A stretch of DNA of 41,315 nucleotides, taken from the NCBI GenBank assembly GCA_003559735.1, contig PWKN01000132.1:1-41315 (forward strand), given 5' to 3'. Source of the stretch: Bacteroidales bacterium (GTDB taxonomy: Bacteria > Bacteroidota > Bacteroidia > Bacteroidales > UBA7960). Both the position numbers and the translations under genes were made by a program. Below are positions 1 to 41,315 of this stretch, piece by piece. Position 1 is the stretch's first letter. Every line of letters starts with the position of its first letter. Under the pieces are notes generated by a model that did not search any database, had not been told where the DNA came from, and saw only the letters and a list, made by a program, of their open reading frames with translations.

Positions 1-35
1 AAAAAAACCACCCACATCTTATATGACGTAAGTGG
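1..35 (-). terminator. Rho-independent terminator downstream of tRNA-Arg
   Basis: Minus strand reads CCACTTAC-(12 nt)-GTGGGTGG-TTTTTTT: an 8-bp stem with two G-U pairs followed by a T-run. Confidence 0.65.
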
Positions 36-47
36 CTGATTATCTTG

Positions 48-121
48 TGACTCCGCCAGGACTCAAACCTGGAACCTTCTGATCCGTAGTCAGATGCTCT
101 ATTCAATTAAGCTACGGAGCC
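48..121 (-). tRNA. tRNA-Arg (anticodon ACG)
   Basis: Reverse complement GGCTCCG...TCTGA-CTACGGA-TCAGA...CCAGG-TTTGAGT-CCTGG-CGGAGTC-A folds as a cloverleaf. Anticodon loop CTACGGA gives ACG. No encoded CCA. Confidence 0.95.
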
Positions 122-132
122 ATTTGCGGTTG

Positions 133-140
133 CAAATATA
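133..140 (-). promoter_or_regulatory. Candidate -7 element of the tRNA-Arg promoter
   Basis: Minus strand TATATTTG matches the Bacteroidota TAnnTTTG -7 motif, 12 nt upstream of the tRNA 5' end. Confidence 0.45.
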
Positions 141-154
141 ATAAAAAAAACTAC

Positions 155-162
155 TATCTTTG
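155..162 (+). promoter_or_regulatory. Candidate -7 element for the cysE-cysK leader transcript
   Basis: TATCTTTG matches TAnnTTTG, with TTG at 130-132 at about the -33 distance. Predicted TSS near 169, 17 nt before the leader ORF. Confidence 0.5.
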
Positions 163-185
163 CAATGTGTTTTAAAAATGGCACC

Positions 186-269
186 ATGAACCATTCCGCA
201 ATAGTGTGTAACTGCTGTTGTTTTCCGTTAACCATGGAAGGGATGTGTCATATGCATTACAACACATAA
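186..269 (+). CDS. Cys-rich leader peptide of a putative cysteine attenuator (MNHSAIVCNCCCFPLTMEGMCHMHYNT)
   Basis: Short ORF below the size cut-off of the ORF track. Cys codons at positions 8, 10, 11, 12 and 21 of 27. Lies between a -7 motif and an intrinsic terminator, directly upstream of cysE-cysK. Confidence 0.75.
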   Translation: MNHSAIVCNCCCFPLTMEGMCHMHYNT

Positions 270-296
270 TATAAGCCTGATACAAGCTAGCATTTC

Positions 297-330
297 AAGC
301 CCTTCCGGAGACTCTGGAAGGGCTTTTTTA
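297..330 (+). terminator. Intrinsic terminator in the cysE leader (attenuator terminator)
   Basis: AAGCCCTTCC (297-306) and GGAAGGGCTT (316-325) form a perfect 10-bp stem followed by a T-run to 329. Confidence 0.85.
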
Positions 331-356
331 TTCAATAAGTCAATAAATGGTTTGCC

Positions 357-1112
357 ATGATCGGAAACAAGAAAACAAGACTGCCGGCAAAGTCGCACGT
401 GATCATCTTTACAAACAACCTGTGCGTAGCGATGTTTCCTGCCGTTGAGGGCAGACATACAGGTTATGCTTCTTTTAAAAAAACCAGGAGACAACTTCAC
501 CGGCTCCTGAAGTCACTGAACGGAGCAGATAAAAATACGCGGAAAGATCTGGTTCGTTGTTTTTATGAGTCGATACCCCAACTAAAACAAACACTGCATG
601 CAGATGCTGCCTTTATTGCAGATAACGATCCTGCCGCAAGCTGTATCGATGAGGTGGTGATGACCTATCCCGGATTTTTTGCCATTATGGTATACCGGCT
701 GGCCCACAAGCTGCATCTTCTCGGTATCCCGCTGATACCACGTGTAATGACCGAGTATGCCCATTCGGTTACCGGTATTGATATTCACCCGGGAGCCACC
801 ATTGGCGATGTATTCTGCATAGACCATGGCACGGGGATCGTCATCGGTGAATCGGCCATCATTGGCAAGCGGGTAAAAATATACCAGGGGGTGACCATTG
901 GTGCACTGAGCGTAAAAAAAGAACAGGCTTCGATGAAACGGCATCCCACCATAGAGGATGATGTGATCATATATGCCGGAAGTACCATTCTGGGGGGAGA
1001 TACGGTCGTTGGACGACAAAGTATTGTTGGGGGCAATGTATGGCTGACAGAAAGCCTGCCTGCCCGTACCATTGTTTATCAGCAGCCAAATAACCACATC
1101 CGGAAAAGATAA
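357..1112 (+). CDS. cysE: Serine O-acetyltransferase
   Basis: Left-handed beta-helix hexapeptide pattern (GIDIHPGATIGDVFCIDHGTGIVIGESAIIGKRVKIYQGVTIGA); upstream of cysK. Confidence 0.9.
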   Translation: MIGNKKTRLPAKSHVIIFTNNLCVAMFPAVEGRHTGYASFKKTRRQLHRLLKSLNGADKNTRKDLVRCFYESIPQLKQTLHADAAFIADNDPAASCIDEVVMTYPGFFAIMVYRLAHKLHLLGIPLIPRVMTEYAHSVTGIDIHPGATIGDVFCIDHGTGIVIGESAIIGKRVKIYQGVTIGALSVKKEQASMKRHPTIEDDVIIYAGSTILGGDTVVGRQSIVGGNVWLTESLPARTIVYQQPNNHIRKR

Positions 1113-1160
1113 CTGCTGTGCATCCGGCTGTCCGACTAAGCCAGCAAAATCAAGAATTGT

Positions 1161-2102
1161 ATGATTGTTAATAACTTAAATATCATTATGAAAGCAGATT
1201 CAGTACTTGGTATTATTGGCAATACCCCGCACATCAGGCTATCCAGACTGTTTCCCGGCCACAGGGTTTGGATAAAGCTCGAATGCACCAATCCGGGTGG
1301 GAGCATCAAAGACCGGATTGCCCTGGGTATGATTGAAGATGCAGAAAGGTCAGGTCACCTGAAACCTGGCGGTGTGATCATTGAGCCGACGTCAGGCAAT
1401 ACAGGCATCGGACTGGCAATGGTGGGTGCAGTGAAAGGGTACAGGGTGGTCCTGGTAATGCCTGAGTCAATGTCGGAAGAAAGGCGAAAGATCCTTGCTG
1501 CGTATGGGGCTGAGCTGATCCTCACGCCAAGGGAAAAAGGGATGAACGGTGCGATTGAAAGGGCCTGCCAGGTCGCAGCTTCCGTAAATAATCCATTCAT
1601 GCCCATGCAGTTCGAAAATATGGCCAACCCTGCAATACACGCTGAGACTACGGCAAGGGAGATTCTGTCAGACTTTCCTGATGGGTTTGATTACCTGGTA
1701 ACGGGTATCGGTACCGGTGGACATATTAGTGGGGTGGGAGAGCGCCTGAAACAACACGCCAACAAAACCAGGGTGTTTGGGGTCGAACCGGTACTATCGG
1801 CCGTGCTCAGCGGTGGCGACGCAGGTCCTCATCCATTGCAGGGCATTGGAGCTGGCTTTGTTCCTTCTACGCTTAATGAGCGTATCCTCGACGGAGTGAT
1901 CACCGTTGGAAAAGATGAGGCCTACACGATGGTGCGGCATCTTGCCCGGAAGGAAGGGTTGCTGGCTGGTGTTTCAACGGGTGCTTCCCTTGCCGCCATT
2001 GAACAAAAACTGCCTTCAATGGCAAAAGGCAGCAGCATTCTGACGTTTGCCTATGATACGGGTGAGCGGTACCTGAGTGTCGACGGACTCTTTGTCAGTT
2101 AG
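1161..2102 (+). CDS. cysK: Cysteine synthase (O-acetylserine sulfhydrylase)
   Basis: [14 protein letters not shown]-lysine motif and [12 protein letters not shown]. Start may be 1161 or 1191. Confidence 0.92.
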
Positions 2103-3490
2103 CTTGTTTGCTTTTGCCGTTGCCAGTGACTGATCTTCTGATGAATGTCCTGCACCTCACTGTAAAGCGCAACTTCATCCAGGTGGAGCAGTTCACGGTT
2201 TTCCATCAACAGCTTGCCGTCAATCATCACGGTTTCTACATCGCTGCCGCGCAGGCTGTAAGCGATCAATGAATAGATGTTGAAATGGGGCCAGGCGTGC
2301 GGACTTTTCAGGTCAAGGATGATGATATCGGCTTGTTTACCGGTTTCAAGGGATCCAATCATATGATCCATGCCAAGCATCCGGGCACCGCCTGATGTTA
2401 CGCTTTCCAATACCGTTCTTGCGTCCATTACCGTTGGGTCGCCCGTAACAAGCTTGTGTGCAAGGGCTGAAGAGCGCATTTCATCAAACAGGTCCAGGTC
2501 ATTGTTGCTGGCCACTCCATCGGTCCCGATACCCACCCGTACACCAAGTTTCAGCAACTCCGGAATTGGTGCCGTGCCGTTGGCCAGCTTCATGTTGCAT
2601 TGTGGGTTGTGGGCAACACCCACATTTCGACGGGCAAGTAGATGCCTGTCGTTCTCTGTGAGGTGAATCGCATGGGCAATGATGAGGTTCTGGTCAAGAA
2701 CTCCTATGTTTTCAAGGTGCCCCACGGGTGTATGCCCGTATTGTTCCTGTATCAGGTCAAACTCCCACCGGGTCTCCGACAGGTGGGTGTGCAGCGGCAC
2801 ATTGTATTTGTCAGCCAGATCTTTGGCCGTACGGTATATATCAGGATTTGCAGAATAGGGTGCGTGGGTCGCAAACGCAATCCGGATGCGCGGATGGTCA
2901 TTCCACTGTTGTATCATTTCAACGGTTAAACCCATCACTTCGCCGGGTGTGTTCCCGTTGTGTACCGGCTGATCTACAAGCGCTTCAGTGAATATGCCCC
3001 TTATTCCTGTCCGGTCTGCCTCCTCTGCCATCACATCGGTATAGAAATACATGTCATTAAAAGTGGTGGTGCCGCTTCGCAGCATTTCGGCTATGGCAAG
3101 CCGTGTGCCTGTCCGCACAGTGTCGCGGTTCACAAAAGCCGCTTCCAGGGGGAAAATATAATTATACAACCACTCATTTAGCGGAAGGTCATCGGCATAG
3201 CCCCTGAATATGTTCATGGGGGCATGTGTGTGTGCATTAACCAGTCCGGGCATGACCAGCTTGCGGTGACAATCAATGACATGGCTGCCGGTGCAGGTGT
3301 TCATCAGGTCACTGGTTTTGCCAACGAAAACGATCTTACCGTCTTTAACAGCCACACCACCGTCTTCAATTACACGAAAGGAGGGATCCATGGTAACCAC
3401 CAATCCGTGAACCAGCAATGTATCTGCCACCATGCGACCATCGTTACGTCCGGATCGTGTTTCAAAACCATTTTCTGCCATAGTAATCAA
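2099..3490 (-). CDS. mtaD: Amidohydrolase, 5-methylthioadenosine/S-adenosylhomocysteine deaminase family
   Basis: [46 protein letters not shown]. Convergent with cysK, stop codons overlap at TTAG. Confidence 0.85.
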
Positions 3491-3537
3491 CTGCTTTTAT
3501 TATGATGATGCTGAATCCGTGTTGATCAAGGCAAGGC

Positions 3538-4533
3538 CTAACCCTTCAGGGCTGTTTTCGGAATTACACCCTTTGAAGATTTGGTAACAGACTGATAGGC
3601 TTGCTGATAACCTGAATAGGTGTGGTTTTGTCCCATAGATCGTAGGATCTGTATGCGGTTATCGAGCGGCGGATGGGTACTCGACAGGTTGCGCATTCGT
3701 TGTCCCTTTGGCTTAAGCGGATTGGCGATGTACATTGGTGCCATCGATTTATCAGCCACCTTCAGATTTTGTGTCGAACCTGCAATCTTTTCCAGCGCCG
3801 ATGCCAGTCCCTCGGGATACCTTGTCAGTCGGGCCGCAGAGGCATCTGCCAGGTATTCACGTTTGCGTGATACGGCAAAATAAAGAAGCTGAATGGCAAT
3901 AGGGGCAAGAATGGCAAATACCAGCGCAACGATCAGCATAACGGGATGCCCTTTTCTGCCACCCGATCGTCCGCCTCCCATCCTGCCGCCACTGTAAAGC
4001 ATGCCTCTTAGGAAAAACTGCGACAGAATGGCTACTGTTCCTACCATAATGGTCGCCATTGTCATATAGCGTATGTCGCGATTCAGAATATGAGATACTT
4101 CATGGGCCACAACCCCCTGTAGCTCATCACGGTTCATCATCTGTAAGAGTCCGGTGGTCACAGCAACAACGCTTTTTTCGGGGTTCATCCCGGCTGCAAA
4201 TGCATTGGGCGCCGGGTCATCGATCACATATACCTTTGGCATTGAAGGCATGCCCGCCGCCAGACGCATCTCCTCCACCACATTATATAGTTGCGGGTAG
4301 TCATCCGGACCAACCTCGCGGGCTTTGTTCATCCGCAACATGATGTTCTTGCCCGAAGAGAATGCAACAATCAGCAATATAAAATAGATGATAAGGGCGA
4401 TCACGACACCAAAAAATCCGGCATTGGGATCAACAGCCATTCCAATAACATAACCCAGCAGTACCAGTACCACGCCCATCAACATAAGCAACATCATTGA
4501 TTTAAGCCGGTTTTTACGAATGATTTCCCACAT
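3538..4533 (-). CDS. htpX: M48 family zinc metalloprotease, HtpX-like
   Basis: VVAHEVSHILNRD (HExxH), N-terminal TM helices, second TM pair after the active site. Confidence 0.85.
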   Translation of the reverse strand: MWEIIRKNRLKSMMLLMLMGVVLVLLGYVIGMAVDPNAGFFGVVIALIIYFILLIVAFSSGKNIMLRMNKAREVGPDDYPQLYNVVEEMRLAAGMPSMPKVYVIDDPAPNAFAAGMNPEKSVVAVTTGLLQMMNRDELQGVVAHEVSHILNRDIRYMTMATIMVGTVAILSQFFLRGMLYSGGRMGGGRSGGRKGHPVMLIVALVFAILAPIAIQLLYFAVSRKREYLADASAARLTRYPEGLASALEKIAGSTQNLKVADKSMAPMYIANPLKPKGQRMRNLSSTHPPLDNRIQILRSMGQNHTYSGYQQAYQSVTKSSKGVIPKTALKG

Positions 4534-4674
4534 GGCAATTATCGTGTTTATGTTTGTGAATTATACCTGCAGCACCAGATAGAACACAGTTGGCAAAGGG
4601 CCTCAAGTATGTACCTTATCTAAGTGTTACTGCCTGTAATACTGATTATTAAAATATCTCTATTAAAGTATTGG

Positions 4675-5232
4675 TTAAAAAGAAACCTTTGGAGCGATGC
4701 GTTCTTCCTGGTTTTCAATTTCAAAGAAAGCCTCTTTTTTGAACCCGAACAGGGCGGCTGTGATATTTGAAGGGAACATCTCGGTCTTGTTGTTAAAGAA
4801 CAACACCTGGTCGTTGTAGTTCTGCCGGGCAAAAGAGATTTTGTTTTCCGTGCTGGTAAGTTCTTCCTGCAATGCAAGAAAGTTCTGGTTTGCTTTCAGG
4901 TCCGGATAATTTTCTACAGCCACCTTAAACTGTCCCAGCGCCGAGGTGAGCCTGCTTTCTGCCTGTGCCTTTTCAGCCACACCGGTGGCTTCCATCGCCT
5001 GTGCCCTCATCCTGGTCACATTTTCAAGGGTTTCCCGTTCGTGCTTCATATACCCCTTTACTGTTTCTATGAGATTAGGGATCAGATCATAACGACGTTT
5101 CAGCTGTACGTCGATCTGCGACCATGCATTCTTTACCTGGTTCCTCAGACGTACCAGTTTGTTATACATGCTGATCAGCATGACAACCAGTATGATTGCC
5201 AATGCAATAATGATAATCGTTGTTGTTGACAT
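4675..5232 (-). CDS. LemA family protein
   Basis: N-terminal TM followed by YNKLVRLRNQVKNAWSQIDVQLKRRYDLIPNLIETVKGYMKHE, a LemA signature. Start taken as MSTTTIIII (5232) rather than 5322. Confidence 0.9.
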   Translation of the reverse strand: MSTTTIIIIALAIILVVMLISMYNKLVRLRNQVKNAWSQIDVQLKRRYDLIPNLIETVKGYMKHERETLENVTRMRAQAMEATGVAEKAQAESRLTSALGQFKVAVENYPDLKANQNFLALQEELTSTENKISFARQNYNDQVLFFNNKTEMFPSNITAALFGFKKEAFFEIENQEERIAPKVSF

Positions 5233-5252
5233 AATGAAAAGAATTGGTTTGG

Positions 5253-5260
5253 ACAAAGAT
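5253..5260 (-). promoter_or_regulatory. Candidate -7 element for lemA-htpX
   Basis: Minus strand TATCTTTG (TAnnTTTG), 21 nt upstream of the LemA start. Confidence 0.4.
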
Positions 5261-5463
5261 AATAATAACGTTGACATAAAACAGTTCTGCCGGTTTTTTG
5301 ATGACGAGCTGCTGGTCTGCATAAAAGCAGGTGCATTCCAACCTCATACAGCTCCATTGTAAAACCAATCCGTGGGACTTTTTGTTTACGATTGCTGCAG
5401 TAAAAACGAATCAATTTTTTGTAATTTTGCATCCTTTAGATTTTATTCACAACCTTTAGTTAC

Positions 5464-6021
5464 ATGGAAACAATTGATTATGCCATTGGTGCCAAGGTAG
5501 AACATCCGCAATTCGGAGTTGGTATTGTCACCAAAAAATCGATGACAACCACAAAGATTTTCTTTCTTCATAAAGGCGATAAAGAGATTGCCAACAGCTT
5601 TGCCGGATTAAAACTCATTGAGCCCTCCCATGGTGAGGGACAAAGTGAAGGGAATGGCAGTCATATCAGTCTGGCCGACCTGGAAAAGGTTTTTTCGGGT
5701 GTGCTCAGACGGTATGCCGACTTTCCTGAAATCGTAGAAATGGGCGATAAGTGGAAAAAAGGGATGATGATACTGAAGCCGGGTTCTGAACAGCTAAAAA
5801 CAAAAGAGATCCCGATCGACCATTTCTTCAAAAAGATCATCCTGGTCCGCGACAGGCTGCGTGTGCTCGAACAGCGCATTAACAGCAATGAAAAGCTTGC
5901 TGAGGAAGAGAAGGTGAACCTGCAGCAATACATTACGCGGATTTATGGTTCCCTAACCACCTTCAATGTGTTGTTTAAACATAAGTCACAACAGTTTGTT
6001 GGCGAAAAAGGGAGCGAATAA
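5464..6021 (+). CDS. Conserved hypothetical protein with N-terminal Tudor-like (UvrD/PcrA C-terminal-type) motif
   Basis: Intact 185-aa ORF; VEHPQFGVGIVTKKS resembles the VxHxxFGxGxV motif of UvrD/PcrA C-termini. TAATTTTG -7-like motif at 5422-5429. Confidence 0.7.
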   Translation: METIDYAIGAKVEHPQFGVGIVTKKSMTTTKIFFLHKGDKEIANSFAGLKLIEPSHGEGQSEGNGSHISLADLEKVFSGVLRRYADFPEIVEMGDKWKKGMMILKPGSEQLKTKEIPIDHFFKKIILVRDRLRVLEQRINSNEKLAEEEKVNLQQYITRIYGSLTTFNVLFKHKSQQFVGEKGSE

Positions 6022-6075
6022 TGCATGCAGCCGAAGAAGCGCTTACAGCATGCCTGGTAACCATTTTGCTGCTTT

Positions 6076-7425
6076 TCAGGTTGGATCATCAGTATATTTA
6101 ACCACCGTCATCCGCTTCCACCTTCCTGTGCGGTAGTAAGCATATGCAGCAATCAGTCCGAACATCCAGGCTACGGGGATACCCCACCATATGCCTTCTG
6201 CGCCATATCGAAGGGAGAGCAGGTGTGAAGCCGGAATACGCAGCAACCAAAGGGCGATCAGGGTAATAAACATCGGGATCAGGGTGTCGCCCGCACCGCG
6301 CATCACCGCCTGGGTAACAAACATCGATGAGAATACCACATAGAATGAGCTGACAATCACAAGGTATGTGTATCCTATTTCGATAACTTCCGGATTGGTA
6401 GTGAAGATACCCATAAGGTGGCGACCGAAAAGCCAGGCCACCAGTGTAACCGCCAGCGATACCGACGTGGTCATCATCAGTGTGGAATAGAGTCCCTGGC
6501 GCACCCTGTCAGGACGGTTGGCACCAAGATTTTGTCCGACAAAAGTAGTCAGTGCAAGTCCGAAATTCATTGCAGGCATCGCTGCAAACGAATCGATGCG
6601 CCAGGCAATGGTGTATGCAGCAATGGTATTTGTCCCAAAACGGTTTACGATGCTGATGAGTGCCAGCATGCCAAGGGAAACGAACGTGTGCTGCATGCCG
6701 GTTGGGATGCCGATACGCAAGCTCTTTCTGAAAATGTCACGATCAAAGGTCAGTCCCCGCATCGTGAAACGGATCAGGTGGTGTGTGCGGTTCAGGTATA
6801 TCACCGACATACCAAAGGCTATGCCCTGAGCCAGCACCGTGGCAAATGCAACACCAGCGATCCCCCATTTAAAAACCAGGACAAACAAGAGATCGAAACC
6901 TATATTCAGCAGGGTAGCGATGATCAAAAAATACAACGGGGTGCGTGAATCGCCCAGTCCACGCAATATAGCACTGGTGGCGTTATAGCCAAACATCATG
7001 ATCAGTCCGCCGACATATACGCTAAAGTATAGCGTGGCATCAGGTATCAGGTGCTCAGGCAAACCAATGAGCTGCCATATGTTTTCAATAAATATCAGTC
7101 CGAGCACTGTGAGCAGGAGGGAGGCAAAGAACAAGAAGACAAATGCGGTGTCAATTGCACGTTTTACCGCTTCATAATCTTTAGCACCGTAGTACTGGGA
7201 GATGATAATGTTGGTTCCCGTGGTGATGCCGATCACCAGGCTCACCAGAACAAAAATAACCGGAAATGAAGCGCCTGCAGCTGCCAGTGCATCGGTACCA
7301 ATGTAGCGGCCGATAATAATGGTGTCAACGATATTGTAGAATTGTTGAAACACATTGCCCAGCAACATGGGCAGTGCAAAAATGAATATCTGACGGGCAA
7401 CAGGCCCCTGGCTTAGATCACGCAT
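6076..7425 (-). CDS. MATE family efflux transporter
   Basis: About 12 TM segments; GPVARQIFIFALPMLLGNVFQQFYNIVDTIIIGRYIG is typical of the MATE N-terminus. Confidence 0.92.
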   Translation of the reverse strand: MRDLSQGPVARQIFIFALPMLLGNVFQQFYNIVDTIIIGRYIGTDALAAAGASFPVIFVLVSLVIGITTGTNIIISQYYGAKDYEAVKRAIDTAFVFLFFASLLLTVLGLIFIENIWQLIGLPEHLIPDATLYFSVYVGGLIMMFGYNATSAILRGLGDSRTPLYFLIIATLLNIGFDLLFVLVFKWGIAGVAFATVLAQGIAFGMSVIYLNRTHHLIRFTMRGLTFDRDIFRKSLRIGIPTGMQHTFVSLGMLALISIVNRFGTNTIAAYTIAWRIDSFAAMPAMNFGLALTTFVGQNLGANRPDRVRQGLYSTLMMTTSVSLAVTLVAWLFGRHLMGIFTTNPEVIEIGYTYLVIVSSFYVVFSSMFVTQAVMRGAGDTLIPMFITLIALWLLRIPASHLLSLRYGAEGIWWGIPVAWMFGLIAAYAYYRTGRWKRMTVVKYTDDPT

Positions 7426-7557
7426 AGGCTATCCTGCAAAGGTATGGTTTTAAAATGTATTTCACCTGTTTGTCCGCCTTTACCTATGCCTCTCAGTGCG
7501 CATGAAAAAAATTCATGTATATTTGTCAGGATGCGTATTTGCCTTGCTGTGGATAAA

Positions 7558-7656
7558 TAGAGCCTGTCCATAACGCAGAAACCACCGGACAGTAGAGACA
7601 GACACCAATTAGAGCCTGTCCATAACACAGAAACCGGATGGTAGAAACAGACACGA
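7558..7656 (+). repeat. Tandem pair of short TIR mini-element copies
   Basis: Units 7558-7609 and 7610-7656: TAGAGCCTGTCCATAACRCAGAAACC...RACAGACAC. Homologous to the ends of the copies at 23089 and 34591. Confidence 0.65.
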
Positions 7657-7741
7657 ATCAGCAGGTGCATTCCCATACAGGCAGGACGTATGCATCGTGG
7701 CGTACTGCCGGCAATAAATACTTAATCAATCAATAATAACC

Positions 7742-8695
7742 ATGGACATTTCCGTTGTTGTGCCTTTGTATAATGAAGAAGAATCGCTTGCCGAGCTGGT
7801 GGACTGGATCGCGAAAGTGATGAATGAAAACGGTTTCAGCTATGAGGTTTTGCTGGTGGACGATGGGAGTCGCGATGGGTCCTGGAAAAAGATCGGGCAA
7901 ATTGCCGCAATAAATCCAAGTGTGCACGGCATCAGGTTTCGCCGCAACTATGGCAAGGCAGCAGCATTGAATGTTGGGTTCGGCTATGCAAAAGGCGATG
8001 TGGTGATAACCATGGATGCCGACCTGCAAGACAGTCCGGACGAGATCCCTGATCTGTACCATATGATAAGGGATGAAGGGTTCGATATGGTCAGTGGCTG
8101 GAAGAAAAACAGGAAAGACCGGCTGTCAAAGACCATCCCGACAAAAATATTCAATTATTTTACCCGGCTGGTTTCCGGCATCCGTCTGCATGACTTCAAC
8201 TGCGGACTGAAAGCGTATGATCACAGGGTTGTTAAGGCCGTTGAGGTTTATGGAGAGATGCACCGCTATATTCCGGTACTTGCAAAAAGGGCCGGCTTCG
8301 ACCGCATTGGTGAAAAAGTGGTGTTCCACCGTGAACGAAAATACGGCAAGACCAAATATGGCCTTGACCGCTTCTTAAAAGGGTTTCTTGACCTGATATC
8401 GATCAGTTTCGTCACCCGTTTCGGTCAGAGGCCCATGCATTTGTTCGGACTGCTGGGAAGTCTCTTGTTTTTTGCAGGGTTTATGATCGCACTCTACCTG
8501 GCCTACGGCAAAATTTTCCTGATGGAGTACCGCATGACAGAAAGACCGTTGTTCTACTTCGGATTGCTGGCAATGATCCTTGGATCACAATTGTTTATTG
8601 CCGGATTCCTTGGCGAAATGATCTCACGAAATGCACCCGACCGCAACAAATACCTCATTTCTTCCTTTACGGAAATGTTCGGTAAAGAACAGTGA
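7742..8695 (+). CDS. Family 2 glycosyltransferase with C-terminal TM helices (polyprenyl-phosphate sugar transferase type)
   Basis: DISVVVPLYNEEESL, VLLVDDGSRDGS, MDADLQDSPDEIP; two C-terminal TM segments. Confidence 0.92.
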   Translation: MDISVVVPLYNEEESLAELVDWIAKVMNENGFSYEVLLVDDGSRDGSWKKIGQIAAINPSVHGIRFRRNYGKAAALNVGFGYAKGDVVITMDADLQDSPDEIPDLYHMIRDEGFDMVSGWKKNRKDRLSKTIPTKIFNYFTRLVSGIRLHDFNCGLKAYDHRVVKAVEVYGEMHRYIPVLAKRAGFDRIGEKVVFHRERKYGKTKYGLDRFLKGFLDLISISFVTRFGQRPMHLFGLLGSLLFFAGFMIALYLAYGKIFLMEYRMTERPLFYFGLLAMILGSQLFIAGFLGEMISRNAPDRNKYLISSFTEMFGKEQ

Positions 8696-8828
8696 TTGTC
8701 CGCATACGGTCAACCTTTGCTTTTCAGCGGTTCATCGTTTGAAATATATGCCTTTGATCCTGCAAACAATATAGGTTATGGCTTGATAATTGATAAAATA
8801 CCGCTGTTGGGTTGTTTAATCATAAGTT

Positions 8829-11534
8829 TTGTTTTCGTCTATGTTTTCTTTCTCTAGGATTTCTTTGCTGACAGTTCTTCTGGTTGCCTGTTCATTTATG
8901 CTTTCGGCCGGTAATACCGGACAGCCGGATGTATTTACCGTTATGGAAGCCATTGAATACCTGGAAGAAAAACATGAGGTGGTCATTTTCTTCCGTGAGT
9001 ATTGGTTTGATGAGCTGACTGTAACAAGGGAGGTGCTTGATCTGTCACTGCCCCAGGCAATCAATGCTTTAATCCGCGGCAAAGAGTTGTCTGCATTGTT
9101 TTTCCAGGGCAATGTGGCTGTGTTTCCCACCGAGTCGACAGCCGATCGCAGGCCTGATGCGCCACCGCAACAGATCATCATTGGCAATACAATGGAGATG
9201 GGTCGTTATCCGCGGGTGACCATTACAGGGAGGGTGGTCGACGGAGGGACGCGTGAACCTGTTGCCGGGGCGGCGATATACAGTTTTAAGATTGGCTCCG
9301 GTGTTTCTACCGATGCAGAAGGTTATTTTTCCTGGCGTTTGCCTGTTGGCGATCATCGCCTCCGCATCACGTCAATGGGCTATGAAGAATCGCTGTACAA
9401 TGTGCTGGTGGCTTCTGAAGGTCACGCACAGTTTCAACTGTTTGAACGAACATTGGAACTCAGCATGCATACCATCACGGCGCAACGTGCCGAGGCCAAT
9501 ATCGCAAGCACACAGATGAGTGTGATCCGTCTTGATGCCCAGACTCTCAGGGAAATGCCAGGAGCTTTGGGAGAACGGGATATCATCCGCGGGTTTACCA
9601 TGCTGCCTGGCATCCAGTCGGTGGGCGAGTTTGGTACAGGCTTCAACGTACGGGGTGGCAGTGCCGACCAGAACCTTATCCTGGTGGAAGACGTTCCGCT
9701 TTTTAATGCCTCCCATCTTTTTGGCTTGGTTTCGGTGGTCAATCCCGATATGGTTAACAGTGTTACCCTTATGAAAGCCGGTATGCCGGCACGTTATGGT
9801 GAACGGGCATCATCAGTGACCGACATCCGCAAGTCCGGAATCCAGTCTGACGAGACTTCGCTGAAAGGCGGACTGGGACTGTTGTACAGCAGGGCACACC
9901 TTGAAACGCCGTTGCTGGACAATAACGTAATGCTGTCACTGGGGGGCAGGTCTTCCTATTCTAACTGGTTCCTCGGGCGGATGCCCGACAGTGAGCTGAT
10001 GAACAGTGAAGCCGACTTTTATGATCTCAGCGGGGTGCTATCCTTTAATCCGGGATCAAAAAGTACCATCAGTATATTTGGATATCAGAGTCAGGACGAT
10101 TTCCTGCAGGCCGGGGAAACAGAGCACCACTACACCAGCCGCCTGACCTCTGTCCGCTGGAACTATGCGGTCACTCCGTCCCTGTTTTCACGGCTTTTGG
10201 CCGGGTACAGCGACTACTACAACCGTATGCGTGAGCTGCAGAAGATAAAGCCTAAGGAAGCATTTCACCTGGATAACGCCATAAGGTACCGGACCGTTAA
10301 ATGGCACCTCGAATATGACCATAATAAAGCCTATACATTCAATACCGGTGCACAAGCAATGGTATATGATGTTCGACCGGGACAGATTAAACCACTGGGA
10401 GAGGAGTCGTTTGTTGAAGCGCTGACCCTGGATAAAGAAAGGGGACTGGAACTGGCATCCTACATTAGCGGCCAGTATGCATTTGGTCCGGATCTCGGAA
10501 TTGAAGCCGGACTCCGTTTCGTGCATTTCCGGAACCTTGGTCCGGCGAGTGTCTTCCTTTATGACGAGGAAAAAACACGAAATCGCCAAAACATAACCGA
10601 TACCCTGTTTTATGGGTCAGGAGAAACCGTTTGGAGCGACTGGGGTGTGGAGCCACGGGTCAGTGTCAGGTACTTGTTTGGTGAGGTCAACTCATTAAAG
10701 CTCAGCTATAACAGAAACCACCAGTTTATCAACCTGCTGTCGGCAACAGCCGTGATGACCCCCACCGATATCTGGCAACTGAGCAACCGGTATATCAGAC
10801 CGCTTGTCGCCGACCAGCTTGCATTGGGGTATTATCATAATTTTAATGATCATACCATAGAAACATCCATAGAAGCCTACTTCAGGAAAATGCAGAATAT
10901 GCCTGACTACATCAGCGGTGCAAAGCTACTTATGAATGAAGCTGTTGAAACCGACATGGTCAATACCAAAGGCTATAACCTGGGTACGGAGCTGTATGTC
11001 AATAAAAAGACCGGGCGACTGACCGGGTGGATCAGTTATACCCTGTCTGCCTCTTTACGCCGTACCATGGAAACAGACCCTTCGCGTCAGATAAACCGGA
11101 ATGAATATTTTTCGTCTGACTGGGACAGGCCACACAATTTAACGATCAATGCCAACTATTACCTGTCGCGCCGGTGGCGCCTGAATACTACATTTACCTA
11201 CAGCACAGGTCGTCCGGTTACTTTTCCCGAACTGATGTTCAACTACCAGGGGCACCAGGCAATCCATTATTCTGACAGAAACAAATACCGCCTGCCCGAT
11301 TATCATCGCCTGGATGTATCGGTCACGTTTGGTGAAAACCTCCGTGTCGACAGAAGGGGCAAGGGAAGCTGGACCTTCAGCGTCATTAACGTGTATGGCA
11401 GGAAGAACCCTTTTTCGGTATTCTATAAACAGGATGTCCCCCATTCAGGCAACAGGAACAGGCAATACAGCCTTTATAAACTGTATATCATAGGCCGGCC
11501 GCTCCCAACGCTTACGTATAATTTTTCAATCTGA
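8829..11534 (+). CDS. TonB-dependent receptor with N-terminal STN-like and carboxypeptidase-regulatory-like domains
   Basis: Signal peptide, STN-like region, ITGRVVDGGTREPVAGAAIYS repeat, plug motif GFNVRGGSADQNLILVEDVPLFNASHLFG, long beta-barrel C-terminus. Confidence 0.9.
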   Translation: MFSSMFSFSRISLLTVLLVACSFMLSAGNTGQPDVFTVMEAIEYLEEKHEVVIFFREYWFDELTVTREVLDLSLPQAINALIRGKELSALFFQGNVAVFPTESTADRRPDAPPQQIIIGNTMEMGRYPRVTITGRVVDGGTREPVAGAAIYSFKIGSGVSTDAEGYFSWRLPVGDHRLRITSMGYEESLYNVLVASEGHAQFQLFERTLELSMHTITAQRAEANIASTQMSVIRLDAQTLREMPGALGERDIIRGFTMLPGIQSVGEFGTGFNVRGGSADQNLILVEDVPLFNASHLFGLVSVVNPDMVNSVTLMKAGMPARYGERASSVTDIRKSGIQSDETSLKGGLGLLYSRAHLETPLLDNNVMLSLGGRSSYSNWFLGRMPDSELMNSEADFYDLSGVLSFNPGSKSTISIFGYQSQDDFLQAGETEHHYTSRLTSVRWNYAVTPSLFSRLLAGYSDYYNRMRELQKIKPKEAFHLDNAIRYRTVKWHLEYDHNKAYTFNTGAQAMVYDVRPGQIKPLGEESFVEALTLDKERGLELASYISGQYAFGPDLGIEAGLRFVHFRNLGPASVFLYDEEKTRNRQNITDTLFYGSGETVWSDWGVEPRVSVRYLFGEVNSLKLSYNRNHQFINLLSATAVMTPTDIWQLSNRYIRPLVADQLALGYYHNFNDHTIETSIEAYFRKMQNMPDYISGAKLLMNEAVETDMVNTKGYNLGTELYVNKKTGRLTGWISYTLSASLRRTMETDPSRQINRNEYFSSDWDRPHNLTINANYYLSRRWRLNTTFTYSTGRPVTFPELMFNYQGHQAIHYSDRNKYRLPDYHRLDVSVTFGENLRVDRRGKGSWTFSVINVYGRKNPFSVFYKQDVPHSGNRNRQYSLYKLYIIGRPLPTLTYNFSI

Positions 11535-11541
11535 ACCCGTA

Positions 11542-12642
11542 ATGAAAAGATTAATCTGCTTATTATCCCTGCCGTTTTTTGCCATGTGGTCGTGCACCAA
11601 ATGGTTTGATCCGGCAATTGACCCGCCAGACAATGTGATGGCCGTTGAGGGACTGATAACCAACGGGACGGGTCCGCATTTTGTAAAGCTGTTTATGACC
11701 TCAGCCTATGGTGACCGTGCGCGTTACGAGCCGGTTGAACATGCCAGTGTGATGGTGAAGAACCAGGATGACGAATTGGTTGTCTTTTTTGAATCAGAAC
11801 CAGGCATCTACCTGTCTCCATCTGGTTTTACGGGCATAACCGGAGATACCTATACGCTCTTTGTGGAAACCACCCAGGGCGAATCCTACCAGTCGGGACC
11901 ACAAACGATCGTTCCGGGGATCTCGGTTGATAGTGTGGAGGTTGCATATGATGCCATTGTCCTGCCTGTTCAGGATGCTTTCGGACAAGTGACCTATGAG
12001 CCGGTCAATGGGGTGAAGTTTTTCGCCGATATTGATCATTTTGATGAGGGAGCCGCCAGAATGCGGTTTGAATCACAAGTATATGTACAGTATGTTCTGG
12101 AAGAGAAAGAGCCCTGGCCAGATCCCGACGACCCCGACTACTTGTATTGTAACCGGAAAGTGATCCTTGACAGATCAGTGAATGTGGCCATCCCGATGAT
12201 AGACATGCCCGAAAATACCACCCTCAGACACGAACTGGCATTCATGCCGTCATCGTTCAGGTTCTATGAGGGATCGGATGACTGGTTCCTGCGGATGATC
12301 GACCGCCGGGCAATCATCCTTCATCAATACAGTCTGAATGAGGAGAGCTACCTGTTCTACAGGTCACTGCATGAGCAGATGTCGGCAGAAGGGCGTATTT
12401 TTGATCCCATCTCCATGCAACTGAAAGGCAATATGATCTGTGTCAGTGATCCGGATAAACTGGTGCTGGGGCACTTCGAAGCCTCTTCATACAAGGGAAA
12501 GAGCTTTTTGCTGAATCCCGAGCCGGTTACGGAAAACAGATTGTGGCTGCACAGAAGGGAAGATCTCGATTATCTGGTAGACATGCCCGGTTCATCCAAT
12601 TGCATATTGCATCTGAAACCCGCTGGATGGATATACTACTGA
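11542..12642 (+). CDS. DUF4249-type lipoprotein
   Basis: Lipobox-like FFAMWSC; family-like N-terminus (VVEGLITNGTGPHFVKL-type) and position directly after a TonB receptor. Confidence 0.75.
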   Translation: MKRLICLLSLPFFAMWSCTKWFDPAIDPPDNVMAVEGLITNGTGPHFVKLFMTSAYGDRARYEPVEHASVMVKNQDDELVVFFESEPGIYLSPSGFTGITGDTYTLFVETTQGESYQSGPQTIVPGISVDSVEVAYDAIVLPVQDAFGQVTYEPVNGVKFFADIDHFDEGAARMRFESQVYVQYVLEEKEPWPDPDDPDYLYCNRKVILDRSVNVAIPMIDMPENTTLRHELAFMPSSFRFYEGSDDWFLRMIDRRAIILHQYSLNEESYLFYRSLHEQMSAEGRIFDPISMQLKGNMICVSDPDKLVLGHFEASSYKGKSFLLNPEPVTENRLWLHRREDLDYLVDMPGSSNCILHLKPAGWIYY

Positions 12643-12748
12643 CCTGTATTGACCAGGTTTTCCATCCGGGTCAGATGCAGGGCATCAAAAGCCGCATACA
12701 TCATCAAAATACAGATATGATCCAGGATAAACATAAATAATAGCCATA

Positions 12749-14557
12749 ATGCACAATTTTTTATTTCATTTACGCAAAAGAGGTCTATACGCAAAATCAA
12801 TGTGCATTGGTTTATTAATATCCCTCATGCTTTCTGGCATATATGTTTCGGGAATGAACCAGGTACATCCTGTGCCGGATGAACAGGTAATTCTTCATAC
12901 CGACAGGGATGCATACGTATCAGGTGAAGAGTTGTTTTTCAGGGTGTCATTGATAACCCAATGCGATCAGCACAGCAGTCTTGTTTACATCGCCCTGCGC
13001 AACACCCGTAATGAGATCATCAGTGGCGTTATCGCTCCGCTGAACCATAAAACGTCGTATGGAAGCATATACCTTGCCGATACCCTGTCAACGGGCTTTT
13101 ATCAACTCATTGCCTATACCGGGGAAATGCGTAATTATCCGGCTGACTGTTTTTATACCCAGACCCTTTTTATAGCCAACCGCTTTGATACCACCCTTGA
13201 GAACCTGCTTGAACTGGAAGAAGATCCATACGACAACCAGGATCAGGGAGGAGAACCTGGCACATATGCTACTCCTGAACCCATTCTTCCTGATCATACG
13301 ATTATCCGAATCAGCACCGACAAGGAGGTATACGGGCGCCGTGAACCGGTTCAGCTCACTGTCGGTGCTGAGATGCCTGACGGCTCCACAGCAGATATGT
13401 CTGTTTCCGTTACAGCAAAACATACCATCTGGCCGTTTCTTCACGAAGAGACTGATGGCGGGTGCGACAGGGATGCAGACCGACAATGGAGCGGGGATGA
13501 TGGAGTGCTGGTTTATCCAAGGGAAAAAAACGGACCTGTAATTGCGGGAAAGCTCATCAGCAAATCAGACGAAAAGAATAAGCTGGCAAATGTCAGGGTG
13601 ATCCTTTCATCGCCCGACACACTAACCGCCATTATGTATGCGCATACCAACGAACAGGGCCATTTTTACTTCACCCTTGACCCAACCTATTTTGGACGGG
13701 ATCTTTACCTGGTGCCAGACCACGGTACCTATGCCGGGGAGGCACCAGGAATAGTTGTGGCAGACCCGTTTGCCATCCATTCGTCATTTGAGGGCCATAC
13801 AGGCAGTATCAGTGTTGAATTGCCCCCATTGGTAAGGGAAAGCCAGGATGTTGTTGTGGTACAAAAAGCCTTTGAAACCCTGCACGGATCATTTGTAAGT
13901 GAAAAGGAACATGAGCATCGGTTTCCGCCCCGTTTGTATTCTGAGCCGGTTAGCGTGGTCAGGCCGGCGCGGTATATGCCGCTCGACAACTTCCGGGAAA
14001 TTGCCCGGGAGATCATGCCCTCAGTGAGGATCAGGCAGCAAAATGAGGACTGGCACATTCGTCTGGTCAACGATCAGACAGCGTATACATTCTTTGACAG
14101 TGCGCCCGGAGTCTTTCTCAACAGCATGCCAGTGGGTAAATTGGATGTCCTGATGGATTTTACTTCTGAACACATCCGCTCTGTTGAGGTTCACAACCTC
14201 CCATGGCGATACGGGTCCATGCGATTCGATGGTATTTTGTCAGTCTTTACCCACGACCATTACGATCCGGCCACTTTTCTTCCCGAACCCTTTTATGCAT
14301 TGCCTCCGGTAATTATGCACGGCAAGTCAACTTACGTGCAGCCCGACTACCGGACCCTGGGTTCAGAAGCTGACCGTGTGCCTGATTTCAGGCAACTTTT
14401 ATACTGGAACCCGCAACAAGTGATCAACGAAGAAAAAGAACTTTCTACCTTGTTTTATACGGGCGACCTGGAAGGAACATATGCCATTATTGTCAGGGGC
14501 ATACTGGATACGGGTGCGGTATTCCAGGCAATTCATTATTTTGAAGTAAAACTTTAG
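12749..14557 (+). CDS. Secreted protein with MG2/alpha-2-macroglobulin-like N-terminal domain
   Basis: VILHTDRDAYVSGEELFFRVSLI matches the MG2-like strand pattern seen in Bacteroidota TonB-associated proteins; signal peptide present. Confidence 0.6.
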   Translation: MHNFLFHLRKRGLYAKSMCIGLLISLMLSGIYVSGMNQVHPVPDEQVILHTDRDAYVSGEELFFRVSLITQCDQHSSLVYIALRNTRNEIISGVIAPLNHKTSYGSIYLADTLSTGFYQLIAYTGEMRNYPADCFYTQTLFIANRFDTTLENLLELEEDPYDNQDQGGEPGTYATPEPILPDHTIIRISTDKEVYGRREPVQLTVGAEMPDGSTADMSVSVTAKHTIWPFLHEETDGGCDRDADRQWSGDDGVLVYPREKNGPVIAGKLISKSDEKNKLANVRVILSSPDTLTAIMYAHTNEQGHFYFTLDPTYFGRDLYLVPDHGTYAGEAPGIVVADPFAIHSSFEGHTGSISVELPPLVRESQDVVVVQKAFETLHGSFVSEKEHEHRFPPRLYSEPVSVVRPARYMPLDNFREIAREIMPSVRIRQQNEDWHIRLVNDQTAYTFFDSAPGVFLNSMPVGKLDVLMDFTSEHIRSVEVHNLPWRYGSMRFDGILSVFTHDHYDPATFLPEPFYALPPVIMHGKSTYVQPDYRTLGSEADRVPDFRQLLYWNPQQVINEEKELSTLFYTGDLEGTYAIIVRGILDTGAVFQAIHYFEVKL

Positions 14558-14569
14558 TTAAAAATTTAT

Positions 14570-15340
14570 ATGTTGTTTGTTTACAGGAATATAACGCAAC
14601 TGTTTTCCAGATTACCATGTACATTGGCCGTGGCATGCTTTTTATTGCCGGGATGGCTTTATTCGCAGGATCCTGGCCGGCTCAACGACCATAGCAGCTA
14701 TCCCGTGCTTGCAGGAGAAATTGTATTTCCTGAAGTCCGCTACAGCGGATCACCTTATCTTTTTGACCGGTTTACAGGGGGATATGTGGTGCTGTTGCCG
14801 GGAGAACAGGTTGCGGTTGACTATATGCGCTATGATGCGCTAAATGACGATCTGATGTGGATGCAGCCCGGCGAGGAAGGCCTGGTCAGGATAGACAAAA
14901 AGCTTATTGCCGGTTTTGGTTTGCAGCATCCGTGGCAGGACAGCCTGATGTGGTTTTACAGGAATGCGGTGGCCGGAGTAGGCGGACTCAGTTGTGGGGA
15001 TTGCTTTTTACAGGTATTGCACGAGGGGAATTTTTCCCTGTATGCAAGGCGCAGAAAGAGGATTACCTCCAGGTCGGAGACCATAACGGTAGGGGGACAG
15101 TCGCAACAGGTGCGTATACTGGATGATGATTTTTTATACATGCTCGTCACCCCTGACGGCCAAACAAAAACAATGCGTCCCACGAGGCGTTCTTTTATCA
15201 ATGCATTTCCTGGTCACACAAGAGATCTCAGAAGGGTCATGCGAAGGTACAATATACAGGTCAGCCAGGACAAGGAGCTGACAGAGGCCGTGAAATGGCT
15301 CAATGCATTCATTGAAAAAGAACCCGGTTTTTTTGAATGA
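14570..15340 (+). CDS. Secreted hypothetical protein, last gene of the TonB-linked cluster
   Basis: Signal peptide-like N-terminus ending WLYSQ; intact 256-aa ORF 13 nt downstream of the previous gene; no recognised domain. Confidence 0.65.
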   Translation: MLFVYRNITQLFSRLPCTLAVACFLLPGWLYSQDPGRLNDHSSYPVLAGEIVFPEVRYSGSPYLFDRFTGGYVVLLPGEQVAVDYMRYDALNDDLMWMQPGEEGLVRIDKKLIAGFGLQHPWQDSLMWFYRNAVAGVGGLSCGDCFLQVLHEGNFSLYARRRKRITSRSETITVGGQSQQVRILDDDFLYMLVTPDGQTKTMRPTRRSFINAFPGHTRDLRRVMRRYNIQVSQDKELTEAVKWLNAFIEKEPGFFE

Positions 15341-15349
15341 CAATTGTTG

Positions 15350-15357
15350 TACCTTTG
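15350..15357 (+). promoter_or_regulatory. Candidate -7 element upstream of the GT4 gene
   Basis: TACCTTTG (TAnnTTTG) about 29 nt before the TTG start of the downstream CDS. Confidence 0.4.
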
Positions 15358-15385
15358 CGGCTTTGGATCAATTGTCAGGTAAGCT

Positions 15386-16528
15386 TTGGCCAGCATCTGC
15401 ATACTAGGACCAGCATATCCCCTGAAAGGCGGGGGAATGGCCACCTTCAACGAAAGGCTGGCACGTGCTTTTATGCATATGGGGCACAAGGTAAAAATGA
15501 TTACTTTTTCCCTGCAGTATCCCACCTTACTTTTTCCCGGAAAAACACAACGTTCGTCCGAACCACCACCTGATGATCTGGATATCAGCGTAAGGGTCAA
15601 CAGCATTAATCCGGTCAACTGGTACAGGGTGGGACGTGAGATCGGCCATATGGCGCCTGATCTGCTTGTTATAAGGTACTGGCTGCCATTTATGGCGCCC
15701 TGCCTGGGAACGATCGCTGCCATTGCGAAAAGGAACAACCATTCAAGGGTGGTGGCCATCACCGACAACATTGTCCCGCATGAAAAAAGACCGGGTGACA
15801 GGTTCCTGACAAAATACTTTCTGAAACGGGTACACAGTTTTGTCACAATGTCTGATACGGTCAGAAATGATTTGATCAGATTTGGTGTTTCCACGAAACG
15901 GATCCGTCAATGCCTGCATCCTTTGTATGATCATTTCGGGGAGGCGGTGGACAAAGAAATGGCCCGTACAGCGCTGGAAATAAAAAAAGATGGTTTCCTT
16001 GCCCTGTTTTTTGGGTTTGTAAGGGAATACAAAGGACTTGATATTCTTCTTAAAGCACTTGCCCATCCGCGGCTGAAGCAGCTGAAACCTTCCTTGCTGG
16101 TAGCAGGTGAATTCTATACCGACGCGGAAAAATACCACCGCCTGGCCAGGTCACTGGATGTGTACGACCGGGTAATATGGCACAATCATTTCATCCCTTC
16201 AGAAAAAGTAAGGTTCTATTTTTCTGCGGCCGACCTTGTGGTTCAACCCTACAAAAGTGCTACCCAGAGCGGTGTAACACAAATTGCCTATCATTTTGAG
16301 AAACCAATGGTGGTGACCAATGTAGGGGGATTGCCTGAAATGGTGACCCATGGCAGGGGAGGATTGGTGGTCGAGGCCAGTGCTGAAGCAATAGGTAATG
16401 CGATGGCCGGTTTTTTTTCACAGGATGATATGGGCAGATCCATGCAAAACACATTAAAACAGGAAAAGAAACGTTTTTCATGGGACAGGCTAGTTAATTG
16501 CCTGCTGGACTCAATGGACAATATTTGA
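15386..16528 (+). CDS. Family 4 glycosyltransferase
   Basis: GPAYPLKGGGMATFNERLARAFM, LVAGEFY, SATQSGVTQIAYHFEKPMVVTNVGGLPEMV. TTG start. Confidence 0.88.
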   Translation: MASICILGPAYPLKGGGMATFNERLARAFMHMGHKVKMITFSLQYPTLLFPGKTQRSSEPPPDDLDISVRVNSINPVNWYRVGREIGHMAPDLLVIRYWLPFMAPCLGTIAAIAKRNNHSRVVAITDNIVPHEKRPGDRFLTKYFLKRVHSFVTMSDTVRNDLIRFGVSTKRIRQCLHPLYDHFGEAVDKEMARTALEIKKDGFLALFFGFVREYKGLDILLKALAHPRLKQLKPSLLVAGEFYTDAEKYHRLARSLDVYDRVIWHNHFIPSEKVRFYFSAADLVVQPYKSATQSGVTQIAYHFEKPMVVTNVGGLPEMVTHGRGGLVVEASAEAIGNAMAGFFSQDDMGRSMQNTLKQEKKRFSWDRLVNCLLDSMDNI

Positions 16529-16534
16529 CACGAA

Positions 16535-17110
16535 ATGGAGATAAAAAGACAGATCATTGATTCAATCGAGCTTAGGAATAATATCCTGGCAGACAAAGAG
16601 ATGATTGAACAAATGGAGGAATGCATCCGTTTGATCGTACAGGGATATAAGAACAATGGCAAGGTATTGTTTTGCGGAAACGGGGGCAGTGCAGCCGATG
16701 CCCAGCACCTGGCTGCAGAACTGAGCGGAAGGTTTTACTATGAAAGGCCACCACTCAATGCGGAGGCGCTCCACGTGAATACATCCTTTGTAACAGCCAC
16801 TGCCAATGACCATTCTTACCACAAGATATTTGAACGGATGCTGGAGGCGGTGGCCAGGGAAGGAGATGTGCTGATGGCTTTTTCGACATCCGGAACATCA
16901 CCCAATGTCATTTGTGCACTTGATAAAGCGAAACAGCTGAAAATGAAAATAATAGGTTTTACCGGCGCCCACGGCCGCAATATGGATGAAAAATGTGATG
17001 TTTTGCTGAAGGTCCCGTCAGAAGATACGGCAAGGATACAGGAAATACATATGCTGTTGGGACACATCATTTGCGAAAATGTTGAATCAATTCTTTTTCC
17101 GGTGAAATGA
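16535..17110 (+). CDS. gmhA: D-sedoheptulose-7-phosphate isomerase (SIS domain)
   Basis: VLFCGNGGSAADAQHLAAELSGRF, AFSTSGTSPNV. Confidence 0.92.
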   Translation: MEIKRQIIDSIELRNNILADKEMIEQMEECIRLIVQGYKNNGKVLFCGNGGSAADAQHLAAELSGRFYYERPPLNAEALHVNTSFVTATANDHSYHKIFERMLEAVAREGDVLMAFSTSGTSPNVICALDKAKQLKMKIIGFTGAHGRNMDEKCDVLLKVPSEDTARIQEIHMLLGHIICENVESILFPVK

Positions 17111-17679
17111 TCAATGCAACCAGACCAGCATTCGGAGCGTGGACCTTGTTTTTGGATCGCGACGGGGTGCTGAACAAACGACAGATGAACGGGTATGTTA
17201 CCAGACCTGAAGATTATGAATGGTTGCCGGGAAGTTTAAAAAGCCTTGCAGCCCTTTCACAGGCATTCAGGCATATAGTGGTTGTCACAAACCAGCAAGG
17301 TGTTGGCAAAGGGTTTATGAAGAAGGAAGACCTGGATGCCATCCATGCGAAAATGATGGGGGATGTATACGCGGCAAATGGCCGTATTGATGCCATATAT
17401 GCAGCAACCGGCTTGCGTTGTAACGACAGTTTCAGAAGAAAACCCGGGACAGGGATGGCGCTCGAGGCCAAAAAGGATTTTCCGGCCATCCGCTTCGACC
17501 TGTCTGTGATGGTGGGAGATACCTTTACTGACATGCTTTTTGGCCACCGGATGCATATGCAAACCATACTGATCAGCAAAACAAAAAACTTTCCGCACAA
17601 CCATTATCCACTGGTACAATATCAGTTTGCCAGTCTGCAGGAGTGCGCCGCATTCTTACTGACCAGAAAAAGAACCTGA
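17107..17679 (+). CDS. gmhB: D-glycero-D-manno-heptose 1,7-bisphosphate phosphatase (HAD)
   Basis: LFLDRDGVLN, VVTNQQGVGKG, MVGDTFTDML; ATGA overlap with gmhA. Confidence 0.9.
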   Translation: MINATRPAFGAWTLFLDRDGVLNKRQMNGYVTRPEDYEWLPGSLKSLAALSQAFRHIVVVTNQQGVGKGFMKKEDLDAIHAKMMGDVYAANGRIDAIYAATGLRCNDSFRRKPGTGMALEAKKDFPAIRFDLSVMVGDTFTDMLFGHRMHMQTILISKTKNFPHNHYPLVQYQFASLQECAAFLLTRKRT

Positions 17680-17682
17680 ACC

Positions 17683-18783
17683 ATGTCAAAAGGAAAAGTA
17701 TTGATGGCCATGAGCGGAGGATTAGACAGCAGCATGGCAGCAATGATGCTCATCAGTGAGGGGTACGAGCTGGTTGGGATCACCATGAAGACCTGGGAAT
17801 ATGGCCCGGCCGACATACCAGGTAAGGAAACCGGGTGCTGCAGTCTCGATTCCATACATGATGCACGCCACCTTGCTGTCAAACTTGGTTTCCCACACTA
17901 TGTACTGGATATCCGCGAAGAGTTCAATCACTTTATCGTCAATGATTTCGTTGATCAGTACCTAATGGGACGTACACCCAATCCATGCGTGCTCTGTAAC
18001 ACCCATATCAAATGGGCTGCAATGCTGAAAAGGGCTGACCAGCTCAACTGCACCTACATTGCAACCGGACATTATGCCAATGTAAGGGAAGAAAGCCAGC
18101 GTATGATTCTTTCACAGGGAGCTGACAAGGATAAAGACCAAAGCTACGTTTTATGGGGACTGTCACAGGAGTTCCTGGGGCGTACCCTGTTTCCACTTGG
18201 CGGCCATACAAAATCAGAAATCCGTAAAATGGCAAAAGATGCCGGATTTGATGATATTGCTGAAAAAAAGGAAAGCTACGAAATATGCTTTATCCCCGAT
18301 AACGATTACCGGAGGTTTCTTAAAGAACAAATGGCTTTGAGGGATAAAAAAATTCCCCCGGGCGACTTTGTTGATGGGCAGGGGAATATTCTTGGCCAAC
18401 ACAAGGGGTTTCAGAATTATACCATTGGACAGCGAAAGGGACTGAATATTGCTGTGGGTGAACCGCTGTATGTAAAAAAGATCATTCCTGAGACAAATAC
18501 GATCGTACTGGGCACCAAACAGGAGACCTTTGCGAGTGAATTTTACGTGAACGGAATAAACCTCATCAAATACGAAAAACTCCACGAACCAATACCAGTC
18601 ACTGTTAAAGTGCGGTATAAAGATCAGGGTACCCCTGCATCACTTACCTGTCTTCCCGACCAGCAATCTGCACTGGTAAAACTTCAACAACCGGTTTTTG
18701 CAATTACTCCCGGACAATCAGCTGTATTTTTCGACGGCAATGATGTCGTAGGGGGTGGTTTTATTGAAAAAATCAGCAAATAA
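17683..18783 (+). CDS. mnmA: tRNA-specific 2-thiouridylase
   Basis: AMSGGLDSSMAAMML PP-loop, GRTPNPCVLCNTHIKW, GQRKGL. Confidence 0.95.
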   Translation: MSKGKVLMAMSGGLDSSMAAMMLISEGYELVGITMKTWEYGPADIPGKETGCCSLDSIHDARHLAVKLGFPHYVLDIREEFNHFIVNDFVDQYLMGRTPNPCVLCNTHIKWAAMLKRADQLNCTYIATGHYANVREESQRMILSQGADKDKDQSYVLWGLSQEFLGRTLFPLGGHTKSEIRKMAKDAGFDDIAEKKESYEICFIPDNDYRRFLKEQMALRDKKIPPGDFVDGQGNILGQHKGFQNYTIGQRKGLNIAVGEPLYVKKIIPETNTIVLGTKQETFASEFYVNGINLIKYEKLHEPIPVTVKVRYKDQGTPASLTCLPDQQSALVKLQQPVFAITPGQSAVFFDGNDVVGGGFIEKISK

Positions 18784-18871
18784 CTGCGCATACAATTGTG
18801 AAATTTTATAATTGACACTTGATTGATGAGTTTATAAATGTATACACATTGCCATTCGCAAACAAGATAAC

Positions 18872-19015
18872 AGCCTATAAAATTGATAAATAGCTGATAG
18901 TGCAAGTATACAGATGTAAATTTTATTGGTTTGTATATGTGAATTAAGCTGCGGTGCATATATCCGGTAATTTCCGACAATTTCTTATAAAAATATTAGC
19001 CTATAAAGTTGTTTA
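18872..19015. repeat. Imperfect 18-bp direct repeat in an AT-rich intergenic region
   Basis: AGCCTATAAAATTGATAA (18872-18889) and AGCCTATAAAGTTGTTTA (18998-19015). Confidence 0.4.
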
Positions 19016-19165
19016 TCAGTTATTTAATATATATATTTAGACCATTTAATGAGCGTTTTCAGTATTTTTTAGTATGTCTTTAAAATTTTTATTAATTATT
19101 GTATTATATTGCTATATAGTATATTATAACATACAACTACAGTTATTATTGAAAAATCGCAATAG

Positions 19166-19254
19166 TTACATTTGTGAAATGCATCATTTTTTACATAGTT
19201 GAACTCATTGTTTTCTGATTTTTTCTATCTTTACACAAATGTAAAGTATTTACA
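19166..19254 (+). promoter_or_regulatory. Candidate promoter/operator cluster of the XRE regulator
   Basis: TATCTTTA -7-like motif (19226-19233) overlaps TTTACA-CAAA-TGTAAA (19230-19245), followed by TTTACA (19249-19254). Related TTACATTTGTGAAA lies at 19166-19179. Confidence 0.5.
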
Positions 19255-19257
19255 AAA

Positions 19258-19806
19258 ATGATTCAACGCGTCAGGCAGTTAATTTCAACAAAGAACATGA
19301 CATCTTCGGGTTTTGCTGATCGTGTCGGTGTACCCAGGTCAACCATTTCACACATTTTATCAGGGAGAAACAAACCCAGTCTTGAACTTGTACAAAAAAT
19401 TCTCGATGCTTTTCCTGATATACGCACAGAATGGCTTGTGCGTGGCAAAGGAAACATGTCTGACGAGGCAAGGGATCTGTTTTCTTTCACAGAAGCCACC
19501 GCTCCATCAAAAGAAGCTCCTACATCGGCAGACCCTGACACGATCAAATCCAGCGAACAGGCACCTGCTGTCCACGATACCGGGCCTGGAGAAGATGCAA
19601 ACGGCACCAGAGATGATGGGGTACCGGGAACCGCCGGCGGACAAGGAAAAGAAGGGTATGAAAGCGGTGAGGAGGTGTCTCCCCGCAAAGAAACTCCAGG
19701 TGATACGGGTCAGGAACAAAAGGTAATGATCAGGTTGATCTCGCTTTACAGCGACGGTACTTTTAGTGTATTCACGCCCTCCCGGTTAAAACCGTTCCAG
19801 TTGTGA
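19258..19806 (+). CDS. XRE-family helix-turn-helix protein
   Basis: SSGFADRVGVPRSTISHILSGRNKPSLELVQKILDAFPDI HTH; low-complexity linker; conserved-looking C-terminus VMIRLISLYSDGTFSVFTPSRLKPFQL. Confidence 0.85.
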   Translation: MIQRVRQLISTKNMTSSGFADRVGVPRSTISHILSGRNKPSLELVQKILDAFPDIRTEWLVRGKGNMSDEARDLFSFTEATAPSKEAPTSADPDTIKSSEQAPAVHDTGPGEDANGTRDDGVPGTAGGQGKEGYESGEEVSPRKETPGDTGQEQKVMIRLISLYSDGTFSVFTPSRLKPFQL

Positions 19807-20217
19807 AAAGAAAAACCCAGCCTCCCATATGGCATTTTCATCCGAATCTGAACCATGGACACCATTTAACTCCACACTTGTCCCAAACAATTTCCTCAAT
19901 GTCCCTTCTTCTGCTTTTCCCGGGTCTGTCGCACCGATGAGCTTCCGGTACTCCGCAACCGCATTTTCTTTTTCAAGCAAAATGATCACTGTTGGACCCA
20001 TTGTCATATACCGGAGCAGTTTTTCCCAGTAGTGTGTCCCCTGGTGCACTGCATAGAAGTCCTTCACCTGCTGCTCAGTAAGGTGGAGGTATTTCATTGC
20101 GGCTATCCTGAAACCTGCTTCAGTGATCTTTGTCAGCATGGGTCCTGTGTGCCCTGCCTCTACTGCTGATGGTTTTATTAAACCAAGCGTGATGGTACCC
20201 TTCATAATGTTTTTCAT
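19786..20217 (-). CDS. ndk: Nucleoside diphosphate kinase
   Basis: TLGLIKPSAVEAGHTGPML, NGVHGSDSDENAIWEAGFFF active-site His region. Start taken as MKNIMKG (20217). Confidence 0.93.
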   Translation of the reverse strand: MKNIMKGTITLGLIKPSAVEAGHTGPMLTKITEAGFRIAAMKYLHLTEQQVKDFYAVHQGTHYWEKLLRYMTMGPTVIILLEKENAVAEYRKLIGATDPGKAEEGTLRKLFGTSVELNGVHGSDSDENAIWEAGFFFSQLERF

Positions 20218-20398
20218 TTTGTTGTATTGCACCGGTCAGATGGAAATTGCCTGAAAGCTTTCATCCATGCCATTGTCAGGCATCATATGTGATGTCCGGA
20301 TCCTTCTCTTTGTTCCTGTTTGTTTTTTGGGTGTAACATGGAACGGCAATATTATGAATAATTTTCTTTTTTCCACAAATTACCGCCCATAATTTTTT

Positions 20399-20406
20399 TA
20401 CCTTTG
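20399..20406 (+). promoter_or_regulatory. Candidate -7 element upstream of the DHH phosphoesterase gene
   Basis: TACCTTTG (TAnnTTTG) in the ndk/DHH divergent spacer; implies a roughly 210-nt 5' leader. Confidence 0.35.
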
Positions 20407-20626
20407 TAGGCTTTATTAACCATATATCATTCATACCGTTTCGTTTCGCCGGAAACCGGGAAGGCATATAATAAAGACAATGGCAGTATTTTTCAGTGCA
20501 ACATGCGCAGCATGCGGTTCTGAGGTGCAATAGCAGCAGGATACCTGCAAGGTTGTTATCCGGACGTACAAACAATCGGTTCATGAAGAGCAGCGGTTAA
20601 AGAACAAACAAAAACCAGGGAGGGCT

Positions 20627-21631
20627 TTGGAAAAACAGCAGGTTGAAACATTAAAAAGGATCCTGGCAAACAAGCAACAGTGTATTGGAATTATTGTACA
20701 TACCAATCCGGATGGCGATGCCATTGGTTCTTCCCTCGGACTATACAGGTTTTTAAAGGTTTTTGACTATCCGGACGTACACGTGATCGCACCCAACGAT
20801 TATGCCTCTTTTCTGCACTGGATACCAGGGAACGACCAGGTTACCGTGGCCACAAAAAACGAGGACAAAGCTCAGCAAGTGATCGCCGGTGCCGGTATCC
20901 TTTTTTGCCTTGACTTTAATGGATTTGGTCGCACAGAACAACTGGCAAATGCTTTATCTGACAGCAAAGCAGTAAAAGTAATGATCGATCACCATCCACA
21001 ACCCGAAGATGGCTTTGATATAGTGTTTTCCGATACAAATGCCAGCAGTACGGCAGAATTGGTGTATGAGCTGATCACATCCATACATGATGAAGACGCC
21101 ATCGACACGCTTACAGCACAATGCATTTATGCCGGAATTGTAACCGATACAGGCTCTTTTAGTTACGGGTGCAATAATCCACGCACCTATGAGATCGTTG
21201 CGCGCCTGATTGAAAAGGGTGTGGATGGAGAGAAAATACACCGCCTGCTGTTCAGCAAATATACGGAGAGCCGCATGCGCCTGCTGGGTTATTGTCTGAG
21301 CGAGAGATTGGTGGTAATGCCCGAATTCCAGGCAGCGTACATTCATCTTACCAAAAAAGATCTGGCAACATACAATTATATAACAGGTGATACCGAAGGG
21401 GTGGTTAACTATGCGATGAATATAGAGGGAATCAGGCTGGCAGCGCTGTTTACCGAAGAAGATGACCATGTGAAGGTGTCGCTGCGCTCAACAGGGAATA
21501 TGGATGTAAACCTGCTTGCAAGACAGCATTTTAATGGAGGCGGACATAAAAATGCGGCGGGTGGGAAAAGTTTTCAGGACATGAACAATACCTTGCGTGC
21601 ATTTGTATCGTTGGTAAAGAAAGGTATATGA
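20627..21631 (+). CDS. DHH/DHHA1 family phosphoesterase (NrnA-like oligoribonuclease/pAp phosphatase)
   Basis: HTNPDGDAIGSSLGL, IDHHPQP, GIVTDTGSFSYG, GGGHKNAAGG. TTG start. Confidence 0.92.
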   Translation: MEKQQVETLKRILANKQQCIGIIVHTNPDGDAIGSSLGLYRFLKVFDYPDVHVIAPNDYASFLHWIPGNDQVTVATKNEDKAQQVIAGAGILFCLDFNGFGRTEQLANALSDSKAVKVMIDHHPQPEDGFDIVFSDTNASSTAELVYELITSIHDEDAIDTLTAQCIYAGIVTDTGSFSYGCNNPRTYEIVARLIEKGVDGEKIHRLLFSKYTESRMRLLGYCLSERLVVMPEFQAAYIHLTKKDLATYNYITGDTEGVVNYAMNIEGIRLAALFTEEDDHVKVSLRSTGNMDVNLLARQHFNGGGHKNAAGGKSFQDMNNTLRAFVSLVKKGI

Positions 21632-21635
21632 AGCA

Positions 21636-22175
21636 ATGAAAACAATTGGACGATTTTCCTGCAAGCCTTTCTGCTTATTGATCGTAATCATAATGGCAGG
21701 GGCATGCCAAAATGAACCTGGAGAGCGAGTGCTGCCCGACGCCCGTGAATTGCAGGAGGCGTTTGCTGAGAGCAACAAACACTTGCTGGCGATGGAAGAA
21801 ACCGCCATCGATGATTTTATAGCAAGGTATGGCTGGGAAACGGAAGCGACCGGATCGGGACTGCGCTACATGATCACGCAGGAAGGGGAAGGTGAAAAAC
21901 CCATAGCGGGACAGCAGGTGGTCATTGATTATACCATATACCTGATCACCGGTGATCCGGTGTATTCATCAGGAGAAGAAGGTAAGCTGGAGTTTACAGT
22001 TGGACGTGGAGGTGTAGAAAGGGGACTGGAAGAGGGGATCCTTATGATGCGCAAAGGGACAGAAGCCACATTCATAATGCCCCACCACCTTGCACATGGT
22101 GTTCCCGGCGATGGCAAAAGAATACCGAGAAGAGCAACCATTATATATAAAGTACATTTATTGGATATCTATTGA
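21636..22175 (+). CDS. FKBP-type peptidyl-prolyl isomerase lipoprotein, single FKBP domain (GldI-like)
   Basis: Lipobox IIMAGAC; GSGLRYMITQEGEGEKPIAGQQVVIDYTIYL ... RGLEEGILMMRKGTEATFIMPHHLAHG. Confidence 0.85.
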   Translation: MKTIGRFSCKPFCLLIVIIMAGACQNEPGERVLPDARELQEAFAESNKHLLAMEETAIDDFIARYGWETEATGSGLRYMITQEGEGEKPIAGQQVVIDYTIYLITGDPVYSSGEEGKLEFTVGRGGVERGLEEGILMMRKGTEATFIMPHHLAHGVPGDGKRIPRRATIIYKVHLLDIY

Positions 22176-22197
22176 AACAAACACAAAACATTGTATT

Positions 22198-23091
22198 ATG
22201 AAACATCTCAGCAGAATGATCGTGGTAATGATCGCCATCATGGTTTATGGATGTGGTCTTACCAACGACATCGATTTTAAGGAAACAGACGACGGACTAC
22301 AGTATGCGTTCCATGTTCAGACCGGTAAGGAAAAACCTGAACTGGGCGATATCTTGAGCATGGAAATGATATACCATGTAAATGACAGCGTCATGTTCAA
22401 CTCCCATGAACAAGGCATGCCCATGTATTTAAAGTTGATGGAGCCAATGTATCCGGGCGACATTTACGACGGACTGGCCATGATGTCACTGGGTGACAGT
22501 GCCAGTTTTCGCCTTGATGCGGAAAAGTTCTTTATGCTTACTGCCGCTATGCCCGAGATACCAGCATTTATTCAACCGGGGGATCCGATAACTTTTCATA
22601 TCTCATTGCTGAAGATCATGGATGACGATGCTTTTGCCGAAGAGCAGCAGCGCATCATGCAGCAACAGATGGAAGAAGATATGCTCAGGGCTGAACAGGA
22701 AGAAGGTCTGATGCTTGATTACCTTGAAGAAGAAGGAATAACCGTTGAACCCACACCAAGCGGATTATATTACATAGAAAAAGAAAAGGGTGACGGTACG
22801 GCAGCAGAATCAGGAAAAATGGTAAAAGTACATTATGAGGGCCGGTTGCTGGACGGAACGGTCTTTGATTCGTCCTATGAAAGGGGTGAACCGATAGAGT
22901 TCATAGTAGGCCATGGCCAAGTGATCCCGGGATGGGATGAAGGCATTGGAATGATGAACGTGGGTGGAAAAGCCAGGCTTGTGATCCCATCTTACCTCGG
23001 CTATGGCGAAAGAGGTGCCGGAGCTATGATCCCGGCATTCAGCACGCTTGTATTTGATGTGGAACTTGTAGACGTGTCATCAGCCAATTAG
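22198..23091 (+). CDS. FKBP-type peptidyl-prolyl isomerase lipoprotein, degenerate plus canonical FKBP domains
   Basis: Start taken as MKHLSRMIVVMIAIMVYGC (22198). C-terminal VKVHYEGRLLDGTVFDSSYERGEPIEFIVGHGQVIPGWDEGI is canonical FKBP. Stop TAG coincides with the mini-element terminus. Confidence 0.88.
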   Translation: MKHLSRMIVVMIAIMVYGCGLTNDIDFKETDDGLQYAFHVQTGKEKPELGDILSMEMIYHVNDSVMFNSHEQGMPMYLKLMEPMYPGDIYDGLAMMSLGDSASFRLDAEKFFMLTAAMPEIPAFIQPGDPITFHISLLKIMDDDAFAEEQQRIMQQQMEEDMLRAEQEEGLMLDYLEEEGITVEPTPSGLYYIEKEKGDGTAAESGKMVKVHYEGRLLDGTVFDSSYERGEPIEFIVGHGQVIPGWDEGIGMMNVGGKARLVIPSYLGYGERGAGAMIPAFSTLVFDVELVDVSSAN

Positions 23092-23188
23092 TGTCTGTCC
23101 GTAAAGTCAAGTGTCTGATCCATAATGCCCGGGTTCAACCTTTTGCGGGGTTTATAACGCAGAAACCGTATAGCAGAGACAGATACTA
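23089..23188 (+). repeat. 100-bp TIR mini-element (MITE-like), medium copy
   Basis: TAGTGTCTGTCC...GAGACAGATACTA ends; shares left-end and right-end internal sequence with the copy at 34591-34737. Confidence 0.7.
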
Positions 23189-23229
23189 ATCAGACGAGAA
23201 GGATCTTGGTAATTTAAACACCACAATTT

Positions 23230-24447
23230 ATGAGGCCGTTGATTTGTTTGTATTTCATACTACGGAAAGGCAAAAGGCGGCTGATAACGCCTGGTTTGCT
23301 TTTTATGTTCGCCCTTTCCGCCTGCAGCATTCTCAGAATGCCTGAAGCAGAGCCAGCCAGGATCACGACCGGCAGTGGCCTGACATACGTGATCCTGCAC
23401 CAGGGTGATGGCAGAAAACCTGTAAAGGGAGATAAGGTTAGCGTACATTATACCGGTATGTTGTCAGACAGCACTTTGTTTGATTCTTCCCTTGAAAGGG
23501 GAGAACCTGCTGAGTTTCGCCTGGGTAATGGTCAGGTGATACCCGGACTGGAGGAAGGGGTTGCCCTTATGAATGAGGGTACAAAAGCCCGTTTTGTCAT
23601 CCCCCCGGATCTTGCCTATGGTGAAAAGGGGTTCGGCCCTGTGCCGGGAAATGAAACGCTGTATTTTGAGGTGCAGCTGTTAAAGGTTGCCAAAACAGCA
23701 ATGGAGCACGATACCGGAGATTTGCAGGTACAAGAGGTGCACGGCGGACTGAAATATGCGTTGCTTGACAAGGGAAAGGGAAAACCACTCTCGGAAGGAA
23801 TGTATGTCAGTCTGAATTATACCGGATATATTGATGACAAAGAGCCCCGGGTATTTGACAGTTCATATGAGCGGGATACGCCATTGTCTTTTGTCATTGG
23901 AAGGGGAACAGTTATCCCAGGCTGGGAAGCTGTGTTGCCATTGCTCAGGGTAGGTGACATCGCAAAAGTGTGGATCCCCTGGGAAATGGCTTATGGCGAA
24001 TCCGGCCGGGGACCCATTCCACCAAGGACAAACCTTGTTTTTAACCTGGAGGTTCTTGATGCGGATATTCCCGAAGCCCCTGAAAAATTTAGTGTCGACG
24101 GACTGGATACCTTGAAAACGGAATCCGGACTTCGGTATATTATTATTCGGGAAGGGACGGGAGACCTGCCCGTATTGGGAAATGTGCTGGAAATCCATTA
24201 TTCCGGATACCTGTCTGACGGGACATTGTTTGATTCCTCAGTTGAACGGGGAGAACCGCTCCGGTTCGTGCAGGGGAGAGGGCAGGTGATCGAAGGATTG
24301 GACGAAGCGTTCTATCTGCTTCCGGGGGGAACAAAAGCCAGATTGATCATCCCCCCGCAACTTGCATTTGGCGAAGAGGGGAATGGACCTGTACCCCCTG
24401 GTGAAACCCTTATCTTTGATGTGGAATTGCTCGATATCAAAAGGTAG
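23230..24447 (+). CDS. Triple-FKBP-domain peptidyl-prolyl isomerase, probable lipoprotein
   Basis: Three successive FKBP units: VHYTGMLSDSTLFDSSLERGEP, LNYTGYIDDKEPRVFDSSYERDTP, IHYSGYLSDGTLFDSSVERGEP. Lipobox FALSAC. Confidence 0.92.
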   Translation: MRPLICLYFILRKGKRRLITPGLLFMFALSACSILRMPEAEPARITTGSGLTYVILHQGDGRKPVKGDKVSVHYTGMLSDSTLFDSSLERGEPAEFRLGNGQVIPGLEEGVALMNEGTKARFVIPPDLAYGEKGFGPVPGNETLYFEVQLLKVAKTAMEHDTGDLQVQEVHGGLKYALLDKGKGKPLSEGMYVSLNYTGYIDDKEPRVFDSSYERDTPLSFVIGRGTVIPGWEAVLPLLRVGDIAKVWIPWEMAYGESGRGPIPPRTNLVFNLEVLDADIPEAPEKFSVDGLDTLKTESGLRYIIIREGTGDLPVLGNVLEIHYSGYLSDGTLFDSSVERGEPLRFVQGRGQVIEGLDEAFYLLPGGTKARLIIPPQLAFGEEGNGPVPPGETLIFDVELLDIKR

Positions 24448-24513
24448 GCATGTATACAGATATATATATTTCTATTTTCGAATAAACCAATACACAAATT
24501 ATTAGAAAAAAAT

Positions 24514-25347
24514 ATGTATTTATTACAAATCAGCTGGGACGCCAGTCCCGAAATATTCCGCATTGGCAGTCTCGCAATACGATGGTATGGATTGTTCTGG
24601 GCCCTGTCTTTTTATATTGGCTATGAGATCATCATCCGCATTTTCAAAAAAGAAAACATCCCGTTAAAGCAGGCTGAAAGTCTGCTGATCTACATGGCAA
24701 TAGGCAGCATTGTCGGCGCAAGGCTCGGACATTGTTTTTTCTATGATTTTGAGTACTATTCGAAGAACCTGGTTGAGGTGTTGTACATATGGCAGGGCGG
24801 ACTGGCAAGTCATGGGGGTGCCATCGGCATTTTGATCATGTTGTATTATTACCAGAAAAAGGTCAGTAATAAAAGCTTTGCCTGGCTGCTCGACAGACTG
24901 GTAATTCCGGTTGCCCTTGCTGCTTTCTTTATCCGCATGGGAAACCTTATGAACTCAGAAATATATGGTATTGAAACAAGCCTTCCATGGGGTTTCATTT
25001 TTGAAAACCGTGGAGAAGTGGTACCCAAGCACCCGACACAGATATACGAGGGTCTGGCTTACCTGGTGCTGTTTCTAACCCTGGGGATAATGTATATCAG
25101 AAAGCGTGCATCGCTTCCAGAGGGATTTATGACTGGCTATTTTGCCCTGTTTATGTTCATTGCCCGGTTTTTGGTAGAGTTTATCAAAGAGCCGCAGTCG
25201 GCATTCGAGGAGGATATGTTGCTCAATATGGGACAAATACTTAGTATTCCGGCGATCATTGCCGGTATTGGTTTTATGGTATACGCCCTGAAAAAGAAGC
25301 AGCGTCAGGGCAATGATGGAAGCAAGAATGTCCCGGACCGGCAATAA
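24514..25347 (+). CDS. lgt: Prolipoprotein diacylglyceryl transferase
   Basis: IRWYGLFWALSFYIGY, WQGGLASHGGAIG, RMGNLMNSEIYG, HPTQIYEGLAYL. Confidence 0.95.
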   Translation: MYLLQISWDASPEIFRIGSLAIRWYGLFWALSFYIGYEIIIRIFKKENIPLKQAESLLIYMAIGSIVGARLGHCFFYDFEYYSKNLVEVLYIWQGGLASHGGAIGILIMLYYYQKKVSNKSFAWLLDRLVIPVALAAFFIRMGNLMNSEIYGIETSLPWGFIFENRGEVVPKHPTQIYEGLAYLVLFLTLGIMYIRKRASLPEGFMTGYFALFMFIARFLVEFIKEPQSAFEEDMLLNMGQILSIPAIIAGIGFMVYALKKKQRQGNDGSKNVPDRQ

Positions 25348-25374
25348 TGATGTGCCCGTTATGACTAAACTGGA

Positions 25375-26121
25375 TTATACGTTTCCGGAAGGTACAGGTT
25401 GACGCAGCAGCAAAAATATAGCCGGACGTTTATGAAGTCCGGGCAGTCCGCTTTGACGCCAATTTCCGATCGTTCTGGTTTTTATGTATTCATTTTCAGT
25501 GGTCAGGTCTGCCGCAATACACAGGAGCGTATCCGTCCTGCATTGGCTGACCAGGTCTTCTGCCATTGAATGATTTCTGTATGGGGTCTCCATAAATATT
25601 TGTGTGGCGCCCGACTGCTGGCTGCGGGATTCTAATTCCCTGATCTTTTTTCTTCTTGCATCTTGGCGCACAGGCAGGTAGCCATGAAAACAAAACTCCT
25701 GCCCATTCAGTCCGGAACCCATCAATGCAAGCAAAATGGAATTTGGTCCCACCAGTGGTTTAACATGGATGCTGAGTTCGTGGGCCCGCTGAACAATATG
25801 TTGTCCGGGATCAGCCACACAAGGAGTTCCTGCTTCAGACAACATGCCGATCGATATTCCATCCCTTGCCGGACCAAGGAAATGATCACAATCAGTTGCA
25901 GATGCATGCTTGTCTATCTCATAAAAGGTGACCGTGCTAAAATCCTTGCTGTACCCGGTCCGCTTAAGAAACCGCCTGGCTGTCCGCAAATGTTCAACAA
26001 TAAATACATCAAGCGTGTTGATCAGGCTAAAATGACCTGGCGGCCAGCTACTGGAAAGATCATCATCTCCGATGGAAGACGGGATCAGGTAGAGGGTGGC
26101 TGATGAATGTGGTTTGTTCAT
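25375..26121 (-). CDS. SAM-dependent methyltransferase, tetrapyrrole-methylase fold (RsmI-like)
   Basis: ISIGMLSEAGTPCVADPG, GPNSILLALMGSGLNGQEFCFHGYLP, METPYRN. Start at 26121 gives an ATGA overlap with the upstream gene. Confidence 0.85.
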   Translation of the reverse strand: MNKPHSSATLYLIPSSIGDDDLSSSWPPGHFSLINTLDVFIVEHLRTARRFLKRTGYSKDFSTVTFYEIDKHASATDCDHFLGPARDGISIGMLSEAGTPCVADPGQHIVQRAHELSIHVKPLVGPNSILLALMGSGLNGQEFCFHGYLPVRQDARRKKIRELESRSQQSGATQIFMETPYRNHSMAEDLVSQCRTDTLLCIAADLTTENEYIKTRTIGNWRQSGLPGLHKRPAIFLLLRQPVPSGNV

Positions 26122-27116
26122 GACCGGGAGATTGACTGGTTGTTCAACTGTTGTCCCATCCACGGCAATTGAAAAAGGTTGGCGTTTCCACCTGACAGGA
26201 TCACACCCACGCGTTTCCCGGCAAAATAACGGGGATGGTCCAATATCGCAGCAAGGGGAACCGCACCGCTGGGTTCTGTTACAATTTTCATTCGTTCCCA
26301 AAGCAGAAGCATAGCACGGACAATGCTTTCCTCACTGGTAGTCAATATATTGGCTGCACCATCCCTGATGATTGGGAATGTCAGACTGCCCAGTGATGTA
26401 CGCAGTCCGTCTGCCACCGTTTGGGGATTGCTGACCGGGATCAGCCGTTTATGCCTGAAGGACTGCCAGGCATCGTTTGCTTTTTCCGGTTCGGCACCAT
26501 AGACTTTGGTAGCTGGTGAAAAGAACCTGCTGCCCAGGATCGTACCGCTGAGCAATCCCCCACCACCTACGGGTGCTACGAGACAGTCGGCATGTGTGAT
26601 CGTCTCAAAAAATTCAGCCGCCACGGTTGCCTGTCCCGCAATGATCCGGTAATCATTGTATGGGTGGATCTCCACAGCGCCATGTTCATCCAGAACCTCC
26701 TGCAGTGTTGCTTCCCTGGCTGACAGGGCAGGATAGCAGAACCGTATGTCTCCCCCGTATTCCTTAACCGCCTCCACTTTGTTTTTGGGGGCATTTTCGG
26801 GCATCACAACGTACGCCTTAATGCCTCTTAAACCGGCAGCGATCGACAATGCCTGGGCATGGTTGCCCGATGAATGGGTTGCCACGCCCTTCCCGGCAAG
26901 TGACCCTGGAAGGGTTAACACTGCGTGCAATGCACCGCGAACCTTAAAAGCACCACCCTTTTGAAAGTTTTCACATTTAAAAAACAACCGGCTGCCAGTA
27001 AGTGCATCAAGTGCTTTGCAGGTCAGCACAGGGGTGTGATGGACATAAGGGGCAATACACCTCCTGGCATCCAGCACTTTTTCCCTGTTTGGAACATCAC
27101 GTGCATTCACGGTCAA
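26118..27116 (-). CDS. PLP-dependent threonine/serine dehydratase (serine racemase-like)
   Basis: HHTPVLTCKALDALTG, KCENFQKGGAFKVRGA, HSSGNHAQALS, PVGGGGLLSG. Confidence 0.9.
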   Translation of the reverse strand: MTVNARDVPNREKVLDARRCIAPYVHHTPVLTCKALDALTGSRLFFKCENFQKGGAFKVRGALHAVLTLPGSLAGKGVATHSSGNHAQALSIAAGLRGIKAYVVMPENAPKNKVEAVKEYGGDIRFCYPALSAREATLQEVLDEHGAVEIHPYNDYRIIAGQATVAAEFFETITHADCLVAPVGGGGLLSGTILGSRFFSPATKVYGAEPEKANDAWQSFRHKRLIPVSNPQTVADGLRTSLGSLTFPIIRDGAANILTTSEESIVRAMLLLWERMKIVTEPSGAVPLAAILDHPRYFAGKRVGVILSGGNANLFQLPWMGQQLNNQSISRS

Positions 27117-27119
27117 TAG

Positions 27120-27587
27120 TTACTGCTTTTCTGCAAGAATGGTCTCCACCACCTTCTTGCAACTGTTGTCCAACATTTGAAACACTTTTTCAAAACCATC
27201 ATTGCCTCCATAGTAGGGGTCGGGGACAGACAGGTCTTTGCCGGGATAAACCGTATTCAGTATCATTTCAACCTTGGCAGCGTCCTCCCTGGTATCAGCC
27301 AGGGAAACCACATCATCATAATTACTTTTATCCATGACATAGATCCTGTCAAACAGGGCAAAGTCTTCCCGCTCAAACTGCCGGGCCCGCTGGTTCGAAA
27401 TATCGATCCCATGTTTGCGCGCCACCTCCTGTGACCGGCGATCCGGACGTTCTCCAGCGTGATAGGCGGCAGTGCCGGCTGAATCAACATAAATATCGAG
27501 CCCTTCTCTTTTGGCTGTTTCCTTTAAAACGCCTTCTGCCAGGGGTGACCGGCAGATATTCCCCAAACATACCATTAAAACCTTCAT
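27120..27587 (-). CDS. Low-molecular-weight protein-tyrosine phosphatase
   Basis: MKVLMVCLGNICRSPLAEG (CX5R loop), DPYYGG. Start taken as 27587. Confidence 0.92.
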   Translation of the reverse strand: MKVLMVCLGNICRSPLAEGVLKETAKREGLDIYVDSAGTAAYHAGERPDRRSQEVARKHGIDISNQRARQFEREDFALFDRIYVMDKSNYDDVVSLADTREDAAKVEMILNTVYPGKDLSVPDPYYGGNDGFEKVFQMLDNSCKKVVETILAEKQ

Positions 27588-27611
27588 CGAAATATATTTT
27601 TCCAAAAATAA

Positions 27612-27639
27612 ATAAAAAACCCGGAAGTGGATTTCCGGG
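27612..27639 (-). terminator. Intrinsic terminator between dnaA and the LMW-PTP gene
   Basis: Minus strand CCCGGAA-ATCCAC-TTCCGGG-TTTTTTA: perfect 7-bp GC-rich stem and T-run. Confidence 0.8.
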
Positions 27640-27689
27640 AACTATAGCTTAGCGGGACAATGAAACGGGGTCCGCCGGCATATATCTGT

Positions 27690-29153
27690 CTACATTATTT
27701 TGATCAGGTTATCTAGTTCATTAACAAACTGTTTAAACTTTTTGTCGGTATCCACCAGGTTTCTGATTGCTTTGCAGGCGTGCAGGACGGTGGCGTGGTC
27801 CCTGTTGCCACATTTGCTGCCGATCGTAGAGAGTGATGAATTGGTGTATTGTTTGGAAAAATACATGGCAAGCTGCCTGGCTTGCACGGTTTCCCTCTTG
27901 CGGCTCTTTGACTTCAGCTGATCCAGGGAAATGTCCAGGTGATCGCAAACCGTCTGTTGTATATAATCAATGGTGATCTCTTTCGGTGTATGTTTTACAA
28001 ACTTGTCAATAACGCTCGCTGCAAGTTTCAGGGTGATCTCCTTTTTGTTCATTGAAGACTGGGCCAGGATAGAAATCAGGGCACCTTCCATTTCCCTCAC
28101 ACTGGTTTTGATCTTGGCGCTGATCAATTCGAGCACTTCCAACGGCATTTCCACACCGTCGTTGTGGATCTTCTTCTGCAGAATGGCGATCCTGGTTTCG
28201 AAATCAGGCACCTGCAGATCAGCCGACAGTCCCCATTTAAAACGCGACAACAACCGGGGCTCAATACCACTCATTTCCACGGGCGGTGTGTCGCTGGTGA
28301 TGATAATTTGTTTCCGGGTCTGATGCAATTGATTGAACAGGTGGAAGAATACATCCTGTGTCTTTGGCTTTCCGGCCAGGCAATGTATGTCATCAACGAT
28401 CAACACATCGATCAATTGATAAAAATGGACAAAATCGTTCTGGTTGTTGTTGCGGATGCTGTCAATGAACTGGTTGGTAAACTGTTCGGCAGTAACATAG
28501 AGGACGGTTTTTTCCGGAAAGTTGTTTTTTACCTCGATCCCGATGGCATTCACCAGGTGGGTTTTCCCTAACCCATTGCCGCTATAAACGAGCAGCGGGT
28601 TAAACGATGTCTTTCCCGGATTCTGTCCGACTGCCAGTCCGGCACTCCTGGCCAGCCGGTTGCAATCACCCTGTATGAAGTTATCAAAATTGTAAGATTC
28701 TATCAGTTGCGGGTGGATGTTCAGTTTTTTCAGGCCGGGAATAACAAAAGGATTGGGCAGACTGCCACCCCCTTTTACATCCCTGCTGAGGTCAACAGGG
28801 ATGCTGACCGGGGGATTTTTCAAAGCCTGCTTATTAAGGGTGGGAGCATGGACGGTGTAAGGTTTTGGTTGACTGGCAGAAGGGGTGTTGTCCATTACAA
28901 TGCTGTACTCCAGCCTTCCGTCTGGCCCCAATTCCTTTTTGATGGTTTTTTTCAGCAAATCAATATAGTGCTCCTCCAGCCATTCATAAAAAAACTGGCT
29001 TGGAACCTGCAGCGTAAGGATATTGTCATTAAGGCGTACGGGTCTTATCGGACCAAACCATGTGGAAAAGGCATTCGGACTGACATTGTCCCTGATCACA
29101 GCCAAACATTCAGACCATACCTTTTCGTAACCTTGCTTCATATCACCTGACAA
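27690..29153 (-). CDS. dnaA: Chromosomal replication initiator protein
   Basis: NPLLVYSGNGLGKTHLVNAIG Walker A variant, VDVLIVDDIHCLAGK Walker B, GNRDHATVLHACKAI DnaA-box recognition motif. Start 29153 or 29141. Confidence 0.96.
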   Translation of the reverse strand: MSGDMKQGYEKVWSECLAVIRDNVSPNAFSTWFGPIRPVRLNDNILTLQVPSQFFYEWLEEHYIDLLKKTIKKELGPDGRLEYSIVMDNTPSASQPKPYTVHAPTLNKQALKNPPVSIPVDLSRDVKGGGSLPNPFVIPGLKKLNIHPQLIESYNFDNFIQGDCNRLARSAGLAVGQNPGKTSFNPLLVYSGNGLGKTHLVNAIGIEVKNNFPEKTVLYVTAEQFTNQFIDSIRNNNQNDFVHFYQLIDVLIVDDIHCLAGKPKTQDVFFHLFNQLHQTRKQIIITSDTPPVEMSGIEPRLLSRFKWGLSADLQVPDFETRIAILQKKIHNDGVEMPLEVLELISAKIKTSVREMEGALISILAQSSMNKKEITLKLAASVIDKFVKHTPKEITIDYIQQTVCDHLDISLDQLKSKSRKRETVQARQLAMYFSKQYTNSSLSTIGSKCGNRDHATVLHACKAIRNLVDTDKKFKQFVNELDNLIKIM

Positions 29154-29733
29154 CTAAACGCTGATTCAATAAAAAATCTATTAATTTTTGATTATCAACA
29201 TAATTGATTATTGGGGTTATCAAAAACAGTTATCAACAAATATTGACTTAAAAAAGTGAATAAAAAAATCATTTTGCCCTTGCAAATCAAAAAAAAATGT
29301 TGTAAAGTCTTCGACCAAATTTCTGCCAATACACCATGCGCACTCATTGGAACAAAGCGCAAAGAGATACCCGCCAAGATGCTTGAATACAGCATCTTAG
29401 AATTACGGTATTTCGCTGTTAAAATACGGTTTCAGTAGTTTTGGTGGAACTAACCCCACGCAATATTATGACTTATTATTCAGAAAACCAAAATTAAAAA
29501 CAGATAATTCTTAAATTTTAATCAATCTGTTTAAACGCATTATCCTGTTTACCCGAATGCTTTGTTTTAAACATTTGTTCTTCTGACTGCTGCGCTCAAG
29601 ACAAATGAAACAAACTATATTATGCAAGCATGTTTTAGGTAATTATATATCATTCTGTTATACAAAATGATTATTTTTCATGACATTATATAACAGTTAC
29701 TTATGTTTTCGCTTTTTGCTAAACTAGTTTAGG
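29154..29733. other. Candidate oriC / dnaA regulatory region
   Basis: 580-bp AT-rich spacer next to dnaA with TTATCAACA at 29192-29200 and 29230-29238, TTATCAAAA at 29217-29225, and nested inverted repeats. Confidence 0.5.
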
Positions 29734-30354
29734 TTATCGTGAATACAAAAAGCTTACACTGGCAGTCTGTATCGTTTCCAGTTGTTGAATCACTTGTTTG
29801 CTCAGGCTTTTCCTGACAGAAAAACGCAATGTGCATCTGAGGTCAAAGGCATGGTCATATTGCGGAAGGTCAAATTCTTTCATTATGCGCATAACTTCAT
29901 TCATGGCGGAATAATTGAACGAAACCATGTAGTGATCACGAATGGTTTTTTCGATCATCCGGTTGTTTGCAACCGCATCCCTGGCAGCTCCCTTGTACGC
30001 GTTGATCAGTCCGCGCACACCAAGCTTTGTCCCGCCAAAATACCGCACAACGATAATTAACACATTGCACAGATCGTGCGCCAGCAACTGTCCGTATATG
30101 GGTTTCCCGGCCGTTCCCGAGGGTTCGCCGTCGTCATTGAACCGGTATCTCCTGTCATTATGGTCGAGTATCCATGCGTAACAATGATGACGGGCATCGT
30201 GGTACTCTTTTTTTACCATTTCAAGCAGTGACCTGATTTCTTCTTCATCCATTACCGGGTATGCAAGAGCAATAAATTTACTCCCTTTGTCTTTGTACAA
30301 TCCCTGAGAATGTTTTTTTATGGTTTTATATGCGTCTGTTTCGTGGTTTTGCAT
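29734..30354 (-). CDS. YigZ/IMPACT family protein
   Basis: GSKFIALAYPV, DARHHCYAWIL, DDGEPSGTAGKPI, VVRYFGGTKLGVRGLINAY. Start taken as MQNHETD (30354). Confidence 0.93.
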   Translation of the reverse strand: MQNHETDAYKTIKKHSQGLYKDKGSKFIALAYPVMDEEEIRSLLEMVKKEYHDARHHCYAWILDHNDRRYRFNDDGEPSGTAGKPIYGQLLAHDLCNVLIIVVRYFGGTKLGVRGLINAYKGAARDAVANNRMIEKTIRDHYMVSFNYSAMNEVMRIMKEFDLPQYDHAFDLRCTLRFSVRKSLSKQVIQQLETIQTASVSFLYSR

Positions 30355-30446
30355 CGAATAATGTTGCGCGGTTTGTTTTTGAACACAACGGTGTATTACA
30401 GTAAGCAGATGTCCCCGGACCTTCCTCGTAGGCAATAATTGCAGCG

Positions 30447-31517
30447 TTAACCGCCATAGGATCCATACAGGCCATGGTTAAGCAAGCAAAAGAGACTTTC
30501 GTTGCCTATGATCGTCTGCGAGACTGATCTTTTTCCCCGGATCAGTGGTGCCGGCACCCCGTTTCCGAAAAATTGATTTCCGGTAAACACCCGTGCCTCA
30601 TCCCACATATTCAGTTCTATAAAGCTATGAAGCAGTTGTTGTCCGCCTTCGACGATCAGCGATTGTTTGCCCTCCTGAAACAACAGCGTCATTATGTTAC
30701 CAAGCAGGTGTTCATCGAACGGGAACCGGATAAAGCGGTTATTGCCACTGGTCTTTGTGGTTTGTTCATTGACAATGATGGTTGGCTGGCTGTTGTCAAA
30801 GACATTCAGACTGGATGGCAACTTCAGGTGCCTGTCCAGCACGATCCTGAGAGGCAACGGTCCGCTCCAGTCGCGGACATTCAGACTGGGATTGTCCTTT
30901 AGTGCAGTTGTTTTTCCGACCATTATGGCCGATTCTTCCGTTCTCCATTTGTGCACAAGTATGCGCAATTGTTCGCTGGTGATCCACGTGGGCCGGTTTT
31001 CAGCACCTGGCTCCCTCTCTGTATCTATAAAACCATCTGCTGTTTGTGCCCATTTCAGGATTATGTAAGGCCGTTTTTTTTCATAAAAGGTAAAAAACCG
31101 CTTGTTCAGCTGCCGGCATCGCTCTTTAAGAACGCCCAGCAATACAGTACACCCATTGCTCCTTAGTCTGGCAATGCCTTTTCCGGCGACCTCATCAAAG
31201 GGATCAGCCGTCCCGATCACCACCCGTGGAATGCCTTTTTTAAGAATAAGGTCGGTACACGGTGGTGTTTTCCCATGATGACAACATGGCTCAAGATTGA
31301 CGTAAAGGGTGGCCTGTTTTAGCAACTGCTGATCCTTTACTGACCCAATGGCCCTCACCTCTGCGTGATGATCTCCAAAGCGCTGATGGTAGCCTTCCCC
31401 GATGATCCTTCCCCCGGAAACCAGCACCGCACCGACCATCGGATTGGGTGCAGTCATACCCAGCCCTGTTCCTGCAAGGTCAATGCATCGTTGCATGTAT
31501 TGTTCATCATCCGGCAT
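30447..31517 (-). CDS. ribD: Bifunctional riboflavin deaminase/reductase
   Basis: HAEVRAIG, LYVNLEPCCHHGKTPPCTDLI, KWAQTADGFI, LIVEGGQQLLHSFI. Confidence 0.94.
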   Translation of the reverse strand: MPDDEQYMQRCIDLAGTGLGMTAPNPMVGAVLVSGGRIIGEGYHQRFGDHHAEVRAIGSVKDQQLLKQATLYVNLEPCCHHGKTPPCTDLILKKGIPRVVIGTADPFDEVAGKGIARLRSNGCTVLLGVLKERCRQLNKRFFTFYEKKRPYIILKWAQTADGFIDTEREPGAENRPTWITSEQLRILVHKWRTEESAIMVGKTTALKDNPSLNVRDWSGPLPLRIVLDRHLKLPSSLNVFDNSQPTIIVNEQTTKTSGNNRFIRFPFDEHLLGNIMTLLFQEGKQSLIVEGGQQLLHSFIELNMWDEARVFTGNQFFGNGVPAPLIRGKRSVSQTIIGNESLFCLLNHGLYGSYGG

Positions 31518-31527
31518 AAGATGGACG

Positions 31528-32712
31528 CTATATATATTGTAAACTTACAGATTTTAAAAATTTATCCTCAAGAATTCCGGCTATCTTCTTCATGACAGAA
31601 CGCCTGATCTCCAGCTCAACCGGCAGGTTAGGGTCCTGGTGCGCTACATTTACAGCTGTCCCGGTTAGAAGATGTATCTCATCACTATCAAGTATCAGCT
31701 TTACAATCCGGTCGGCGGGTCCTTTTCCAAGATTTGTCTGCGGACCATATGTGCCAAGGATCTCTGCGGTTTTGCTCAGGGTAAGGATCCCCTCAGTAAC
31801 CAGGTCAATTCCTTTCATAAAAGAAAGGGGAGGAAGGTCGGGGTCTTCAAACTCAAGGGTATCTTCAACGGGAACATTGAGTTCGCGTGACACAATGTCT
31901 GCCGTCGTGCCGCCAGATAGTATTTTTTTCCCCGCAAATGTGCTGACCGTTTCTGCGAGTTCCCTGTCTTTGTTCTTGTCGTAAGGTGGTCCTGAACATA
32001 TCAGCAAGCGCCGCGGGTTACGGAAATAGATCATTACCGCACTGGTATCGTCTTTCGCTTGGTATTCGTCATTGGCGTGGGCTTTGTTGACGATCATGGA
32101 GGCCAGTCTGGATGCCGATATGTCAGGATGCTCTTTGACCAGCGATAAAAAATATCCCGCCACATGCTCCTGACCCCATCCAAGCAAATAGTTCCCCTTG
32201 CCCAGTCCGGACTGAGTGATGCCGTCTGTCATCAGCAGTATCCGGTCTTCCTTTTGTGCTTTGAAGGTGCAGGCTTTGATCTCTTTTTCGGATTTATCAC
32301 CCGCCTCAAGCGTTATGTTTTGCCATTCGGGCAGGAAGCTTTCTTTTTCACGCATGATAATTGCGTCAGGATTGTCGTAGTTCAGAATCGTACATTGTCC
32401 TTCCTTGTCAATATCTGCTATGGTAAAGGTGGCATAACTGATCTTGCGTTCACTGCATACCGGCAGTGTGTTCATGATGATCTCGGCTATCTTGTGTGCA
32501 TCCTTATGTTCCTTGGTGAAGTTCAACGCCATTGTTGCCGTTAAGGTAGCCAGCAGGTTGGCTTTAACACCGTGCCCCATACCGTCAGACAAAACCACCA
32601 CAGTCCGCCCTTCTTCCTTCACCTTTTCCGACAGGAACATGTCGCCACAAATGCGTTCGCCCATATGGTTGCGCTGTGACGACCCCACCTCTATATGGAA
32701 ATAGCCATTCAT
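31528..32712 (-). CDS. SpoIIE-family (PP2C) protein phosphatase with C-terminal extension
   Basis: SQRNHMGERICGD, VVVLSDGMGHGVKANLLA, LLMTDGI, AKDDTSAVMIYF; about 150 extra residues after the catalytic domain. Confidence 0.85.
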   Translation of the reverse strand: MNGYFHIEVGSSQRNHMGERICGDMFLSEKVKEEGRTVVVLSDGMGHGVKANLLATLTATMALNFTKEHKDAHKIAEIIMNTLPVCSERKISYATFTIADIDKEGQCTILNYDNPDAIIMREKESFLPEWQNITLEAGDKSEKEIKACTFKAQKEDRILLMTDGITQSGLGKGNYLLGWGQEHVAGYFLSLVKEHPDISASRLASMIVNKAHANDEYQAKDDTSAVMIYFRNPRRLLICSGPPYDKNKDRELAETVSTFAGKKILSGGTTADIVSRELNVPVEDTLEFEDPDLPPLSFMKGIDLVTEGILTLSKTAEILGTYGPQTNLGKGPADRIVKLILDSDEIHLLTGTAVNVAHQDPNLPVELEIRRSVMKKIAGILEDKFLKSVSLQYI

Positions 32713-32715
32713 ACA

Positions 32716-34569
32716 CTACTCTTTCTTTGTTTTCCGGTAGGTTTCAATGATCGAGTTGAGCATTTTTTCTGTTTTGCTGGCCCCTTCTCCCAGTGAGAAA
32801 GCGATCTGCTGTACCATTTTCAGGTTCTCATCGATCACTTCACCGACCCTGTTGATGATCTCTTCCTGTCTCACTTCCGCCACATACATATCCCGCAGCA
32901 CCCCCCCAACAATTTTATTTGGTTTTAAAGAATAAATGCTCACGTTCAACAAACGATCGTCGTGCTGCACATCTTTGCCAGTGATGTTCTCGTCATTTTC
33001 GAGAACATAGGTGAACAGGTTGTAGATGTTGTATGGCAGCAGGGTTTTTAGGTCGGCACCCTTCAGACCGGGAATGACCTCATTGATCATCTCCGCCTCT
33101 TCGCCAAGCACCTGGATAAAGCTTTTATTGGACTCAATTACTTTAAGATGTTCATCAACAATGACTGCCGCTGATGGCAGGTTCTTCAGCAGGGCGGAGG
33201 TGGTATCTGATTTTTGCCGCAAGCTGACATTTTCCTCAAGCAGCGATTTTTCTTTGCTCACAAGGCTTTCTTGTTGTTGCTTCAATTTCTCATTATTGTT
33301 TTTCAGGGTCTTGATATACTCCTGTTTGTTTTTGATCGAGTAATTCAGGCACATTTCCGGTCTGGACAGACCCTGGCTGATTGACGCAGCGAAGTCGCGG
33401 CAGCTTCTGAAACCACATGCATTACATGCAGCTGTTTCGTCAAGGCTTTTTCCAAGACTCTTGAGTATTTCTTCAATCTGATCGCTACCAGGCATTTCCA
33501 TGTTTTGGTCATCATTCTCAAACCGACGTCCCAGATCAATGTCGCGGTACTGCTCCAGGTCTTTTTCCCACTGTTTTTTATCGATGATTCTCAATCGCTT
33601 CTGAACATAGTCAGCTACCATTGTCCGCCTCATGAACCTGTTCGACCTGTCGGTAATACCAGGTCCAGCCAGACAGCCGGTATGGAAAAAAATATTAAAA
33701 TGCTTTTTCAGTGCTTCGGGATGGTCACTGAACTCATCCACGATATCGAGCATGCTGTTTTTTCCCTGCACGGTGATCACCTGTCCCTTTGTCTGTGAGT
33801 CGTCCAGCCCGGCTGCCTCCAGGATCCCCTTACTGATTGGATAAAGAGCGCCCAGGCGGCCAATGGGTTTATCAAATTCTGAAAACTCAACCTGTGCTTC
33901 CTTAATATCGAACTTGCGAAACAACTCCCTGAGTTCTTTAAATGTAAGGACTGCATCAATCCGGCCGTCTTCTCCGTGCAGGGTGGCTTCATGTTTGGCA
34001 GACAAGCATGGCCCGATAAATACAACCTTCAGATCCGCTCCGAAGGCTTTCCGTACCACTTTTGCCGATGCGGTAACAGGTGTGACGACAGGAGCCAGGT
34101 TGGCGATCAATCCGGGAAAATACTTTTCAATGTATAAAACCAGGCTGGGACAGTTCGACATAAGGTAGTACTTGCCCCTGAAGTCAGAGAGCAGTTCACG
34201 GTATTTGTTTGCCACCAGATCAACACCAAACGACATCTCGTTTACGTAGTTGAAGCCCAGTGTACGGATCATCTCAACAAACTTCCTGTAATCGGTGATA
34301 TCAGGAAATTCACCACTGATCGCAGGGTCAACGATCGCTGCCACTGGTTGATCAGATTTCAGCAAAGAAATGGTTTCGTCCAGGTCGCTGTAATGGGATA
34401 CCGCATCGGCAGCACAAACCGACAGGCAGTTGCCACACCCGATGCATCTGTTATGGTTCACCACAGGCATACCATCCTGGCTCCTGACTGTGATGGCTTT
34501 AACCGGACAGGCCCTGATGCAGGCATAGGACCTGGTACACCGGTCCTTATTTATGTCAATGATTTTCAT
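32716..34569 (-). CDS. Sensory [FeFe]-hydrogenase-like protein: ferredoxin, hydrogenase large-subunit-like, FeS (CxxCG) and PAS-like regions
   Basis: CTRSYACIRACP/CIGCGNCLSVC ferredoxin motifs; GPCLSAKHE and GCLAGPG hydrogenase-like motifs; CNACGFRSCRDFA FeS motif; ALLKNLPSAAVIVDEHLKVIESN PAS start. Confidence 0.85.
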   Translation of the reverse strand: MKIIDINKDRCTRSYACIRACPVKAITVRSQDGMPVVNHNRCIGCGNCLSVCAADAVSHYSDLDETISLLKSDQPVAAIVDPAISGEFPDITDYRKFVEMIRTLGFNYVNEMSFGVDLVANKYRELLSDFRGKYYLMSNCPSLVLYIEKYFPGLIANLAPVVTPVTASAKVVRKAFGADLKVVFIGPCLSAKHEATLHGEDGRIDAVLTFKELRELFRKFDIKEAQVEFSEFDKPIGRLGALYPISKGILEAAGLDDSQTKGQVITVQGKNSMLDIVDEFSDHPEALKKHFNIFFHTGCLAGPGITDRSNRFMRRTMVADYVQKRLRIIDKKQWEKDLEQYRDIDLGRRFENDDQNMEMPGSDQIEEILKSLGKSLDETAACNACGFRSCRDFAASISQGLSRPEMCLNYSIKNKQEYIKTLKNNNEKLKQQQESLVSKEKSLLEENVSLRQKSDTTSALLKNLPSAAVIVDEHLKVIESNKSFIQVLGEEAEMINEVIPGLKGADLKTLLPYNIYNLFTYVLENDENITGKDVQHDDRLLNVSIYSLKPNKIVGGVLRDMYVAEVRQEEIINRVGEVIDENLKMVQQIAFSLGEGASKTEKMLNSIIETYRKTKKE

Positions 34570-34590
34570 GCCCCTCTCTTTGTTTCTATT

Positions 34591-34737
34591 TAGTGTCTGT
34601 CTCTAATGTCCGATTTCTGCGTTATGCTTGTTTTGAAAACAGTCATTTACAAGAGTAAACTCCTTGGTTTTCAAAACTGCGCAAGCCTTGAACTCGAACA
34701 TTATAACTCAGACACTTGACATTATGGACAAACACTA
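34591..34737 (-). repeat. 147-bp TIR mini-element (MITE-like), long copy, opposite orientation
   Basis: TAGTGTCTGTC...GGACAAACACTA ends; reverse complement aligns with the 23089 copy over both ends; contains inverted repeat TTTTGAAAAC/GTTTTCAAAA. Confidence 0.7.
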
Positions 34738-34992
34738 TTTTCTGGCAAAATAATTATCGAGCAGGCTCACTACACTTTCCGGGGTTACTTTTGTGTGTTT
34801 GATGCCGTCCAACACAAGTACAGGACCTTTTTCACAAATGCCGGTACAATGTGCCCCCCTGAACACAACCCGCTGTTCGCGTTCGTTTTCCTTCAGATAT
34901 TTCTTTATCAGGTTTATAGTATGTTTATTCCCTCTGGAAAAACAACTGCTCCCCATGCATATGACAATGTCGGATGTGGGTGTTTTAACCAT
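34735..34992 (-). CDS. Thioredoxin-like [2Fe-2S] ferredoxin
   Basis: CMGSSCFSRG and CTGICEKGP motifs, 85 aa, in the hydrogenase locus. Confidence 0.85.
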   Translation of the reverse strand: MVKTPTSDIVICMGSSCFSRGNKHTINLIKKYLKENEREQRVVFRGAHCTGICEKGPVLVLDGIKHTKVTPESVVSLLDNYFARK

Positions 34993-35017
34993 GTGTCAAT
35001 TATTAATCTAGCTTCAA

Positions 35018-35025
35018 CAAAAATA
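35018..35025 (-). promoter_or_regulatory. Candidate -7 element for the [2Fe-2S] ferredoxin gene
   Basis: Minus strand TATTTTTG (TAnnTTTG), 26 nt upstream of the start codon. Confidence 0.35.
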
Positions 35026-35163
35026 ACGAAAGCTTTTCAGAAATCCGGTTAATTTCTTCACATCTTTACCGTTTATTAGATTTTAAGATCTGGTTTTACT
35101 AACATTTGGATGGGGCAACTCATGTTTTTGTGTGGCGGACAAGGCCAATATTATTTTTTTCGT

Positions 35164-35171
35164 TACCTTTG
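35164..35171 (+). promoter_or_regulatory. Candidate -7 element for hydCBA
   Basis: TACCTTTG (TAnnTTTG), about 100 nt upstream of hydC in the divergent spacer. Confidence 0.4.
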
Positions 35172-35273
35172 TCATCAGTTGCAATCACTGTTTATATTGC
35201 TGATATAAAAAATGTTGCAAACAAAGTAAATGGTTCAGGCTTTATTGTGAAATAAATATCAACGTGGTGATCA

Positions 35274-35747
35274 ATGAATGATGATGTTACAACCATCTTT
35301 GAACAGTTTCCCAACCGAAGGCGCGAGGACTTGATCCCAATTCTGCATGGAGTGCAGGAGATCCATGGATATTTGTCGGAAGATGTCATTCAGGCAGTAT
35401 CTGAGTACCTGCATATCAGCACCAACAAGATCTATGGCGTTGCTACCTTTTACGACAACTTCCGTTTTGGTCCGGTTGGCAAATACCATTTTCGTTTGTG
35501 TCACGGTACGGCATGCCACGTGTCAGGTGCCGGCACTTTGTTGCGTGAGCTGGAAAAACTGTTAAAAATCAATAACGGGGAAACCGACAAAAACGGACTT
35601 TTCAGCCTTGAGGTCGTCAGTTGTATTGGCGCATGCGGACTGGCACCTTTGATAGAAGTCAATGAACAGTATTATACCAATATGACCCTTGATGGCTTGA
35701 AGTCTCTTGTCCGTTCTATCAGGGAAAAAGAATTGAGCAGCCTATGA
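35274..35747 (+). CDS. hydC: NuoE-like [2Fe-2S] subunit of hydrogenase
   Basis: KIYGVATFYDNF, CHGTACHVSGA, CIGACGLAP. Confidence 0.92.
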   Translation: MNDDVTTIFEQFPNRRREDLIPILHGVQEIHGYLSEDVIQAVSEYLHISTNKIYGVATFYDNFRFGPVGKYHFRLCHGTACHVSGAGTLLRELEKLLKINNGETDKNGLFSLEVVSCIGACGLAPLIEVNEQYYTNMTLDGLKSLVRSIREKELSSL

Positions 35748-37693
35748 CCTTTGACACACCGACAGATAGCCGTGAGTTTTTGATTCACAAGGTTTTGCTT
35801 GATCCCAAAAGAGATACAGAGGAGTCATTAAAGAAACCTTTGTCTTACCTGTCGGGGGAACGGGTACATAAACCATTGATCTATGTTGGAATGGCCACTT
35901 GTGGCAAGATTGCAGGGGCCGGGAAAACATACCTGGCCATTCGCAACTACCTGGATGAGCATGGTGTTGATGCCGATCTGACAGCAGGCGGTTGTGTTGG
36001 CCTGTGCAAAGAAGAACCCATTGTTGACATTCAATTGCCGGGAAAGGCCCGTTTGTCCTTTTCCCGGGTGTCTGCCGGCAAAGTGCAGCATTTGCTTGAC
36101 GACATCCTTAATGACAACCTTCCGGAGATGCCGGTTATAGGCCAATACAAAAATCCGGTACTGCAAAATTGGGAACAGGTTCCCTACGTGGATGACCATC
36201 CTTTTTTTGTCCACCAAAAGCGATTATTGCTCGAACATTGCGGGATCATTGATCCTGTCTCTGTCGACAGTTATATTGCAAAAGGAGGCTACTGGGCATT
36301 TACTGACGCCATATCGCGCTATACCCCTGAGCAGGTTTGTGACATCATTGACAGGAGCGGGTTAGCAGGCCGGGGGGGAGGGGGATTCCCGGCCGGGGCA
36401 AAATGGACTGCAGCCTTGAATACGGCAAGTGACCAAAAGTTCTTTGTGTGTAATGCCGTCGAAAGTGATCCTGGCAGTTATATGAATCGTGCGATCCTGG
36501 AAAGCAACCCCCATCGCCTGATAGAAGCCATGTTAATTGGTGCCTATGCCACCGGCGCAGGTAAGGCGTTTGTGTTCATCAGGGAAGAGTTCACCCTGGC
36601 CATCCGGCGCCTTGAAGAGGCCATCGGGCAGGCCAGTGCATACGGACTGATCGGGCATCATATTTTTGATTCGGGTGTAAACATTGACCTGGTGGTCAAA
36701 AGGGGTGCCCGGGCATTTGTTTGCGGTGAAGAAACGGCATTGAACAACAGCATAGAAGGCAGACGTGCCATGCCATCATCAAAACCCCCGTATCCTGCAG
36801 AGAGGGGTTTATGGGACAAGCCCACGATCGTCAATAATGTGGAAACCCTTTTTAATGTGCCGCTGATCATAAAAAACGGCGCCAATTGGTTCCGGTCACA
36901 GGGAACTGAACACAGTAAGGGGACCAAACTGTTTACCTTGTCGGGGAGCATTGAGAATTATGGTACGGCTGAAGTACCGATGGGAATGACCTTCAGGGAC
37001 ATTATATACAATGTGGGTGGAGGCATGCGCGAAGGCAGGACATTTAAGGCCATTGTGCTGGGGATAAACAGTGGTGCGTACATAACCGGTGACAACCTGG
37101 ATACGGCCGTTGACTTTGAGGCCTTGAAGAATATTGGGGCATCGCTGGGCAGCGGTGCGTTTGTAGTGATCGACCAGCATGTATGCATGGTAGACCTTGC
37201 AAGGTTCTTTACTGCTTTCTTTAAAAACGAAAGCTGTGGCAAATGCATCCCCTGCCGTGAGGGAACAGCACGCATGCTGGAAGTTATGGAAAAGGTAACA
37301 ACCAGGCCAGCCGACGACAAATCATTTCAGACATTGGAGCGTTTTAAAGGCGTTATGCATCTGAAAAGCCTTGCCCGGGTGATCAGTGAAACCTCTTTGT
37401 GCTCCCTTGGAAAGTCAGCGCCAAACGCTATTTTAAACACACTGGAGCATTTCAAAGACGAATTTGATGCACATATATTTGAAAGGAAATGTGCCGCAAA
37501 TGTATGCACCGATCTGCGCGTTTATACGATCGATGTAGATGCCTGTACCGGTTGCACTGCCTGCTTCACAAAATGTCCGGTGGAAGCCATCATCGGCTCC
37601 CCGCGGTATCCGCACTTCATCGTGCAGGAGAAATGCATTGGCTGTGGCACCTGTTTTGATGTATGCAAATTCAACGCGGTGATCATTAAATAA
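35744..37693 (+). CDS. hydB: NuoF-like flavin/FeS subunit of hydrogenase with C-terminal 2x[4Fe-4S]
   Basis: GRGGGGFPAGAKW, CGEETALNNSIEGRR, ESCGKCIPCREG, CTGCTACFTKCPVEAI, CIGCGTCFDVC; ATGA overlap with hydC. Confidence 0.92.
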   Translation: MTFDTPTDSREFLIHKVLLDPKRDTEESLKKPLSYLSGERVHKPLIYVGMATCGKIAGAGKTYLAIRNYLDEHGVDADLTAGGCVGLCKEEPIVDIQLPGKARLSFSRVSAGKVQHLLDDILNDNLPEMPVIGQYKNPVLQNWEQVPYVDDHPFFVHQKRLLLEHCGIIDPVSVDSYIAKGGYWAFTDAISRYTPEQVCDIIDRSGLAGRGGGGFPAGAKWTAALNTASDQKFFVCNAVESDPGSYMNRAILESNPHRLIEAMLIGAYATGAGKAFVFIREEFTLAIRRLEEAIGQASAYGLIGHHIFDSGVNIDLVVKRGARAFVCGEETALNNSIEGRRAMPSSKPPYPAERGLWDKPTIVNNVETLFNVPLIIKNGANWFRSQGTEHSKGTKLFTLSGSIENYGTAEVPMGMTFRDIIYNVGGGMREGRTFKAIVLGINSGAYITGDNLDTAVDFEALKNIGASLGSGAFVVIDQHVCMVDLARFFTAFFKNESCGKCIPCREGTARMLEVMEKVTTRPADDKSFQTLERFKGVMHLKSLARVISETSLCSLGKSAPNAILNTLEHFKDEFDAHIFERKCAANVCTDLRVYTIDVDACTGCTACFTKCPVEAIIGSPRYPHFIVQEKCIGCGTCFDVCKFNAVIIK

Positions 37694-37756
37694 TGTACGC
37701 AAGAGTGCGCGGAAGTTTTACAATATACGTTACGATGTCTCCAATCTTTTTATGTT

Positions 37757-39403
37757 ATGGAGTTTCAGATTGAAGTAAACAACAGGATGATCCGGGTGGA
37801 GGAGGGACAAACCTTATTGTCAGCCTTGCGCGATCATGGCTTCAGGATCCCCACCCTGTGCCATATGAACCGCTTTTCCCCAACCGGGGCATGCCGGCTG
37901 TGTGTGGTTGAGGTGGATGGCAGGCGCGACCTGGTCACCTCTTGTTCCTGTCCGGTAGAAAACGGTATGAAAGTGCGAACCAATTCGCAACGAGTGATCC
38001 GTGCCAGGAAGTCGCTGGTTGAACTGTTGCTGTCGAACCACCCCGATGATTGCCTTTACTGTCAGCGAAATGGCCATTGCGAGCTCCAGTTGCTGGCAGA
38101 GGAAATGAATATAAAGGAACGAAAGTATTTCGGACAAAAAAACAGGCAGTTTCCTGACTATTCAAGCACCAGCGTGGCACGTGACCCTGCAAAATGCATC
38201 CTGTGCAGCCGGTGTGTCCGCATGTGTGAAGAAGTGCAGCTGGTAACAGCCATCGACTTCATTTCGCGCGGCAACCGCACATCGGTCAACAGTGCGTTCA
38301 GCAAAGGACTGAATATGTCGACCTGTATCCATTGCGGACAATGCATACAGGTTTGTCCGACAGCCGCCCTGTTCGACATTTCGCATGTGGAAAAGGTACA
38401 GGGGGCCATTGAACGAAAAGACAGGCAGGTGGTATTTTTTATCAGTCCGGCTGCAATTAGTTCAGTAACAGAACAACTGAAACTGAAGTCGAAACACCAG
38501 ACCATGCCACGTATCGTGGCGGCCCTGAAAAGGATTGGCGCCGCAAAGGTCTTTGATCTCGGTCCGGCCATCGATGCCAATATTATTGAGGAGGCAAAAC
38601 AGTTGGCAGACAGACTGCAGAACAATGACAGTGCATCGATGCCAATGCTCTCTTCCTGCTGTCCGTCGTGGGTAAAATACATTGAAACCTTCAGACCGGA
38701 GTCACTACCGGCCCTGGCACAGAATCCATCGCCGCAACATACTTTTGGAAGATCACTGAAAAGCAACCATGCCGGTTTGGTGGGAACAGACCGCGAAAAG
38801 ATCTATTCTGTTTCTGTAATGCCCTGTGTGGCAAACAAATATGAAGCATCACTCGAGAAAAATACCCGGAAGGGGGTTTCAGATGTGGATGCTGTGCTGA
38901 CTGTCAGGGAGTTGTTTCAGTTGTTGAAGGCATACGGACTTGATATTCCACAAATGGAGGATGAAAAACCTGATGAACCATTCAACAATGCTTCGTCGGC
39001 AGCATGGAAATACAGCTATTCAGGTGGGAAGGCAGAAGCCATGGCATATGAAGCATACCGGTTGCTGAACAACGGGAAGACAGATAATTTCCGTTTTATT
39101 GTCCCGAAAAACACTGCCGGCAAGCGGGAAACCAGGGTGACAGTTGGCAAGCACCAGCTTGGCTTTGCCTGGGTCAGCGGTATTGCAGAGGCTGAAGCCT
39201 ATCTGCACCAGTTGGAGGAGGAAAAAAGAAACGACATACACTATATAGAAGTGATGGCCTGTAGCGGTGGGTGTGTTGGGGGAGGCGGACAACCCATCAG
39301 CCGGGGTTTTGAAAATGCCCGGCAAAGAAAGAAAATCTCTATCGATATGGAGAAATGCTGCCGGTACAAGTATCCTTCTGATCATAAAGCAAGCGAAAAA
39401 TAA
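37757..39403 (+). CDS. hydA: [FeFe]-hydrogenase catalytic subunit (HydABC-type)
   Basis: [2Fe-2S] CHMNRFSPTGACRLC; CLYCQRNGHC; CILCSRCVRMC and CIHCGQCIQVC; H-cluster motifs SSCCPSW, MPCVANKYE, EVMACSGGCVGGGGQP. Confidence 0.93.
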   Translation: MEFQIEVNNRMIRVEEGQTLLSALRDHGFRIPTLCHMNRFSPTGACRLCVVEVDGRRDLVTSCSCPVENGMKVRTNSQRVIRARKSLVELLLSNHPDDCLYCQRNGHCELQLLAEEMNIKERKYFGQKNRQFPDYSSTSVARDPAKCILCSRCVRMCEEVQLVTAIDFISRGNRTSVNSAFSKGLNMSTCIHCGQCIQVCPTAALFDISHVEKVQGAIERKDRQVVFFISPAAISSVTEQLKLKSKHQTMPRIVAALKRIGAAKVFDLGPAIDANIIEEAKQLADRLQNNDSASMPMLSSCCPSWVKYIETFRPESLPALAQNPSPQHTFGRSLKSNHAGLVGTDREKIYSVSVMPCVANKYEASLEKNTRKGVSDVDAVLTVRELFQLLKAYGLDIPQMEDEKPDEPFNNASSAAWKYSYSGGKAEAMAYEAYRLLNNGKTDNFRFIVPKNTAGKRETRVTVGKHQLGFAWVSGIAEAEAYLHQLEEEKRNDIHYIEVMACSGGCVGGGGQPISRGFENARQRKKISIDMEKCCRYKYPSDHKASEK

Positions 39404-39458
39404 TAACAGGCAATAACGGGATAATAACGATAAACGCATAATCAGCATAATTGAGACA

Positions 39459-41315
39459 GTGAAAGATAAGGAAATCATATATACCGTAAAGGATCGTTGC
39501 AAGGTTTGCTATACCTGCGTTCGTGAATGTCCGGCCAAAGCCATTAAGATCATTAACGGCCAGGCAGAAATTATAGCCGGACGCTGCATTGCCTGCGGCA
39601 ATTGCATCCGTGTATGCAGTCGCGATGCAAAGATGTTTGCCTTTTCCATTGATAAGGTAAAAAACCTGCTCAACAGTCATCATCCGGTTGCTGCGATCGT
39701 AGCACCCAGCATATCGGGTGAGTTTACCGACATCAAAGACTACCGTCATTTTGTAGGCATGATCAAGGCCCTGGGCTTCGATTATGTTAACGAAGTTGCA
39801 TTTGGTGCGGAGCTGGTTGCAAACAAATACAAAGAATTACTTGAGTCTGCCCCCGGTCATCCGCTCATATCAACAAGTTGTCCGGCTATTGTGAGCTATG
39901 TAGAGAAGCATCACCCGCAAATCATTGATTGCCTTGTACCGGTAGTATCACCCATGATCGCAACGGCGAAAGTCCTGAAAAAACTGCATGGAGACCAGCT
40001 GCGCATCGTTTTTATCGGACCCTGTATCGCCAAGAAGGTGGAAGCAGGTGAGGAGCAGTTCGACGGACTGATTGATGAGGTGATCTCCTTTCTTGAGTTG
40101 AGACGGATGTTTTCGGAAAAGAACCTTACTGAAAACAATGTGACCCCTGTAGCGTTTGATCCACCCGTGGCAGGCAAGGGGGCCATTTTCCCCATCAGCG
40201 GAGGCATGCTGCAAACCGTCGACCTTGAAGAAGACTTTGTTAAGGGAGAGATCATTGTTGCAGAAGGGCGCCATGACATCATTGAAGTACTCCGAGAGTT
40301 TGAGGAGGGATATCTCGAAGCAAAAATGTTCGACCTCCTTTGCTGCAATGGCTGCATCAACGGACCGGGAATGAGTCATAAGCACCAGTTCTTTTTCAAA
40401 CGGAAAAACATTTCTGATTTTGCAAAACGGCGCTACGACCGTATTGATATAGCCCAGTGGGAACAAGCGCTGCAAACCTATCTGAAGCTTCCCTTATCGC
40501 GCAGTTTTGAGGCCGATGATCAGCGTTTTCCCAGTCCGCCGCAGGACAATGCCATTCGTGAAGTGCTTATTAAGTTCGGGAAAAAAGAACCTGAAGATGA
40601 GTTGAATTGCGGAGCATGTGGCTATGATACCTGCTATGAGCATGCTGTTGCCATTCTCCAGGGACTTGCGGAGTCGGAAATGTGTTTGCCCTATACCATC
40701 GACAAGCTCCATGAGTATATTGCAGAACTGGATATCTCGAACAAAAAGCTGGCTTCCACACAGGCCGCCCTGAAGCAAAGCGAAAAGCTGGCCACCATGG
40801 GACAACTCGCTGCGGGTATTGCGCACGAGGTGAACAACCCGTTGGGGGTTGTGATCATGTACAGCCATATTCTTCTCGATGAGATCGACCCCTCTTCGCC
40901 GCTGTACCGCGACCTGAAAATGATCGTGGAACAGGCAGACCGGTGCAAGAAGATCGTTGGCGGTCTGCTTAATTTTGCAAGGAAGAGTAAGGTGACCATC
41001 AACGAGATCAATGTAAAGAAGTTGATCAACAATGGATTGAAATCCTTCGTATTGCCCCGGTCTGTCGACCTGGATGTCAAAATAACGACAAATAACGCCA
41101 TGATCGAATGTGATCATGACCAAATGGTCCAGGTGTTCTCCAACCTGTTTAAAAATGCTGTAGATGCCATGCCGCAAGGGGGCAAACTCAGCATAAAGGT
41201 TAAAGATGCAGAAGAAGGGCAGCAACTGGCATTTGAAGTCAGCGATACCGGTACGGGCATCTCCAGGGAGCATATCGACAAGATGTTCGAGCCGTTTTTC
41301 ACTACAAAGGAAACC
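39459..41315 (+). CDS. Sensory [FeFe]-hydrogenase-like/histidine kinase fusion, truncated by window end
   Basis: GTG start; open in frame for 619 codons to the last base. CKVCYTCVRECP/CIACGNCIRVC, STSCPAIV, GPCIAKKVE, LCCNGCINGPG, CGACGYDTC, then GQLAAGIAHEVNNPLGVV H-box and an HATPase region (NAVDAMPQGG, DTGTGI). Absent from the ORF track. Confidence 0.88.
   Translation, partial: MKDKEIIYTVKDRCKVCYTCVRECPAKAIKIINGQAEIIAGRCIACGNCIRVCSRDAKMFAFSIDKVKNLLNSHHPVAAIVAPSISGEFTDIKDYRHFVGMIKALGFDYVNEVAFGAELVANKYKELLESAPGHPLISTSCPAIVSYVEKHHPQIIDCLVPVVSPMIATAKVLKKLHGDQLRIVFIGPCIAKKVEAGEEQFDGLIDEVISFLELRRMFSEKNLTENNVTPVAFDPPVAGKGAIFPISGGMLQTVDLEEDFVKGEIIVAEGRHDIIEVLREFEEGYLEAKMFDLLCCNGCINGPGMSHKHQFFFKRKNISDFAKRRYDRIDIAQWEQALQTYLKLPLSRSFEADDQRFPSPPQDNAIREVLIKFGKKEPEDELNCGACGYDTCYEHAVAILQGLAESEMCLPYTIDKLHEYIAELDISNKKLASTQAALKQSEKLATMGQLAAGIAHEVNNPLGVVIMYSHILLDEIDPSSPLYRDLKMIVEQADRCKKIVGGLLNFARKSKVTINEINVKKLINNGLKSFVLPRSVDLDVKITTNNAMIECDHDQMVQVFSNLFKNAVDAMPQGGKLSIKVKDAEEGQQLAFEVSDTGTGISREHIDKMFEPFFTTKET

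Follow-up and report, generated by a model that had tools for sequence, protein, structure and literature searches.

The cysE-cysK operon of the Bacteroidales bacterium studied here is, judged from sequence and from folding models, very probably controlled by a leader that acts as a ribosome-mediated, cysteine-responsive transcription attenuator. We refer throughout to the window, by which we mean the whole 41,315-nt stretch of contig PWKN01000132.1 (assembly GCA_003559735.1); all coordinates are on its + strand unless marked. Our reading is based on the anatomy of the leader (Table 1), its conservation, the covariation between its segments 2 and 3, and predicted folding that depends on the position of the ribosome; from these we infer that the upstream ORF (uORF) is translated, that ribosomes stall on it, and that read-through occurs and responds to cysteine.

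Table 1. Features of the leader and the two genes that follow it in the window.
Feature	Position	Strand	Basis
Promoter -7 box TATCTTTG	155-162	+	Sequence; matches Bacteroidota TAnnTTTG consensus
Leader uORF MNHSAIVCNCCCFPLTMEGMCHMHYNT, 27 codons, ATG 186-188, TAA 267-269	186-269	+	Sequence
Putative regulatory Cys codons TGT-AAC-TGC-TGT-TGT (Cys-Asn-Cys-Cys-Cys; codons 8, 10-12)	207-221	+	Sequence
Candidate segment 1, TTTTCC, would-be partner of 236-241	221-226	+	Weak in window
Segment 2 TGGAAGGG, predicted antiterminator 5' strand, within uORF	235-242	+	Duplex with terminator 5' arm
Segment 3, terminator 5' arm AAGCCCTTCC	297-306	+	Sequence
Segment 4, terminator 3' arm GGAAGGGCTT (316-325) and T-run (324-329)	316-329	+	Sequence
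cysE, serine O-acetyltransferase, with N-terminal extension	357-1112	+	NCBIfam TIGR01172 7e-45 and EpsC-type NF041874 4.5e-42, both below their own curated cut-offs
cysK, cysteine synthase A	1161-2102	+	NCBIfam TIGR01139 8.4e-115, above cut-off

In the proposed mechanism, transcription would start just 5' of the leader uORF. When Cys-tRNA is scarce, a ribosome would stall on the Cys codons and cover the bases behind and under it; GGAAGGG (236-242) would then stay free and, once CCCTTCC (300-306) had been transcribed, pair with it, blocking the terminator so that cysE-cysK would be read. When Cys-tRNA is plentiful, the ribosome would continue through segment 2 and make that strand unavailable to the antiterminator, so that the terminator at 297-325 would form. 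Because segment 2 lies inside the uORF, a moving ribosome can clear it.

An earlier note on this DNA had reported the uORF with its Cys cluster, a perfect 10-bp terminator with a T-run, and an 8-mer, TGGAAGGG, present twice; all three hold base for base in our analysis. The terminator stem pairs 297-306 with 316-325 and ends 31 nt ahead of cysE, and the second copy of the 8-mer (315-322) overlaps its 3' arm. Over the whole window the 8-mer occurs four times on the + strand and not at all on the - strand. Segment 2 begins about 14 nt past the last Cys codon, and CATTCC at 191-196 offers an alternative segment 1. TAnnTTTG is the consensus for the Bacteroidota promoter -7 box, and the match at 155-162 places the predicted transcription start site (TSS) near 168, about 18 nt before the ATG; a start downstream of 269, which the earlier note had named as telling against its scheme, is thus not what the sequence predicts. 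The same motif lies 24-36 nt 5' of the uORF ATG in 10 of 26 relatives; if the distance is widened to 100 nt, 13 of the 26 have it, as against 2.1 expected from shuffled sequences.

Two further elements adjoin the leader. A minimal ORF, ATG-GCA-CCA-TGA at 178-189, overlaps the start of the uORF (ATGA) and could influence initiation at 186. A tRNA-Arg (ACG) gene at 47-121 (- strand) runs divergently from the leader, its end lying about 35 nt from the -7 box. Elsewhere in the window, the gene at 4675-5322 (- strand), for which the best NCBIfam name is the magnetosome protein MamQ (below cut-off), was rejected as such, since Pfam places it in the ordinary LemA family; it adjoins an HtpX-like protease gene.

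By their NCBIfam matches, both target genes of the window's leader are cysteine-making. The cysK gene stands downstream of cysE at 24 of 24 leader-bearing loci with enough 3' DNA (overlaps counted); this linkage is general across the phylum, independent of the leader, and does not separate loci with the leader from those without it.

We searched for CysE in 49 genomes of the window's family, 247 of its order, and 299 of the phylum. Within the family we read 22 loci with a window-like CysE, of which one (L013) was excluded because it meets a contig end. A Cys-run uORF followed by a terminator precedes cysE at 16 of the 21 intact loci, 14 of them scored by script and two (L010 and L012) by eye, their terminator or T-run being imperfect. 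The leader is absent at the close relatives L005, L007, L014, L019, and L021; at these leaderless loci and at L033, another close CysE relative without it, cysE instead has promoter-like TTTG boxes or upstream genes close by, so that control seems there to have been lost or replaced. Nine or more other families of the Bacteroidales have the same layout before cysE (f9, f23, f25, f37, f57, f79, f92, f96, and f111; L070, also within the order, is a doubtful instance), and most of the Bacteroidales families sampled lack it. When family f25 was held out, 11 of its 14 further cysE loci were found to carry the leader. The earlier note had expected relatives of a false candidate to lack the Cys run or the duplicated GGAAGGG; relatives keep the run and a segment resembling the terminator 3' arm, and the comparative evidence moves the layout from a plausible to a conserved element.

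Outside the order, two of 68 phylum loci look real (L207 in genome G482 and L223 in G418), each with a Cys-run uORF, a terminator, and a complementary segment. They suggest that the attenuator is older than, or has spread beyond, the Bacteroidales, and it is probably present in both lineages. Among the script matches to the layout, L218, L236, and L241 were rejected because they look like chance. A CysE tree of 80 rows, in which the row of L161 has a suspiciously long branch, shows the leader as clustered yet patchy, with 11 changes, at least nine of the gains or losses being forced by starred branches. A wider proposition would make cysteine attenuation at cysE-cysK an ancient and common control in Bacteroidia, reaching beyond the Bacteroidales (L207 and L223), repeatedly lost or regained, and a main control on cysteine synthesis; it strikes us as possible but rather doubtful. 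In the window's own genus (g1), most genomes have no window-like CysE, including the near-complete G016 (98%) and G023 (96%); cysteine auxotrophy or another route is possible in these.

We also considered other target genes. The cysS gene was rejected as a second target in the window's family, where none of 20 cysS upstream regions bears such a leader. A blind scan of 295 genomes of the order with the pattern TGTTGYTGY...CCCTT...AAGGG recovered a further cysE-cysK leader (L161); the pattern matched about as often as the reversed control did, and the only leaders among its matches (L161, L162, and L173) all lie 5' of cysE, so the scan gives no evidence for other targets. A looser pattern run over the window's own genome gave eight matches as against three for the control, of which the window's, the one examined in detail, is alone in being plainly a leader.

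What is conserved within the leader is narrow. Leader peptides, DNA, and terminators diverge among relatives, but all retain the Cys run and a segment 2 complementary to the 5' arm of their terminator. A Cys-Cys-Cys uORF followed by a terminator occurs in 20 of 138 cysE upstream regions and never on the reverse strand, and triplet runs of other amino acids number 0-2 each in the same regions, except for leucine (eight) and valine (three), which fit off-frame readings of TGTTGTTGT. Across 38 instances the run comprises two to four codons, begins in most cases at codon 10-13, and is written in nine TGT/TGC spellings; with so many spellings at a near-fixed position, it is codon identity and not DNA that is conserved. 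Segment 2 mostly starts 8-18 nt past the last Cys codon, just beyond where a stalled ribosome would sit. In the script-scored instances, the terminator follows the stop codon by 23-46 nt and the Cys run by 45-95 nt.

The antiterminator proposed in the earlier note, GGAAGGG with CCCTTCC, is supported both in the window and by compensatory changes in relatives. The sequence that follows the Cys codons was paired with the 5' arm and loop of the terminator, and the resulting duplex was compared with dinucleotide shuffles; segment 2 was picked by best duplex, a choice that favours finding one, and the shuffles were handled identically. The duplex beats its shuffles in the window (p = 0.014) and, at p < 0.05, in 18 of 26 leaders (Fisher 2e-18, which overstates the case, since relatives do not count as independent), the remaining eight of the 26 not reaching significance. 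Over the same 26 leaders, cognate pairs sum to -362 kcal/mol, compared with -281 (sd 12) for permuted partners, and none of 5000 permutations was as good. In the held-out set, from which the pairing test left two loci out, 10 of 12 leaders gave p < 0.05 (combined 1.6e-9), and permuted partners beat the cognate ones in three of 5000 permutations. Illustrative co-changes are GCAATGCCAGGG with CCCTTTCATTGC (L023), GTACCGCAAGGG with CCCTTCCGGTAT (L249), and GTATTGGGAGG with CCTTCCCAGTAT (L018). By sequence, then, the segment 2:3 antiterminator is mutually exclusive with the terminator and tracks the terminator arm through compensatory changes.

Folding predictions on transcripts that end before the terminator 3' arm show the dependence on ribosome position that such a switch would need. 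The mean predicted probability of 2:3 pairing is 0.41 in free RNA, 0.92 when a ribosome occupies the Cys codons, and 0.27 when it stands at the stop codon (0.38, 0.97, and 0.38 in the held-out set), so that the stalled-versus-free comparison suggested in the earlier note comes out as it foresaw, at about 0.4 against more than 0.9; some members still favour 2:3 with the ribosome parked at the stop codon. For the window itself, a stall at the Cys codons gives a predicted value of 0.97-0.99, compared with 0.00 for a ribosome over segment 2 and 0.33 for one at the stop; in free RNA it is 0.15 when the 5' end is set at 161 and 0.94 when it is set at 168, segment 2 being defined slightly differently in each. 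Once the RNA is full-length, nearly all leaders favour the terminator at equilibrium (pairing 0.95 in the window), and the decision must therefore be kinetic, as in classical attenuators.

The earlier note had assigned the leader to the trp/his type, and this stands as far as the Cys codons, the terminator, and the predicted antiterminator are concerned; the weakest part of the scheme is the competing 1:2 hairpin (221-226:236-241). In the window this consists of four Watson-Crick and two G-U pairs, with a predicted probability of 0.02 in free pre-terminator RNA (start at 168), 0.36 with the ribosome at the stop codon, and 0.55 in full-length RNA. The protector hairpin is strong in many relatives (mean 0.61 in free RNA), and f25 and other relatives have a stronger hairpin directly after the Cys codons, with arms that vary among TTGG/CCAA, GGTA/TACC, and CAAG/CTTG; a MAFFT alignment of the f25 leaders, in which row L034 has wrong bounds, slides these arms out of register. 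Given the weak hairpin in the window and free-RNA values that hang on the chosen 5' end, the better-supported model there is one in which the antiterminator would be switched off mainly by the ribosome moving over segment 2, with 1:2 pairing as help.

Several other explanations deserve weighing against this attenuator. Ribosome occupancy of a Cys-codon uORF might by itself set cysE-cysK expression, through translation coupling, RNA stability, or access of Rho, with no four-segment switch at all, as has been proposed for actinobacterial Cys leaders that lack conserved terminators (PMC1262725); the weak 1:2 hairpin of the window would suit such a scheme, but every script-counted instance has an intrinsic terminator with a T-run, and segment 2 co-varies with the terminator 5' arm, which makes it unlikely. 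We consider it very unlikely that the hairpin belongs to some other attenuator or terminator, for example an uncharted metabolite-binding RNA, with the Cys-rich ORF a by-product. Riboswitches often carry a terminator shortly before a gene, and a class that has yet to be described could escape Rfam; against this, in a search covering T-boxes, SAM and other riboswitches, and leaders, only a tRNA reaches threshold in window positions 1-3000 (Phe_leader scores 21.7 bits there, with 55 required), and no family reaches its gathering score in 20 relatives. Nor is much sequence or structure kept besides the Cys codons and segments 2, 3, and 4, and the Cys run lies in frame after an ATG at its near-fixed position whatever the spelling.

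That the uORF instead encodes a small functional Cys-rich protein, perhaps a metal-binding one, is hardly credible: it does have start and stop codons and encodes five cysteines, but the peptide outside the run differs even between the close relatives L011 and L015, it has no Pfam match, and within the set the uORF always stands ahead of cysE with a terminator after it. Coincidence of a terminator with a random Cys cluster has next to no probability, although the cluster by itself is not rare in the window, a comparable one occurring in 11 of its 963 short ATG ORFs (about 1%, nested starts counted apart). The case against chance is comparative: the arrangement returns ahead of the same operon in ten families, and again in the held-out family, with none on the reverse strand, and this already contradicts it.

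The literature we searched says little on how Bacteroidota control cysteine synthesis, and most charting of leader-peptide attenuation has been done in Proteobacteria and Actinobacteria. A candidate that is conserved and computationally well supported offers a direct and cheap test, and some 40 natural variants of one predicted switch would allow study of how ribosome position, terminator, and antiterminator co-evolve.

The trp/his-type attenuators of Proteobacteria combine a four-segment logic with regulatory codons cognate to the pathway product. The leader described here would share that logic and has codons cognate to the amino acid product of its operon, and differs in amino acid, in phylum, and in having segment 2 inside the uORF. 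Theory of trp/his-type attenuation is set out in PMC1183508. Within the same phylum, passages of a study of Flavobacterium psychrophilum (PMC9723704) note leader-peptide attenuation before amino-acid operons and so propose the same general mechanism, but these passages name neither the amino acid nor cysE. In the openly accessible papers searched, we found no description of a Cys leader in Bacteroidota or before cysE-cysK. Cys-run leader ORFs before cysteine genes, as here, are found in Actinobacteria, where a conserved terminator is lacking and Rho has been suggested (PMC1262725), and among the polycysteine uORFs of mycobacteria (Canestrari et al. 2020, as cited in PMC13236596 and PMC9094748). 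Unlike these uORFs, which stand on leaderless transcripts, lack a conserved intrinsic terminator, and place the run near the stop codon, the present one has a terminator, a predicted antiterminator, and a predicted TSS about 18 nt ahead of its ATG. The closest known system is the uORFC-8-2 motif of Rhodobacterales cysS leaders, with tandem Cys codons at 14-15, a stem that holds them, and then an intrinsic terminator, from which Cys-tRNA attenuation was inferred (PMC8632094). Both systems join a Cys-codon uORF to an intrinsic terminator, but uORFC-8-2 is alphaproteobacterial and serves cysS, which in the window's family has no such leader, whereas the present element has longer Cys runs and precedes cysE-cysK in Bacteroidales. 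Most likely, therefore, cysteine attenuators known from Rhodobacterales (cysS) and mycobacteria are joined here by a new one, predicted from sequence and modelled folding, at cysE-cysK of Bacteroidales.
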